Shown here piece by piece: positions 1 through 62,115 of a stretch of DNA of 62,115 nucleotides. Under the pieces are notes generated by a model. That model was given only the letters and a program-made list of their open reading frames with translations, was not told the origin of the DNA and did not search any database. The DNA comes from Verrucomicrobiota bacterium (GTDB lineage: Bacteria > Verrucomicrobiota > Verrucomicrobiia > Limisphaerales > SXTU01). Both the position numbers and the translations under genes were made by a program. Each line of letters starts with the position of its first letter. The first letter of the stretch is position 1. The DNA is taken from assembly GCA_016871445.1 (NCBI GenBank), contig VHDH01000009.1, forward strand, positions 1-62,115. The letters run 5' to 3'.

Positions 1-1
1 T

Positions 2-94
2 GGAGAGATGGCCGAGTGGCTGAAGGCGCTGGTTTGCTAAACCGGTATACGGTCAAAAGCCGTATCGGGGGTTCGAATCCCCCTCTCTCCGCCA
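2..94 (+). tRNA. tRNA-Ser (anticodon GCT)
   Basis: The sequence folds as a class II tRNA. A 7-bp acceptor stem GGAGAGA (2-8) pairs with TCTCTCC (84-90), followed by G and an encoded CCA (92-94). The anticodon loop TTGCTAA (34-40) puts GCT at 36-38, which reads AGC/AGU serine codons. A long variable arm (about 46-65) and the T-loop GTTCGAATC are present, as expected for serine tRNAs. The gene lies only about 20 bases upstream of the acyltransferase start. Confidence 0.96.
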
Positions 95-115
95 CTTTTC
101 TCCGACTTTTTGCGA

Positions 116-1324
116 ATGCCCGCTGCCGACACTCCCGCCAATCCTGCGCCACCACCACTGCCGCACCGCGAGGAGCGGTTGCACGCCTTGGATAATCTTC
201 GCGCGGTCGCGATGCTGCTGGGCATTGTGCTGCACGCGGCGCTGTCCTTCATGACGTTGCCCATCCCGTGGATCGCACGCGACGTGAGCCGCAGCTTCGG
301 CTTTGATGCGATGGTAGGGCTGATCCACGGGTTTCGCATGCAGCTCTTTTTTTTCTTGGCGGGCTTTTTTAGCCACTTGCTTTGGCAAAGGCTCGGCGTA
401 AACGCGTTCCTCCGCCAACGCTGGCAGCGCATTGGGGTGCCGTTTCTGCTGGGCATGGTGACGCTGGTGCCGGCGATCATTATTGTCTGGGGCTGGGCCG
501 AACAGCGCGCCGACCCACGCCCTGCGCGCCAGCAATACGGCCAGTTGACAATCTTCTCCATTCCCACTGGGCACCTATGGTTCTTGGAGCTGCTGCTTAT
601 CCTCTACGGCGGCGCAGCGTTGGTTGCGTGGGTCGGTTTGAAGGCGAAGCTGGAGGCTTGGTTGCCCCGGCTCGATGCGGCATTCGATTGGTTTATCGCG
701 CGGAGCTGGAAGCCGCTGCTGCTCGTGCCGCCCTCGATCTTGTGCTTGTGGACCGGCCCGATGCTGGGAGAGGTGGACCACGCAGGACTGCGGCTGCTGC
801 CGGCGAGCCGGGCGATTGCCTACTATGGGCTGTTCTTCGTGGTCGGCTGGTGGCTGCACCGGCGGCGACACCAACTCGATGTGCTCCGCAACTGGGTCTG
901 GCTCGGCTTCGCGTTGGCGCTGGTGGGTTATCTGACGCTGGGCGCGTGCTTCGTCTCCCCCATCAAGCCGGCCGACCCGCGCTACGTGAGCATACGGCTC
1001 ATCGGTCTGACTGGCGCGGCGCTCTACGCATGGGCGATGACTTTCGCGGTCACAGGCTGGTTCCTGCGCTTTGCTAGCCAGCAGCGCCCATGGATTCGCT
1101 ATCTCGCGGATGCCTCCTATTGGTGCTACCTCTTGCACTTGCCGCTGGTGCTATGGCTACAAGTAATCGTCGCGAAGTGGGCCGCCAATGGTTGGCTAAA
1201 GTTCGCCTTCATCCTGGCGGTAAACGTCGTCGTCTTGCTGCTCACGTACCACTGGTGCGTGCGTTACACGTGGATTGGCAGGGTGCTTAACGGGCCAAGA
1301 GAAAAACCGAAAGTTAATGCCTAA
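116..1324 (+). CDS. Membrane acyltransferase, acyltransferase-3 family
   Basis: Multi-pass inner-membrane protein of about 402 residues, the usual length for acyltransferase-3 (OafA/MdoC-like) enzymes, which transfer acyl groups to sugars, glucans or lipids outside the cytoplasm. The N-terminus carries the family signature LDNLRAVAMLLGIVLHA, with the conserved Arg and the His in the first membrane helix. About ten hydrophobic segments follow to the C-terminus. A TTG six bases upstream is in frame, but the ATG at 116 is the better start. The acyl acceptor cannot be read from the sequence, and no biosynthetic neighbours identify it. It stands alone after the tRNA and converges on the SGNH gene. 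Confidence 0.85.
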   Translation: MPAADTPANPAPPPLPHREERLHALDNLRAVAMLLGIVLHAALSFMTLPIPWIARDVSRSFGFDAMVGLIHGFRMQLFFFLAGFFSHLLWQRLGVNAFLRQRWQRIGVPFLLGMVTLVPAIIIVWGWAEQRADPRPARQQYGQLTIFSIPTGHLWFLELLLILYGGAALVAWVGLKAKLEAWLPRLDAAFDWFIARSWKPLLLVPPSILCLWTGPMLGEVDHAGLRLLPASRAIAYYGLFFVVGWWLHRRRHQLDVLRNWVWLGFALALVGYLTLGACFVSPIKPADPRYVSIRLIGLTGAALYAWAMTFAVTGWFLRFASQQRPWIRYLADASYWCYLLHLPLVLWLQVIVAKWAANGWLKFAFILAVNVVVLLLTYHWCVRYTWIGRVLNGPREKPKVNA

Positions 1325-1376
1325 TGCAAACGGCTGGGTGAAGGATTCAGGTCTCCTTCATTCTGCATCGACCTCC

Positions 1377-2633
1377 TTACCGCAGATAAGGCCCGAGGAC
1401 TTCCTGCCAAATTGCGTAGCCTTTTGCGTTCATGTGCAGTCGATCCTCTAAAAAGATGTCCGGTTTGGGCAAGCCGTCAGGGCCAAGCATCGCGTCGAAG
1501 ACATTGATGAAGGCGAGTTGCGGATCGGCCTTCGTGATGGCCTCGATGCGCCGGTTTGCGTCCCGCACCTGCTCGACCTGTTTCCAGCGTGAGGGGTTGC
1601 CGGCATTGGCGATGTAGGCCACGCGTGTGCCCGGCAGCTTCTGCTTCACCAGCGCGACAAACTTCCGAAAATCCGTCTCCACCCGCTCGGGTGTCTTGCC
1701 AGCGTTGAGGTCGTTGGAACCGGCGTACAGCACGATCAAGCGCGGCTGATGCGGCAACAACAGCCGGTCAAAGTGATTCACCGCGTCGAACAACTCCGAC
1801 CCGCCGAAGCCCCGATTCAGCACGCGATGCTGCGGAAAGTCCGCCGCCAACGTCTCCCAGCGCCGGATGCTCGAGCTGCCCGTGAACACGATGCCGCCCT
1901 TCACCGGCGCGTTCGTCGCGTCTTGCTTTGAGAAAGCCTCGATATCCTTCTGCCACTTGATGCACGAGGTGACGATGTCGTAGCCCGCCTCGCTGAAGTG
2001 CAGCTTGTCTGCCACGAACAGCTCCGTGCGCGGCTGGCCATCCTCGCCGAGCAGGTGCGGAAAGTAATTAATGAAGCCTAACTTGCCGTCCGCCTTGGCG
2101 TAATCGGCAATGAGCTGGTTCGCTTGCTTCACCTGCTCCACTTCGTTCCAGCGCGCCGGTGAGGTCGGAATGCACAAATAGGAGATCTGCGTCTGAGGCA
2201 GCGCAGCGCGGATCTTTGCGACAAGGGTTTGGAAATCAGCGAGCACCTGCGCCGGCGTTTTACCGGCATGTAAATCGTTGCCGCCAGCGTTGAGGTAAAT
2301 CGTCTTTGGCGCATAGGGAATCACCACGCGGTCGGCGAAATGAATGCAGTCGCTCAACTGCGCGCCGCCAAACCCGCGGTTGATTGGCTTTTCCTTGGCA
2401 AACCGCTGCGGCAGCGACTTCCACAGCCGGATGTTCGATGCGCCGTAAAATAGCGTGGCGTCTTTGGGTAGGGCGTTGGTCTTGTCCTCCGCTTCATAAG
2501 CCGCAATGACCTTCTCAAAGCGCGCGGGGTCAGCCACCTTGGGCGCGGCGGCAAAAGCCAGCGGCACCACGAACAGCGCGGCCAACAAAACCAAGCCACG
2601 CAAACTTTGAATCAACTCGACCAGTAGCTTCAT
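1377..2633 (-). CDS. Secreted esterase with two tandem SGNH/GDSL domains
   Basis: A signal peptide (MKLLVELIQ... to LAFAAA) is followed by two SGNH-hydrolase domains, roughly residues 35-220 and 230-418. SGNH enzymes are lipases, esterases or carbohydrate deacetylases. Both copies keep the four blocks: block I serine (LFYGASN and VFTGSSS), NRGFGG as block II, the block III Asn (GGNDLHAGKTP and GSNDLNAGKTP) and the block V Asp-x-Leu-His (ADKLHF and EDRLHM). Both therefore look active, and the copies are alike along their whole length, so this is an internal duplication. An in-frame ATG at 2684 would add 17 residues; the ATG at 2633 is preferred because it gives a normal signal peptide. The gene is divergent from the DUF1501 gene. 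Substrate unknown. Confidence 0.85.
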   Translation of the reverse strand: MKLLVELIQSLRGLVLLAALFVVPLAFAAAPKVADPARFEKVIAAYEAEDKTNALPKDATLFYGASNIRLWKSLPQRFAKEKPINRGFGGAQLSDCIHFADRVVIPYAPKTIYLNAGGNDLHAGKTPAQVLADFQTLVAKIRAALPQTQISYLCIPTSPARWNEVEQVKQANQLIADYAKADGKLGFINYFPHLLGEDGQPRTELFVADKLHFSEAGYDIVTSCIKWQKDIEAFSKQDATNAPVKGGIVFTGSSSIRRWETLAADFPQHRVLNRGFGGSELFDAVNHFDRLLLPHQPRLIVLYAGSNDLNAGKTPERVETDFRKFVALVKQKLPGTRVAYIANAGNPSRWKQVEQVRDANRRIEAITKADPQLAFINVFDAMLGPDGLPKPDIFLEDRLHMNAKGYAIWQEVLGPYLR

Positions 2634-2733
2634 AGAGCGACTTTTCCGCGAGGGCCGCACAAGGGAAAGCGCAAAGATTGTCATGATGGAATCGCCGCTG
2701 GCCTTCGTCCCAGTTGTTGGTAGAATTTAGAAA

Positions 2734-4077
2734 ATGTTAGACCTGCTGGGAAAACGCACCCGCTCCTTCTGTGACGGACAGTCGCGACGGGACTTTTTGC
2801 GCATCGGAGCGCTGGGCTTCGGCGGGCTGGCGTTGCCAGACCTGCTGCGCGTCGAGGCACAGGCGGGCATCCGCCGGTCACACAAGGCGGTCATTAACAT
2901 CTTTCTGCCCGGAGGCCCGCCGCATCAGGACATGTTCGATTTAAAGATGGACGCTCCGAGCGAGATTCGTGGCGAGCTGCGGCCCATCAACACTAATGTG
3001 CCCGGCATCCAAATTGGCGAGTTGCTCCCACGCACCGCCGCCATGATGGACAAGCTGGTGCTCATTCGCTCCGTGGTTGGCGCGGTTGACGACCACAATG
3101 CTTTTCAGTGTCAAACTGGTCGCCTTGCCCGCGGCGCCCCCCAGCCAGCCGGCGGGTGGCCCTCGCTCGGCTCCGTGCTTTCCAAACTGCAAGGTCCGGT
3201 TGATCCAGCCGTGCCGCCGTTTTTCGGCCTCGCGCCGAAGATGGGTGAGATGCGCTGGGCGGACGCTGGCATGCCCGGCTTCCTTGGCGTCGGTCACGCG
3301 CCCTTCAAACCCTCCGGTATGGGCAAGGATGACATGGTTCTCGATGGCCTCACGCTCGACCGCCTCGACGACCGAAAGCGCCTGCTCACCAGTTTCGATC
3401 ACTTCCGTCGCGACGTGGATAGCAGCGGCTTAATGGATGGCCTCGACAGCTTCACGCAACAGGCCTTCGGGATACTCACCTCAAGCAAGGTGGTCGAAGC
3501 CCTCGACCTAGAGAAGGAAGATCCGAAGATTCGTGCGCGTTACGGCAAGGGCGATTCAAAAAACCGCGACGACGGCGGTCCGAAGCTCATGGAGCACATG
3601 CTCATGGCCCGGCGCCTCGTGGAAGCCGGCGCACGCTGCGTCACGCTGGCCTTCAGCCGCTGGGATCATCACGGCCGCATCTACGACGCGCTCCGACAGG
3701 ATTGCCCGTTGCTCGACCAAGGCTTCAGCGCGCTCATAGAAGACCTCCACCAACGCGGCCTCGATAAGGACGTGACCGTCATTCTTTGGGGCGAGTTTGG
3801 CCGCACGCCGAAAATCAACAACCAGGCCGGCCGCGACCATTGGCCGCAAGTCTCTTGCGCCTTGCTCGCCGGCGGCGGGATGCGCACCGGCCAAGTGATC
3901 GGTGCCACCGACCGCATGGGCGGCGAAGCGAGCGACCGCCCCGTACACTTTGGCGAAATTTTCGCCACGCTCTACAACCGCGTTGGTCTCGACGCGAACA
4001 AAGTTACAATTCCCGACCTATCCGGCCGCCCGCAATACCTGGTGGACGGCTGGGAACCGATCAAAGAGGTTGTGTAA
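2734..4077 (+). CDS. DUF1501 domain-containing protein, Tat-exported
   Basis: A 447-residue protein of the DUF1501 family, which is abundant in Planctomycetes and Verrucomicrobia and related to the alkaline-phosphatase/sulfatase superfamily. The N-terminus holds a twin-arginine motif ([14 protein letters not shown], about residues 18-31), so export of a folded protein is expected. Family hallmarks include [15 protein letters not shown] near residue 60 and [11 protein letters not shown] near residue 350. Members usually sit beside a DUF1549/DUF1553 protein, but here the next gene is a Gfo/Idh/MocA oxidoreductase 172 bases downstream. Biochemical activity is not established for the family. Confidence 0.9.
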
Positions 4078-4249
4078 CGCTGGCGCTGGCCACTATGGGC
4101 GCCACGGATCCCTCCACCACAACCAAGCTTCTACCGAAGCGCCCGGGATATACCCTGCTGCAACGCGAGGTGCGGCCGGGCCATGAGGCAAGCCAAGGCT
4201 TCAACATGATTTGAACTTTACTTCAACTGGTGCGTCGCAAATAGCACAC

Positions 4250-5587
4250 ATGAAACAATCAGTTCGCCCTGACCGCCGTTCATTCCTCAATCAACTGGGT
4301 ACCGCTGCCTTGGCCGCGCCCTTTGTCACGCGCAACTTGCTGGCCGCTTCGCCCAACGAAACCGTGCGCCATGCGAGCTTCGGCGCGGCGGGCATGGCGG
4401 GCGCGGATTGGGGAGCGATCACCAGCCACAAGGCGGTAAAGTTTGTGGCGGTCGCCGAGGTGGATGTGAATCGCGCTGAGGCGGCGAAGAAGAAATTTCC
4501 CGACCTAAAAGTGTATCCGGACTGGCGCGAGATGCTCGCCAAGGAGCACAAGAACCTCGATTGTGTGAACGTCTCCACGCCCGACCACATGCACGCGCCC
4601 ATGGCCATGGCGGCGATGCAGCACGGTCTGCACGTCTATGGCCAGAAGCCCCTGACGCATGATGTATATGAATCCCGCCGCCTGACAGAAGTAGCGCGAG
4701 AGCGAAAGCTGGTTACGCAAATGGGCATACAAGTGCATTCAAGCTTCGAGTATCGGGCGGCGGTGCAACTCGTGCAGTCCGGCGTGGTCGGCAAGATCAA
4801 GGAGGTGCACACTTGGAGTAGCAAAAAGTGGGGTGATCCAGCACCACGCCCAGAGAAGAATGATCCCGTGCCAGAAAATTTTAATTGGGATTGGTGGCTC
4901 GGTGTAGTTTCGGAGCGGCCCTACATCGGCGGCGGTTATTACCACCCAGGCAATTGGCGCAAGCGGCTAGATTTCGGCACCGGTACGTTCGGAGACATGG
5001 GTTGCCACATTTACGATCCGGTCTTCAAGGCGCTGGGCGTGACCGCGCCGCTCACCGTGCGTAGCGAGGGGCCAAAGCCGAACGAACACAACTGGGCCAA
5101 CGACGCGATCGTTCATTACGTTTTCCCCGGCACGCAGTTCACCGACGGAAAGACGGTGAAGGTGGTCTGGTATGACGGCAGCCAGCGCCCGCCGGTGGAC
5201 ATCGTCGCGCTGCTGGGCAAGGTGAAGCAGCCGGACCAAGGCTCGATCTTCCTCGGCACGAAGGGCGTAATGGTGCTGCCACACGTCGGGAAGCCGATCT
5301 TGCTGCCGGAGGAGAACTATCAGGGCTTCGAACTGCCTAAGCTGGAGCCGGTGAACCACTGGCACTCCTTCGTTGAGGCGGTGCGCGGTAACGGCAAGAC
5401 CTCCGCAAACTTCGATTACTCCGGCCCGCTAACGGAAACAATTCTACTCGGTGGCATCGCATCCCGCTTTCCGCAGACCACGCTAGAATGGGACGCAAAG
5501 GCGCTGGCATTCAAGAATGCCAAGGAGGCTAACCAATTCGTGCGGCGCCAGTATCGCCGGGGTTGGGAAGTGAAAGGGCTAAGCTGA
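4250..5587 (+). CDS. Gfo/Idh/MocA family oxidoreductase, Tat-exported
   Basis: NAD(P)-dependent sugar oxidoreductase family protein of 445 residues. It opens with a Tat signal (RRSFLNQLGTAALAAPF), then a Rossmann domain beginning VRHASFGAAGMAGADW with the acidic strand end VAVAEVDVNR, then the C-terminal alpha/beta dehydrogenase domain. The catalytic-lysine motif, normally EKP, reads GQKPLTHD here. The ATG at 4250 gives a clean Tat signal; a TTG at 4211 is in frame but adds nothing recognisable. Tat-exported members are typical of Verrucomicrobia and Planctomycetes and are thought to act on polysaccharide-derived sugars with pre-bound cofactor. Substrate not readable. Confidence 0.9.
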   Translation: MKQSVRPDRRSFLNQLGTAALAAPFVTRNLLAASPNETVRHASFGAAGMAGADWGAITSHKAVKFVAVAEVDVNRAEAAKKKFPDLKVYPDWREMLAKEHKNLDCVNVSTPDHMHAPMAMAAMQHGLHVYGQKPLTHDVYESRRLTEVARERKLVTQMGIQVHSSFEYRAAVQLVQSGVVGKIKEVHTWSSKKWGDPAPRPEKNDPVPENFNWDWWLGVVSERPYIGGGYYHPGNWRKRLDFGTGTFGDMGCHIYDPVFKALGVTAPLTVRSEGPKPNEHNWANDAIVHYVFPGTQFTDGKTVKVVWYDGSQRPPVDIVALLGKVKQPDQGSIFLGTKGVMVLPHVGKPILLPEENYQGFELPKLEPVNHWHSFVEAVRGNGKTSANFDYSGPLTETILLGGIASRFPQTTLEWDAKALAFKNAKEANQFVRRQYRRGWEVKGLS

Positions 5588-5757
5588 CCAAAGCGCAGGC
5601 CTCGGCCCGTCACAGCGTCCTCAGCAATGCGGCTTAACAAGGGCTGGCGCAACCGTGCCATCGAGTCGCAATATTGGTGGAGTTTTTTGGTTCAAGGAGG
5701 ACTTAGAGAAGGCAACTTTGCGCTTTGCTCCGCGCGGCTGAAACCTACCCTCCACAC

Positions 5758-6717
5758 ATGAACATTCTCGTCACCGGCGGGGCCGGTTTCATCGGCTCGC
5801 ACGTTTGTGGGCGGCTGCTGCGCGACGGCCATGCCGTGTGGGTCTTTGACGACCTGAACGACTTCTACGCGCCCGCGCTCAAACAGGCCAACCTGCGCGA
5901 TCTCCAATCCCTCGCGCTTCCGTTTACCTTCTTCCATGGCGATTTGACCGACGCGGCAGCAGTTGAAGAGGTCTTCGCGTCCGCACCGTTTGACCAAGTC
6001 ATCCACCTCGCTGCACGCGCCGGCGTGCGCCCCAGCTTACAGCAACCTGCGCTCTATCAGCGCGTGAACGTGGAGGGCACGGTGAACCTGCTCGAAGCCG
6101 CACGCGCACGGAAGGTTCGCAAAGTGACCATCGCCAGCAGTTCATCGGTCTATGGCGTTAACGCGAAGGTGCCGTTTAGCGAAGCGGATCCAATCTTTAG
6201 TGCGATCTCGCCCTATGCGGCCAGCAAGCTCGCGTGCGAGGCACTCGGGCACACCTACCATCATGTTTATGGCATGGACATCGCCATGCTACGCTTTTTT
6301 ACGGTCTATGGCCCGCGCCAGCGCCCCGACCTCGCTATTCACAAGTTTGCGTCACTGATCAGCGCCGGTAAGGCCATCCCCGTCTTCGGCGACGGCTCGA
6401 CAGCGCGCGATTACACCTACGTGACCGATACGGTGGAAGGCGTCCTCGCCTGCACACGGCAAGAGTTCGGCTTCGACATCTTTAACCTCGGCGAGTCGCA
6501 AACCGTCCGGCTGGACTACCTCATTTCACTATTGGAGAAATCCCTTGGCAAAACTGCTGTCATTGACCGCCAGCCCCCACAACCTGGCGACGTGCCGATC
6601 ACCTACGCCAACATCTCCAAGGCCAGTGCGAAACTCGGCTACCACCCTTCCGTGAAGATCGAAACTGGCATCCCGAAATTCGTGGAGTGGTTCCGAGCCG
6701 CGCAAGCCCATCGCTAG
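5758..6717 (+). CDS. NAD-dependent epimerase, UDP-glucuronate 4-epimerase-like
   Basis: Short-chain dehydrogenase of the extended type, 319 residues. The NAD-binding motif is GGAGFIGSHV near the start, the catalytic Ser region is ASSSSVYG, and YAASK supplies the Tyr-x3-Lys pair. RFFTVYGPRQRPDLAIHKF resembles UDP-glucuronate 4-epimerases more than GalE. It probably makes a nucleotide sugar for surface polysaccharide in the cytoplasm. The ATG at 5758 is chosen because it starts right at the first beta strand (MNILVTGGAG). It ends 7 bases from the convergent receiver gene. Confidence 0.87.
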   Translation: MNILVTGGAGFIGSHVCGRLLRDGHAVWVFDDLNDFYAPALKQANLRDLQSLALPFTFFHGDLTDAAAVEEVFASAPFDQVIHLAARAGVRPSLQQPALYQRVNVEGTVNLLEAARARKVRKVTIASSSSVYGVNAKVPFSEADPIFSAISPYAASKLACEALGHTYHHVYGMDIAMLRFFTVYGPRQRPDLAIHKFASLISAGKAIPVFGDGSTARDYTYVTDTVEGVLACTRQEFGFDIFNLGESQTVRLDYLISLLEKSLGKTAVIDRQPPQPGDVPITYANISKASAKLGYHPSVKIETGIPKFVEWFRAAQAHR

Positions 6718-6724
6718 TGGGCGC

Positions 6725-7099
6725 TTACTCGACCATCATTGCCTGGTCGAGCATCGCTGAAAGCTGGGTTAAAATAGCCTCATCGCTGGCAATGATAGTG
6801 GCTCCCGCAGCGAGTGCAGCGTCCCGCAGCTTCACATTCCGCGGGCTACTGAAGGCCAAAATCGGCACGTGATGTGTGGCGGGGCTTTCCTTAAGCGCGC
6901 GGATAGCGGCGCTAGCGTCTGTCGCCTTCCACTCCAAGTCCACGAAAGCCACCAAGGGTTTTTCACCAGCTGCAATTGCCGCGATGTCCGTGAGGTTCGT
7001 GACGTGCAGGATACGATAGCCTTGGTCACGCAGCTTGTTGCCCAAAGCGCTGCCCGGAAGCAATCGCTCGTAAAGCAGCAGTGCCAATGGACTCGTCAC
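6725..7099 (-). CDS. Degenerate response-regulator receiver domain protein
   Basis: Stand-alone protein of about 124 residues with the beta-alpha periodicity of a CheY-like receiver. The putative phosphoacceptor Asp is in VAFVDLEW, and the later strand VPILAFSS carries the Ser/Thr position. The N-terminal acidic pair that binds Mg in true receivers is absent (PLALLLYERLLP), and the C-terminal Lys before Pro is replaced (AGATIIASDEA). This looks like a pseudo-receiver. The GTG at 7099 gives a receiver-sized product; the frame stays open to 7204, but the added residues look non-coding. No kinase or output domain is nearby. Function unknown. Confidence 0.6.
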   Translation of the reverse strand: MTSPLALLLYERLLPGSALGNKLRDQGYRILHVTNLTDIAAIAAGEKPLVAFVDLEWKATDASAAIRALKESPATHHVPILAFSSPRNVKLRDAALAAGATIIASDEAILTQLSAMLDQAMMVE

Positions 7100-7266
7100 A
7101 CGGTTTAGAGTGGGTAGCGGACAGGCAATTGAGAAGGAGAAAGGCGAGCGCGTTCGCGCCCGGCTTGAGACGCCAAGCGATGCACCCGGGGCACTCGACA
7201 ACACTCACCCCTCTCCCTTGAAGCATTACGTTTTACGCCCCCTTCCCTTTCTGTTCATATTCCCGC

Positions 7267-8028
7267 ATGGCCACCGCTGCGCTTGCCCGAATCGTCCGTC
7301 ACTGCGACCAACTCCTGCGCACGTCCGAAGTCAACGACTGGGAGCGCGCGCACAACGGCCTGCAGGTCGAGAACAACGGCTGCGTGACCCGGCTCGCAGC
7401 GGCGGTGGATGCCAGCCTCGCCACGGTGCAGCGCGCCATCTCGGCCAAGGCCGACCTGCTGCTCGTGCATCACGGGCTGTTCTGGGGCGACACTATCCCC
7501 TGGACCGGCCGGCGCCGCGAGCTGCAACGCCTTCTCCTCGAACACAACCTCGCCATCTATAGTTCGCACCTGCCATTAGACCTGCACCCAAAGCTGGGCA
7601 ACAACGCCCAACTCGCAGCGGCGCTGGGTTTCAAACGCGTTCGCCCGTTTTTCCTCGAGAAAGGCGCGCACATCGGCCTCCAGACCAATGCCAGCGTCAC
7701 ACGCGAAGAGTTAGCCCGCCGGCTTTGCCGCGCCACAGGAGTTGCCCCTAAGCTGTTGCCCGGCGGACCTGCACGATGTCGGCGCCTGGGCCTTGTGACT
7801 GGCGGTGCGGGGGCAGAGTTGAAGAAAGCGGCGGCGGAAGGAGTGGATACATTCATCACCGGCGAGGGCCCGCACTGGACGTTCGCCCTTGCGGAGGAAC
7901 TCGGACTGAACGTCTTCTACGGCGGTCACTACGCAACCGAAACTTTTGGCGTTAAAGCACTCGCAGCTCATCTCGCCGCTAAATTTCGCGTGCCGTGGTC
8001 ATTCCTCGATCACCCGACTGGCTTGTAG
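7267..8028 (+). CDS. Nif3-like dinuclear metal centre protein
   Basis: Member of the NIF3/YbgI (GTP cyclohydrolase I type 2 homolog) family, 253 residues, the usual bacterial length without the inserted PII-like domain. Metal ligands are visible: LLVHHGLFW (His-His), SSHLPLDLHP (His and Asp) and, near the end, GGHYATETFG (His and Glu). These proteins form hexameric rings with a two-metal site, and their physiological role is still debated. It starts at ATG 7267 and ends close to the convergent unknown gene. Confidence 0.9.
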   Translation: MATAALARIVRHCDQLLRTSEVNDWERAHNGLQVENNGCVTRLAAAVDASLATVQRAISAKADLLLVHHGLFWGDTIPWTGRRRELQRLLLEHNLAIYSSHLPLDLHPKLGNNAQLAAALGFKRVRPFFLEKGAHIGLQTNASVTREELARRLCRATGVAPKLLPGGPARCRRLGLVTGGAGAELKKAAAEGVDTFITGEGPHWTFALAEELGLNVFYGGHYATETFGVKALAAHLAAKFRVPWSFLDHPTGL

Positions 8029-8056
8029 CGTTCGGCCCGCCTTAAGCGTTGACACT

Positions 8057-8079
8057 GCGGAAAGCTCTATTCTTTCCGC
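8057..8079. terminator. Hairpin between convergent genes, possible terminator
   Basis: A perfect 8-bp inverted repeat, GCGGAAAG (8057-8064) and CTTTCCGC (8072-8079), flanks a 7-base loop. It lies where the Nif3 gene and the minus-strand unknown gene converge and covers that gene's stop codon. No U-tract follows on either strand, so intrinsic termination is only a suggestion. Confidence 0.3.
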
Positions 8080-9191
8080 CACCAAAGATACCCCGCGAAC
8101 AGCAGCGCCACCAACGCGCCGGCCGCAGCCGGGAGCAACGGGAGCTGGGTTGGACCCGGGGCCGGGGCCGGACCGCCAATGATTGTCACAGTCTCCGGCG
8201 CGAGGGCGGCTGCGGCCGCCGTCGCTTGTTGTTGGAGCAGGGTCGCGCGGCTGCCATCCGATTGGGCCTTGATCAGCCCGGCCCAATCCGCCGTGAGCAG
8301 CAAGTCCAAGCCCGGGTTGAGTTCCTTCACTTCGCACGAACACCTGCCGGTCAGGAAGGTCGCGGCCTCGTCAAGCGTCTCGTGATTGATGCCCTTGCCC
8401 GCCAACGCATACAACGCGCGCCCGCGCCCAAAGACGGGGAACAGCATGGGCTCCTGAAGTTCGAGCAGGTCCGGCTCGGAATGCAGCAGCATGCGGGCGA
8501 ATACGCTTTCGGCCGCATCCTTGCGGTTCATCCGCAACAGGGAGAAAGTCAGCTTCAGACCGTCCTTCGGCACGGACACCAACCCGCTGGCGATGTCCTG
8601 GGCCTCGATGGTCGGGAGCTTCAACACGGTGGTGAGGTAGCCCAGCCGCGCCGTAGCCACTTTCGCCGCCGCCTCGTCACGGGCAGCGTCGCCGGTTTCC
8701 AAAAACACCCAGACGACGCTATCGCCCTGCGCGATCCGACGGACAATTTCCCGGCGCGCCGGGGAATCGAGGACTTGCTGCACCGCCGCCGCCGTGAGTG
8801 GTCCAGCGAACAGTTGAGCGGTCAGCCGCGACTTCTGAGGGTACTTCAAAAGCAGCGCGGGCAAAGTATCCGAGCCCAACTTCTGCCACTGGGCCAGCAG
8901 CGCGGGATCGTGGTTCTGCGCGAGGTCCACGGTCTGAAGGGAGATATTGGCAGTGGGCTGGCCGGACAGACCTTCGCCGTCGAGCGGCTGCATCAGCGCC
9001 TGCTGCGCGGTGGTGAGCGGACCGCGATGGAAGACGATGGCTTGATACTCGTCCGCCGCCCATTTCTCCAAGGCGTAGCGGAAAACTGGCACGGAGCATG
9101 CCTGCGCGGCGTTACGAGAGAAAAGCAAGGACAGGGCAATGGCGAGAGCGAGCAAAAACTGGCTTGGTCGGGTGGCACATTGGTTTTTCAC
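8067..9191 (-). CDS. Unknown secreted protein with C-terminal membrane anchor
   Basis: I do not recognise a named family. From the GTG at 9191 the product is 374 residues with a standard signal peptide (SQFLLALAIALSLLF) cut near AQA-CSVPVF. A long globular part has Cys at the mature N-terminus and a Cys-x-Cys pair (RCSCEV), and a single C-terminal helix (PLLPAAAGALVALLFAG) ends in WWRKE. GTG 9191 has a good Shine-Dalgarno (AGGGG, 5 bases away). An in-frame ATG at 9245 overlaps the upstream stop as ATGA but would give an overlong signal n-region. It is the last gene of the RidA/propeller run, so it likely works with those proteins at the cell surface. Confidence 0.7.
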   Translation of the reverse strand: MKNQCATRPSQFLLALAIALSLLFSRNAAQACSVPVFRYALEKWAADEYQAIVFHRGPLTTAQQALMQPLDGEGLSGQPTANISLQTVDLAQNHDPALLAQWQKLGSDTLPALLLKYPQKSRLTAQLFAGPLTAAAVQQVLDSPARREIVRRIAQGDSVVWVFLETGDAARDEAAAKVATARLGYLTTVLKLPTIEAQDIASGLVSVPKDGLKLTFSLLRMNRKDAAESVFARMLLHSEPDLLELQEPMLFPVFGRGRALYALAGKGINHETLDEAATFLTGRCSCEVKELNPGLDLLLTADWAGLIKAQSDGSRATLLQQQATAAAAALAPETVTIIGGPAPAPGPTQLPLLPAAAGALVALLFAGYLWWRKE

Positions 9192-9241
9192 TTTTTCCCC
9201 TGCCCTGCTTCCGGCCGATTCCTGAATTTGATGACCAGCAC

Positions 9242-12200
9242 TCATTTAACCACCAGCGGTTTCTCGGCGAGGAGTTCCACGCCGCTCAACACTGGCCCGG
9301 CCTTCGCACCAGGCGCACGGGTGAAACTGATTTTTAGGTCTTTGCCGATGATTACGCCTTTAAATTCCCGCACCACGCCGCGGTGCGGCGCCCCGGCGAC
9401 GGCCACAACATCGAAGTTTGCCAGGACCGGCTGACCTTGCAGCGCGACACTGAACACACGCTCACCGACAGCCATTGCCTCCGGGTCTGCGAAGTGTAAC
9501 CGCACCGTGTAGGGTGCAGGCGGATGCGGTGCGCGCGGCGCAGTCTTCTTTGTTTTTGGTGTTGAGTCAGTTAGCGCAGCCGCTGGCGTGACAGTCTGAT
9601 CTTTCGCCGTGGTCGACTTTCCGGAACCGAATTTGCCTTCGTCCTCGTCGTCGTCCTTTGAGCGCGGCGGCTTCGTGATGCTCGGGCGAAAGATCTCGGG
9701 TGTGATAGTGATAGTCTCACAGTCACGGATGCCCGAAGACGCCACCCACGGCAGGCCTTCGCCGCTCGCCTGCAACGCATGCCGCCGAAAGTAATTCATT
9801 CCCTTACCAGTGACACTCACAGGCACGGTAGGCGAGTCGCCGCCGACCGACGGATAGTCCAGCCACATCGTGCCGTCGGCCGCGCGACGGTCGCCGGGCG
9901 CGCCGAAGTTGATGCCCACGCGCTCGATACGGTCGCCGTCCGTGGCATCAAGGCCGAACTGCGTGTAAGCCCACAACTCCATCTCAGGCATGTGCACCAG
10001 CGCGAGGGAAGTCTGGTTTTGATACGAGCAAGTGCAGGTGCGCGTGTAATCCGGCGCGTTAAGCACGCCGTTGGCGACCACGAGGTTCGCCGTGCAACTG
10101 GACCTGAACCCGCCGAGGTTGCCCGTGCCGCTCTGCGAGAGCAGATCGTAGAAGCCCGCCGCACCGGACCGGAACGTAAGCAGGTTCTCGCTCGCCACAA
10201 TACTATTACAACCGTAAGCCCGTGAGACGCGCCACGGCTCCAACTTGCCGGTGAGCGGGTTTTGGATGAGGTGCGGCGTGCCATCGAGCAACTTGAACGC
10301 GCCGCTCGACGCCTGATACGAGTTGGCGCTCGTGAGAATCAGCTCGTTGTGCAGGATGCACGGGCCAGTGTATTTGCGCTTCAAGTCCTGCCAGAGAATT
10401 TTCCCCTCCGCGCCGCGATACGCCGTCATGCCCTCGCCGACTTCGTCCTTCAACCGGTCGCTTGCCTTCGCTCCGGCTAGCAGCAGCACATCGTGTTGCT
10501 TCGAGTAACTCAGCCAAGTGCCGAAAATGTCTTTGCTTTGCTCCCACAGCGGCTTGCCGGTCGCGGCGTCGAGGGCGGCGACACGGTAATCGCTCGGCAG
10601 CGGCGAGCCGCGCCGCTTTAATTTGTCCTCGGCGCTGCCCGGCAGCTTGTCGAGGCAATAGATGCGACCGTTGCCGGCCACGATGCCGTTGTGCAGGAAG
10701 CTGTACCGCGCCGGCACCCGCCAGAGCAGCTTGCCCGAGTGCCGGTCAAACGCCGCCAGGCCCGCGCTCGCGGAGAAATCCTCAATGGTGTTCGACTTCA
10801 CCACGCTGCCGAATTTCTGCGTGTAGTTCGCGAAGCCGTCGCCTGCCAGCAGCACGTTGTCCAGCAGGCCGATGTAGCCCCACTCCGGCCCGGAGCCATC
10901 GCCCGTGCGCGGCGGCAATTGAATCGTCTGACGCAGCTTTCCGGTCTTCGCGTCGAGCATCTGGCACGCGCTACCCACAACCACATACACGGCGTCCTCG
11001 GTCGCCACGTAGTTTGCGCCGCGGCCGTTGGCGCCGGGGATGTGCCTTTGATTGTAGGCCGTGCTCAGCGGCGTGTTCGTGTAGCTCTTGTCGAAGTAGA
11101 TGCCGAACGTGCCGAGGTCGGTGAACTCGGTCTTCCACAGCATCCGCCCGGTGTAGACATCCCGCGCGCTAAAACTGCTCATGCCTTGGATGATGAGTCG
11201 GCCGCCGATGACCTGCTCCGGCGGGCCGTGACCGTGGCGCGGGAGCACTTCCATGTTCGAGCTGCCGCCGAACCACAGCAGGCCGAGCGGCGCTTTGACG
11301 CGTGCATCATCGGACTTCACGGTGTTGCCGACGTCGCCATATTGATGCGTCCAGTCAGCGGCGTCGGGCAATGCGCCTTCGCGGGTGACGAGCAAGTGGC
11401 CTTCTGCTGTTGTGACCTTTGCGCGTTCCAACTTCGCTGCTTCGACCAGTTGCTTGAACTCCGCCTGAGCTCCGCCGCTCACCGGGAGCAACATCACCCC
11501 ACCGAAGGGCCGCAGAGATTTGAACGCCGCGCGCAACGCCTCCGCCACGCGCAACCGCGGGACAGAAGATTCGCCCACAACGATGAGGTTCGCGACATAA
11601 GGCGGAGCCATGAAGCTCGCGGCATCTCCGATATGCGCTGTGGCACGCTTACCATATAACCCCGCAGCATCCAGCCGCCGGCGAAGCACATCCACTCGCG
11701 CTGCGTCCGGCTCGACCGCGAGGACGTTGAGCTTTGAGTTGGCTATCACAGATTGCAGCAACGCGCCGTCGTCCGCCCCGAGCCAGAGCGCGTAACCCTC
11801 CGATGTGTCAGCTGCAGCGAGAATGGACTTGGCCTTTGCAACAGCGGCGTCGTCCGGTTGCGACAGCTTTGGTTCGTCGCGCAGCGTCGCAGGCTTCACC
11901 TTCTCCGCGCCGAACGCCCGAATGCGTCCGTCGAGCGAGACTGCGAGCAGCACGCCGTTCGCCGCCAGCAAGCGCTCCGCGCCGCCGGGCAGTGGCTGAG
12001 TCCAAGCCACGCGGGCTTGCAACGGATTCGCGGTCAGCGCGATGGCCGTGAGCGAATTGCTCCCCGCCGCGTAAAGCCTTTGGCCCGCCTTGATGAGGTC
12101 GCCAGACGCGTCGGCCTTCACTTCCCAAAGCGTGTTTGTCCCGTTAATCGAGCGCACGAGCGCACCCAGCTTGTTCGTTCCGGCGGTATAAAAGGCCGTG

Positions 12201-13153
12201 CCATCGAGCACCGGTTCGCTATTCGTGAGCTTGCCGGCTTTACCCGACTTCAATTCGTAGTTTCGCACGCCGCGCAGCCGCGTGTGGACAAAATACTCCG
12301 TCTCGTTCGCCGCAACGAATGAGCCGCCGTTGCCCTTGCCGCTGACCGCGAGATTGTAGTGGAGGAACTCGCCCGTGTGCCGATTAAACGCTGCCGGAAT
12401 GGAGCGCCCCCCGGGCACGAGGAGAATGTCCTTCGTCGCCACCAGCGCGCCCTGCGGCGCGACGCCCGCGAAGCTCGGCGCGTTGTGCGGCTGCTTGATG
12501 AACTGCGCGCCGGTGCCGTCGTTGACCCACGCGACCTTGCCCGTCTCAGCGTCCACCGCGTAGATGAACGTGCCCATGAACGGCCAGATGCTCGCAGCGA
12601 AATACACGCGCCCGTCGCGCAGCACCGGCCCGCCGCGCGCCGGCCAAGCGGAGATGACGCGCTGGTTACCGAGGACCTTCTGCGCGCTCGGCCCGCCGCG
12701 CAGTTTCCACTTCAACTGCCCGTCTGCCGCGCCGACACAGTAGAGATGGCCGTCGTCGCTAGTGAAATAGACTTTCTCCTGCCACGCCACCGGCGCGAAG
12801 CGCACCGGGCCGTCCGTGTAGAACGCCCACAGTTCCTTGCCCGAGCGGAGGTCGAGCGCGACGACTTTGTCCGTGTCGTTGAAGCCGATGAGCACGCGCT
12901 CGCCGAGCACAACCGGCTCGAACACGCGGTCGTAGCTCATGAGGTCGTGGTTGAGCGGGTCGTCCCAGACCTGCACGCGCGGGGAATACTGCCGGGTCCA
13001 TTGCAGGTGAAGCTGCTCGGGCAACTCCTCTGGCGACGAGGCAGAACGGTTCGCATCCGCCCGCCACATCGGCCAATCGTCAGCCTTGGCGGGACCGACA
13101 AGCAGGAGCCCGATCAATCCGACCCAACCTAGAAGCTTTAAGTTGATGATCAT
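9242..13153 (-). CDS. Secreted PQQ-like propeller protein with embedded methyltransferase-like and malectin-like domains
   Basis: A 1303-residue exported protein (signal MIINLKLLGWVGLIGLLLVG). Residues about 27-420 are PQQ/BamB-type beta-propeller blades (DWPMWRADANR at the start, repeated Leu-Asp-x3-Gly-Lys turns). Residues about 436-592 resemble a class I methyltransferase: YALWLGADDGALLQ as motif I, LAVEPDAARVDVLRRRL with its acidic strand end, and LRPFGGVMLLPVSGG. Propeller blades resume at 600-1000. A Cys-rich segment (TCTCSY) follows, then a low-complexity acidic linker and a malectin-like carbohydrate-binding end (YTVRLHFADPEA). It is a paralog of the gene upstream, 104 bases away. Its stop lies 50 bases before the GTG of the next gene. 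Whether the methyltransferase fold binds SAM is unknown. Confidence 0.85.
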   Translation of the reverse strand: MIINLKLLGWVGLIGLLLVGPAKADDWPMWRADANRSASSPEELPEQLHLQWTRQYSPRVQVWDDPLNHDLMSYDRVFEPVVLGERVLIGFNDTDKVVALDLRSGKELWAFYTDGPVRFAPVAWQEKVYFTSDDGHLYCVGAADGQLKWKLRGGPSAQKVLGNQRVISAWPARGGPVLRDGRVYFAASIWPFMGTFIYAVDAETGKVAWVNDGTGAQFIKQPHNAPSFAGVAPQGALVATKDILLVPGGRSIPAAFNRHTGEFLHYNLAVSGKGNGGSFVAANETEYFVHTRLRGVRNYELKSGKAGKLTNSEPVLDGTAFYTAGTNKLGALVRSINGTNTLWEVKADASGDLIKAGQRLYAAGSNSLTAIALTANPLQARVAWTQPLPGGAERLLAANGVLLAVSLDGRIRAFGAEKVKPATLRDEPKLSQPDDAAVAKAKSILAAADTSEGYALWLGADDGALLQSVIANSKLNVLAVEPDAARVDVLRRRLDAAGLYGKRATAHIGDAASFMAPPYVANLIVVGESSVPRLRVAEALRAAFKSLRPFGGVMLLPVSGGAQAEFKQLVEAAKLERAKVTTAEGHLLVTREGALPDAADWTHQYGDVGNTVKSDDARVKAPLGLLWFGGSSNMEVLPRHGHGPPEQVIGGRLIIQGMSSFSARDVYTGRMLWKTEFTDLGTFGIYFDKSYTNTPLSTAYNQRHIPGANGRGANYVATEDAVYVVVGSACQMLDAKTGKLRQTIQLPPRTGDGSGPEWGYIGLLDNVLLAGDGFANYTQKFGSVVKSNTIEDFSASAGLAAFDRHSGKLLWRVPARYSFLHNGIVAGNGRIYCLDKLPGSAEDKLKRRGSPLPSDYRVAALDAATGKPLWEQSKDIFGTWLSYSKQHDVLLLAGAKASDRLKDEVGEGMTAYRGAEGKILWQDLKRKYTGPCILHNELILTSANSYQASSGAFKLLDGTPHLIQNPLTGKLEPWRVSRAYGCNSIVASENLLTFRSGAAGFYDLLSQSGTGNLGGFRSSCTANLVVANGVLNAPDYTRTCTCSYQNQTSLALVHMPEMELWAYTQFGLDATDGDRIERVGINFGAPGDRRAADGTMWLDYPSVGGDSPTVPVSVTGKGMNYFRRHALQASGEGLPWVASSGIRDCETITITPEIFRPSITKPPRSKDDDEDEGKFGSGKSTTAKDQTVTPAAALTDSTPKTKKTAPRAPHPPAPYTVRLHFADPEAMAVGERVFSVALQGQPVLANFDVVAVAGAPHRGVVREFKGVIIGKDLKISFTRAPGAKAGPVLSGVELLAEKPLVVK

Positions 13154-13257
13154 TAGCGCAGCAAGCCCCGTTTCAGACGCATCGGGGTCAGACTAGTTTC
13201 ATTCCGTCTCAGCCATTCGGCCAGGCATCTCGAAAGAAATAATTTGTATTTTTTGAT

Positions 13258-16131
13258 TTAGTGCCGGCCCGGCACGCGGGCGGGCTTAGGAAGCGGATCC
13301 ATCGTTAGGCCGGCGCGGATGATTTCGAGGCCGTTGAGCAAGGTCGCGCCGGCTTGCGCGTCGAGCTGCACGGTGAGCGTGCCATCGGTCACGGCGATTT
13401 TGGCAAACTGCTTCGTGAGTACGCGCAACGCGCCGCCGGCTTCGGCGAGGACATCGAGGCTTTCCGCGACGGTTTGGTTTTGCAGGCGCACCGCGAATTT
13501 CCGGCCGCCCAATTTTGCCGTCGCATCCGGCTCAGTGAAGACGAGGCGCACGGTGTAACTGCCTGGCTTCAACCCGTTCACCGTCACGCGTTGCAAGCTC
13601 TTCACGCCCGACGCGCCGACCCATGGCCAACCGGTGCCGCCTTCAATCCAGACCGAGTGCCGGTAGAAATACTCCGGGGCCACTGGCTCGGTGCGCACGT
13701 CCACCTTCGGCGACGGCCCGCCCACGGCGGGATACGCGAGCCAGAGCGTGCCGTCATCAGTGCGGCGGTCGCCGGGCGCGCCGAAATTGAGGCCGATGCG
13801 CTCAATCTTTCCGGCGAGATTGCTCGCCGCGATGCTGCCCCACGCGGCCCACTGCTCGAACGTTGGCGGCAGGCTCACGAGCGAAAGCGCCATTGGCAGC
13901 GGATAACTGCAACTGCATCCCTCGTAGAAATAAGGCACGTTCAGCACGCCGTTTGCCGGGATGACGCTGCTCGTGCAACCCGAGCGTGGGCCGCTGATAT
14001 GAATAGTGCCGCTGTCGAGCCGCTTGTCGTAAAACGCCGCCGTGCCTGAGCGCATCGTGTAGAGATAGCCGTAGTCGAAGCCGCCGTCGCAGCCGTAGCT
14101 CTTTGGGAACCCGCGCGGCTCGTAGTCACCGGTAAGCGGGTTCACGCGCGTGCCGGCCAGGGGTGCGCCGGGCTTCCAATCGTCCTTCTGCGTTGGCGGG
14201 CGATACTGGCTTTGCTGCACCTTCTCCAACTCCGCCGACGTGTGCGCCAAGCTTCGGCTGGACGCGGGAACTTCGGCGGCGTCCAACATGCGCCCGGTGT
14301 AAACATCGCTAAACACCGACGGCTGAAGTTTGTAATCCTGCTTGCCCTTTCGGTTGGTGATGTCGAGCCAGTCCTTGTCCGTGCTGACCATCACGCCATC
14401 CACGAACTTCGGCTGCGGCGAGCGCTTGAAATGGCCAAGCGTGTCATCGAACCACAGCACGCCGAACGGAGCTTTTACCAACTCATCCGGGCTGGGCTGA
14501 AATTCGCCCTTGTAGTTCGTGCTGCCTTCGAGCGCGCCCTCCCGCGTGATGACGGTGAAGCCATCCACGACTTTCACGCTGGCCTGCGGAAGCTTCGCGA
14601 CTTCGGCAATGCGCGCCAATGACTCCGGCCCGATGAGCCGTCCGCCATAAGGCCGCAGCCAGCCGAAAATCTGTTTCAAGGCCGTCGGGTCCGGCAGCGA
14701 CGCGTCGGAGGCGAGCGCAATGAAGTTCGCGAAGTAGGGCGGCAGGCCGGAGTCCTTCGGTGCGACCTGGCGCAAGGCGATGCGGTCGCCGTGGAGATTG
14801 GCAGCAGCGAGCCGAGCGCGCGTGATGGAGAGTTTCGCAGCGTCATCCGTGAGCGCGAGGAACTTGAGCTGGCTCTGGTCGGCAAGAGCTTCGAGCAGAC
14901 CGGGTTCGCCGAGACCGAGCACGAGCGCGTAGCCGCGTTGAATGCCAGCGGCGGCGAGGAGCTTGGTGGCCGTGAGTTGGACATTCTTGTCCTGCGGTGA
15001 AACGGCCGATTTAGGAGCAACTGGGGACAGGGGTGTCCCCGTCACGAGTGCTGCAAGCGCCGTGATTCGGCCTTCCTCAGTGACGACGAAGACTTTTCCA
15101 TCTGCCGCGAGGACGCTGTGAATTTTGCCAGTCACACCGGGCCACGGGCCGTCGAAGCTCAATTCATTGCCACCTGCACGGAACGCTCGACGCACGCCGG
15201 CGTCACCCTCAGCGCGCGGTTTATCCTCGTGGCGCACGGCGTTGACTTGGTTGTCGTAGAGCAGGCCGAGGCGCTTGAGGCGGGCCTTTTCCTTGTCCTC
15301 CGGCAACGCAGCGAACCAGCCACCCGGCAGCCGTCCCGCTGCGGGCAGCGCGAAGTCCTTGAGCTTTCCCGTCGCGAGTTCGAGGCGCGCGGGATAAGCG
15401 GAACTGCACGGCACCACGAGGTCCGCGCCGTCCACGAGCAGGTAGCCCTGCGGCGCGACGCCGCCGAACGCCTCCGCCTGATGCGGGTGGACGCCGTAGA
15501 TGTAACTCAGCCGGTCATTGAGCCAGACCTCGCGCCCCGTCACGGCGTCGAGGCAATAAATGAACACGCCTTCCAGCGGCCAAACTCCGGCGGCGAAATA
15601 CACCCGCCCGTCGTGCAGCACCGGACCTCCGCGAATGGGCCAGACGGAAATGAGCCGGCCATTGCCGAGGAGTTGGCGGTTGTTCGGCACGGCGCGCTTT
15701 TGCCAGAGGAGTTCGCCCGTCGCGGCGGAGACGCAGCGCACGAGTCCGTCGTCCGAGCCGAAGATGATACGCCCATCGCCCGCGACCGGAGCGAAGCGCA
15801 CCGGGCCATCAGCGAACACCTTCCACAATTCTGCGCCCGTGTCGGTGGCGAGCGCCGTTACGCTGTCATCGCGCGACGACGCCACGAACATCCGCTGGCC
15901 GAGCACGACGGGTTCGTAGCCTTTGTCGAATTGCAGGCGCACGTCGCGGAACGCGGGCTTCAGCGGCGGCAACTCGCGGCTCCACAGCACGGCGAGCTTT
16001 TGCGGCACGGCAGGCGCAACAGCGGCGGTGCGCCCAGCATTCGCCCGCCACATAGGCCAGTCGTTGGCTGACAGCGAAGCCGCAGCGAGCAACAGAACCA
16101 AGCCGAGCGCGAACTGTAACTGTCTGCTCAC
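13258..16131 (-). CDS. Shorter paralog: secreted PQQ-like propeller, methyltransferase-like and malectin-like domains
   Basis: A 957-residue relative of the next gene with the same order: signal peptide, propeller blades (DWPMWRANAGR, residues 24-370), methyltransferase-like insert at 388-533 (YALVLGLGEPGLLEAL, then LRPYGGRLIGPES), the conserved GCSCSY cysteine segment, and a malectin-like end (YTVRLVFTEPDA). It lacks most of the second propeller block, about 300 residues, between YTGRMLD and YGCDGG. The start is GTG at 16131, 3 bases after the RidA stop, so the two are almost certainly cotranscribed. Function unknown; the architecture suggests a cell-surface carbohydrate-binding or redox protein. 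Confidence 0.85.
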   Translation of the reverse strand: MSRQLQFALGLVLLLAAASLSANDWPMWRANAGRTAAVAPAVPQKLAVLWSRELPPLKPAFRDVRLQFDKGYEPVVLGQRMFVASSRDDSVTALATDTGAELWKVFADGPVRFAPVAGDGRIIFGSDDGLVRCVSAATGELLWQKRAVPNNRQLLGNGRLISVWPIRGGPVLHDGRVYFAAGVWPLEGVFIYCLDAVTGREVWLNDRLSYIYGVHPHQAEAFGGVAPQGYLLVDGADLVVPCSSAYPARLELATGKLKDFALPAAGRLPGGWFAALPEDKEKARLKRLGLLYDNQVNAVRHEDKPRAEGDAGVRRAFRAGGNELSFDGPWPGVTGKIHSVLAADGKVFVVTEEGRITALAALVTGTPLSPVAPKSAVSPQDKNVQLTATKLLAAAGIQRGYALVLGLGEPGLLEALADQSQLKFLALTDDAAKLSITRARLAAANLHGDRIALRQVAPKDSGLPPYFANFIALASDASLPDPTALKQIFGWLRPYGGRLIGPESLARIAEVAKLPQASVKVVDGFTVITREGALEGSTNYKGEFQPSPDELVKAPFGVLWFDDTLGHFKRSPQPKFVDGVMVSTDKDWLDITNRKGKQDYKLQPSVFSDVYTGRMLDAAEVPASSRSLAHTSAELEKVQQSQYRPPTQKDDWKPGAPLAGTRVNPLTGDYEPRGFPKSYGCDGGFDYGYLYTMRSGTAAFYDKRLDSGTIHISGPRSGCTSSVIPANGVLNVPYFYEGCSCSYPLPMALSLVSLPPTFEQWAAWGSIAASNLAGKIERIGLNFGAPGDRRTDDGTLWLAYPAVGGPSPKVDVRTEPVAPEYFYRHSVWIEGGTGWPWVGASGVKSLQRVTVNGLKPGSYTVRLVFTEPDATAKLGGRKFAVRLQNQTVAESLDVLAEAGGALRVLTKQFAKIAVTDGTLTVQLDAQAGATLLNGLEIIRAGLTMDPLPKPARVPGRH

Positions 16132-16134
16132 CAG

Positions 16135-16575
16135 TTAGCCCTTGATCTCAAAAATCGCCTCCACCTCCACTGCCGCGCCGGTGGGCAACTGCGCGAAACC
16201 CAGCGCGCTGCGGGCGTGGTAGCCGTCGCCATCCTTCCCGAAAATTTGGTGCAGCAGGTCGGACGCACCGTTGATGACGAGATGGTGGTCGGTGAAGTCG
16301 AGCGTCGAGTTCACGCAGCCGAGCACCTTGATGACGCGCAGCCCATCGAGCGTGCCGTGCGTCTGCCAGGCGGAGCGCAGGATTTTCTCCGCGCAGTTCT
16401 TGGCGGCGGCGTAGCCCTGCTCGACGTTGAGGCCCGCGCCGAGCTTGCCCTTGAGGTCGCTCACATGGCCGGAGGAGAGGAGTTGGTTGCCGCTGCGGAT
16501 GCATAGGTTCAGGTAGCCAGGGGCGATTTTCTCAAACTTGAGGCCCAAATTCTCAGCGGTCTGTTGTGGGGTCAT
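16135..16575 (-). CDS. RidA/YjgF-family protein
   Basis: A 146-residue protein of the longer YjgF/UK114 subgroup. It shows LLSSGHVSD, the central LRVIKVLGCVNS and the C-terminal HARSALGFAQLPTGAAVEVEA, with the Arg that binds the substrate carboxylate in deaminating RidA. RidA enzymes hydrolyse reactive enamine/imine intermediates, but this subgroup is not well characterised. ATG 16575 fits the family length; the frame stays open upstream to 16653 without recognisable sequence. It has no signal peptide and is cytoplasmic, which is odd at the head of a run of exported proteins. Confidence 0.88.
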   Translation of the reverse strand: MTPQQTAENLGLKFEKIAPGYLNLCIRSGNQLLSSGHVSDLKGKLGAGLNVEQGYAAAKNCAEKILRSAWQTHGTLDGLRVIKVLGCVNSTLDFTDHHLVINGASDLLHQIFGKDGDGYHARSALGFAQLPTGAAVEVEAIFEIKG

Positions 16576-16625
16576 ATGCCGGGATGGGTTTGGTTCGTGC
16601 GCACAGCCATGTAAGTGTGACTTGC

Positions 16626-16656
16626 TTGACACTATCTCGTCCAACGCATTCATTAA
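16626..16656 (+). promoter_or_regulatory. Possible sigma70-type promoter before the PSD1 gene
   Basis: A perfect -35-like TTGACA (16626-16631) is followed after 17-19 bases by an AT-rich stretch TTCATTAAAT that could serve as -10. It lies in the 157-bp divergent region between the RidA gene and the PSD1 gene, about 80 bases before the PSD1 start. The -10 match is weak. Confidence 0.3.
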
Positions 16657-16732
16657 ATTTGGGTGCCATGCGCACCGCTAAGAATTTCTTTATGTTGTCG
16701 CAGTGTGTAGCAGCGTCTATTTTTTGAAAAAG

Positions 16733-19700
16733 ATGTTTTCTCGCGCGTTCCTAAAATTCATTTTTTCCGCCGGAATCAGTGCAGTGTTCTCCACTTGTCA
16801 GGCCAGTGCCGCCCTGGCTGAACCATCACCCGAGGGTGTTGCGTTCTTCGAACAGAAAATCCGGCCGGTGCTTATTGCCTCCTGTTTCGAGTGCCACTCG
16901 GCCGAGGCGAAGGCGAAAGGCAAATTGAAGGGCGGCCTCTTCCTCGACACCCGCGCCGCACTGCTCACCGGCGGCGATGAGGGACCGGCCCTCGTGCCCG
17001 GCAAAGCCGACGAGAGCTTGCTCATCAAAGCCATGCGTTGGTCACGCGAGGACCTGCACATGCCGCCCAAGTCCAAGCTCCCGCCCGAGGTCATCGCGGA
17101 CTTTGAAAAATGGGTGGCCATGGGTGCACCCGACCCGCGCACCGGCGAAGTCGCGAAGGCCCGCCGCGAAATCAGCATCCCGCAAGGCCGCGACTACTGG
17201 GCGTTCCGTCCGCTGAAGCCCGTGACCGTGCCGACAGTGAAGAACGCCGCGTGGGCGAAGACGCCAATTGACCGGTTCATCCTCGCGAGGCTCGAAACCG
17301 CCAAGCTCACGCCCAGCAAGCCGGCAACCCGCGAGCAATTGCTGCGGCGCGCGACGTTCGACCTCACCGGCCTGCCGCCGACGCCAGAGGAGACCGCTGC
17401 GTTCCTCGCCGACCCTTCGCCCAACGCACTCGCGACCGTGGTGGACCAACTGCTGTCGCGTTCCGCCTACGGCGAGCGCTGGGGCCGCCATTGGCTTGAT
17501 ATCGTGCGTTACGCCGAGAGCAACGGCTACGAGTTCGATGCCTTCCGGCCAGGCGCGTTCCACTACCGCGACTGGGTCATCCGCGCGTTCAACGACGGGA
17601 TGCCTTACGACCGCTTCATCCGCTGGCAGCTTGCGGGCGACAAGTTGCAACCCGACTCCGTTGAGGGTGCCAGCGCCACGGGCTTCCTCGTTGCCGGGCC
17701 GTATCCCGGTCAAATCACCGCCAAGACCGTCGAGCGGATCCGCTATGACCAACTCGACGACATGGTCTCAACCATCGGCAGCGGCTTTCTCGGCCTGACG
17801 CTCGGCTGCGTGCGCTGCCATGAACACAAATACGACCCGATTCCGCAGACGGATTACTACGGCATCGCCGCCGCACTCGCGCGCACCGTCCACAGCGAGA
17901 TGAAAGTTGACCGCCACCACGCCGAGACGCAGCGCAAACTCGCCGCGCATAAGCTCGCCGGTGAGCCGTTGCTTGCTGCGCTCAAGCAGTTCGAGACAGA
18001 TGAATTCCCCGCGCGCTTCGCCAAGTTCCAGGCCACCGAAGCCGCATCCACAACGAACGCCACGCCGTGGCAGATGTGCGACGTGGCCTCCGCCTCTGCC
18101 ACGTCTGCCAAACTCGCCCTCGCGCGCGACGGTGCGGTGCGCTACGTGAGCAACAAAACCAAGGACGACACCTACACCGTGAAGGCCGTCACGTATCAAC
18201 GCGGCCTGCGCGCGTTCCGGCTCGACGCGTTGGCGGACGCGGAGTCGCCCGCGAAGGGACCTGGCCTCTCGGACAACGGCAACTTCGTCCTCAGCGAATT
18301 CAAGGTCACGGCCCGCCCGCTCGACCCGAAGTCGAAGGCCAAGCCCGTCACGGCCAAGGTCAAAGCGACCGCCGCCACGTTCGAGCAGAAGAACTATCCG
18401 CTTGCCGCCGTGACCGACAACAAGCGCGGCTCGGGCTGGGCCGTCGCGCCGGAGTTCGGCAAGGACCACGCGGCGATTTTCGAAATCGAAGGCGAGCCAA
18501 TTGGTTTCGAGGGCGGCACGGAACTGGAGTTTCAGCTCGTGTTCCGGGGCTTCTTTGGCCTCGGCAAGTTGCGGCTCGGCTTCAGCAACGGCGAGAAGAC
18601 ACCGGCGTTGGCGGAGGCGAAGGGCGAGCAGGCGTTCCGCGAGTTGAGCACCACGCTGGCCGCGACCGGCGGCTCGCTGAACGCCACGAATCGCTCGGCG
18701 TTGTTCCGCTGGTTCACGCGTCTCGATGCCGACGCTACGCGGCTGCAGGCCGCCACCCGCGACCACGACGCGAAGACGCCGAAGCCCGACTTGGTCGCCA
18801 TCTACTCCACGAAGGCCGGCGGGCAGGACGTCCACCTGCTGCGGCGTGGCGAGGTGGACGCCAAGGTCGCGAAGGCCGACCCCAATTACCTGCAAGTGCT
18901 CAACACCGCTGCCGACGGTGCGAAACACTGGCTCCCGAAGCCCGATGCCGACCCGCGCGTCGCGCTCGGCGATTGGCTCACGGACGTGCCGCACGGCGCG
19001 GGCAGCCTGCTCGCCCGCGTGCTCGTGAATCGCGTCTGGCAACATCACTTCGGGCGCGGCCTTGTGGCGACGCCCAATGACTTCGGCGTGCAGGGCAAGC
19101 CGCCCACGCACCCGGAGTTGCTCGACTGGCTCGCGGGCGAGTTTGTGCGCGGCGGCTGGCAGCTCAAGCCGTTGCACCAACTCATCATGTCCAGCGCGGT
19201 CTATCAGCAGGGCGCGGAACTCAAGCCCGCGAGCTTGAAGGCGGACCCGGAGAATAAATTGTGGTGGCATCGCCCTGCTCGCCGTCTTGAAGCCGAAGCC
19301 ATCCGCGACGCGCTCTTGAGCGTGGGCGGGCGGCTTGACGCGAAGCTCGCCGGCCCGAGCGAGACGAACTACGAGTCACCGCGCCGCAGCGTTTATCTGC
19401 GCGTCAAACGCAGCGAACTCATCCCGTTCCTCACACTGTTCGATGCTCCCGAACCCGCAGCCAGCGTCGGCGAACGCGGTGCGACCACGCTGCCGACGCA
19501 AGCGCTGGCGATGATGAACTCGACCTTCGTCCGCGACATCGCCGACCGCCTGACCAAGCGCGCGTCGCAGCCCGGAACGGAGCCAGCCGCCGTCATCGCG
19601 CAGGCGGGGCGCATCGCCCTCGGCCGCGCGCTGACCGCCACGGAGCAGGCGCGGTTGCAAAAGTTCTACGAGCAACAACTCAGCCTGCTCGGCCCCGTCC

Positions 19701-19798
19701 CCGCGGACGCGAAAGCCGCCGCCGCGCAATCCGCCCGCGCCCTCACCGAAACCTCCCTCGTCCTGCTCTGCATGAATGAGTTCATCTACGTCGATTGA
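16733..19798 (+). CDS. PSD1 and planctomycete cytochrome C domain protein (DUF1549/DUF1553)
   Basis: A 1021-residue exported protein. After a signal peptide comes a PSCyt1-like cytochrome segment with haem motif CFECH (residues 51-55). DUF1549 spans about 160-400, with a second CVRCH motif (359-363) in the typical context GCVRCHEHKYDP. A discoidin-like beta module lies at about 460-630 (SDNGNFVLSEFKV, GSGWAVAPEFG). DUF1553 spans about 740-1000 (LVNRVWQHHFGRGLV). ATG 16733 is used because it gives a proper signal peptide; a GTG at 16703 is in frame. The next gene is a DUF1501 protein, the standard partner in this phylum group. Thought to be an extracytoplasmic haem protein; reaction unknown. 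Confidence 0.92.
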   Translation: MFSRAFLKFIFSAGISAVFSTCQASAALAEPSPEGVAFFEQKIRPVLIASCFECHSAEAKAKGKLKGGLFLDTRAALLTGGDEGPALVPGKADESLLIKAMRWSREDLHMPPKSKLPPEVIADFEKWVAMGAPDPRTGEVAKARREISIPQGRDYWAFRPLKPVTVPTVKNAAWAKTPIDRFILARLETAKLTPSKPATREQLLRRATFDLTGLPPTPEETAAFLADPSPNALATVVDQLLSRSAYGERWGRHWLDIVRYAESNGYEFDAFRPGAFHYRDWVIRAFNDGMPYDRFIRWQLAGDKLQPDSVEGASATGFLVAGPYPGQITAKTVERIRYDQLDDMVSTIGSGFLGLTLGCVRCHEHKYDPIPQTDYYGIAAALARTVHSEMKVDRHHAETQRKLAAHKLAGEPLLAALKQFETDEFPARFAKFQATEAASTTNATPWQMCDVASASATSAKLALARDGAVRYVSNKTKDDTYTVKAVTYQRGLRAFRLDALADAESPAKGPGLSDNGNFVLSEFKVTARPLDPKSKAKPVTAKVKATAATFEQKNYPLAAVTDNKRGSGWAVAPEFGKDHAAIFEIEGEPIGFEGGTELEFQLVFRGFFGLGKLRLGFSNGEKTPALAEAKGEQAFRELSTTLAATGGSLNATNRSALFRWFTRLDADATRLQAATRDHDAKTPKPDLVAIYSTKAGGQDVHLLRRGEVDAKVAKADPNYLQVLNTAADGAKHWLPKPDADPRVALGDWLTDVPHGAGSLLARVLVNRVWQHHFGRGLVATPNDFGVQGKPPTHPELLDWLAGEFVRGGWQLKPLHQLIMSSAVYQQGAELKPASLKADPENKLWWHRPARRLEAEAIRDALLSVGGRLDAKLAGPSETNYESPRRSVYLRVKRSELIPFLTLFDAPEPAASVGERGATTLPTQALAMMNSTFVRDIADRLTKRASQPGTEPAAVIAQAGRIALGRALTATEQARLQKFYEQQLSLLGPVPADAKAAAAQSARALTETSLVLLCMNEFIYVD

Positions 19799-19810
19799 CC
19801 GCTAAAATTT

Positions 19811-19897
19811 AGCCACTGATGAAACACGGATTTAACACGGAAAAGGCCATAAGCCACCATCCCCCATCCGTGTTTCCTCCGTGTTCAATCCGTGGCT
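19811..19897. repeat. Imperfect 31-bp inverted repeat, possible mobile-type intergenic repeat or terminator
   Basis: Left arm 19811-19841 and the reverse complement of right arm 19867-19897 match at 25 of 31 positions. Each arm also holds two ACACGGA-like subrepeats. The element fills most of the 124-base gap between the PSD1 and DUF1501 genes and could fold into a long hairpin in the transcript. Its internally repetitive make-up resembles dispersed intergenic repeats of environmental bacteria. Only one copy is in this window. Confidence 0.6.
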
Positions 19898-19922
19898 GAC
19901 AAGCCGCTCCTCCTTCTAATTT

Positions 19923-21365
<1,443 letters not shown>

Positions 21366-21572
21366 GCTTCTGGGCTGGACTGATAGGTAGAAGCTGCCTG
21401 CACGAAAACACAGATCCACCAAGAGCATCACACCATGGTACTCAAAATCTTGTAATCTAATTGCGGTATGAAGCAGAGACCGAGTTTTGTTCAGAGCAGG
21501 AGCACAAGAAACAATCTAACGAATATTCTCGATTGGCGTCGTCGAAAACATCGCTTTATCGTCGCGCCCCTG

Positions 21573-23495
21573 ATGAAAACAAACGCAGTCGCCACCCTGC
21601 TGTGCTTGGCCGTTGCCAGCTTTACGGCGCGCCCAATGAGTGCCGCCGAAGTTTACTGTGCCGAGACTGAGCCGTCCGCCACCGTGGTCGAGAAACCCAT
21701 TCTGTTCCTCGATAAAAGCCCCGTCATCGTCAAATATCAGCTCGGTCGACTCTCCAATGACCAACTCTTGCTCACCGAACGCGAGGCGACTCATCCCAAA
21801 TTCATCCCGCTCTGGGAATCCATCCTCGGTCGGCCCGGCATGGCCGCAAAGTTCCGCATCGAGGCCGCCGAGGCGCTCACCAAGCTCAATAAGACCGACG
21901 TGCCCACCGAGTTGCTGGCGGGCATCAAGCGCGCCGCCGCTAGTGCGCCCGTCGTGGCTGACCTGTCAAAGCTGCTCGTTTCACAAAAACCAGAGGACTT
22001 AAAGAAATGCCAGCCCGCGCTAGAGGCGCTTGCCGGCGATGACGCAAACCCCAACGCCGCGCGCCAAGCTGCCTTCGCGGCACTAGCGGGCATTCAAACG
22101 GCGGATGCGCTGTGGGCGTTCGCGCAAAACAAACCCGGCGCACTCGCTCACCTAGTCGCCGGCCTCCCATCCGCGCCCGATGGCGCTAAGCGCGCCGCCT
22201 TCGCCAACCGAGTGCTACCCCTGCTCGCCAGCCCCGATGCCGCCACGCGCTTAGCCGCGATCACCGCCGCTGCGAAGTTGCCCAGCCACGAAGCCACTGC
22301 CTTTGCCGCACTGGCAAAAGTCATCACCACCGGCGCAGAAGTCCCGACCGCTGCTCGCGCCCTGCTGACTTTGCCGCGCGACACCTGGCCCGATGCGGCT
22401 GTGAAGCCGCTCACCGTAGCATTGCTCGAGCAGGCGAAGAAAGTCCCCGTGTCCAAACGCACTGAGAACGACTTCCTCGACATGCAACAACTCGGCTTTC
22501 AACTCGCCGCCAAGCTTCCCAAGGACGCAGCGCTACCGATCCGCAAATCCTTTTCCGCGCTGGGCGTCAACGTCCTGCGGCTTGGCACGCTTCACGAACA
22601 GATGTTTTTTGATAAAATCCAGCTCGTCGCCGAGGCGGGCAAACCAGTAGAGCTTGTCTTTCACAATTCTGATGCCATGCAGCACAACTGGGTGCTCGTC
22701 GCCGCCGGAGCAGCCGATGAGATTGGTGCCGCCGCCGAAAAACTGCCGCCGCAAACCGACAACCAAGGTCGGCTTTACGTGCCCGGTTCGCCAAAGGTGC
22801 TTCAAGCCACGAAAATGTTGAACCCGAACGACACCATCCGGCTGCGCTTCAACGCGCCGAGCGAGCCCGGCGAATATTCTTATCTTTGTACCTACCCCGG
22901 CCACTGGCAACGCATGCGCGGCGTACTCAAGGTTGTCAACGACCTTGACGAATACCTTGCCCAAGCGCCGGCCGAACCCGCCGCGCCAGTCATCACCGAG
23001 TGGAAACTCGCTGATCTCATGGCCGATTTGCCCAAGCTTGCCAAAGGCCGCGACTTCACCAAGGGCAAGGCACTCTTCACCACGGTTGGCTGCGCCGCCT
23101 GCCACAAGCTCGGCGCCGACGGCGTGCTATGGGGTCCAGAACTGACGGGCGTTGCCGCAAAATACAAGGGCGACACACAAGCGGTGCTAGCGGAAATACT
23201 TGAGCCCTCGAAAAACCTCGAACCCCGCTACCGCCCGCTGGAAGTCACACTCGGCAACGACGAACCCTTCACCGCCTTTGCGGTTACGGAAGATGCCGAC
23301 TTCCTCACGCTCCAGACCGGCCCTGGCGAAGCAATGATAAAAAAGTTCGCGAAGAAAGATCTAAAAGTGAAGCCCCAAACCAATTCAATTATGCCTCCTG
23401 GCCTCTTAAATTTGCTTAACCGCGAGCAGATTCTCGACCTCCTCGCCTTCCTGCAGGCCGGCGGCGACGCAAAACATGCGGCGTTTAAGAAATAA
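21573..23495 (+). CDS. Exported protein with helical repeats, blue-copper domain and cytochrome c domain
   Basis: A 640-residue protein with signal peptide MKTNAVATLLCLAVASF. Residues about 80-330 are Ala-rich helical, HEAT-like repeats. Residues about 340-455 form a cupredoxin with all type-1 copper ligands: His371 (MQHNW), Cys439, His444 and Met448 in CTYPGHWQRM, the same spacing as azurin. Residues 490-635 are a cytochrome c with CAACH (507-511) and a likely axial Met607 (SIMPPG). The combination suggests electron transfer between copper and haem in the periplasm. It follows the PSD1/DUF1501 pair and may be their redox partner. An earlier in-frame ATG at 21468 adds 35 residues without a signal sequence. 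Confidence 0.88.
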   Translation: MKTNAVATLLCLAVASFTARPMSAAEVYCAETEPSATVVEKPILFLDKSPVIVKYQLGRLSNDQLLLTEREATHPKFIPLWESILGRPGMAAKFRIEAAEALTKLNKTDVPTELLAGIKRAAASAPVVADLSKLLVSQKPEDLKKCQPALEALAGDDANPNAARQAAFAALAGIQTADALWAFAQNKPGALAHLVAGLPSAPDGAKRAAFANRVLPLLASPDAATRLAAITAAAKLPSHEATAFAALAKVITTGAEVPTAARALLTLPRDTWPDAAVKPLTVALLEQAKKVPVSKRTENDFLDMQQLGFQLAAKLPKDAALPIRKSFSALGVNVLRLGTLHEQMFFDKIQLVAEAGKPVELVFHNSDAMQHNWVLVAAGAADEIGAAAEKLPPQTDNQGRLYVPGSPKVLQATKMLNPNDTIRLRFNAPSEPGEYSYLCTYPGHWQRMRGVLKVVNDLDEYLAQAPAEPAAPVITEWKLADLMADLPKLAKGRDFTKGKALFTTVGCAACHKLGADGVLWGPELTGVAAKYKGDTQAVLAEILEPSKNLEPRYRPLEVTLGNDEPFTAFAVTEDADFLTLQTGPGEAMIKKFAKKDLKVKPQTNSIMPPGLLNLLNREQILDLLAFLQAGGDAKHAAFKK

Positions 23496-23767
23496 AGCGC
23501 GCCCAGAGCCGCGTGACGAAACAGGCAACCAAAACAAGTGCAGGACAAAGTTTTCCCTTGGGGAGCTTGATCCAAATTCGCGAAAGTTATGGGAATTTCA
23601 AGTCCCGCGCCACGCGCTGCCGCACGCCCGTTTAAATGGACGCAAACTCCGAAATACGCTGAGCTTTTCACCTGTATTTATCGGGTCAGGCGCGCTTGGT
23701 GAGGGCTAACGAAGAAAAAACTCCTGTTGCCATTTCGCCCGGCAGTCGTGTAGAAGCCCGCGCATTC

Positions 23768-26584
23768 ATGGGCAAAGCCCTCATCATAGCAGAAAAACCT
23801 TCGGTCGCTGGCGACATCGCTAAGGCGCTCGGCGGCTTTACTAAGGACAAGTCGGGCGAGTTCTACGAGAGCGGTACGCACGTCATCTCATCGGCGGTCG
23901 GCCACCTGCTTGAACTGGGCGTGCCCGACGAGCACGACGTGAAAAAGGGTAAGTGGACGTTCACCCACCTGCCGCACATCCCGCCGCGCTTCGCACTCAA
24001 CCCCATCGAGAAGTCCGCAGCCCGCCTCAAGGTGCTCCAGCGCCTCATCAAGCGAAAAGACATAGATACGCTCGTCAACGCTTGCGACGCCGGGCGCGAG
24101 GGCGAACTCATCTTTCGCCGCATCACCGAATTCACGAAGGCCAAGCAACCCATCCAGCGCCTGTGGCTCCAGTCCATGACGCCCGCGTCCATCCGAGACG
24201 GATTCGCGCAGCTCCGCACGGACGCCTCGATGCGCCCGTTGGCCGCCGCCGCTGAGAGCCGCGCCGAGGCCGATTGGCTCATCGGTATCAACGGCACACG
24301 GGCGATGACCGCATTCAATAACAAAACCGGCGGGTTCAATCTGACCACCGTGGGCCGAGTGCAAACCCCTACGCTGGCGATTGTCGTTGAGCGCGAGGAC
24401 AAAATTCGCAAGTTCGTCGCGCGCGATTACTGGGAAGTGCTCGGTACTTTCGACGCGAAGGCTGGCCAATATTCAGGCCGCTGGTTCGACGAAAAGTTTA
24501 AGAAAGCCGAGGGCAAGGACATTGACGCCGAGCTGAAGGCTGAGCGCCTCTGGACCAAGGCTGACGCCGACGCGCTGGCCGCAAAGTGTCTAGGCAAACC
24601 GGGCATTGTTACTGAGGAAAGTAAACCCAGCACGCAGCTCTCGCCCCTGCTCTACGACCTCACCAGCTTGCAGCGCGAGGCTAACGGCCGTTTCGGGTTT
24701 AGCGCCAAGAACACACTCGGACTTGCGCAAGCCCTCTATGAGAAGCACAAGGTGCTCACCTACCCACGCACTGACGCCCGCGCGCTGCCGGAGGATTATA
24801 TCCCTACAGTAAAGAAGACGCTCGACTCATTGCGCGATCTTGCCGGCTACAGCGTTCCGGCTGAGAAAATTCTAACCAACGACTGGGTGCGCCCTAACAA
24901 ACGCATCTTTAACAACGCCAAAATCTCGGACCACTTTGCCATCATCCCGACTGGCGTGCTACCCAAGGGCCTATCCGAGCCAGAGCAAAAGCTTTACGAC
25001 CTCGTCACGCGTCGCTTCCTCGCTGTGTTCTATCCCGCAGCGGAATATCTGGAGACCGTCCGCATCACGCGCGTCGAGGGCGAGCCGTTCAAGAGCGTCG
25101 GCAAGGTGCTCGTGAAGGCGGGTTGGCTCGAAATCTATGGCAAGGAAGCCGCTGGGGATGACGACTCGCCCAGCCTTGTTCCCGTCCAACAAGGTGAGCA
25201 GGTAAAAACATCAAATATTGAAGTCAAGGGCAGCCAGACCAAGCCCCCGCCGCGCTATACGGAAGCCACGCTACTCTCGGCGATGGAAGGCGCGGGCAAA
25301 CTCGTTGAGGACGAGGAATTACGGGAGGCCATGAGCGAGCGCGGCCTCGGCACGCCCGCCACACGCGCGGCGGTCATTGAGGGGTTGATTTACGAACAAT
25401 ATATCCATCGTAACCAGCGCGAGCTGGTGCCCAGCGCCAAGGCCTTCACGCTGATGGCACTCCTCAATGGTTTAGGCATTTTCGAACTGACCAAGCCTGA
25501 AATGACCGGCGACTGGGAGTTCAAGCTTCGTCAAATGCAGCGCGGCCAACTCGAGCGTGACGTCTTCATGGCTGAAATTCGTGCGCTCACGGAACACATC
25601 GTTGGCCAGACAAAAGCCTACGAGCACGACACGATTCCCGGCGACTTCGGCAAACTCAACGTCCCTTGCCCGAAGTGCGGTGGCGAAGTCCACGAGAATT
25701 ACAAAAAGTTCCAGTGTCAGAAATGCGATTGGAACATGTGGAAAACTATCCTAGGCCGGGCGTTTGAGATCGAGGAGGTCGAGACGCTGTTGCGCGAGAA
25801 GCAAGTCGGGCCGCTGCAAGGCTTCCGCAGTAAGCAGGGCTTTCCCTTCGCCGCCGTGATGAAGCTCTCGCCTGAGGGCGAGGCGAAGTTCGATTTCGGC
25901 AACGATCAAAAGGATGACGAGCATGCCGCACCCGTGGACTTCACCGGCAAGGAACCGCTCGGCCAATGCCCTAAGTGCAAGACTGGCCGCGTCTTCGAAA
26001 ACGGCATGAACTACGTTTGCGAGCGCGCCACCGGGGCGGACCGCAAGTGTGACTTCCGCACCGGGGCCATCATCCTCCAGCAACCCATTGAGAAACCGCA
26101 GATCGTGAAGCTGCTTGCGGAGGGCAAGACGGACTTGCTGAAAGGCTTCGTCTCCAAAAGGACCGGCCGCAAGTTCGAGGCGTTCCTCAAGTTCGACGGC
26201 GCGAAGGTCAGTTTCGAGTTCGCGCCGCGCGAGAAGAAGTTCCCCGCCAAGGGCGCGAAGAAGGGCGACGCCACGCCCGCCGTGAAGCTCGACTTCACCG
26301 GACAGGAGCCGCTGGGCAAGTGCCCCAAGTGCAAAGGCAACGTTTTCGAGGGGCCGGAGACCTACCTCTGCGAGCGCAGCCAGCTCGAAACGAAGAAGTG
26401 CACCTTCAAGACTGGCAGGGTGGTGCTGCAACAGCCCGTGGACCGTGAGCAGGTGAAGAAGCTCCTCGCCAAGGGGAAGACCGACCTCCTCACACAGTTC
26501 ATCAGCAAAGCCGGCAAACCCTTCCCCGCCCACCTTAAGCTCGCGGATAAGGGCAAGGTGGAGTTCGAGTTCCCCGAGCGCTGA
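23768..26584 (+). CDS. topB: DNA topoisomerase III-like type IA topoisomerase
   Basis: A 938-residue type IA topoisomerase that relaxes or decatenates DNA through a 5'-phosphotyrosine. The TOPRIM domain opens with ALIIAEKPSVAGDIA and has the acidic cluster DAGREGE (107-113). The active-site Tyr332 is in TYPRTDAR. After the core come three repeats of about 90 residues, each a four-Cys zinc-ribbon half (CPKCGGEV, CPKCKTGRV, CPKCKGNV) plus a topoisomerase C-terminal repeat ending in LLAKGKTDLL-like sequence. ATG 23768 begins right at the TOPRIM strand. This is the only replication-type gene here; the symbol is by family resemblance. Confidence 0.9.
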   Translation: MGKALIIAEKPSVAGDIAKALGGFTKDKSGEFYESGTHVISSAVGHLLELGVPDEHDVKKGKWTFTHLPHIPPRFALNPIEKSAARLKVLQRLIKRKDIDTLVNACDAGREGELIFRRITEFTKAKQPIQRLWLQSMTPASIRDGFAQLRTDASMRPLAAAAESRAEADWLIGINGTRAMTAFNNKTGGFNLTTVGRVQTPTLAIVVEREDKIRKFVARDYWEVLGTFDAKAGQYSGRWFDEKFKKAEGKDIDAELKAERLWTKADADALAAKCLGKPGIVTEESKPSTQLSPLLYDLTSLQREANGRFGFSAKNTLGLAQALYEKHKVLTYPRTDARALPEDYIPTVKKTLDSLRDLAGYSVPAEKILTNDWVRPNKRIFNNAKISDHFAIIPTGVLPKGLSEPEQKLYDLVTRRFLAVFYPAAEYLETVRITRVEGEPFKSVGKVLVKAGWLEIYGKEAAGDDDSPSLVPVQQGEQVKTSNIEVKGSQTKPPPRYTEATLLSAMEGAGKLVEDEELREAMSERGLGTPATRAAVIEGLIYEQYIHRNQRELVPSAKAFTLMALLNGLGIFELTKPEMTGDWEFKLRQMQRGQLERDVFMAEIRALTEHIVGQTKAYEHDTIPGDFGKLNVPCPKCGGEVHENYKKFQCQKCDWNMWKTILGRAFEIEEVETLLREKQVGPLQGFRSKQGFPFAAVMKLSPEGEAKFDFGNDQKDDEHAAPVDFTGKEPLGQCPKCKTGRVFENGMNYVCERATGADRKCDFRTGAIILQQPIEKPQIVKLLAEGKTDLLKGFVSKRTGRKFEAFLKFDGAKVSFEFAPREKKFPAKGAKKGDATPAVKLDFTGQEPLGKCPKCKGNVFEGPETYLCERSQLETKKCTFKTGRVVLQQPVDREQVKKLLAKGKTDLLTQFISKAGKPFPAHLKLADKGKVEFEFPER

Positions 26585-26660
26585 CCACCCGCGGCTCCAC
26601 GCCTGACCGGCATTTGCCGCTCGCCAGTCTCCTCCCATTCCGGTAGCCAAAAGATCGCCC

Positions 26661-28055
26661 ATGACCAGCCGACGCGACTTCTACGAACAGCGCGCTCCGC
26701 TGCGCGCCCGCGAGGTGCAGCGCCATTACCACACGCTTCTCAACCGCCACTTTGCCTTCCTTGTTCCCCCCGGCCAGCGCGTCCTCGAAATCGGCTGCGG
26801 CCTGGGCGACACCCTCGCCGCCGTGAAGCCCGCCCGCGGTGTCGGCGTGGACTTCAGTCCCGCGATGGTCGAGCTCGCCAAGCAGCGCCATCCGCAACTC
26901 GAATTCCGCGTCGTCGACGCGCTGGACTTCACCAGCGGCGAACCCTTCGACTACATCATCCTGTCGGACCTCGTGAACGACCTGCCGGACGTGCAGGCCG
27001 TCTTGGAAAAAGTCCGCACCCACGCCCACCCAAAGACCCGGCTCGTGCTCAATACGTTCAACAACCTTTGGAAACCCGTCCTCGGCCTCGCCGAAACCGC
27101 CGGCTTGAAAGCCCGCACCTTGGAGCAGAACTGGCTCTCGGCCGGCGACATGCGGAACCTCCTCCACCTCGCCGGCTGGGAACTAGTCAAGCAGGACACC
27201 CGTATCCTTTTGCCGCTCAATACACCTCTGCTCGCAGCGCTCCTAAACCGCTGGGTCGCTCCCCTGCTCCGCCACCTCTCGCTGGCCGTCTTCATGGTTG
27301 CGCGGCCGCGCCCCACCGTGCCGCCCGACCGTCACTACACCTGCTCCATCGTCATCCCCGCCCGGAACGAGGCTGGTAATATCGAAGAGGCCGTCCGCCG
27401 CACCCCCGAACTCGGTAAAGGCACCGAACTCATCTTCATCGAAGGCCACTCCCGAGATAACACGTGGGATGAAATCCAACGCGTCGCCGCCAAGTATCCC
27501 CAGCGCAACATCAAAATCCTCAAGCAGCAGAGCAAAGGCAAAGGCGGTGCGTGCCGCGAAGCCTTCGCCGCCGCCACCGGCGACATCCTCTTCATCCTGG
27601 ATGCCGACCTCACCATGCCGCCGGAGGAATTGCCCAAGTTCTACGAAGTCGCTCGCAGCGGGGCGGCGGACTTCGTCAACGGCGTGCGCCTCGTTTACCC
27701 GATGGAACAGGAAGCCATGCGCTTCCTGAACATGATCGGCAACCACTTCTTCAGCCTCGCCTTCTCGTGGATCCTCGGCCAGCGCATCAAGGACACCCTC
27801 TGCGGCACCAAGGTCCTCTTCCGCGCCGACTACGAACTCATCGCCGCGAACCGCAGCTACTTCGGCGACTTCGACCCCTTCGGCGACTTCGACCTGCTCT
27901 TCGGCGCGGCGAAGCTTAACCACCGTATCCTCGATCTCCCCATCCGCTATAAATCCCGGACCTACGGCGACACCAATATAGAGCGCTGGAAACACGGCTT
28001 GCTGCTCCTACGCATGACCGCCTTCGCCGCCCGGCGGATGAAGTTTATCCGGTGA
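26661..28055 (+). CDS. Methyltransferase-glycosyltransferase 2 fusion protein
   Basis: Two enzymes in one chain of 464 residues. Residues 1-215 are a class I SAM methyltransferase: VLEIGCGLGDTLAAV as motif I and GVDFSPAMVELA. Residues 225-464 are a GT-A fold family 2 glycosyltransferase: SIVIPARNEAGNIEEA, then the metal-binding FILDADLTMPPE, then LCGTKVLFRADYE. The C-terminal half resembles polyprenyl-phosphate or dolichyl-phosphate sugar transferases. The product may be a methylated glycolipid carrier, but this is inference. It overlaps the next methyltransferase gene by 4 bases, so the two are coupled. Confidence 0.87.
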   Translation: MTSRRDFYEQRAPLRAREVQRHYHTLLNRHFAFLVPPGQRVLEIGCGLGDTLAAVKPARGVGVDFSPAMVELAKQRHPQLEFRVVDALDFTSGEPFDYIILSDLVNDLPDVQAVLEKVRTHAHPKTRLVLNTFNNLWKPVLGLAETAGLKARTLEQNWLSAGDMRNLLHLAGWELVKQDTRILLPLNTPLLAALLNRWVAPLLRHLSLAVFMVARPRPTVPPDRHYTCSIVIPARNEAGNIEEAVRRTPELGKGTELIFIEGHSRDNTWDEIQRVAAKYPQRNIKILKQQSKGKGGACREAFAAATGDILFILDADLTMPPEELPKFYEVARSGAADFVNGVRLVYPMEQEAMRFLNMIGNHFFSLAFSWILGQRIKDTLCGTKVLFRADYELIAANRSYFGDFDPFGDFDLLFGAAKLNHRILDLPIRYKSRTYGDTNIERWKHGLLLLRMTAFAARRMKFIR

Positions 28056-28795
28056 GCATCGCCCTCGAACAGCACCAGGTCGAAATTGAAGCCAACCTGC
28101 GGGCGTGGCAGGGCAAGCCGCTGTTGCGCGAAATCTACGCCGGGTTCTACCAGCGCATTCTCGCACAGATTGACGTGCCGGTTCCGGGGCACATCGTCGA
28201 GATCGGGTCGGGCGTGGGGAACCTCAAGGCGCACCTGCCGCAGAGTATTTCCACCGACCTCTTCCCGAACCCGTGGCTGGACGTGGTGTGTGACGGCTAC
28301 GAGCTGCCGTTTGCGGACGGGAGCCTGTCGCACCTGATCCTGTTCGATGTCTTTCACCACCTGCGCGCACCGGGGGCCTTTTTCCGGGAGGCGCGGCGGG
28401 CGTTGCATCCGCGTGGGCGGGTCATCGTGTTCGATCCCTACATCAGCCTGGCGAGCTGGCCCGTCTATGGCCTGCTGCATCATGAGCCGGTGGCGATCAA
28501 CGCCCCGATCAACTTCGCCACCGAGCTGCCGCGCCCGCGTGATTACTACGCGGCGCAGGGCAATGCCACGCGGCTGTTCTTCCGGGATGAAAAGCCGGGC
28601 TGGCCGGAGGGCTGGGAGATTTTCCACCGCGAAGCGTTCAGCGCGTTCCACTACGTGCTGTGCGGCGGGTTCAGCAAGCCGGCGATGTATCCAGCCGGGA
28701 TGCTGGGCGCGCTGCGCAAGTTGGATGCGGTGCTTTCCGCGTGCCCGCGCCTCTTCGCCGCACGGTGCCTCGTAGGACTGCGGCCAATGAACTGA
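28052..28795 (+). CDS. Class I SAM-dependent methyltransferase
   Basis: A 247-residue methyltransferase-11-like protein. Motif I is IVEIGSGVGNLKAHL, and later strands include LILFDVFHHLRAPGAFFREARR and RGRVIVFDP, the usual arrangement of small-molecule methyltransferases. The start is GTG at 28052, overlapping the stop of the fusion gene (GTGA), which indicates a shared transcript and probably a shared pathway with the glycosyltransferase. Substrate unknown. It converges on the prolyl oligopeptidase gene, 40 bases away. Confidence 0.85.
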   Translation: MSIALEQHQVEIEANLRAWQGKPLLREIYAGFYQRILAQIDVPVPGHIVEIGSGVGNLKAHLPQSISTDLFPNPWLDVVCDGYELPFADGSLSHLILFDVFHHLRAPGAFFREARRALHPRGRVIVFDPYISLASWPVYGLLHHEPVAINAPINFATELPRPRDYYAAQGNATRLFFRDEKPGWPEGWEIFHREAFSAFHYVLCGGFSKPAMYPAGMLGALRKLDAVLSACPRLFAARCLVGLRPMN

Positions 28796-28835
28796 TCGTG
28801 CGGAGCCAACGTTCCGCCCCGGCCATCAGGCGGAG

Positions 28836-31001
28836 TCACCGCTCATTCATCGTCACGCCCAGCTCGCGCACCACAAAGCCCAGTTTGTCCGCCGCTTCCT
28901 CGATGAGCTTGGCCGTGGGCTTGCCTGCGCCGTGGCCGGCCTTCGTCTCGATGCGGATGAGCACGGGCGCGCCGGGCTTGCTCTGGCACTCCTGCAGGCG
29001 CGCCGCGAATTTGAAGCTGTGCGCCGGCACCACGCGATCGTCGTGGTCAGCAGTGGTGACGAGTGTCGCGGGGTAGCGCACACCGGGGCGGAGGTTGTGC
29101 AGCGGTGAGTAGGCGAAGAGCGCCTTGAACTCGTCGGCCTTCTCGCTGCTGCCGTAGTCGCTCGTCCACGCCCAGCCGATGGTGAACTTGTGGAAGCGCA
29201 GCATGTCCATCACGCCCACGGCGGGCAGGCAGCAGCCGAAGAGGTCGGGCCGCTGCGCCATGCACGCGCCCACGAGCAGGCCACCGTTGCTGCCGCCGGC
29301 GATGGCCAACCGGGCGGGTGACGTGTATTTTCTCGCGATAAGCCACTCGGCCGCACCGATGAAGTCGTCAAAAACATTCTGCTTCTTGAGCTTCGTGCCG
29401 GCCTTATGCCAGTCCTCGCCGTATTCGCCGCCGCCGCGCAGGTTCGCCACGGCATAGACACCACCAAGTTCGAGCCACGTCGCCATGCTCACGCTGAAGC
29501 CCGGAGTCTGCGAGATATTGAAGCCGCCGTAGCCGTAGAGATACGTCGGGTTGGAGCCGTCAAGCTTCAGGCCTTTCCGGTGCGTTAGGAACATCGGCAC
29601 ACGCGTGCCGTCCTTGCTGTTGAAGAAGACCTGCTTGGTCTCGTAGCGCGCGGAGTCGAAGTCCACCTGCGGCGTGCGGAAGATGCTGCTCGTGCCGCTC
29701 GTGACGTCGTAGCGATAGATGGTGCCGGGCGTCATGAAGCTGGTGAACGAGTAGAAAGTCTCCGTGTCCGTGCGCTTGCCGCCGAAGCCGCCCACGCTGC
29801 CGAGTCCGGGCAAGGCGACTTCGCCCAAGGCCTGCCCCTCGCGGCTGAAGCGTTTCACCTGTCCGCGCGCGTCCTTCAGGTAAGTGCAGATGAACTGATT
29901 GCCGACGAGGTTCACGCCCTTGAGCGTCTCGGCGGCCTGCGGGATGACTTCCTTCCACTGCACTCGGTCGGGGTTCGCCGTGTCGATTGCGATGACGCGA
30001 CCGCGCGGGGCCTTCAAGTCCGTGTAAAACCAGAACACGCCGCCGTCGTTGTCCACGAAGCTGTAGTCCGCGTCGTACTCGTCGAGTAGCTTCACAATGG
30101 GCGCTTCGACCTTGGTGAGGTCCCGGTAGTAAACGCGGTTCCGCGGGTCGGTGCCCTGCCAGATGGAGATGATGAGGAAGCGCCCGTCGTCCGTGACGCT
30201 GCCACCGAAGCCCCAGTCCGGCTGGTCGCGGCGTTCGTAGATGAGCACGTCGTCGCTTTGCGGCGTGCCGAGCTTGTGGAAATAGAGCTTCTGAAACTTG
30301 TTCACGCCCTTGAGCGCGTCGCCTACCTTGGGCTCGTCATAGCGCGAGTAGAAGAAGCCCTTACCGTCCTTGGTCCAGCTCGCGCTGGAGAACTTCACCC
30401 ACTTGATGTGGTCGCCCGTGTCCGCACCCGTCCGCACGTCGCGCACCTTCCACTCATTCCAATCCGAGCCGCTGGTCGAGAGGCCGTAGGCCATCAGGTT
30501 GCCGTCCTCGCTGAGGCGGTAGCCGGAGAGCGCCACCGTGCCATCGGAGGAAAGCTTGTTCGGGTCCAGCAGCACACGCGGCGCAGCGTCAAGCGAGTCG
30601 GCCACATAGAGCACCGACTGGTTTTGGAGGCCATCGTTCTTCGAGTAGAAGTAGCGCTCGCCCTGTTTGAATGGGATGCCATAGCGCTCGAAGTTCCAGA
30701 GTTTCATGAGCCGCTCGCGGAGTTTGGCGCGCTCAGGGATTTGGTCGAGATAGCTGAACGTCACCCTATTCTGCGCTGTGACCCACGCCTTCGTGTCTGG
30801 CGCATTATCATCCTCCAGCCAGCGATAAGGATCGGCGACCTTCGTGCCATGATAGTCGTCCATGATTTCCTGCTTCACGGTTTCGGGATAGCTAAGGCGG
30901 GTGGTCATGGTGCGTTTGGAGGCGGGCGCGGGGCCGACACAACTGAGCAGCATCGCCGCCGTGCCGACGATACCAGCAAATAAAATTGGATGGGCTTTCA
31001 T
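28836..31001 (-). CDS. Prolyl oligopeptidase family lipoprotein (S9A)
   Basis: A 721-residue serine peptidase with an N-terminal seven-bladed propeller (YPETVKQEIMDDYHGTKVADP start typical of S9A) and a C-terminal alpha/beta hydrolase domain. Catalytic residues are Ser571 in GGSNGG, the Asp in ADHDDRVVP and His690 in KAGHGAG. The N-terminus has a lipoprotein signal with lipobox LLSC near residue 21, so it is probably anchored in a membrane facing the periplasm. It cleaves short peptides after proline. It lies just downstream of the end of the dcw cluster, on the same strand but without functional linkage. Confidence 0.93.
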   Translation of the reverse strand: MKAHPILFAGIVGTAAMLLSCVGPAPASKRTMTTRLSYPETVKQEIMDDYHGTKVADPYRWLEDDNAPDTKAWVTAQNRVTFSYLDQIPERAKLRERLMKLWNFERYGIPFKQGERYFYSKNDGLQNQSVLYVADSLDAAPRVLLDPNKLSSDGTVALSGYRLSEDGNLMAYGLSTSGSDWNEWKVRDVRTGADTGDHIKWVKFSSASWTKDGKGFFYSRYDEPKVGDALKGVNKFQKLYFHKLGTPQSDDVLIYERRDQPDWGFGGSVTDDGRFLIISIWQGTDPRNRVYYRDLTKVEAPIVKLLDEYDADYSFVDNDGGVFWFYTDLKAPRGRVIAIDTANPDRVQWKEVIPQAAETLKGVNLVGNQFICTYLKDARGQVKRFSREGQALGEVALPGLGSVGGFGGKRTDTETFYSFTSFMTPGTIYRYDVTSGTSSIFRTPQVDFDSARYETKQVFFNSKDGTRVPMFLTHRKGLKLDGSNPTYLYGYGGFNISQTPGFSVSMATWLELGGVYAVANLRGGGEYGEDWHKAGTKLKKQNVFDDFIGAAEWLIARKYTSPARLAIAGGSNGGLLVGACMAQRPDLFGCCLPAVGVMDMLRFHKFTIGWAWTSDYGSSEKADEFKALFAYSPLHNLRPGVRYPATLVTTADHDDRVVPAHSFKFAARLQECQSKPGAPVLIRIETKAGHGAGKPTAKLIEEAADKLGFVVRELGVTMNER

Positions 31002-31132
31002 GCGCGCGGACAGTGCCGCAAAGCCCCATATAAGGGAAGGCTCACCACAAGGCTGCTGGGAAAGTAGCGCGTGGATTTAACGTCCACATTGCGAATCGCG
31101 AGCGCACACCCCACACGCCCCATGCCCGAACC

Positions 31133-32488
31133 CTAGTTCATCGACATCCCACGCCGCACGAAGGTCGGCACGTCGAGATCCACGCCGTTGCGTAGCGTTG
31201 GCTCGCTGTGTTCGAAGGGGCCTTTGGTGACGGTCTCCAATTGTAACTCGGGATGCATGGCTTTCGCCTTCTTACGGGAGCGCCACGAGCGCGTACTAAG
31301 CATCGGCGCGGAGGGAGCCACGTCGGTCTCCGACCCTGCCATGGAGACGGAATCCGCCTCCCGTTTCGCAGTGGTAGAGCGGGTGACGGGCTTCCTGGCG
31401 ATTGCCGCGCCGAGTTGGTTAATTTCAGCTACGCCCCGCGATACCGAGACCATGCCCGGGGGTGCCACCGACTCCAACTGCTCCGGCTCGGGGTCACTGA
31501 GCACATCGGCGGTGTGCGAGCGCTGACGTGAGGCCACGAGTGTCACGGTGAGCCGGTCGCCCAACTGCTCCTCGATGGCCGCGCCCATGATTAAGTGCGC
31601 GTTGTCGGTCTGCCGGTTGATTTGCTCCATCACGCGGTTGACCTCGGCCATCGAGAGGCTCGGGCCACCCATGAGGCTCACGAGCAATGCATCCGCCTCG
31701 CCGAGCGCCGCGCCGCCTTCAAGCAACGGGTTCGCCAGAAGTTTTTCCACCACTTCCTTTGCCCGGTGAGGACCGGTCGCCTCGGCGGTGGCAAAGGAAC
31801 TCTCTGAGTGCCGGTCACGCACTACGGCACATAGGTCGGCAAAGTCGAGGTTGATGAAGCCGGGCCGCGTGACGAGCTGCCAGATGCCGCGCACGCCCTG
31901 CGCGAGCAGCTCATTGGTCGTGGAAAAGGTCTCAACGACGCTGGTGTTCTCGTCAATCAGCTTGAAGACCTTCTGGTTTGGCAAACAGACGACGCCGTCG
32001 GCAGCGGCCTTGAACTCCTCCAAACCCTGCCGCGCCTGCCGCATTCGCTTCGGCCCCTCGCAATCGAACGGCAGCGTGACGAACGCCAGCGACAACGCGC
32101 CGCACTCCTTCGCCACGCGCGCCAGCACCGGCCCCGCACCGGTGCCGGTGCCTCCCCCGAGGCCGGCGCAGATGAAGACCATGTCCACGCCCGTGCACAG
32201 CCCGCGCAGCCGCGCCTCGTCCTCCTCCGCCGCTGCACGACCGCGCTCTGGGTCTCCGCCGGCACCGAGGCCGCCATTAAGCTTTAAGCCGAGATGGATT
32301 TTATCAGGCAGCGGAATCTGCGCCAAAGCTTGTGAATCCGTGTTCAATACAATCATCTGCACGTCGGCAAAGCCCGTGCCGTGAATCTGCGACACGACGT
32401 TGCCGCCGCAGCCGCCGACGCCAAACACCTTGATGGTGAGCTGCTTCCTCACCGGGGCCGAAGCGGGAGTGGTTTCAGTCGTGGTCAT
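31133..32488 (-). CDS. ftsZ: Cell division protein FtsZ
   Basis: Tubulin-like GTPase that forms the division ring. The 451-residue product has the GTP-binding signature GGGTGTGAG (111-119), N-terminal GVGGCGGNVV, and the synergy loop NLDFADL. The C-terminal tail LDVPTFVRRG (438-447) is the conserved peptide that docks FtsA and other membrane anchors, reached by a linker of about 110 residues. It is the last gene of the dcw cluster, 33 bases after ftsA. FtsZ is retained in Verrucomicrobia but lost in Planctomycetes and Chlamydiae. Confidence 0.98.
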   Translation of the reverse strand: MTTTETTPASAPVRKQLTIKVFGVGGCGGNVVSQIHGTGFADVQMIVLNTDSQALAQIPLPDKIHLGLKLNGGLGAGGDPERGRAAAEEDEARLRGLCTGVDMVFICAGLGGGTGTGAGPVLARVAKECGALSLAFVTLPFDCEGPKRMRQARQGLEEFKAAADGVVCLPNQKVFKLIDENTSVVETFSTTNELLAQGVRGIWQLVTRPGFINLDFADLCAVVRDRHSESSFATAEATGPHRAKEVVEKLLANPLLEGGAALGEADALLVSLMGGPSLSMAEVNRVMEQINRQTDNAHLIMGAAIEEQLGDRLTVTLVASRQRSHTADVLSDPEPEQLESVAPPGMVSVSRGVAEINQLGAAIARKPVTRSTTAKREADSVSMAGSETDVAPSAPMLSTRSWRSRKKAKAMHPELQLETVTKGPFEHSEPTLRNGVDLDVPTFVRRGMSMN

Positions 32489-32521
32489 GGCGATGAGCAG
32501 GATGAGTTTCCAAAGTTGGCA

Positions 32522-33751
32522 TCAAAAGATTCCGAGCGAGCCGGCGAGGTGCTTGAGCTTGCCGACGAGGCCGATGCGTCGGAGGCCCTTCTGGCGTATT
32601 GCTCCGTATTTAACGAGGCCGACGGCGGTGGCGAGCTCGGGGTCATCCGTCGCAGAACGCAGGCCGCCGACTGCATTCGCGCGTCCCAAGGTCGCGGACA
32701 GGCCAAACACTTCCTCCGCTAGTTTGTCAATCCCCGGGATGCGCGCACCTCCGCCGCAGAGGCAAACGCCCGCTCGGAGCTGGTCGTGGAAACCCTGCTC
32801 GCCGATGTCCTCGTCAATCAGCTGCATTGTCTCCTCCAGCCGCGCGACCATGATGCGCCTGAGATGCTCCAAGTTCACGCGGCGGTCGGGGAAACCGTTT
32901 TCGCTCGTGAGCGTGAGCGTCTGGCCCGCCGCACCTCCGATGGTCGCCGCGCCGTGCTCCTGCTTGAGCATGGCCGCACGCGCTGGAGCCATACGCAGGC
33001 CGTAGCTGAGGTCGTTCGTCACGTGGTCGCCGCCCACGGCGAGGATGCCCGTGTGCTTGATGACGCCGTCGGCGTAAACCACGTATTCCGTCGTGCCCGC
33101 GCCCAAGTCCACGACCAGCACGCCCATCTGCTTCTGCTCGTTGTCGAGCAGCGCAAGCGACGAGGCGAGGCCGCTGAAGACTAATTCCTCGACCTCCAAG
33201 TTCAGGCCCTTCACCACACGCACCGGATTTTGCAGCCGCGTCGTAACGCCGTGAACGACGTGCATGTCTAACTCCAGCTTGCCACCCAGCATCCCTACAG
33301 GATCGGCGATGCCGGCTTGGCCATTGAGCGTGAAGTGCTGCCGAATAGCATGTAGGACGGTATTCTCGGACGGGCGGTTGAAGACCTTTGCGTTCGCAAG
33401 CACTTCGTTCACATCCGGCTGGGAAATCTCGTGGTCGTCCGACGCAGCGGTGAAGACGCCGTGCGTGTTGAGGCTCGTGAGATGCCCACCGGTCACACTT
33501 AGATAAACGCTGGCAATCTCAACGTCGGCAGACCTCTCAGCCTCAACGATGGCGTTACGTACGTCCTCGGCGGTGAGGTCCGCGTTAACTACCTCGCCTT
33601 TGCGCACACCGCGCGACGCTGACTGGCCGATGCCGATGACGTTCACGCCGCCGGACTCGGTGACTTCGCCCACGGCTGCGGCGACCTTCGCGGTGCCGAT
33701 TTCAAGACCGACAATGACGGTAGTTTTCTCGGGGAAGAGGAGGTTAAGCAT
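32522..33751 (-). CDS. ftsA: Cell division protein FtsA
   Basis: Actin-like ATPase that tethers FtsZ to the membrane, 409 residues. The N-terminal phosphate loop is VGLEIGTAKVAAAVGEV, and the later nucleotide site shows VVDLGAGTTEYVVY. The extreme C-terminus (LKHLAGSLGIF) is a short amphipathic helix of the kind that binds membrane. ATG 33751 has a good Shine-Dalgarno (GGAG, 6 bases away) and overlaps the ftsQ stop by 8 bases, indicating translational coupling. Confidence 0.97.
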   Translation of the reverse strand: MLNLLFPEKTTVIVGLEIGTAKVAAAVGEVTESGGVNVIGIGQSASRGVRKGEVVNADLTAEDVRNAIVEAERSADVEIASVYLSVTGGHLTSLNTHGVFTAASDDHEISQPDVNEVLANAKVFNRPSENTVLHAIRQHFTLNGQAGIADPVGMLGGKLELDMHVVHGVTTRLQNPVRVVKGLNLEVEELVFSGLASSLALLDNEQKQMGVLVVDLGAGTTEYVVYADGVIKHTGILAVGGDHVTNDLSYGLRMAPARAAMLKQEHGAATIGGAAGQTLTLTSENGFPDRRVNLEHLRRIMVARLEETMQLIDEDIGEQGFHDQLRAGVCLCGGGARIPGIDKLAEEVFGLSATLGRANAVGGLRSATDDPELATAVGLVKYGAIRQKGLRRIGLVGKLKHLAGSLGIF

Positions 33752-34718
33752 TTTTTCTCCGGTAAGGCGCGGGTTTGGCTGGCTTGGCGGGTGGAACGGG
33801 CACAGTGTTCGCCTCAACCCAGCGGGCCGGCAGGTTTTGCGAGATGGAAACGTCGAGCGTTGAAATCACCTTACTCTGCTGGGTGGCCACGTCCTGTACC
33901 GCGCGCCAACGGCGGATCTGCGTGTCAAAGTCACGGTGCGAAGCAAAGGTGATTTCACCGCCCGTCGAAGTCGTCGCTGTAAGGACTTCAAGGCCAGACA
34001 CGTCGACGCGCCGAATGTCCACCCGACCAAACATTGCGGAGCGCTCGAAGTGCGAAAGGAGCCGGAGCGCGGCACGCACCTGCGCCGACTCGACTTGCCG
34101 GCCGGGCTTAAGCTCGACCGGGTTTACGCCAGTCAGCGCGGGTAACCAGTCAATTTGCAGCGCCGTTGGATCAGCGACCATTGCACGGTTGGGCGGCACC
34201 ATGACGTACCCGCCCGCGTCCAGCAGGTGAGGCAAGTGCGTAAACCGCCCACCCTCCTGCCGCGTTACGACCACCTGCGCAACCGGCACGCGCTCGGTCA
34301 CGCGGATGCGTAGCGTGTCTGGCAGCACGCGCTCGACAGCAGCAGAATGAATGTAGTCGCGCAACTCGAGGTCACGCTTGATGCGCGCAAGATCAAGACT
34401 CATTAGATTCTCGCCCACACGCACACCCGCAATACTGCGGAGCGACTCGACGGTAAGGATGCCGTCGGTTTGCAGGTCGATGGTTCTGGTCGCAAAGGCT
34501 GAATTCTCGGTCACGAATTCGCGCACGGCCCAATCCACGCCACGCCAACCAAGCAAGAGCACCACCGCCGCGCCAAACAGCACCGTGAGCGCCTGCATCG
34601 CGAAACGCGTGCGCGCTGCTTGAAGCTGATCGGTGCGCAACTTCACGCGCAATACGTTTTGGTTCTCGCGGTGGAGACGACGGTTGCCTATGAGGAGCCG
34701 AGCTAGTTTGCGGAGCAT
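33744..34718 (-). CDS. ftsQ: Cell division protein FtsQ
   Basis: A 324-residue bitopic protein: a basic cytoplasmic N-terminus, one membrane helix (MQALTVLFGAAVVLLLGW, about residues 41-58), then a POTRA domain (FATRTIDLQTDGILTVESL) and the FtsQ beta domain (RIRVTERVPVAQVVV). FtsQ links early and late divisome proteins. It overlaps ftsA downstream. Upstream is a 173-base gap to ddl, longer than most in this cluster. Confidence 0.92.
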   Translation of the reverse strand: MLRKLARLLIGNRRLHRENQNVLRVKLRTDQLQAARTRFAMQALTVLFGAAVVLLLGWRGVDWAVREFVTENSAFATRTIDLQTDGILTVESLRSIAGVRVGENLMSLDLARIKRDLELRDYIHSAAVERVLPDTLRIRVTERVPVAQVVVTRQEGGRFTHLPHLLDAGGYVMVPPNRAMVADPTALQIDWLPALTGVNPVELKPGRQVESAQVRAALRLLSHFERSAMFGRVDIRRVDVSGLEVLTATTSTGGEITFASHRDFDTQIRRWRAVQDVATQQSKVISTLDVSISQNLPARWVEANTVPVPPAKPAKPAPYRRKNA

Positions 34719-34891
34719 GGTATTAATGGTCTAACCAAACATGAACTCAAATGGTCGGGCTGTTTTGCTGCATGGTGGACGAGCGTGAAAGCGCCCTCAC
34801 GCACTAAGCGCAACGCCCCAGACTGGCCGCGCAAAATGCTTTCGGCTTCACCCTCCCATCCATGTCCAGCGGAGTTCATTTGTGTTTTAAA

Positions 34892-35800
34892 TCAGTTACT
34901 GCGCTGCCGCGCGAGGTCCACCATCATCTGGCAAAGTTGATTGTAGCTCAGGCCTGCAGCAGCAGCGGCTTTAGGCAGCAAGCTCGTGGCCGTCATTCCA
35001 GGCAGGGTATTCACTTCGAGCACCACCGGGTCGCCGTTGGCACGCACCATCACGTCCACACGCGCGTAGTCGCGACCGCCGATCGCGTTGAACGCCCCAC
35101 GGGCCGCGTCTTGGATGCGCGCTGTCGTCGCCGCGTCGAACTCCGCCGGGCAGAAGTATTCCGTGGCACCGGCCGTATATTTGTTTTGGTAGTCGTAGGT
35201 GCCTTGCTTTGGCCGCACCTCCACCACCGGCAAAGCACGCCCGGCGAGAATACCAACCGTGGTCTCGCGCCCGAAGATGCGCTCCTCCATCAGTACCTCG
35301 CTATCAAATTTAAGTGATTCCGCTAGTTTCGAGGAAAATTCTGCTGGTGAATCCACGAACTGGAGGCCGACGCTGCTGCCCTGCCGCACGGGCTTAAGCA
35401 CGACCGGTGTCTCCCAACCATCAGGCCAAGGCGCCAGCGCCGAGTTGAAGGTCACGGACTTTGCCGTTGGCACGCCTTGCGCCACGCACTTCTTCTTCGT
35501 GAGCACTTTGTCAAACGCCAGCCGACTCGCCTCCGGGTCACAACCAGTGTAAGGCATTTTTATCGCATCCAGTTCGCGCTGCACCGTGCCGTCTTCGCCG
35601 TAAGTGCCGTGGAGCGCGAGGAAGACAACCTCCGTCCCGGCGGGCAGGGTCCACTGCCCCGGCCCCTGCGGGTCAAGCTCGTGGACGGTGTTGCCGTTCG
35701 CACGCAGCGCCGCCGCCACCGCCGCGCCTGTGCGAAGCGAGACTTCGCGCTCGGCACTCGGACCACCGAGCATGACGGTAATGGTCAGTTTGCTTGGCAT
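34892..35800 (-). CDS. ddl: D-alanine--D-alanine ligase
   Basis: ATP-grasp ligase of 302 residues that joins two D-alanines for the peptidoglycan stem. It shows VMLGGPSAEREVSL at the N-terminus, VVLKPVRQGSSVGLQF for nucleotide binding and EVNTLPGMTATSLLPKAA at the Mg/product site. It sits between murB and ftsQ, the classic dcw position, 31 bases after murB. Confidence 0.96.
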   Translation of the reverse strand: MPSKLTITVMLGGPSAEREVSLRTGAAVAAALRANGNTVHELDPQGPGQWTLPAGTEVVFLALHGTYGEDGTVQRELDAIKMPYTGCDPEASRLAFDKVLTKKKCVAQGVPTAKSVTFNSALAPWPDGWETPVVLKPVRQGSSVGLQFVDSPAEFSSKLAESLKFDSEVLMEERIFGRETTVGILAGRALPVVEVRPKQGTYDYQNKYTAGATEYFCPAEFDAATTARIQDAARGAFNAIGGRDYARVDVMVRANGDPVVLEVNTLPGMTATSLLPKAAAAAGLSYNQLCQMMVDLARQRSN

Positions 35801-35831
35801 TGTTCAGGAGGTGTTTTTGGCCAACGTTGTG

Positions 35832-36773
35832 CTAGTCCTCGCCGATGATTTCCACCTCTGTTTCCAACTCGATACCGCGTTGATCCCTTGCCCGGGTGCG
35901 AATAATCTCAATAAGCGTCTGCACATCACGCGCGGTAGCCGAGCCGGCATTGATGATGAAGTTACCGTGCACGTCAGACACCACCGCGTCACCGACGCGT
36001 GTGCCCTTGAGACCAAGTTCATCAATCAACTTCCCAGCCGGACTAACTTTCGTATTCTTGAAAATGCAGCCCGCGCTCGGCTCTTTAGGCTGGGAGGTCC
36101 AACGCTTCTGCTGGCATTCCTTTAGCCGCGCCTCAACCTGCTCGGGAGATGCCGAGCGGCCTGTTATCACCGCACCAAGCGCAACAGCGGACTTGAGCAG
36201 CGGACAACTTCGGTAAGTCGTCTGCACCTCGTTTACGCTGAGTTCATGTGCCACACCTGCGTAGTCCATGTACCGCAGCGTCGCGACCACATCAAAGGTC
36301 CAGCCGTTCATTGCACCGGCGTTCATGCGAAGCGCGCCCCCAAGGTTGCCGGGAATCCCTTCGAGAAATTCTAATCCACCAAGGCTGTGACGTTTCGCTG
36401 CGAGCGCAATATCTCTGAGTTTAGCCCCCGCACCGCACCGGAGCTGGCCGGCTTCAAAAGCAATGCGCGTAAAATTAGGCGCACCGAGGTGAATGACTAT
36501 GCCGCGAATACCACCGTCGCGAATGAGTAGATTCGACCCCCGCCCGAGCATAAAGAAGGGCGTATCGTGGTCACAACAGAACCGCAGCACTATAGCAAGT
36601 TCAGCTTCATCTGCCGGCTCGACATAAAGCTCCGCTGGGCCGCCAACGCGCAGCGTGGTGCGTTTGGCGAGCGGCTCGTTGCATCGCAAGACAGATGCTG
36701 GCGAGAGCAATGCACGAAGTTGCGCCGCAAGGTCGGCAGAAGCGGGCGCGATGATTGGCTCGGCGCAGGTCAT
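35832..36773 (-). CDS. murB: UDP-N-acetylenolpyruvoylglucosamine reductase MurB
   Basis: FAD enzyme of 313 residues that reduces UDP-GlcNAc-enolpyruvate to UDP-MurNAc. The flavin-binding LGRGSNLLIRDGG (76-88) and GIPGNLGGALRMNAG are present, as is the C-terminal Glu in EVEIIGE. The proton-donor position, Ser in E. coli MurB, is Cys236 here (SAGCIFKN). A thiol can partly replace the serine in this family, so the enzyme is probably active. It overlaps murG by 4 bases, leaving no room for murC. Confidence 0.95.
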   Translation of the reverse strand: MTCAEPIIAPASADLAAQLRALLSPASVLRCNEPLAKRTTLRVGGPAELYVEPADEAELAIVLRFCCDHDTPFFMLGRGSNLLIRDGGIRGIVIHLGAPNFTRIAFEAGQLRCGAGAKLRDIALAAKRHSLGGLEFLEGIPGNLGGALRMNAGAMNGWTFDVVATLRYMDYAGVAHELSVNEVQTTYRSCPLLKSAVALGAVITGRSASPEQVEARLKECQQKRWTSQPKEPSAGCIFKNTKVSPAGKLIDELGLKGTRVGDAVVSDVHGNFIINAGSATARDVQTLIEIIRTRARDQRGIELETEVEIIGED

Positions 36774-38017
36774 GGGATTGCCGACTGGAGCGTGACGGAG
36801 GAAGCCGAACCGCCCTCCAAGCTGTGGTGTTTGACGGACTTAGCGAAACGAGCAGGTGGCTGCCAAGCCGCCTCTTCTTCCTCATTGCGTGCGGCGAACG
36901 GCAAGCCGCACGCGCGCAGGATGCGCTCCGCGATGTCTGCAGCGGCGCTAGATTGATGCCACTGCGCGAGCGCACCTTGCATTTGGACTCGCGCGGCGGC
37001 GTTCGTGAGCAGTTCGGAGACCAGCGCGGTGAACTGCACAGGCGAAGTTGTGCGCTGATTCAACATTCGCGCCGCACCAGTGTCGGCGAAGGCGCGGGCG
37101 TTGTGTGCTTGATGGTCATCGGCGGAAGTAGGCAGCGGGACAAGTATGGCCGGCACACGCATTGCCGCGAGTTCCGCGAGCGAGGAGGCTCCGGCACGGC
37201 TGATGACGAGCGTGGCCGCGCCAAGAGCCAGTTCCATTTCGGTAAGAAACGGTTGCACGATCGCCCGGCAAACCGTCGACCGTTGACCGCTATCCACACC
37301 GAAAGCTGTGCGCGCTTTGTCCACGTCATTCGCTCCGGTAAGGTGGAGGAATTGGAGCTCGGGATGACGAGTAGTTAATTCTGGGAGCGAGGCAAGCACC
37401 AAGTCATTCAGGCCGGTCGCGCCTTGGCTGCCGCCGGTGATGACGAGCGTGGGGCGCTGCGTGTCGAGGCCAAGCGCCATGCGGCAGCTGGCAGCATCGG
37501 CGGGCGCGAACTGCCCGCGCACCGGCGTCCCGGTGACGGCATGGCGTTGAATCCACAGGCGATGCGCAGCTTGTGGGAAACCGACGAACGCCTCATCGAC
37601 GACATGAGCAAGCCACCGGTTGGCGCGACCCGGAATAGTGTTCGATTCGTGGAGAAAAGTCTTTGCACCGAACTGCTTTCCAGCCAGCACCGGGGGCGCA
37701 CTGGTGAAACCTCCCATGGCAAGCACGGCCCGGGGCGGGCGCAGGGTAAAGAGTTTCTTCGCCGCTTGATAAGACGTCAGGGAGGCACGGGCGAAGGTGA
37801 ACAAGTTACCTTGTAGTGCGATGGCTGGTAGGGTGGTAACTAGCACGTCGCGCACGGCACGGACAGCCTGCTGGTCGACTTCCTTGGGCGACACGAGCAG
37901 GAGTACATCGCACTCACGGCGCCGTAACTCAGCGGCGACAGCCAAACCTGGAAAGAGGTGCCCACCCGTGCCACCGCAGGCGATGGCAATAAGAGGCTTT
38001 TCCGAGGCAGGTTGCAT
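36770..38017 (-). CDS. murG: MurG lipid II synthase
   Basis: GT28 transferase that adds GlcNAc to lipid I at the cytoplasmic membrane face. N-terminal GGTGGH (15-20), LAMGGFTSAPPVLAG, ITGGSQGATGLND and SRAGASSLAELAAM are all conserved. At 415 residues it is about 50 longer than usual, mainly from a C-terminal tail after FAARNEEEEAA that I cannot assign. The start overlaps the ftsW stop (TGATG) and the end overlaps murB (ATGA). Confidence 0.96.
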   Translation of the reverse strand: MQPASEKPLIAIACGGTGGHLFPGLAVAAELRRRECDVLLLVSPKEVDQQAVRAVRDVLVTTLPAIALQGNLFTFARASLTSYQAAKKLFTLRPPRAVLAMGGFTSAPPVLAGKQFGAKTFLHESNTIPGRANRWLAHVVDEAFVGFPQAAHRLWIQRHAVTGTPVRGQFAPADAASCRMALGLDTQRPTLVITGGSQGATGLNDLVLASLPELTTRHPELQFLHLTGANDVDKARTAFGVDSGQRSTVCRAIVQPFLTEMELALGAATLVISRAGASSLAELAAMRVPAILVPLPTSADDHQAHNARAFADTGAARMLNQRTTSPVQFTALVSELLTNAAARVQMQGALAQWHQSSAAADIAERILRACGLPFAARNEEEEAAWQPPARFAKSVKHHSLEGGSASSVTLQSAIP

Positions 38018-39150
38018 CAGGTCGGGCGCGGCAGGGCGGTGAAAGGATTGTCGTCGAGAGGCGCGGCGACGGTGAGAGGCTTGTCGTGCGCGCGGCGCGC
38101 AACGGAAAGGACGAGGCCGACGCTGGCGAGTAGCACGACGAGGTTCGAGCCACCGTAACTGATGAACGGCAGCGACAGGCCCTTGTTGGGCAGAACCATG
38201 GTGGCGACGCCTATGTTGATGAACACCTGAACGCCCACTAGGAAGGTAATGCCGATCACAAGGAGCTGGCCGAAAAGGTCACTAGCGCGCCAAGCGATGT
38301 TGAAGCCGCACCAGCATAATAAACCGTAAAGCGCCAGTAAGCCCAGTGTGGCAACGAGACCGAACTCTTCCCCGATGATAGAAAAGATGAAGTCGGTGTG
38401 ATGCTCGGGTACAAAGCCGGTTTTCTGCCGACCGTCGCCAAGGCCCACGCCCGCCAAGCCGCCCGTGCCTATGGCATACACGGACTGCAACTGTTGGTAA
38501 GCGACTGTTTTCTCGTATCGTTCCGGGTGCAGCCAAGCGTCAATGCGCGTACGCCGATTTTCGTTGCCGATCATTAGAACGCAGATGGCAGCGAATGCGA
38601 TGACGCCTAACGGCACGAGATAGCGCGGACGAGCGCCAGCGATGAGCAGCAAGAGCCAAACGACAAGGCCAAGTAACATCGTGGTGCCGAAGTCCTTGCC
38701 CGCCAACACGAGCACGAGTGCCAAACCCGCGAGTGCAGCCGGCACCACAAGACCGCGCCAAAACTCACTCATCCGATCGCGGTAAATACTGGCGTAATGC
38801 GCCAGCACCGCAATGACAACGATCTTGGCAAGTTCGGAAGGTTGGAAAGTGAAGCCAGGGAACTCGATCCAACGACGCGCACCATTGATTTCACGGCCTT
38901 TGAAAGCGGCCCAAAAAAGTAACACGCACACGATACCCAAGCCGGGCCAAACGAGCTTGCGAAGCCACCGATAATCCAACGCCGCGCACAGGCAGCAGGC
39001 CCCCACACCTAGCGCGGCGAAGCGCGCCTGTTTGATAAGGTAGGCCTCAGCTTGCTGCGTCATGCTCGCGCTGTAGAGCATCACTAAACCCAGCGCAAGC
39101 AGGGCAGCTACGCAAAAAGTGAAAAGGGTCGCAGTGCGACGGAGGGTCAT
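38017..39150 (-). CDS. ftsW: FtsW septal peptidoglycan glycosyltransferase
   Basis: SEDS-family integral membrane protein, 377 residues and about ten helices, which polymerises lipid II at the septum with FtsI. Conserved positions include TFQPSELAKI, the DFIFSIIGEEFGL loop and the C-terminal PFISYGGSNLVVLL. RodA is similar, but the dcw location supports FtsW. Its stop overlaps the murG ATG by one base. Confidence 0.95.
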   Translation of the reverse strand: MTLRRTATLFTFCVAALLALGLVMLYSASMTQQAEAYLIKQARFAALGVGACCLCAALDYRWLRKLVWPGLGIVCVLLFWAAFKGREINGARRWIEFPGFTFQPSELAKIVVIAVLAHYASIYRDRMSEFWRGLVVPAALAGLALVLVLAGKDFGTTMLLGLVVWLLLLIAGARPRYLVPLGVIAFAAICVLMIGNENRRTRIDAWLHPERYEKTVAYQQLQSVYAIGTGGLAGVGLGDGRQKTGFVPEHHTDFIFSIIGEEFGLVATLGLLALYGLLCWCGFNIAWRASDLFGQLLVIGITFLVGVQVFINIGVATMVLPNKGLSLPFISYGGSNLVVLLASVGLVLSVARRAHDKPLTVAAPLDDNPFTALPRPT

Positions 39151-39394
39151 GACCAGGGGGAAAACGGATTATGGTTAGGATAAAAAGTCGCAGCCAATAG
39201 AGGGCTCAGGCGGTGAATCCTCATCCCCTTCTTGATCCTGCTCCACACGCAACCACTAACCGCTTTAATACCCGCGCTCCGGCTGGCGACCGACGGGACG
39301 AAGCGGGGCGGCACTCCATGCCTCGCTCTCGACCCGTCGTCGCCAGTCAACCGGTGCATCGGTGATTGGGTTAGTGGTTGAGTTTTGCGTCTGG

Positions 39395-40297
39395 TTAGGG
39401 CTTGGGTGTTGGGGTTGGTTCGATTGGCAGCGGGGAGGCCGGTGACAGCGTGGGCAAGGCCGGGGTGACGGGGGCCGGCTCAGTTTTTGGGGCGGTCGTG
39501 CTTGAGGAGGGCGCGGGCAATGCCTTCGTGCCACCAGCAGGTAACTTAAGTTTCTGGCCAACGGTGATACGGTCGGTCTTAAGACCATTTGCCTCGCGCA
39601 GTTTGTCCACCGAGGTTCCATATTTCCGCGCAATGGTGCCGAGCACATCACCAGACTTTACAATGTGCGTGCTACCGTCGGCGTCAGGTGCGGCAGAATC
39701 AGCGGTCTTGGCCACTGTCGCTTTTGGCGTCTTAGGAGTTGGCGCGGGGATGTTCAGCTTCTGACCAATTTTGAGCTTTGTGGAATCCACGCCGGGGTTG
39801 GCCCCCTCGATGGCCTTCACCGTGACGCCGTATTTTTTTGCAATGATTTCGAAGTATTCGCCCTTGATGACAACGTGAGTCTTCGCCTCGCCGGGAGTGG
39901 GATCCGGCGCAGCGGGCGGGGGCGTGATTGCGACCGGCGGCGGTGTTACAACTGAAGGCGGTGTGATGGGTGCAACCGGTGGCGGCGTTACAATTGGTGG
40001 CGGCGTTACAACTGGTGGCGGCGTAGGCACGCTGCCGATAGGTGGCAAGGTCCCTGGAGCAGGCGGGACTGGCAAGCCGAGGTCGGCGGGCGGCGTAATG
40101 GGCGGCAGCACCGGTTCGGGCGCCGGTCGCTTTGGCTCTGGCTTGGATTCGGGTTTGCACCCGGCCATCAAAATGCCGCCGAGCACCACGGCATGAATGC
40201 CGAGGAAGATGGCGACAATGACGGGCAGGTTATTTTTTCGCCTGGCTTTCTGCTCAAGGAGCGAGCCTTGCGGGTTTATCGGATTTGGAGTGCTCAT
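39395..40297 (-). CDS. Membrane-anchored protein with two LysM domains
   Basis: A 300-residue protein: a short basic N-terminus, one membrane helix (24-47), a Pro-rich spacer (52-135) with imperfect VVTPPP repeats, then LysM domains at 140-184 (THVVIKGEYFEIIAKKYGV) and 210-253 (THIVKSGDVLGTIARKYGT), and a Pro/Thr-rich tail. LysM binds glycan strands, so this probably ties the membrane or divisome to peptidoglycan. It lies between murD and ftsW, which is not a standard dcw position. Past its stop, another frame stays open to 39265 (see findings), so the true C-terminus is uncertain. Confidence 0.87.
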   Translation of the reverse strand: MSTPNPINPQGSLLEQKARRKNNLPVIVAIFLGIHAVVLGGILMAGCKPESKPEPKRPAPEPVLPPITPPADLGLPVPPAPGTLPPIGSVPTPPPVVTPPPIVTPPPVAPITPPSVVTPPPVAITPPPAAPDPTPGEAKTHVVIKGEYFEIIAKKYGVTVKAIEGANPGVDSTKLKIGQKLNIPAPTPKTPKATVAKTADSAAPDADGSTHIVKSGDVLGTIARKYGTSVDKLREANGLKTDRITVGQKLKLPAGGTKALPAPSSSTTAPKTEPAPVTPALPTLSPASPLPIEPTPTPKP

Positions 40298-40331
40298 ATG
40301 GTGTGTGACTTTGGTGGCAGCTTTGTCTGCT

Positions 40332-40356
40332 CACCGGAGTTGGCCATTCTCCGGTG
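40332..40356. promoter_or_regulatory. Perfect 8-bp hairpin in the murD-LysM gap
   Basis: CACCGGAG (40332-40339) and CTCCGGTG (40349-40356) pair perfectly around a 9-base loop. The hairpin is in the 104-base gap upstream of the LysM gene. On the plus strand it is followed by AAATTTTT, terminator-like but against the direction of the operon. On the operon transcript it lies 35 bases before the LysM start, where it could affect translation or processing. Role unproven. Confidence 0.4.
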
Positions 40357-40401
40357 AAATTTTTAGTCAGATGCTAAAAAAAATTTTGTTTCGTCTCGCG
40401 A

Positions 40402-41847
40402 CTAGGTTTCCTGTCTCAACTGCTTTTTTTGTCCGCCCCCATTTGTAGGGGCTTCAGCGGCCGCACCGCTATTAGTTGTGCGCTGTATCTGCTCGACCGC
40501 CTGTCGAAACACTTCACCCCGGTGGCGGTAATCACGGAACAAATCGAAGCTTGAACAGGCTGGGGACAGCAAAACGATGTCGCCCTGAGCCGCATTTTTC
40601 ACAGCTTCATTAACCGCTTCTAACAATGAATCCGCTAACGTGCAAGGGGTAAAGAGGCTCCATGCGGCGCGTAACTTTTCTCGTGCCTCGCCCAAGAGAA
40701 TCGCTTGCTTCACGCGCTGCGCCAGCCACGGCCCGAGGTCGTGGTATTCGAGTCCCTTGTCGCGGCCGCCGGCGATGAGCAAGACGTTCGGCTCACCGGG
40801 CTGCGCCGCGGGCATGGTCTGAAGCGCCTTGGCGACCGCGTCGAGATTGGTGGCCTTCGAATCGTTGATGAATTTGACGCCGTTGATCTCCGCGACCAGT
40901 TCGCACCGATGTGCGCCAGGCTGAAAGCTCGCGATGGCCGCGACCATTTCGTCCAGCGGCAACCGCAATACCCGCCCAACCGCAAGCGCGGCCATGACGT
41001 TCTCGGCGTTGTGTGGCCCGCGCAAGCGCGTCTTTTCCAAGTCGAGTAGCGGGCCGACCCAGTCCTCAATGCGACTAATGATCAGCGAGCGGTCGAGATA
41101 GATGTCCGCGCGGCGGTTGTTAGCGCTGAAGGTGATGAGCTTGGACGGCACCTTCACGCCGTGCGTGCGGAGCATCGCGAGCGCTTCTGTCTGCACAATG
41201 GCCCAATCGAACGGCTGCTGATTCTCGAAAAGGCGCGCCTTCGTGCGCGCGTAGTCGGCCATCGTATGATGCCGGTCAAGATGGTCGGGCGTGAGATTTA
41301 ACAGCACCGCGACGGCTGGCCGGAAGAAGCAAGTGCTCTCTAACTGAAACGAGCTGACTTCAAGCGTGAGATAATCGAGCTGCTTGGTCTCGTCGACGAC
41401 GGAACACAACGGCCGGCCAATGTTGCCGACGGCAAGTGTGCGCTTGTGGCAATGCGTGAGCAGATGGGCGATGAGTTCAGTCGTTGTCGTCTTGCCGTTC
41501 GTGCCGGTGACGGAAACGTTGAGGCAAACGGATTGCTGCCAGCCAAGTTCGAGTTCGCCAATGACGGGAATTTCGCGGGCGCGCAATTCCTTCACGAGCG
41601 GCGAATCTAAAGCCACTCCTGGACTAACCACGGCGAAATCAAACTGTCCGGCTGGCGGCAATGACAGGTCTAGTTCCACGTGCACACCAAGCTTACGTAA
41701 CTCTTCCGCCTCTAAGCGCAGCACAGGCGTGTCGGAATTATCCATCGCCGTCACGCGCGCACCGCGCGCGACGAGCAGACGCGCCGCTGCTGCCCCGCTT
41801 AAGCCAAGGCCGATGACCAGCACAACTTTGTCTAGGAGCCGGAACAT
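40402..41847 (-). CDS. murD: UDP-N-acetylmuramoylalanine--D-glutamate ligase MurD
   Basis: Mur ligase of 481 residues adding D-Glu to UDP-MurNAc-L-Ala. A Rossmann-like N-terminal domain (VLVIGLGLSGAAAARLL) binds the UDP-sugar. The ATP loop is VTGTNGKTTTTELIAH, and NLTPDHLDRH and FINDSKATNLDA follow in the central and C-terminal domains. The C-terminus ends in a Lys/Gln-rich tail (GGGQKKQLRQET). Confidence 0.96.
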   Translation of the reverse strand: MFRLLDKVVLVIGLGLSGAAAARLLVARGARVTAMDNSDTPVLRLEAEELRKLGVHVELDLSLPPAGQFDFAVVSPGVALDSPLVKELRAREIPVIGELELGWQQSVCLNVSVTGTNGKTTTTELIAHLLTHCHKRTLAVGNIGRPLCSVVDETKQLDYLTLEVSSFQLESTCFFRPAVAVLLNLTPDHLDRHHTMADYARTKARLFENQQPFDWAIVQTEALAMLRTHGVKVPSKLITFSANNRRADIYLDRSLIISRIEDWVGPLLDLEKTRLRGPHNAENVMAALAVGRVLRLPLDEMVAAIASFQPGAHRCELVAEINGVKFINDSKATNLDAVAKALQTMPAAQPGEPNVLLIAGGRDKGLEYHDLGPWLAQRVKQAILLGEAREKLRAAWSLFTPCTLADSLLEAVNEAVKNAAQGDIVLLSPACSSFDLFRDYRHRGEVFRQAVEQIQRTTNSGAAAEAPTNGGGQKKQLRQET

Positions 41848-41850
41848 AGA

Positions 41851-41961
41851 TTAGGCCGGGGCGGAACGATGGCGCCGTGGCGCGATTGAGATTTGAAGGC
41901 GCACCAAAACACAGCCTGTCAGCTCATCACTCCACCAGTTCATTGTCGCATTCCCAGCCAT
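41851..41961 (-). CDS. Candidate 36-residue ORF between mraY and murD
   Basis: An ATG-initiated ORF (begins MAGNATMNWW, ends RRHRSAPA) starts 22 bases after the mraY stop and ends 3 bases before the murD ATG. It contains a short hydrophobic stretch (CVLVRLQISI) and a basic end. No Shine-Dalgarno is visible and third-position GC is only moderate, so chance is a real possibility. It is listed because other dcw gaps also hold tightly fitted short ORFs. Confidence 0.3.
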   Translation of the reverse strand: MAGNATMNWWSDELTGCVLVRLQISIAPRRHRSAPA

Positions 41962-41983
41962 AATTTGTTTTTCGCTCGCAAGT

Positions 41984-43138
41984 TTAGCGCAGCTTCAGCG
42001 TCGCCAGTGCGAGCACGGCGCATACGATGCACAGGATGTAAAACCGCGCGACGATTTGTGACTCATACCAACCGAGTTTCTGAAAGTGATGGTGCAACGG
42101 GGCCATGAGAAATACCCGGCGCTCGTTGCCCTCGCCGTAAAGCCGGCGCGTATATTTGAACCAGCCGCGCTGGATCATCACCGAAACGATTTCCACAACA
42201 AACACGCCGCCGGCAATAACCAGGACGAACGGCTGATGTATGAGCACCGCCATGATGCCCAGCACCCCGCCCAACGCCAACGATCCCGTATCGCCCATGA
42301 ATACCTCCGCCGGATGGCAGTTGAACCAAAGGAATCCCAGGCTTGCTCCAACCATCGCCGCGCAGAAAACCGTGAGTTCGCCCGCACCCGGCACGAACGG
42401 CACAAACAAGTAGCGCGCGATGACCGCGTTGCCCGCGATGTACGTAAACACGAGGAAGACCGTAGTCACGATGAGCGTGCAACCGATGGCCAACCCATCC
42501 AGTCCATCTGTGATGTTGACAGCGTTGCTGCTGCCCACGATGGCGCAAACCGCAATGAACCCGCCGAACCACGCTGCGTCCGTTAACACTGCGTTTTTGA
42601 AGAACGGCACCTGCACCTCGGTGATGAGCTTTCGCGTTTCCGGCATCCGCCAAAGCGTCCACGCAATGAACCCGGCCAAAACGAACTGCACGATTAGCTT
42701 CACGTGCTCCGCCGCACCCGCGCTTTTCTGCTCGGTCAGCTTCTTGTAGTCGTCGTAAAAGCCCAGCGCCGCGAGCACCAGCAGCGACACCAATGTCAGC
42801 ACGATGAATTCGTTCCACTGCGCCCAAATCAGTGCAGTCAAGTCCACCACTAGCACGATTAAAATGCCGCCCATGCCAGGCACGCCCTTCTTGGTAAAGA
42901 CCTGCTTTTCCGTCGTGCCGGCTTCCTGCGCCTTGTCCAGATACTCCTGCCCGAATTTGAGCTTTTTCAACCATGCGATGACCAGCGGCCCGAGCCAGAG
43001 ACTCAGCAATAACGCCGAGAGGGCTGCCCCCGCGCTGCGCACGGTGATGTAACGGAACACCCGCAGCACCGACAGCGAATCGGCCCAGGCGGTCCCGGCA
43101 GCTTGCTCCTGTATCCATTGACTGAGGTAGAAAAGCAT
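41984..43138 (-). CDS. mraY: Phospho-MurNAc-pentapeptide transferase MraY
   Basis: Ten-helix membrane enzyme, 384 residues, that makes lipid I from undecaprenyl phosphate. Active-site signatures FYDDYKK, NAVNITDGLDGLA and VFMGDTGSLALGG are intact, as is the HHH motif (APLHHHFQKLG). The N-terminal loop between the first two helices is somewhat long (WIQEQAAGTAWADSL), as in other PVC-group bacteria. It follows the 53-residue ORF by 113 bases. Confidence 0.97.
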   Translation of the reverse strand: MLFYLSQWIQEQAAGTAWADSLSVLRVFRYITVRSAGAALSALLLSLWLGPLVIAWLKKLKFGQEYLDKAQEAGTTEKQVFTKKGVPGMGGILIVLVVDLTALIWAQWNEFIVLTLVSLLVLAALGFYDDYKKLTEQKSAGAAEHVKLIVQFVLAGFIAWTLWRMPETRKLITEVQVPFFKNAVLTDAAWFGGFIAVCAIVGSSNAVNITDGLDGLAIGCTLIVTTVFLVFTYIAGNAVIARYLFVPFVPGAGELTVFCAAMVGASLGFLWFNCHPAEVFMGDTGSLALGGVLGIMAVLIHQPFVLVIAGGVFVVEIVSVMIQRGWFKYTRRLYGEGNERRVFLMAPLHHHFQKLGWYESQIVARFYILCIVCAVLALATLKLR

Positions 43139-43251
43139 CGGTCATTGAGCGGCTAAAAAATGATTCCGACTCGGAGTGGGGTCAAAATTTGGAGGGCCAA
43201 TTCGACTCCTCCTTACAATCTTAATCCAAATGTTAATCTCGAATCCCATTT

Positions 43252-43413
43252 TTAATCATGCCGGTATTGCAGCGTAAACAGCCCGTGCCGGTGCCGCATC
43301 TTCTCCCAGCGGCACAACCGCACGAGGAATCCCGGTAGCCGCGCCTCATCCTTCAATTCCCGCACCAGCCGTTTGGCGGTGCGGTGTTGCTGTCGTTCGG
43401 CTTTCGCATTCAT
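43252..43413 (-). CDS. Conserved-looking 53-residue basic protein, coupled to murF
   Basis: A short ORF I do not recognise. Its ATG at 43413 is 2 bases after the murF stop (TGA-cc-ATG), typical of translational coupling. The product is highly basic, with N-terminal MNAKAERQQH, a predicted amphipathic helix RTAKRLVRELKDEARL, one Cys, two Trp/Phe patches (FLVRLCRWEK) and a His/Arg-rich end. Third-position GC is about 75%, matching real genes here. No signal or membrane helix is present, so it is cytoplasmic and might bind nucleic acid, lipid head groups or a Mur enzyme. Confidence 0.6.
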   Translation of the reverse strand: MNAKAERQQHRTAKRLVRELKDEARLPGFLVRLCRWEKMRHRHGLFTLQYRHD

Positions 43414-43415
43414 GG

Positions 43416-44855
43416 TCAATTAAGTTGGGTGGCGAGCGGATTCATTTTTTCAACCGCGACAATTCCATTTCTAATCACCTCGCCCACGCGCTCTAGACGC
43501 GTTGAGCGGGAAGCCTTGAGCAGCACCACATCGCCCGGCAGCAACTCGCGCCGCACGGTCTCACCCGCACTGGCGACCTCGGCGATTTCCGTCACCGCGC
43601 TTAAGCCCGCAGCCCGCGCCGCGCCCGCGAGGTGCCCCGCCATCCGGCCTACGGCGAACAGGCGGTTTACACCCAACTCCGCCGCGCGCCGTCCAACCTC
43701 GACGTGCGCCGCGACGCTGTGCGCGCCGAGTTCTGCCATATCGCCCAGCACCGCCACTCGGCGCCCTGTGCACGGCAGATCGTGCAGCGTTTGGAGCGCG
43801 GCAAGCATTGAGTCCGCATTGGCGTTATAAGCATCGTCAAGGACGCGCACGCCATGAGCCTCCCAAAGTTGCAGGCGCATCCTTGGCGGGGTGCATCCCG
43901 CCAAGGCGCGCCTGACCTGCTCGCTACTCAGACCAACCTCGGTTCCCACAGCCCCCGCGAGCATTGCGTTCAAAACTTGATGCCGGCCCAATAGCCCGAT
44001 GCGATACGCGCCGCTGAAGGCGTCGTGCGGGCTGTTAACTTGAAATGCGACGCCGTGCTCATCGAAGCGCGCATCACTTGCGCGCCAGTCATTACGCGGC
44101 CCAAAACCGACGCGGACAACCCGCGCCTTTGTCCGCGCGGCGATGGCATCCATCTCCGGACAGTCCCCGTTCACAAAGAGCGTTCCGCTCGCAGGCAACA
44201 ACTCGGCCAGCCAGCCCTCCTCCTGCGCGACACCGGTCACATCCCGAAAGAATTCCAAGTGCTCGCGTCCGATGCTTGTGATGATACCGAAGCGAGGCTG
44301 AATGAGCTTAATCAGCGGCGCGAGTTCGCCGGGGTGATTTGTGCCGACCTCCAGCACTGCCGCCGTGTGCTGCCTTTCCAAACGCAGCAACGTATGAGGC
44401 ACGCCAATGTCATTATTAAAGCTCGCCTCGCTCCACAATGCCGGCCCGCGCTCGCGGAGGACGGCGGCGACAAGTTCTTTCGTGGTCGTCTTACCATTTG
44501 ATCCGCCGACCGCGATGACCGGAATATCAAAATCCTGACGATAACGCGCGGCGAGCTGAGCGTAGGCGGCGCGCGTACTGGCTACGACAACCAAGGGCGG
44601 CAATTTACTGTCGCTTCCCATCTGCAAGTGACCAGCACGACCCCTTTCCACCAGCAAGGCCGAGGCACCTTTTGCAGTTACATCGGAAATAAACTGATGC
44701 CCGTCAAACTTTTCACCCGCTAGCGCGATGAAGAGATCGCCAGGTTGGACTTGCCGCGAATCAGTGCAAACGCGCCGGACGAGAGTGTCCGCACTACCCC
44801 GGAAAATTTCTCCGGCAGTCGCGTCTGCGATGAAGTTGAGCGGGCGAGGATCCAT
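43416..44855 (-). CDS. murF: UDP-MurNAc-tripeptide--D-Ala-D-Ala ligase MurF
   Basis: Mur ligase of 479 residues that adds the D-Ala-D-Ala dipeptide. The N-terminal domain has the VRRVCTDSRQVQPGDLFIAL pattern in two parts, the ATP loop is GGSNGKTTTKEL, and FGIITSIGREHLEFF and LDDAYNANADSM follow. It starts at ATG 44855 after a 186-base gap from the SIMPL gene, which holds only very short ORFs and no recognisable signal. Confidence 0.96.
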   Translation of the reverse strand: MDPRPLNFIADATAGEIFRGSADTLVRRVCTDSRQVQPGDLFIALAGEKFDGHQFISDVTAKGASALLVERGRAGHLQMGSDSKLPPLVVVASTRAAYAQLAARYRQDFDIPVIAVGGSNGKTTTKELVAAVLRERGPALWSEASFNNDIGVPHTLLRLERQHTAAVLEVGTNHPGELAPLIKLIQPRFGIITSIGREHLEFFRDVTGVAQEEGWLAELLPASGTLFVNGDCPEMDAIAARTKARVVRVGFGPRNDWRASDARFDEHGVAFQVNSPHDAFSGAYRIGLLGRHQVLNAMLAGAVGTEVGLSSEQVRRALAGCTPPRMRLQLWEAHGVRVLDDAYNANADSMLAALQTLHDLPCTGRRVAVLGDMAELGAHSVAAHVEVGRRAAELGVNRLFAVGRMAGHLAGAARAAGLSAVTEIAEVASAGETVRRELLPGDVVLLKASRSTRLERVGEVIRNGIVAVEKMNPLATQLN

Positions 44856-45041
44856 TAATCGGCTTAGGTGCGATGAACTTTGGTTTGCATCAACGAATGC
44901 GGGGCGAGCACGGCTTAAGCTTCCTAGGAGATTGGCTTTGCGGTTGCGGTGAGTTTGCTACACAGCACTCTGATCTTCGGCACGAGTCCATATTGCTTAG
45001 TGGGTGAAAAAAGAGGTGGATGGTTTGATGGGGAGCAATTG

Positions 45042-45797
45042 TTAGTTCATTGAAAATGTTGCGTGAACGACTGCCATGATACTTTTTTCGAGGGAACTCA
45101 TGTCATTCTCGCCTTCCCAGTTTGAGTGCCCGCTGGTCGTATAAAGCGGGGTAATTTGGAAGACACCCATCCTCGCCGCGCGCAGTTCCTTTACCTTGCG
45201 CGCACCTTGGGCGGCGATCTGGTCGGCTCGTGCCCAAGCGTCTTTCGTGGCTTCCGCGAGCATCTCGATTTTTGCCTCGCCGGCTTTTGTGTAAATATAA
45301 CGCGGCGCGCTGGTGGTGAACTGCACACCTTGCTCAACCAGTTTCGATGTTTGCTGGTCCAGCGCAGCGATGCGCTCGACTTCACTGGAGGTAACGGTAA
45401 CCTGTTGGTTCAAGGTGTAACCGACGAGTCGGTGGCCGTCCTCGTTAGCCCGTTGCCGCAACTCCTGAATACCAATGGGCCCGACCTGGTAGTTGGTGAC
45501 AGCTTGAGCTGCAAGGAAGGCCTCAACTTTGGCCAGATCCGCCTTCAAAGACTGTTGGGCGGCTAAAAGAGTTTTTGCCTCCGCAGAAAAATTACCGCTC
45601 CATACGATCAAGTCTGATTTCACGAGTCGCCGGGCAGAGCCGGTGACGGAAATGACCTGCGACTCGGAGACCCGCTGCCAAGTGCGAGCCACCACCAAAG
45701 AAGCGAATACGAGGCCGGCGGCGAGGGCTAATCCAGCTAGCACTCCTAACATATGAGGGCGAGATTCCATTTTAATTGTGGGTTTTTGGTTTTCCAT
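45042..45797 (-). CDS. SIMPL (DUF541) domain membrane protein
   Basis: A 251-residue protein with one N-terminal membrane helix (MLGVLAGLALAAGLVFASLVV) and a SIMPL/DUF541 domain, opening VISVTGSARRLVKSDLIVWSG. SIMPL proteins face the periplasm or outside; bacterial ones (BP26-like) can assemble into rings, but their function is unclear. ATG 45797 is preferred; a GTG at 45830 is in frame. It lies between murE and murF, separated by 213 and 186 bases, an unusual place in a dcw cluster. The 213-base gap toward murE shows no convincing gene. Confidence 0.85.
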   Translation of the reverse strand: MENQKPTIKMESRPHMLGVLAGLALAAGLVFASLVVARTWQRVSESQVISVTGSARRLVKSDLIVWSGNFSAEAKTLLAAQQSLKADLAKVEAFLAAQAVTNYQVGPIGIQELRQRANEDGHRLVGYTLNQQVTVTSSEVERIAALDQQTSKLVEQGVQFTTSAPRYIYTKAGEAKIEMLAEATKDAWARADQIAAQGARKVKELRAARMGVFQITPLYTTSGHSNWEGENDMSSLEKSIMAVVHATFSMN

Positions 45798-46010
45798 TTT
45801 GGTTATGGTTTTTTGGTAAGCGTGGCTCACGAGTTAACAAGGCAAACTCGACCGGTGATAGCGCAGAAACAGGACGTTGCTTGGTGCTGGCTTGGAGGCA
45901 ACTGTGCCATGAAGCAGCTGCGGCAAAATCAACCACTTTGGGCAGCCATCCCGGCACCCAAGCCCTTTCCTCCTGTCCTTTATTAGTCATGCTTGAGAAG
46001 CGTGCGCCAA

Positions 46011-47495
46011 TTAGTTGGTTGTCCAGCCAAGTTCATGCAGCGCTTCTTGCGCGTGCATCCGATCATCAAACGGGATGACCGTGTCCTCAAATTCTTGATA
46101 GGTCTCATGACCCTTGCCAGCGATGAGCACGGTGTCGCCGGTGCGCGCAGCGCGCAGCATCTGCCGAATGGCCTGTGCGCGATCGAGTTCCACGCAGAAC
46201 TGGTCAGTACGAATTGCGCGGAAACCCGATTCAATTTGCGCAGCGATGACAGTGGGTGATTCGCGGCGCGGGTTATCGCTCGTGATGAAGGTTTGGTCGG
46301 CAAGCGCTGCAGCAACCTTGCCCATCTTCGCACGCTTCTCGGTATCGCGTGCTCCGCCGCAACCGAAAGCGAGCAGCACTCGGCCGGGCGTAATTTCGCG
46401 GACGGTGCGTAGGACGTGCTGAAGTGCGTCATCAGTGTGCGCGTAATCCACGAACACCGTAAACGGCTGGCCAGCGGCGATGCGCTCGAGACGGCCCGGC
46501 ACGGGGGGCATCGTGCACAGTGCCGCTTGAATCTTCGCGACGGGAATGCGTAGAGCGAGACCTGCACCAATGGCAGCGAGGGCATTGTAAATGTTATGCC
46601 GTCCAATAAGCGGCATAGTCACCGCGAAGCGGCCCGACGGCGTTTCGACAGTAAAGTTCGACTCGTTGTGACCGAGTTGAATCTCGGTCGCGCGGAGTTT
46701 CGCCGCCTCGTCTAAGCCATAGGTGAGTTGCACCTCCGCGCTGGTCTCGCGCGCGAGGCGAGAACCGAACGAGTCGTCAATATTCAGCACTGCCGCGCCG
46801 GGCTTGGTACCGGACTGGATCGAAGTGAAAAGCAGTTTCTTCGCCTCGTAATAACTCTCCATGTCACCATGGAAATCAAGGTGGTCCTGCGTCAGGTTCG
46901 TAAAAATTCCGAGGTCGAAGTCAACGCCTTGGACGCGCCGCTGCGCAAGCGCGTGCGAACTGACTTCCATGACGCAGGCACCGCAACCCGAGCGAACCAT
47001 CTGCGCCATGAAGTATTGGAGGTCGTTTGACTCGGGAGTGGTGCGCTGGGCGGGAAGCACGCGGTCGCCGATCTCGTAACGAATGGTGCCAAGCAGACCA
47101 GTCGGGATGCCGGCGGCTTCGAGAATCTGTTTCACCATGAAGGTCACGGTGGTCTTGCCGTTGGTGCCAGTGACGCCAATAACTTTAAGCTTGCGACTCG
47201 GGTGACCGTGGTAATTCGCTGCTGCGACCGCGAGCGCGGCACGCGCATCAGCGACTTTTACCTTCGTCGCACGTCCAGAGGTGAAGCCATTCCGCTCACA
47301 AATTACGGCAGCCGCGCCCCGGTCGATCGCCATACTTATAAAATCATGCCCATCGTATTTCTCGCCCGGCACGGCGATAAAGACCATGCCCGGCGAAAGG
47401 CGACGGGAGTCAGCGGTTACTCCCGTCACCGATCGCTCGAGCGGGCCTTCCGAACGCAGCATCGGCAGGCCATCGAGAAGTTGTTTCAAAAGCAT
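46011..47495 (-). CDS. murE: UDP-MurNAc-L-Ala-D-Glu--meso-DAP ligase MurE
   Basis: Mur ligase of 494 residues adding the third stem residue. ATP loop GTNGKTT at 110-116, NLTQDHLDFHG near 200-210, and DNPR at 407-410. DNPR is the signature of meso-diaminopimelate-specific MurE rather than lysine-specific MurE. ATG 47495 gives a normal MurE N-terminus; the frame is open to 47744 upstream, but those residues are Arg/Ala-rich and overlap the 102-residue ORF. Confidence 0.97.
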   Translation of the reverse strand: MLLKQLLDGLPMLRSEGPLERSVTGVTADSRRLSPGMVFIAVPGEKYDGHDFISMAIDRGAAAVICERNGFTSGRATKVKVADARAALAVAAANYHGHPSRKLKVIGVTGTNGKTTVTFMVKQILEAAGIPTGLLGTIRYEIGDRVLPAQRTTPESNDLQYFMAQMVRSGCGACVMEVSSHALAQRRVQGVDFDLGIFTNLTQDHLDFHGDMESYYEAKKLLFTSIQSGTKPGAAVLNIDDSFGSRLARETSAEVQLTYGLDEAAKLRATEIQLGHNESNFTVETPSGRFAVTMPLIGRHNIYNALAAIGAGLALRIPVAKIQAALCTMPPVPGRLERIAAGQPFTVFVDYAHTDDALQHVLRTVREITPGRVLLAFGCGGARDTEKRAKMGKVAAALADQTFITSDNPRRESPTVIAAQIESGFRAIRTDQFCVELDRAQAIRQMLRAARTGDTVLIAGKGHETYQEFEDTVIPFDDRMHAQEALHELGWTTN

Positions 47496-47499
47496 GGGT

Positions 47500-47808
47500 T
47501 CAGTCGGTGGTTGATTTCGCCCCGCCTCGCTGGGCGGCCAACTCACTCGATAGGAGGGAGAAGGCCTGAGCAGCGCGCAGCGCACTTCGGCGCACGTCCG
47601 CTCGCGGCGTGCGCGCAACGGACACCGGCACCCAACTCTGCGCCAGCACCAGCGAGCGACCAGGGGCGCGGCGCGGGCGGCCGCCAACCTGAGGTGGCGA
47701 TGATTTGGCTTTAACCTCAGGGCTAGGCTCCTCACGTTGATCACTACCTAGACTAGGAGTTGTCGTAATTGCAGAAGCGGGCGTGGTATTGGTATCAGCG
47801 GCTTTCAT
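47500..47808 (-). CDS. Unknown 102-residue protein between ftsI and murE
   Basis: No family recognised. The ATG at 47808 is 2 bases after the ftsI stop (TGA-tt-ATG) and its stop is 4 bases before the murE ATG, so it fits the operon exactly. The N-terminal half is Thr/Ser/Pro-rich and probably disordered (NTTPASAITTTPSLG). The C-terminal half is basic with a likely helix (DVRRSALRAAQAFSLLSSELAAQRGG). No membrane helix or signal is present. Without it the operon would have a 315-base hole, which supports a real gene. A role with FtsI or MurE is only suggested by position. Confidence 0.6.
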   Translation of the reverse strand: MKAADTNTTPASAITTTPSLGSDQREEPSPEVKAKSSPPQVGGRPRRAPGRSLVLAQSWVPVSVARTPRADVRRSALRAAQAFSLLSSELAAQRGGAKSTTD

Positions 47809-47810
47809 AA

Positions 47811-49943
47811 TCAATTCGTTCGGTTGGTTCTCAGCGGTGCTTGCGCGAGCCCGGTGACGGGTTCGCCCACGGCGGTTTCGGGGCGAATGTTCAGGTGGTT
47901 GGCTGCACGCAAGGCGATGTTTTTGAATGCAGGTGCTGCCACGACGCCGCCGTAATAACCCTTGGATTTCTCGGGCTCATCCACGGCCACGTAGATGAGT
48001 AGCTCCGGGTTGTCCGCCGGGAAAAAACCAATAAACGACGAGAAATACTTGCTATGGCTATACTCGCCATTAACCAACTTCTGGGCCGTCCCAGTCTTAC
48101 CGGCGGCGGTGTAATAACCGAGACGTGCGCCAGCCGCGGTACCATCGGTGGATACGACGCGCTTGAGCGTCTCAACGACCTGCTTGGAGGTTTCAGGCTT
48201 GAAGACTTGCCGCACGATTTGCGGGTGGTTCTTCATAACCACTTTGCCATCGGCATCCTCGAGTCGGTCCACGAGCAGTGGGCGCATGAGCTTGCCGCCA
48301 TTAGCGATCGCCGCCATCGCCATCGCCATCTGAAGCGGCGTCGCGGCGGCGGAGTGGCCGATGGATACGCGCGAGCCAGTGATACCGTCCCACTTCTTTA
48401 GAGGGATGAGTTGTCCACGTGCCTCACCCGGTAACATGACGCCCGTGCGTTCTCCAAAGCCAAAACATGTGAGGTAGTGGAAAAGCCCCGGGTCTCCGAG
48501 CCGCAGGCCAATTTTCGCCGAGCCAATGTTAGACGACTTCATCATCACGTCCTCGACCGAAAGGACGCCGAGTGGGTCGTGGTCACGGAGCGGCCGACCC
48601 TTGTAAAGCCAAGAGCCGCGCTCGCAATCAATCCGCTCGCCAAGCGTGGTTAGCCCCTCGTTCAGGGCTGCGCCGATGGAGACAATCTTAAAAGTCGAGC
48701 CAGGCTCGTAACTGTCCACGATCATGCGGTTCTTGAGCGCAGCGATGGGCGATTTTCCGGGCGCGTTCGGGTCGTAGGTCGGGCGCGATCCCATCGCGAG
48801 GATTTCGCCGGTGCGTGGACGCAGCACAATGGCGGAGGCGCTGGCGGGATTGAACCTCGCCATAATTTCGCCCAACTCAGTTTCGAGGATGTGCTGCATT
48901 GCGGCGTCCAGCGTGAGCACGGCGTTGAGGCCGTCCTGTGCCTCGACTTCCTGCTGGCGGTTCATCACTAACTCGGCGCGGTTGCCGCCGACCTCCATTT
49001 CACGCCAGCCACGCCTGCCGCTGAGATGTTCGTTAAGGGTGCGCTCTAGGCCGTCTAGGCCAATAGCCAGCGTGACCGCCTCACCGGTCATTGCGTTGGT
49101 GCGCGTGACGGGCCCCATGAAGCCAAGCACATGCGCGGCGAGGGACTGATTCGGGTAAATGCGGATCTGATCGTCTACAGGATCGCTGTTGATGGCCTTG
49201 GCACGCAACTCGCGGTAAAAGGCGCGCTCCCTGCGCGGGAGCTTCCTCTCATCTACGCCAAAGCTAAGCTTGGCCATCGTCGAGGCAATTTCCTGCCACT
49301 GTTCGAGCGGCACTTTGCGTGCGAGCACAACATGGCGATTCGTCGAGATAACGAATTGGTTGGTGACGACGACATGGCTGTTCGAGAGGACTAGCGGCGA
49401 ATTGGTCGCGACGGCTGCGTAATTGGTTGTGACCACGCCGTGGTGTATGGCGATGAAGCGGTTCGTGTGCAGGACGCCACGCGGCGCGGTCACGAAGCCA
49501 TCCACGACAACAATATGGCGGTTGGTGAGCAACACACCGTCGAGGGAGGCGACTGGGTTGGTGCGGACAGTGATTTGCGGAAGAAGGCGTTTGTGCAAGT
49601 CCGCCTCGGATAAGTTGAGAGTCGGCGCAAGCGCACGGGCAATTTCAGCCTGCCGATCACCGATCAGCACCGGATCAGCAAAGACGGTTTTCACCGGACG
49701 GCTGGTGGCAAGGAGGCTGCCGCGCGCGTCACGGATATCGCCACGCCGGGGTTCGAGCGTACGGGTCTGGCGGACTTGAGCGGTGGCCTTAGCTTTAAGG
49801 GCTTCGTGCTGCAAGACCTGCAAGTCCACAAGCCGGTAACCAAGGCCGCAAAAAGCGACAAACAAAAGGAAGCCCATCAGCACCAGCCGGCGGTTTTGAA
49901 ACGGCTGGAGCGTAGCGTCCTGGTCTGTCACTGGGGCGCGCAT
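47811..49943 (-). CDS. ftsI: Septal peptidoglycan transpeptidase FtsI (PBP3-like)
   Basis: Class B penicillin-binding protein of 710 residues, longer than the usual 580-650. It has a membrane helix at 20-37, a pedestal domain from RTLEPRRGDIRDARGSLLA, and a transpeptidase domain with STFK (416-419, catalytic Ser416), SSN (470-472) and KTG (616-618). Residues about 127-206 are an extra, repetitive Thr-Asn-rich insertion in the pedestal (see findings). No PASTA domain. It cross-links septal peptidoglycan with FtsW. Its ATG overlaps the stop of the 21-residue ORF (TGATG). Confidence 0.95.
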   Translation of the reverse strand: MRAPVTDQDATLQPFQNRRLVLMGFLLFVAFCGLGYRLVDLQVLQHEALKAKATAQVRQTRTLEPRRGDIRDARGSLLATSRPVKTVFADPVLIGDRQAEIARALAPTLNLSEADLHKRLLPQITVRTNPVASLDGVLLTNRHIVVVDGFVTAPRGVLHTNRFIAIHHGVVTTNYAAVATNSPLVLSNSHVVVTNQFVISTNRHVVLARKVPLEQWQEIASTMAKLSFGVDERKLPRRERAFYRELRAKAINSDPVDDQIRIYPNQSLAAHVLGFMGPVTRTNAMTGEAVTLAIGLDGLERTLNEHLSGRRGWREMEVGGNRAELVMNRQQEVEAQDGLNAVLTLDAAMQHILETELGEIMARFNPASASAIVLRPRTGEILAMGSRPTYDPNAPGKSPIAALKNRMIVDSYEPGSTFKIVSIGAALNEGLTTLGERIDCERGSWLYKGRPLRDHDPLGVLSVEDVMMKSSNIGSAKIGLRLGDPGLFHYLTCFGFGERTGVMLPGEARGQLIPLKKWDGITGSRVSIGHSAAATPLQMAMAMAAIANGGKLMRPLLVDRLEDADGKVVMKNHPQIVRQVFKPETSKQVVETLKRVVSTDGTAAGARLGYYTAAGKTGTAQKLVNGEYSHSKYFSSFIGFFPADNPELLIYVAVDEPEKSKGYYGGVVAAPAFKNIALRAANHLNIRPETAVGEPVTGLAQAPLRTNRTN

Positions 49944-50008
49944 CAGGCGGCGAAGCTCATTTCAAACTCGGACTCTTCGTCGTCGTGGCGGATGATGGTG
50001 GTGTTCAT
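49943..50008 (-). CDS. Candidate 21-residue acidic peptide ORF coupled to ftsI
   Basis: ATG at 50008, stop TGA at 49943-49945 sharing a base with the ftsI ATG (TGATG). The peptide begins MNTTIIRHDD, has an acidic centre (DDEESEFE) and ends MSFAA. About 17 of the 21 codons end in G or C, like the real genes around it. It begins 20 bases after the ftsL stop. It could be a functional micropeptide or a leader that couples ftsI translation. No Shine-Dalgarno seen. Confidence 0.5.
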   Translation of the reverse strand: MNTTIIRHDDEESEFEMSFAA

Positions 50009-50028
50009 GGTGTGTTTATGGGTTTGGT

Positions 50029-50466
50029 TCAGCGTTTTCTGGCCGAGGACGGCAATGGCTTGGTGGCGAAAGCGAGGTAGTTTTTGTCGGCCGGCAAGGA
50101 CGTCGCAGTCACAACCGGCAAAGGAGCGTTACGCGGTGCGTTGCGCACAACCGAACCTTCGACCAGTGTGAGAATCTGGTCGGGCGTGGGAACGGCAAGG
50201 CCGAGCTTCAACTCCCTCACGCGCGCGTCGAGGTAAGGTAGCGAGTGGAGCATCGCCATCTGCTGGCGACGCATTTCATTCTCGCGCTTGAGGTTGGCGA
50301 GTTTCTTTTCGAGCTGCTCGGTTTTTACACCGAGCGAGTAAATCTGCCGCTTCTGCCAGACGTAGCAGACCGCGAGGGAGCCGATGACCGAGCAGATGAA
50401 GAAAGCCTTCACCGCCGGCCCAAAGCGTACGCCGCCACCCGAACTATTCTTGCGATTCTTCGCCAT
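50029..50466 (-). CDS. ftsL: FtsL-like cell division protein
   Basis: A 145-residue bitopic protein: a basic N-terminus (MAKNRKNSS), one membrane helix (AFFICSVIGSLAVCYVW), a leucine-zipper-like coiled coil (about 45-75, LGVKTEQLEKKLANLKREN), then a short extracytoplasmic tail. This architecture and the position between rsmH and ftsI identify FtsL, which recruits the septal synthase with FtsB and FtsQ. Sequence similarity alone would be weak, as is usual for FtsL. ATG 50466 is preferred over the TTG two codons earlier. The 121-base gap toward rsmH shows no gene. Confidence 0.75.
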   Translation of the reverse strand: MAKNRKNSSGGGVRFGPAVKAFFICSVIGSLAVCYVWQKRQIYSLGVKTEQLEKKLANLKRENEMRRQQMAMLHSLPYLDARVRELKLGLAVPTPDQILTLVEGSVVRNAPRNAPLPVVTATSLPADKNYLAFATKPLPSSARKR

Positions 50467-50587
50467 AATCAATGTGGTGGTGATGTTTGGTGCGTGACCC
50501 GGCTCAGCCGCAGCTTTTGCCTTTCATGCACCACGCGCCACTCACCGAATTTTTGTTTCGCTACCGCTCGTCACCAATTCGTTCTGT

Positions 50588-51520
50588 TCACGCCTTCTCG
50601 AACACCCGCAGTTGCGCGCTACGCGCCCGAGGGTTTGCCGCGACTTCTGCGTCGCCGGCGCAAATTGCCTTTCGCGTCACCAAGCGCAGCACCGGCGTTC
50701 GCGGCTGCCGCAGCTCTGGTACGTCCACTTCGCCTGGCGCAACGTAATCCCGCGCCTGCTCGCGCCCGAATTCCTTCACCACGCGGTCTTCGAGCGAGTG
50801 AAACGTGATCACTGCAAGCCGTCCGCCGGGCTTGAGCAATTGCACCGCGCCCGCTAACCCACGCCGCAGCGAGCCGATCTCGTCGTTTACCGCGATGCGC
50901 AGCGCCTGAAACACGCGCGTGGCCGGGTGCACCTTGCGCCCACGGCGCGGAGCGATTCGTTCAATCAACTCCGCAAGCTGCCGTGTCGTATCAAACCGTT
51001 GCACTCGCCGATCGTGCTCAATCGCCCGCGCTATCCGCCGCGCATCAGTCTCGTCACCGTTGTCTCGAAAAATCTTCGCCAACTCTTCAACGCTCGCGGA
51101 GTTGACCAACGCCGCCGCTGTCAGCACCTGTCGCGCATCCATCCGCATGTCCAGCGGGCCATCCTGCTGGAAACTGAACCCGCGTTCCGCCCGGTCCAGT
51201 TGCGGCGAACTCACGCCCAAATCCAGTAGCACGCTGTCGCAGCTACCCGTCGGCACCCAGTCCGTCAGTTCCGCAAAGTTTCCGCGCCGCAACTCGAACC
51301 GGCTCATGAACTCCGCCGCCAGCCGCTCACGCGTCGCCTCAAGGGCGTCGCCATCGCGATCGCAACCAAAGAGCCATCCAGTCGGTGCGCTGGCCCGCAG
51401 CAGCGCCGCCGCGTGCCCACCCGAACCCAGCGTCCCGTCGGCGTAAGTCCCGCCCGGTTTCGGACCGAGCGCGGCCAGCACTTCCTCCACCATCACTGGG
51501 TTGTGGATGAAGCTGGTCAC
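50588..51520 (-). CDS. rsmH: 16S rRNA (cytosine1402-N4)-methyltransferase RsmH (MraW)
   Basis: A 310-residue SAM methyltransferase modifying C1402 of 16S rRNA. It begins FIHNPVMVEEVL, with motif I as YADGTLGSGGHAAALL, then DSVLLDLGVSSPQLDRAERGFSF in two adjoining blocks and LAVITFHSLEDRVVKEF. The start codon is GTG. It is the second conventional gene of the dcw cluster, 22 bases after the 41-residue ORF. Confidence 0.97.
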   Translation of the reverse strand: MTSFIHNPVMVEEVLAALGPKPGGTYADGTLGSGGHAAALLRASAPTGWLFGCDRDGDALEATRERLAAEFMSRFELRRGNFAELTDWVPTGSCDSVLLDLGVSSPQLDRAERGFSFQQDGPLDMRMDARQVLTAAALVNSASVEELAKIFRDNGDETDARRIARAIEHDRRVQRFDTTRQLAELIERIAPRRGRKVHPATRVFQALRIAVNDEIGSLRRGLAGAVQLLKPGGRLAVITFHSLEDRVVKEFGREQARDYVAPGEVDVPELRQPRTPVLRLVTRKAICAGDAEVAANPRARSAQLRVFEKA

Positions 51521-51542
51521 GTTTCATGGGCTGCTGACGCCG

Positions 51543-51668
51543 TTAAGAATTACCGCCAGGGCAAGTATTAAAATTCAGCACGACTTCAGCCGGCGTCGCC
51601 CTTGTCACGAGCTTGTTAATCAAGTTCATGAGGCCCTTGCAGGTGTTGAGAAGTTTCGAGAAACCCAT
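51543..51668 (-). CDS. Unknown 41-residue protein between mraZ and rsmH
   Basis: The ATG at 51668 is 2 bases after the mraZ stop (TAG-gc-ATG), and the ORF ends 22 bases before rsmH. The product starts MGFSKLLNTCKG, has an amphipathic, basic helix (CKGLMNLINKLVTRA) and ends FNTCPGGNS. It contains two cysteines. The coupling arrangement and the helix argue for a real small protein, perhaps membrane-surface binding; no homolog is known to me. The frame continues upstream inside mraZ, so the ATG choice rests on the coupling geometry. Confidence 0.5.
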   Translation of the reverse strand: MGFSKLLNTCKGLMNLINKLVTRATPAEVVLNFNTCPGGNS

Positions 51669-51670
51669 GC

Positions 51671-52132
51671 CTAAATTAGTTTGATGGCATCGGGACGCGC
51701 CACTTCGTCGGTGACCTGGGTGTCCGCATAATGCTCCGGGTTCCAAATCTGAAAACGGTCGAACAGGCCGACCAATATCACCTTCTTGCCAAGGCCTGCC
51801 TTCGACGCCAGTTTCTCCGGCAGACAAATGCGCCCCGCCGAATCTAGCGACAGGTCATCACAGTCAGCGCCCAGCAGGCGGCGGAGGGTTTCCGCCTTGG
51901 GATCGCTGAACGACATGCCTTCTAGTTTCTCTTCCAGCTTTCGAGCCGTGGCCGGCGGCAAAACAAGCAAGCAAGGATGGCGCTGGCCCTCGGCCTTCCA
52001 AAAATGCACCGACAATTCGACTGCTTCGACTGGACGCCATTTTGCCGGGATTTGCACCCGCCGCTTGTCGTCCACGCCGAAATCGTATTCACCCTTGAAG
52101 GCGATGCGAACGTTGCCAGTTGTTAGAGACAT
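51671..52132 (-). CDS. mraZ: Transcriptional regulator MraZ
   Basis: A 153-residue MraZ/SpoVT-AbrB double-domain protein. The two halves each carry the DNA-binding pattern: GEYDFGVDDKRRVQIPAKWR near the start and LDSAGRICLPEKLASKAGL around residue 95. MraZ forms a ring and represses or activates its own dcw operon by binding repeats in front of mraZ, which are visible here at 52171-52216. It is the first gene of the dcw cluster. Confidence 0.96.
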   Translation of the reverse strand: MSLTTGNVRIAFKGEYDFGVDDKRRVQIPAKWRPVEAVELSVHFWKAEGQRHPCLLVLPPATARKLEEKLEGMSFSDPKAETLRRLLGADCDDLSLDSAGRICLPEKLASKAGLGKKVILVGLFDRFQIWNPEHYADTQVTDEVARPDAIKLI

Positions 52133-52453
52133 AAACCGAACTGTGAATCCGCCGGATTAACCGAATATTAACCCATAACGACCCACAGCGCTCCACTTTT
52201 TGACACTAACCCCCACAACAGTCAACAACTATCACACACATATTTTTGATTTTTTACTCATCAAAATTGAGGGTTTTTTCTGATCTATCCTCGGATGAAG
52301 CCCCAGAATGGAAAACAGACTATGCCTTCAGGGCGATTATAAAAACTGTATCGTTATAAATCACAATATTAAGTCAAATTTAGGCATAATTACGCCTTTA
52401 CCCATTCAGGTTTGCCTTTTTTGACTCCCCTCACTTTTGCCCCACCGGACCCT
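52133..52453. other. AT-rich divergent intergenic region between mraZ and queA
   Basis: This 321-base stretch is clearly richer in A and T than the genes around it and holds the divergent promoters for the dcw operon and queA. Apart from the MraZ boxes it contains a near-palindrome AGGCATAATTACGCCT (52382-52397, one mismatched pair), about 60 bases before queA, which could be a protein-binding site. No gene or RNA was recognised. A TTG at 52412 is an alternative queA start. Confidence 0.7.
52171..52216 (-). promoter_or_regulatory. MraZ operator: five 10-bp-phased boxes
   Basis: Read on the minus strand, boxes start every 10 bases: GTGGGG (52216), GTGTCA (52206), GTGGAG (52196), GTGGGT (52186) and ATGGGT (52176), each followed by a 4-base spacer. 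Three are strong and two degenerate. Known MraZ sites are direct repeats of a GTGGG-like box one helical turn apart. The array is 39 bases upstream of the mraZ ATG. No convincing -35/-10 pair stands out, although a TTGACT lies just upstream (52220-52225). Confidence 0.8.
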
Positions 52454-53527
52454 GTGCACACGACTGACTTCGACTATACGCTTCCGCCGGAACTAATCGC
52501 GCAATCGCCTGCCCCAACACGCGACAGTTCGCGACTGCTCGTACTGCACCGCACTAAATTACCCATCGAGCATCGGCAATTCCGCGACCTTTTAAACTAT
52601 CTACGCGCGGGCGATGTGCTTGTGTTTAATAACTCGCGAGTGCTGCGCGCACGCCTGCGCGGCTGCAAGCCCACCACAGGCGGACAAATCGAATTGCTGC
52701 TCGCGGAGGAGGTCGTGACCAACGAGTGGTGGACCATGTTGCGCCCTGGCAAACGCGTGCGGGCAGGAACTGAGGTTCAACTGTTAACCAACGCGGGCAA
52801 CGCCTCTCTCGTGCGCGCAGTTGTCTTAGCGAAGAACGATGAAGGCCACTGTCGCGTGAACTTCAAGGGCACGGCTAACATCATGGATGAGCTAGACGCT
52901 CTCGGGGAAATTCCACTGCCGCCTTACATTGAACGCTCCGCCGGGACCGACGACAACACGCGCTACCAAACCGTCTTTGCGCAACCAACTGGTTCCGTAG
53001 CCGCGCCGACGGCAGGACTTCACTTTACTCCAGAACTGCTCGACGTGCTCCGCGCGCGAGGCGTGCACATCCGCTTCGTCACTTTGCATGTCGGCCTCGG
53101 AACGTTTGCGCCGGTGAAAGCGAAAAACCTCACCGACCACGTGATGCATGAGGAGCGCTTTGAGTTACCCTCCGACACCGCGGACGCAATTAACGCTGCA
53201 AAACTTGAGGGCCGCCGCGTCATCGCCGTTGGCACCACCACCATGCGCGTGCTTGAAAGCGTGGTGCAACCTTCAGCTTTCAACTTTCAACTTTCCGCTT
53301 TTCGAGGCCGCACTCGCATTTTCATCCATCCGCCGTATCACTTTCGGGTCGTGGATGCACTGCTCACCAATTTTCATTTGCCGCAATCCACTTTGCTAAT
53401 GCTCGTGAGCGCGTTCGCCGGGCCCGGCGAGTTGCATGGCCGAGAATTGGTGCTAGCTGCCTATGCTGAAGCCGTGCGCAAACGCTACCGCTTTTTCAGC
53501 TACGGAGATGCGATGCTAATTCTATGA
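52454..53527 (+). CDS. queA: S-adenosylmethionine:tRNA ribosyltransferase-isomerase QueA
   Basis: Makes epoxyqueuosine in tRNA by transferring the ribosyl part of SAM to the 7-deazaguanine base. Family blocks are DFDYTLPPELIAQ, DVLVFNNSRVLRARL, GSVAAPTAGLHFT and VVDALLTNFHLPQSTLLMLVSAFAG (in two parts). GTG 52454 is chosen because it places DFDY at the N-terminus as in homologs; a TTG at 52412 would add 14 residues. Near residue 275, a stretch SAFNFQLSAF is encoded by a short repeat tract (53271-53303). The stop overlaps the next ATG (ATGA). Confidence 0.95.
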   Translation: MHTTDFDYTLPPELIAQSPAPTRDSSRLLVLHRTKLPIEHRQFRDLLNYLRAGDVLVFNNSRVLRARLRGCKPTTGGQIELLLAEEVVTNEWWTMLRPGKRVRAGTEVQLLTNAGNASLVRAVVLAKNDEGHCRVNFKGTANIMDELDALGEIPLPPYIERSAGTDDNTRYQTVFAQPTGSVAAPTAGLHFTPELLDVLRARGVHIRFVTLHVGLGTFAPVKAKNLTDHVMHEERFELPSDTADAINAAKLEGRRVIAVGTTTMRVLESVVQPSAFNFQLSAFRGRTRIFIHPPYHFRVVDALLTNFHLPQSTLLMLVSAFAGPGELHGRELVLAAYAEAVRKRYRFFSYGDAMLIL

Positions 53528-54309
53528 TGCACATTAAGAAACGCCTCATTCCCGGGTCACGTGGTGCACGGCGCGTCAGAGAAAATGTTGGCACTTTACC
53601 CCACCCACGCACTGAGCATTTATTACTACGGCCCTTTGTCGTCGTGAACATGGCAATGTCTGCCGATGGTAAAATTGCCACGGCCAATCGTGCCATCGCC
53701 ACCTTCAGCAGCGCCCGCGACCACGACCATCTTTACGAACTCCGCGCCACTGCCGACGCCGTGATGAGCGGCGCGCGCACCGTAGACTTGAACAACTACA
53801 CGCTCGGTCCCGGAGCGGATCGCTTTCGCAAACTTCGCCTGCGTCGCGGTCTCGCGGAATTCAGCCTGCGCGTCATCGTCTCCGGCTTAGGCTCAATGAA
53901 TCCACACGCAGAAATCTTCCGTCATCACTTCTCCCCCATCCTTGTTCTCACAAGCGAGCGAGCGCCGGGCACTGCTTTAAAAAAACTTAGGGCCGTAGCC
54001 GATGAAGTAAAAACAGTCGGCAAAGCGGAAGTGGATTTTACCGCCGCCCTGTGCTGGCTCCACCGCGAGTGGAACGTGAAGCGTCTCCTTTGCGAAGGCG
54101 GCGGTGAGTTGAACGACGCGCTGTTCCGGGCTGACCTCGTAGACGAATTTCACCTCACCATCTGCCCGCGGGTCATTGGAGGACGCCACGCGCCCACCAT
54201 CGCCGACGGACGCGGCTTCGCGGCACTAACCGACGCATTCAATCTCCAACTCACCTCGACCAAGCGCGTCGGAGACGAATTGTTTTGCGTATTCAATCGA
54301 TGCGCGTGA
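53524..54309 (+). CDS. RibD C-terminal / dihydrofolate reductase-fold protein
   Basis: A 261-residue NADPH-dependent reductase of the RibD_C family. The core begins FVVVNMAMSADGKIATANR, continues with SARDHDHLYELRATADAVMSGARTV in two blocks, and has LLCEGGGELNDALFRADLVDE for cofactor and substrate binding. Such proteins reduce pyrimidine intermediates in riboflavin-like pathways. The deaminase half of RibD is absent, and the first 35 residues are an unassigned extension. It is coupled to queA by a 4-base overlap and overlaps the convergent hydrolase by 17 bases. Confidence 0.85.
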   Translation: MMHIKKRLIPGSRGARRVRENVGTLPHPRTEHLLLRPFVVVNMAMSADGKIATANRAIATFSSARDHDHLYELRATADAVMSGARTVDLNNYTLGPGADRFRKLRLRRGLAEFSLRVIVSGLGSMNPHAEIFRHHFSPILVLTSERAPGTALKKLRAVADEVKTVGKAEVDFTAALCWLHREWNVKRLLCEGGGELNDALFRADLVDEFHLTICPRVIGGRHAPTIADGRGFAALTDAFNLQLTSTKRVGDELFCVFNRCA

Positions 54310-54925
54310 TGCGCTCGCGCACAACACGCACCAGTTCCTCCTGCCCCGTGTCGAAAAAGTGGCTTGCACCCGGCACCGACACGAAATCTACCGCCACTGA
54401 GGGCGCAAAAGGGCGCGCGACCAAATCCTTCACCACCGCTTCCGGCACCAGCGAGTCATCGGAACCATGCACGATCAGTCCTGGGGTCCGCCACTCCGTG
54501 ACAAAACTGAAATCCAGGTTATTTGCCGGCGGCGCGACAGCAACAAAGCCATCCACACCGCCCTGTTTAAACAGCAATTGTAGCCCTATCCAAGAGCCGA
54601 AAGAAAAGCCCGCGACCCATTTCGCTCCGGCCTGTGGGCACTCCGCGCACAGCCAAGCCCAGGCAGCTTGAGCGTCAGCCAACTCCCCTGCCCCACCACT
54701 GAACTCTCCCGTACTGCGTCCCACCCCGCGAAAGTTGAAGCGCAGCACACTGAAGCCCGCGTCTTGAAACGTGGTAAACAGCGAGTACACCACCAACGTG
54801 TTCATCGTCCCGCCAAACTTGGGGTTTGGGTGCAGCACAAGCGCGATGGGAGCGGCTGGCGACGCCGCGCGATGGAAGCGACCTTCAAGCAAACCGCTTG
54901 GCCCAGCGATCGAAGCAGATGGCAT
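54293..54925 (-). CDS. Cytoplasmic alpha/beta hydrolase
   Basis: A small alpha/beta hydrolase of 210 residues with the triad visible: nucleophile Ser in AGFSFGSWIG, Asp in HGSDDSLVP and His in PGASHFF. HPNPKFGGTMN and FNFRGVGRSTGEF place it in the family often annotated as CocE/NonD-like or dienelactone-type hydrolases. No signal peptide. Substrate unknown. It converges on and overlaps the reductase gene by 17 bases. Confidence 0.87.
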   Translation of the reverse strand: MPSASIAGPSGLLEGRFHRAASPAAPIALVLHPNPKFGGTMNTLVVYSLFTTFQDAGFSVLRFNFRGVGRSTGEFSGGAGELADAQAAWAWLCAECPQAGAKWVAGFSFGSWIGLQLLFKQGGVDGFVAVAPPANNLDFSFVTEWRTPGLIVHGSDDSLVPEAVVKDLVARPFAPSVAVDFVSVPGASHFFDTGQEELVRVVRERITRID

Positions 54926-54980
54926 GGCCTTAGGTTAATCACGACCCGACCGCAACTGAATACCGAACAACGGATATTTT

Positions 54981-55520
54981 TTAATGAAGCCCCGCCTTCG
55001 TCTCCACCCAGCGCGCGAAGAGCCAAAGCAAATCGGCCAGACGGTTAAGGTAAATAATGATTTCCGGGTTCTGCAATTGCCCGGTCTCATGTAATGCGCA
55101 CACGCGCCGCTCAGCGCGCCGGCAGACCGTGCGCGCCACATCGAGTGCCGCGCTATTCAGCGTCGCACCCGGCGTGGCCCAGCCTTTGAATGTGATGCTT
55201 TGCGCCTCGATCTCGATCACCAACTTGTCGAGCTTCGCCGTCAACGCAGCGGTCACGAGTGTGAAGCCGTCCTGCGCGTAGCGCGGCAAATCATCCGTCC
55301 CCGTTGCCAGTTCGCCCATCAGTATCACTAGGTCTTTCTGAATGATGAGCAGATTGTCCGCAACGAACGTGTGCTGTGCCGATGCGCGCGCCAAGCCTAG
55401 GGCGGCGTTGAGTTCATCCACAGTGCCGTAAGCCTCGACGCGCGGGTGGCACTTGGATACACGTCGGTTGTACATTAGGCCAGTCGTGCCCCGATCGCCT
55501 GTTTTGGTTGCGATACTCAT
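54981..55520 (-). CDS. Cob(I)alamin adenosyltransferase, PduO type
   Basis: A 179-residue PduO-type ATP:cob(I)alamin adenosyltransferase that forms adenosylcobalamin. TKTGDRGTTGL is the ATP-binding N-terminus, YGTVDELNAALG and RTVCRRAERRV complete the site, and the helix bundle ends YLNRLADLLWLFARW. ATG 55520 puts the signature at residue 5, as in homologs. It is divergent from the sulfatase with 98 bases between. No other cobalamin gene is in the window. Confidence 0.94.
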   Translation of the reverse strand: MSIATKTGDRGTTGLMYNRRVSKCHPRVEAYGTVDELNAALGLARASAQHTFVADNLLIIQKDLVILMGELATGTDDLPRYAQDGFTLVTAALTAKLDKLVIEIEAQSITFKGWATPGATLNSAALDVARTVCRRAERRVCALHETGQLQNPEIIIYLNRLADLLWLFARWVETKAGLH

Positions 55521-55618
55521 GCGCGCAAAGGTTAAACCGAAGTGCGCAAGGGGCAAGCGTAGGCCACAGATACCTTCGGGCTGGTTCCACGCGGCTGCCT
55601 CCAAGTATGCTTCAGCCC

Positions 55619-57178
55619 ATGCGTTCGCATTTCGCCCTGCTGGCCCTTCTGGTTGCGCCTTTTGCGCCTCTTTGCGGCTCAACCTCCGCCGCGCCGGCCA
55701 AGCCCAACATCCTCCTCATCTACATTGATGACCTCGGCTGGGGTGACCCGGGCTGTTACGGCGCGACCGCCGTGAAGACGCCGAACGTGGACCGCCTCGC
55801 GCGCGAGGGGCTGCGCTTCACGGATGGCCATTGCACTTCCGCCACCTGCACGCCGTCGCGCTACGCGATGTTCAGCGGCGAGTATCCGTGGCGCAAACGC
55901 GGCACCGGCGTACTGCCTGGTGATGCCGGCCTCGTGCTGGAACCGGAGCGCGGCACGCTGCCGCTCACCTTGCGCAGCGCGGGTTACACCACCGGCGCGG
56001 TCGGCAAGTGGCACCTTGGCCTCGGGCCGCAGGGTGGGCCTGATTGGAACGGCGACATCAAACCCGGTGCGAGCGAGGCGGGCTTTGATTTCAGTTTCAT
56101 CATGGCTGCCACCGGCGACCGCGTGCCGTGCGTTTACGTCCAAAATGGCCGCGTCGCGGGCCTCGATCCAAAGGACCCGATTGAAGTGAGTTACCAGAAG
56201 CCCTTCCCCGGACTGCCAACCGGCAAAGCCAACCCAGAACTGCTCAAGATGCACCCGAGCCACGGCCACGACATGGCGCTCATCAACGGCATCAGCCGCA
56301 TTGGCTACATGAAGGGCGGCACGGCGGCGCACTGGAAGGACGAAGACATGGCCGATGTCTTCACGCGGCAGGCCATCGGCTTCATCGAGGCGAACAAGGA
56401 CAAGCCCTTTTTCCTCTACCTCGGCACGCAGGACATCCACGTGCCGCGTGTGCCGCACCCGCGCTTCGTCGGCAAGTCCGGCATGGGCCCACGCGGCGAC
56501 GCTATCGTGCAAATGGACTGGTGCGTCGGCGAACTGCTCGCCGCGCTTGACCGCCTCCAGCTCACGGAGAAGACGATGGTCGTCTTCAGCAGCGACAACG
56601 GCCCGGTCATTGACGACGGCTACAAGGACGACGCCGTCGAGAAGCTCGGCGCGCACAAAGCCGCCGGCCCGTGGCGCGGCGGCAAATACAGCAACTGCGA
56701 AGCGGGCACCCGCGTGCCGTTCATCGTGCGGTGGCCCGGCCGCGTGAAGCCCGGCGTGTCGGACGCTCTCGTGTCACAGCTCGATTTCCACGCTTCCTTC
56801 GCGGCGCTCACGGGCGCGAAGCTCGCCGAACCGCGCGACAGCCAGAACATTCTCCCCGCACTGCTCGGCGATTCGCCCAAAGGCCGCGAGGCCCACGTCA
56901 CCAGCGCAGGTGTGCTCTCCTTGCGCGCGGGCAACTGGAAATACATCAGCCCCGGCCAAGGCCCGAAGCGCAACGCGAACACCAACACCGACATGGGCAA
57001 TGACCCTGCCGGCCAGCTATACGACCTTGCCACCGACCCCGGCGAGACGAAGAACCTCGCCGCCGAGCAGCCGCAACGGGTCGCCGAGTTAGCCGCGCAG
57101 TTGGAGAAAATCCGTCAAACCGGCCGCCTCCCTGCCACCTTGCCTGGCACCAAGAGCGAGAAAAAGGGTAAGAAGTAG
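55619..57178 (+). CDS. Secreted sulfatase (S1 family)
   Basis: A 519-residue exported sulfatase with signal peptide MRSHFALLALLVAPFAPL. The active site CTPSR (77-81) supplies the cysteine that a formylglycine-generating enzyme converts, and the calcium-binding DDLGWGD lies at about 37-43. KWHLG, FLYLGTQDIHVPR and SSDNGP follow. Sulfatases remove sulfate from polysaccharides such as algal or animal glycans, and Verrucomicrobia often have many. The basic tail ends KKGKK. The exact sulfated substrate cannot be read. Confidence 0.93.
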   Translation: MRSHFALLALLVAPFAPLCGSTSAAPAKPNILLIYIDDLGWGDPGCYGATAVKTPNVDRLAREGLRFTDGHCTSATCTPSRYAMFSGEYPWRKRGTGVLPGDAGLVLEPERGTLPLTLRSAGYTTGAVGKWHLGLGPQGGPDWNGDIKPGASEAGFDFSFIMAATGDRVPCVYVQNGRVAGLDPKDPIEVSYQKPFPGLPTGKANPELLKMHPSHGHDMALINGISRIGYMKGGTAAHWKDEDMADVFTRQAIGFIEANKDKPFFLYLGTQDIHVPRVPHPRFVGKSGMGPRGDAIVQMDWCVGELLAALDRLQLTEKTMVVFSSDNGPVIDDGYKDDAVEKLGAHKAAGPWRGGKYSNCEAGTRVPFIVRWPGRVKPGVSDALVSQLDFHASFAALTGAKLAEPRDSQNILPALLGDSPKGREAHVTSAGVLSLRAGNWKYISPGQGPKRNANTNTDMGNDPAGQLYDLATDPGETKNLAAEQPQRVAELAAQLEKIRQTGRLPATLPGTKSEKKGKK

Positions 57179-57289
57179 TAAATTGCGTCCGACCGAGCAA
57201 GCAGCGTCGCGCTCTGCTTACCGCCGCAATGCACAGCGCGCGAATTGCCCCGTTGCCGCTCCAGGTTCGTTGGTTCACACTTCAGGGCC

Positions 57290-58291
57290 ATGAAATCCGC
57301 CTTATCCAAGTTGCTTCCTATCTTTTTGTCTCTGTGCGTTTTTTGCGGCCAATCCTCCGCCCAAGACGCCCCAAAGAAAACCGACTCTGGCGCCAAGCTC
57401 GCCGCCAAGCCGGCGGAGCCGCAACGGGCGCCCACGCAAGCGAACGTCGCCTACGGCACGCATGAGCGGCAGGTGCTCGACTTCTACCGCGCCGACTCCG
57501 CCACGCCCACACCCGTCGTCTTCCACATTCACGGCGGCGGCTGGGTGGCGGGTGATAAAAAAGTTGTCGCCGCTCTGGAGAAGTATCTCGCGGCAGGCAT
57601 CTCGGTTGTCTCCATCAATTATCGCTATAGCACACAGGCGCAAATCGCGGGCGTGAAGCCGCCCGTCGAGTGGCCAATCGCCGACGCCGCACGCGCGCTC
57701 CAGTTCGTGCGCAGCAAGGGGAAGGAATGGAACCTCGACAAGCAGCGCATCGGTGCCACCGGCGGCAGCGCCGGCGCCTGTTCGTCGCTGTGGCTAGCGT
57801 TCCACCCCGATCTCGCCGACGCGAAGAGCCTCGATCCCGTCGCCCGCGAGTCTTCGCGCCTGTGGTGCGCGGCGGTTAGCGGCGCGCAGACTTCGCTCGA
57901 CCCGAAGGAACTCAAGGATTGGACGCCTAACAGCCGTTACGGCGGCCACGCCTTTGGCTTCATGCCCGACCCGAGGGACAACAAAACCCGTGATACGCAG
58001 TTCGCCGCCTTCCTCGCCGGCCGCGAATCCGTGCTGCCGTGGATCAAAAAGTATTCCCCCATGGAGCACGTAAGCAGCGACGACCCGCCCATTTGGATGA
58101 TCTACTCCTCCGCCCCCGCGCTCGGCCAGGAACAGAAAGACCCCACACACACGGCCAACTACGGAGTGAAGCTCCAGGAGAAGTGCAAGGCCACGGGCGT
58201 CCCCTGCGAACTCGTCTATCCCGGCGCGCCAGACGTGAGGCACGCCAAGACCGAGGACTTCCTCATAGCCACCTTGAAAGCGAAGCGCTAA
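57290..58291 (+). CDS. Secreted alpha/beta hydrolase, carbohydrate-esterase-like
   Basis: A 333-residue exported hydrolase of the HSL/BD-FAE type. After the signal peptide (SKLLPIFLSLCVFCG) and a disordered Lys/Ala/Pro stretch come the oxyanion HGGGW near residue 85 and the nucleophile GGSAGACSS near residue 160. Related secreted enzymes act as acetylesterases on polysaccharides. It follows the sulfatase by 111 bases on the same strand, suggesting joint action on a decorated glycan. The family assignment is firm, the substrate inferred. Confidence 0.87.
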   Translation: MKSALSKLLPIFLSLCVFCGQSSAQDAPKKTDSGAKLAAKPAEPQRAPTQANVAYGTHERQVLDFYRADSATPTPVVFHIHGGGWVAGDKKVVAALEKYLAAGISVVSINYRYSTQAQIAGVKPPVEWPIADAARALQFVRSKGKEWNLDKQRIGATGGSAGACSSLWLAFHPDLADAKSLDPVARESSRLWCAAVSGAQTSLDPKELKDWTPNSRYGGHAFGFMPDPRDNKTRDTQFAAFLAGRESVLPWIKKYSPMEHVSSDDPPIWMIYSSAPALGQEQKDPTHTANYGVKLQEKCKATGVPCELVYPGAPDVRHAKTEDFLIATLKAKR

Positions 58292-58310
58292 GACGACCCG
58301 GGCAGCTCGT

Positions 58311-61300
58311 TCAGCGATTGAACAAGAAGGCTGGGTTGTTGATGAGCGCCCATGCGAGGTCCTGCGCGCCGATAAGGCGGGCATTTTCCAACTGCTTGGT
58401 GCTTAGGTCAGAGGCGCGTTTGAGGTTAGTCAACTTCACGTCAGCGGGGAGCGGCTCACCCAGGCGCTTCACGCTGTCCTGCAGTTCCTTCAGACGCGGA
58501 TCAATTGGGCGCGGAGCTTTCGCATCGGCCAGTTCCTTCGTGCGCTTGGCCAGCTCTGCGTCGGTGCTGCGGACGATTTGTTCCAAGGCGGCGGATTCTT
58601 CCTTTGAACGCTGGGCGGCAGCTTTCGCGAGTGTCGCGCGCAACTCCTCGCTTTGGCTAAGTCCGGGGGCTTTTGCATCCGTGGTCGCGAGCCTGAAACG
58701 ACCGAGGGTGTAGGCGTTGTCGTTGCCGCCGTTATACTGCTGCGTGAGTGTGAAGGTAAGCGTCGCTCCGGACTCGTTCGTGTAGGGCGTCTTGAACTCG
58801 AAGGTCGCCCAGTGCGTCGAGCCGCCGTTTGGCGAGACGGCCCAGCCCTGCTGGCGGTTGTTGCCGCCATCAATGGCCTTGGCCACCTCGAAGTTCTGCT
58901 GGCTGAAGTTGGCCAGCGCCTTCGTCAGCTCGAGTTTCTTGGCGTCGGCGGGCTTCGCGCCTTTCGGGGTGACGGTCACGGCGAGTTCGTTAAGCACGAA
59001 GTTGCCGTCCTTGGCGCGACCGGGGCCATTCTTCGGAAAACGCTTGTCCGTGATCGCCTCGAGACGCAGCGCGGTGATGACTTTCTCGGTCGGCTCGACG
59101 GTGATGGTGTAAACGGAACGCACGTCCTTGCCCTCAGTGACGACGATGGACTGGTCGTCCTGCTGCGCGAGCTTGAGGTCGCCAGTTGCTTTGAGATTCT
59201 TGGTCACGATTGGTTTCCATTCCGCCTTCAAATCCTGCTTTTTCTCGAACTCGACGAGGCGTTTCGGGAAGTCCTGCTCGTTGAAGCGCTTCAGTTCGAC
59301 CTCGGCCTTGGCGGTGCGTTCCTTCTGCTCGGCGTCGAGCTTGGCCTCGCGCGGGGCGATTTCCTTTTCGTAGCCAGTGAGGTCACCCTTGGCGTCGGCA
59401 AGATCTTTCGCGCGCTGGTCTTCGCGCTTTTTCTGAACGCCGGGCGCAAGCTTCTCGTATTCCGTAAGCGCGCTGGTGACGCGACCGTGGTCGGCTTTTA
59501 TCGTGGCCCAGCTTTTGAGCGTGGCGTCGATTTCCGAGGCGCGCGCGGGCCGGTTCATGATGCGGAGGAACAGCTCGTTGATAAGTTCGCGGTCGTCGGC
59601 GGTGTCCTTCACCAGTTTGACGATGGCGTTGTCGGACGCGCTGACGGCATCGCCGACGGTTGCGCCGGAGATAAGCGCCATCACGGGGCCGAGCTGCACG
59701 TCGGTGACGCGCTCGCACTCGCAAGCAGACTCGCGCGGCGGCTTGCCCATAGTGGCGAAGAAACCATCAGGCAGCTTCACCGTGTCCGCGAGCGCGGCGG
59801 CGCGGGTGCCAGCGGGCACGCCAGGGATGGCGGACTTCGCGCCCGTGACCTTGTAAATGCTGTCATACAGCGCTTCAGCGCTGAGGCGGCGCGCCGTGGC
59901 ATGACTGAAGTTAATCTTGTCATCGCTGTTCCACTTATGTGTTGCAACGGCGAGCTGGTAGGTGCGGGACTTGGCGATGAGCTTCATCACGTGCCGCGTG
60001 TTGAAGCCACTGTCCACAAACTCCTTCGTCAGGTAGTCGAGCAACTCGGGGTTGCTTGGCGGGTTGCCGGCACGGATGTCGTCGAGCGGCTCGATGATGC
60101 CGACGCCCGTGAGGTAGCCCCAGATACGGTTCGCGAAACTGGACGCAAAGTAACGGTTGTCTTTCGCCGTAATCCACATCGCGAGCTCCTCGCGGCGGGA
60201 AGCTTTCTTCTTCTCGGCGGCGGGTTTGCCGTCCTCGCCGCAGGTCGCGGGATATGGGAACGCGGGCGGCGTTTCCTTGCCGGTGCGATCGTGCTTCACC
60301 TCACCCGCGCCGAGTTCCTCGACGATTTCATAGAGCGGCTTGCCGCCCTCGACCGCCGTGCCCCCAAGCAGCTTGTCGCCAGCGGCTGGATCCTTTTTCA
60401 ACCCGACGCGCGCGAAGTAAGCGGCGGTCTGATAATATTGGTCCTGCGTCCAGCGCTCAAAGGGATGGTCGTGGCATTTGTTGCAGTTGAAACGCACGGC
60501 CAAGAACAGGTGCGTGGTGTTCTCCATCGTGTCCTCGGGCTTGCGGAGGATCTTGTAATAGCTCGCGGGCGGGTTGTCCTTGTTCGAGCCATTGGCGGTG
60601 ATGATTTTGCGCGCGAACTGGTCGTGCGGTGTGTTGTCGGCGACTTCCTTACGAATCCAGTCGCGGAACGCCTTAGCGCCCTCGGCACCGAGGAACTTGC
60701 TGTTCACCTGAAGCAGGTCGGCCCACTTGTTCGCCCAATGCTCCACGAAGTCTTCGTTGCCCACGAGCCGGTCCACGAGGGCGTCGCGCTTCTCGCGTGT
60801 GGGGCGTTTGTCGGCGAGAAAACTCTTCACGTCCTCCACGCTCGGTGGCACGCCGGTGAGGTCGAGATAAACGCGGCGGATGAACTCGTCATCCGTGCAG
60901 AGCGCGCTGGGCAGAATCTTCATGCGCTGCCACTTCGCGGCGCTGAACTCGTCAATCTTGTTCCACTTCTCCGGCTCGGCCCACGCGAAGCCGCTGCGGT
61001 CGCCCATCACCGTGACCGTCGTCGCCGCGTAAGCACCCTCGAAGCGCGCGAGCATCGGCGCTTCGCCGCGCCGCAAGGTCGTCACGACGTTCGCGCTATC
61101 GGTCTTGGCCACGTCTTGATTGCCGGTTTCAACGAATGCCAACGTGGTTACGTCGCGCGTGGCGCCGTCGGCATAAGTGGCAATAACGCGCATTTGCTGA
61201 CGTGCGCCGACTTGCTGGACGACTGGATTTTGCGGGGACAACTCAATTTTAGTCACACGCGGAGCAGCAGTGTTAAGCTTCGCCCCCGCGCCAATCCACT

Positions 61301-62115
61301 CGCGAATAACCCGATAACTGAGGTCACCCGGCTCAAAAACCTTCTGCCCTTGGTGCGGCACGCCGGCGGTGGCCTTAAGCAACATGAGCGAATCATCCGG
61401 CGACGCCACGTTTGCACGGCGGCTGGCCAATTCATCGGTGAACGCGCGCACATCAAACTCCGCATCGTAACCACGCAAGGAGAGCTTAAACCCATTTTTA
61501 CCGTCCTTCGCGCCGTGGCAGGTGCCTTGGTTGCAGCCCGCCTTGGTCAGCACGGGGTTTACATCGCGGATGAAGTCGGTGTCGAGCGCCTTGCTAAGGC
61601 CGGAAACTTTGACCGGAACGGAAACGGATTTTCCGGCGAGTGACGCCTTCACGGTGACGGAGCCGTTGGCTTTCGGTAGGACCACGCCAGTTGCGCTCAC
61701 GCTTGCGGCGCTCTTGCTGAGACCGCTGAGTTCGAGCTTCGCCACTCGCGTCACGTCAAGCGCCTCGCCGTTCGCGTGCCGCGCGGTCACGATGATTTGC
61801 GCGCTGTCGGTCCACTTGTTGAGCGCAAGTTGCTTTGGCTCGACTTCGAGCGCGACTACCTTTGCGTCCTTCGGCAGCGACTCCGGTCCGCCTTCGGTTT
61901 TGGGGGCCGCAAGTGGGGGAGCTTCAAACTTCTTGGCCGCGAGCGCTTTGCTCGAAGGGCTAAATGTGACGCTGGAGAACTCCTTCTTCAGAGAGCCATT
62001 TTCAGCATTGAGCAGCCGGATTTGCCCGTCGGAACCGGCAGCGGCGATGGTCTTCGCGTCGGGCGCGACGGCCACGGCGAAGACGCCAGCCTGCGGGACA
62101 GGGATTTTGAAGAGC
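58311..62115 (-). CDS. WD40/PSD1 (DUF1549-DUF1553) protein, 5' end outside window
   Basis: Partial: the frame is open to the right edge of the window, so the first residues are missing. Visible parts, in order: a WD40 blade (VAVAPDAKTIAAAGSDGQI), a Big_2-like beta domain, a haem-type CNQGTCHG segment, a second Big_2-like domain, and DUF1549 with FNCNKCHDHPFERW. DUF1553 and a Glu/Lys-rich coiled coil follow, then a discoidin-like module (KDGNFVLNELAVTV, QGWAVSPNGG) and a helical end. It belongs to the same broad group as the PSD1 gene at 16733 but with a different domain set. Extracytoplasmic, function unknown. Confidence 0.9.
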   Translation of the reverse strand, partial: LFKIPVPQAGVFAVAVAPDAKTIAAAGSDGQIRLLNAENGSLKKEFSSVTFSPSSKALAAKKFEAPPLAAPKTEGGPESLPKDAKVVALEVEPKQLALNKWTDSAQIIVTARHANGEALDVTRVAKLELSGLSKSAASVSATGVVLPKANGSVTVKASLAGKSVSVPVKVSGLSKALDTDFIRDVNPVLTKAGCNQGTCHGAKDGKNGFKLSLRGYDAEFDVRAFTDELASRRANVASPDDSLMLLKATAGVPHQGQKVFEPGDLSYRVIREWIGAGAKLNTAAPRVTKIELSPQNPVVQQVGARQQMRVIATYADGATRDVTTLAFVETGNQDVAKTDSANVVTTLRRGEAPMLARFEGAYAATTVTVMGDRSGFAWAEPEKWNKIDEFSAAKWQRMKILPSALCTDDEFIRRVYLDLTGVPPSVEDVKSFLADKRPTREKRDALVDRLVGNEDFVEHWANKWADLLQVNSKFLGAEGAKAFRDWIRKEVADNTPHDQFARKIITANGSNKDNPPASYYKILRKPEDTMENTTHLFLAVRFNCNKCHDHPFERWTQDQYYQTAAYFARVGLKKDPAAGDKLLGGTAVEGGKPLYEIVEELGAGEVKHDRTGKETPPAFPYPATCGEDGKPAAEKKKASRREELAMWITAKDNRYFASSFANRIWGYLTGVGIIEPLDDIRAGNPPSNPELLDYLTKEFVDSGFNTRHVMKLIAKSRTYQLAVATHKWNSDDKINFSHATARRLSAEALYDSIYKVTGAKSAIPGVPAGTRAAALADTVKLPDGFFATMGKPPRESACECERVTDVQLGPVMALISGATVGDAVSASDNAIVKLVKDTADDRELINELFLRIMNRPARASEIDATLKSWATIKADHGRVTSALTEYEKLAPGVQKKREDQRAKDLADAKGDLTGYEKEIAPREAKLDAEQKERTAKAEVELKRFNEQDFPKRLVEFEKKQDLKAEWKPIVTKNLKATGDLKLAQQDDQSIVVTEGKDVRSVYTITVEPTEKVITALRLEAITDKRFPKNGPGRAKDGNFVLNELAVTVTPKGAKPADAKKLELTKALANFSQQNFEVAKAIDGGNNRQQGWAVSPNGGSTHWATFEFKTPYTNESGATLTFTLTQQYNGGNDNAYTLGRFRLATTDAKAPGLSQSEELRATLAKAAAQRSKEESAALEQIVRSTDAELAKRTKELADAKAPRPIDPRLKELQDSVKRLGEPLPADVKLTNLKRASDLSTKQLENARLIGAQDLAWALINNPAFLFNR

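Follow-up and report, generated by a model that had tools for sequence, protein, structure and literature searches.

The window (the whole 62,115-nucleotide stretch of contig VHDH01000009.1 that was analyzed, from a Verrucomicrobiota bacterium of the order Limisphaerales) contains a division and cell wall gene cluster in which ftsI has mraW and ftsL upstream (Pfam) and a MurE-like frame downstream, with frames named by eye as ftsW, ftsQ, ftsA, and ftsZ farther along. The features of ftsI and its upstream neighbor are as follows:

47811..49943, minus strand: ftsI, a PBP3-like class B penicillin-binding protein (PBP) of 710 amino acids plus stop, with PF03717 and PF00905 above cut-offs
47814..47828, minus strand: C-terminal TNRTN, FtsI residues 706 to 710 (sequence)
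47916..48836, minus strand: transpeptidase domain match, FtsI residues 370 to 676 (Pfam)
48987..49757, minus strand: PBP_dimer (pedestal) match, FtsI residues 63 to 319, containing the insertion described below (Pfam)
50029..50466, minus strand: ftsL, directly upstream of ftsI, with a weak DivIC match below the Pfam cut-off

In the Pfam search, the PBP_dimer domain (PF03717) scores 69.5 bits against a gathering score of 24.4, and the transpeptidase domain (PF00905) scores 254.4 bits against 22.1. Class B PBPs share the active-site motifs S-x-x-K, S-x-N, and K-T-G, and the corresponding residues S416/K419, S470/N472, and K616-T617-G618 are invariant in an alignment of 71 FtsI rows (7 of 78 were left out: L019, L032, L041, L051, L054, L055, and L075). 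FtsI/PBP3 of Pseudomonas aeruginosa (PDB 8bh1 chain B and 6r3x) has the same domain order and matches at the levels of both profile (E = 5e-128) and structure (Foldseek TM-score of 0.82 to 0.90 by target length for the model of the window FtsI, probability 1.00). Between ftsI and the MurE-like start, about 315 bases (47496 to 47810) contain no clear gene and one 104-codon frame. Elsewhere in the window, a 311-codon frame with a Pro-rich end (39398 to 40330) is flanked by murD-like and ftsW-like frames, and it is probably the LysM protein that a reading of this DNA from sequence alone had named as a possible partner of FtsI.

That sequence-only reading had pointed to a Thr-Asn repeat inserted in the FtsI pedestal at 49326 to 49565 (minus strand), which corresponds exactly to FtsI residues 127 to 206 and falls within the PBP_dimer match, placing the insertion in the pedestal as proposed. 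These 80 residues hold seven TN pairs (positions 128, 140, 160, 173, 180, 194, and 201) and one SN (187), and the spacings of the eight [TS]N motifs are 12, 20, 13, 7, 7, 7, and 7, such that five consecutive motifs lie at an exact heptad spacing. The repeat is real and exceeds chance: among 100,000 shuffles of the same 80 residues, none reached seven TN, three reached six, and no heptad-spaced run exceeded three, as opposed to five in FtsI. Its parts are as follows:

49338..49562, minus strand: Thr-Asn repeat array, FtsI residues 128 to 202, a net 67 residues longer than in insert-free relatives
49503..49565, minus strand: first unit RTNPVASLDGVLLTNRHIVVV, FtsI residues 127 to 147, similar to the one unit that insert-free relatives have (sequences and matrix scores)
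49497..49535, minus strand: VLLTNRHIVVVDG, FtsI residues 137 to 149, pairing with residues 157 to 169 at a 20-residue offset (sequence)
49437..49475, minus strand: VLHTNRFIAIHHG, FtsI residues 157 to 169, pairing with residues 137 to 149 (sequence)
49323..49427, minus strand: five consecutive 7-residue units, TNYAAVA, TNSPLVL, SNSHVVV, TNQFVIS, and TNRHVVL, FtsI residues 173 to 207
49311..49337, minus strand: native head strand RHVVLARKV, FtsI residues 203 to 211, common to all insert-free relatives

The next-highest TN count in the window is 3 per 80 residues (112 stop-to-stop frames of at least 150 codons). The ratio of observed to expected Thr-Asn is 1.38 in the window and 1.77 in other Limisphaerales loci (FtsI included in both), and it is 0.94 in non-Verrucomicrobial loci. 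The roughly 1.8-fold excess comes from the frames of 57 insert-free Limisphaerales FtsI loci (L008 to L079). A general proteome habit was considered and rejected, as so mild an excess does not explain seven TN in 80 residues.

Within the order, the insertion was found in the window's genus only. A search for relatives kept 79 loci, or 77 after two C-terminal fragments (L058 and L077) were dropped; 8 of these share the slice length of the window FtsI at this site (146 residues), and the remaining 69 have 62 to 88 residues there. Relative to the latter, the insertion adds a net 67 residues immediately ahead of one strand in the head subdomain of the pedestal. FtsI proteins of the eight insert-bearing relatives are 78 to 87% identical to that of the window, as opposed to 47 to 56% for insert-free Limisphaerales FtsI (e.g., L008), which have one copy of RTN..GxxVTNRYVVLK and no amplification. 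The segment is also missing from the solved FtsI chains aligned to the window FtsI, including that of P. aeruginosa, which has a short loop before FIYLVR, in agreement with the earlier suggestion that typical FtsI/PBP3 proteins lack it.

When FtsI residues 122 to 208 were used to query 293 genomes of the order (E = 0.01), 15 matched: 10 belong to the window's genus, and the other 5 are weak (E = 8e-4 to 0.008) and not FtsI. The weak matches L092 to L096 and L104 were likewise set aside, since they sit in unrelated or chance frames, and no convincing insert was found in the 282 genomes of the order outside the window's genus. Within the family, which here consists of that one genus, the insert occurs in 10 of 11 genomes. 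The eleventh genome (G105) has no ftsI but just a PBP that matches in part, with 34% identity, and its matches to the ftsI neighbors are poor as well (MraW, 46%; MurE, 32%), so the assembly apparently lacks the start of the cluster; a real loss of the ftsI region is possible. The repeat proposed as a search target in other verrucomicrobial FtsI proteins is thus present and conserved in 10 of the 11 same-genus genomes. Five of the relatives (L002, L005, L006, L007, and L009) come from metagenome-assembled genomes titled Akkermansia muciniphila, Klebsiella pneumoniae, or Proteobacteria, and their FtsI proteins are 78 to 85% identical to that of the window; these titles look wrong. A borrowed domain was also considered and rejected: there is no second copy in the same genome, and in a sample of 387 genomes of the phylum, the only two matches are the window's own genome and the chance frame L104.

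Within the genus, the insert is of constant length, and the Asn of all eight [TS]N motifs is invariant in 10 of 10 insert-bearing FtsI proteins (one of which, L091, is truncated at the end of its contig), as are D135, D148, G149, G156, and G169. Positions between the motifs are variable, with V, I, L, A, F, or similar residues. An assembly or frame artifact is exceedingly improbable, given that the segment lies in frame, uninterrupted by stops, in 10 genomes. The median dN/dS for FtsI residues 122 to 200 is 0.187, compared with 0.160, 0.098, 0.156, and 0.096 for four other regions (45 pairs); the insert is under purifying selection, though it is the least constrained of the five regions compared. 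These values bear on whether the segment is a neutral, tolerated expansion, in which the tip of the head hairpin accepts extra length and the array merely persists. A dN/dS above that of the other four regions, confinement to one genus, and the very low confidence of the structural model there (see below) all fit such a loop; the uniform length in 10 genomes, the invariant Asn in every unit, and a dN/dS far below 1 do not, as a neutral repeat array would vary in copy number. On balance, we regard neutral expansion as unlikely. At the other end of the protein, R708, T709, and N710 are kept in all nine full-length insert-bearing rows, in a tail of low model confidence.

In a tree built without the insert region (2 of 78 rows, L030 and L047, were left out), the nine insert rows form one branch with a support of 100, and insert-free L008 is drawn as their sister with a support of 94, showing that the insertion has one origin on this tree. 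Between species, units at the same position resemble each other more closely (0.76) than the units of a single species do (0.32), indicating that the array predates the diversification of the genus. No tandem repeat was detected at the array at the DNA level, so the repeat copies are old.

The insert is likely the product of tandem amplification of a native unit, RTN..GVLxTNRYVVLK, which is single copy in relatives, judging from the resemblance of their sequences; the sequence-only reading had not pointed out this likeness to the protein's own neighboring strand unit. At this site, insert-free relatives have a single unit (RTNELGVLVTNRYVVLK in L008, RTNSAGVLVTNQYVVLK in L064, and TNGVLRTNKYVVLK in L054), and the insert opens with RTNPVASLDGVLLTNRHIVVV, followed by VLHTNRFIAI, VVTTNYAAVA, and then the heptads. 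Under a scoring matrix built from 57 native segments, which mix two registers, 3 of the 69 insert 14-mers score at least 5, compared with 4 of 18,687 14-mers from 40 other frames of the window. The summed score of the four best insert units was reached by a fraction of 5e-5 of 20,000 shuffles. Chance 14-mers scoring at least 8 occur at two places in the window, and 2 of the 57 insert-free FtsI proteins have a 14-mer scoring at least 8.3 beyond the native site. Which units score best differs in the other insert-bearing species, and matrix scores are lower in several of them. The likeness of the units may alternatively reflect convergence of short strand-turn motifs.

The sequence-only reading had also envisaged stacked beta strands, such as a small solenoid. 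The composition of the segment is strand prone: the highest strand propensity in FtsI falls in the 80-residue windows starting at residue 137, mean hydropathy is 0.56, and net charge is 0.014 per residue, a composition that is not of the disordered type. The strand part of that proposal is thus supported by composition, and a solenoid is one possible form of it. In the full-length AlphaFold2 model from 71 sequences (mean pLDDT, 84.3; pTM, 0.77), residues 133 to 195 have a pLDDT below 50 and are flanked by strands at 124 to 134, 189 to 201, and 205 to 212; helices of at least 4 residues are absent between residues 125 and 204, at this low confidence. A head fragment (residues 58 to 265) modeled from the nine insert-bearing rows only has a mean pLDDT of 38.4. 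Given these low values, an ordered fold of the segment is putative. Both low-confidence drafts contain short hairpin strands with turns near D135-G136, D148-G149, and H168-G169, and these hairpins are suggestive only.

A specific form of order would be a small beta-solenoid or beta-roll on the head, with two 7-residue strands per 14-residue coil and an Asn ladder, on a plan like that of the grass ice-recrystallization beta-roll. The five exact heptads with invariant Asn are consistent with such a fold, and their periodicity of Asn and Val resembles that of LbR_Ice_bind (PF21300), the beta roll of grass antifreeze proteins. The match to this family at residues 168 to 207 is nonsignificant (E = 0.19; 12.3 bits against a cut-off of 30), and the segment searched alone has no Pfam match. 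Since the upstream units are irregular (12, 20, and 13) and AlphaFold2 draws hairpins at low confidence, a beta-roll seems doubtful. A phmmer search of the segment against the PDB returned SAKe chains (best E = 2e-8), which we take to be designed kelch-type repeat proteins; this hit was set aside because it consists of several short stacked matches, none of which passes alone.

Contact with FtsL or FtsQ had been among the roles first suggested, the segment then enlarging the surface that FtsI offers to the FtsL/FtsB coil or to FtsQ. By profile alignment, the insertion lies near N117-R120 of P. aeruginosa FtsI (by our own count), before FIYLVR, and we take E. coli Arg135-Phe136, where the strand begins, to correspond to R203-H204 in the window FtsI. 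FtsL contacts FtsI in two areas, one of them the head subdomain, in keeping with such a role; in the P. aeruginosa divisome, it contacts the head at L64, P72-P78, and F151-P156 rather than near the insertion site (PMC7614612). Asp94 and Arg135 form a pair in the E. coli head subdomain (residues 88 to 165), where Trp92 is located between Phe136 and His160 (PMC4038516). By analogy with these structures, the insertion appears to be at the far end of the head sheet from the FtsL contact, which disfavors a role on the FtsL coil. Compared by eye, the FtsL coil has no evident clade-specific expansion matching that of FtsI. An enlarged contact with FtsL, FtsB, or FtsQ is accordingly quite improbable.

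An insertion at this subdomain is a known type of change, as that of the subclass B5 PBPs has already been published: it consists of 60 residues that make up four helices and belongs to the domain corresponding to residues 88 to 165 of E. coli PBP3 (PMC4038516). Both insertions are lineage specific, similar in size, and in the same subdomain; that of the B5 PBPs is helical, whereas the Verrucomicrobial insertion is built of repeats and, by composition and a low-confidence model, strand prone. A literature search covering titles and the starts of abstracts found no published account of the FtsI insertion described here.

In E. coli, FtsN sets FtsW activity from outside. A SPOR domain (PF05036) was found in none of 146 genomes of the order and none of 11 in the family, and a control search recovered the domain from 6 of 14 known genomes. 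The idea that the insert is tied specifically to the loss of FtsN is weakened, since SPOR is missing throughout the order and not only from the window's genus; because the insert does not share this distribution, nothing specific points to an in-cis replacement of FtsN. It is very unlikely that the arm serves as a built-in activator, bridging head and anchor or joining synthases and setting FtsW activity in the manner of FtsN.

What the comparisons establish is a conserved, genus-specific FtsI insertion of a net 67 residues, constant in length and of one origin, with invariant Asn. The explanation that we favor, and to which we give about an even chance, is an expansion of the head by amplification of the native unit into an ordered strand-turn arm that offers a docking or self-association surface. 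A unit of about 14 residues bordering the head strand, G-V-x-x-T-N-R-x-V-V, which occurs once elsewhere in the order, would have been amplified in tandem. The copies would form an apolar, uncharged strand-and-turn arm extending from the hairpin tip, with TN, SN, DG, and HG at the turns; that the arm is ordered we infer from these data. On weaker grounds, it would project from the head sheet at the end facing away from the FtsL contact. Its edge strands could then present the docking or self-association surface within the septal synthase and take no part in catalysis; a role in docking, self-association, or contact with the wall is a guess.

If the segment is merely a tolerated loop, it matters little. 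In bacteria that have been studied, the FtsI pedestal relays the activation signal from FtsQLB to FtsW, and if the favored explanation is true, a conserved hub can add surface by local repeat amplification. The insert-bearing FtsI would then be a naturally occurring variant for probing what is in contact with the head tip.
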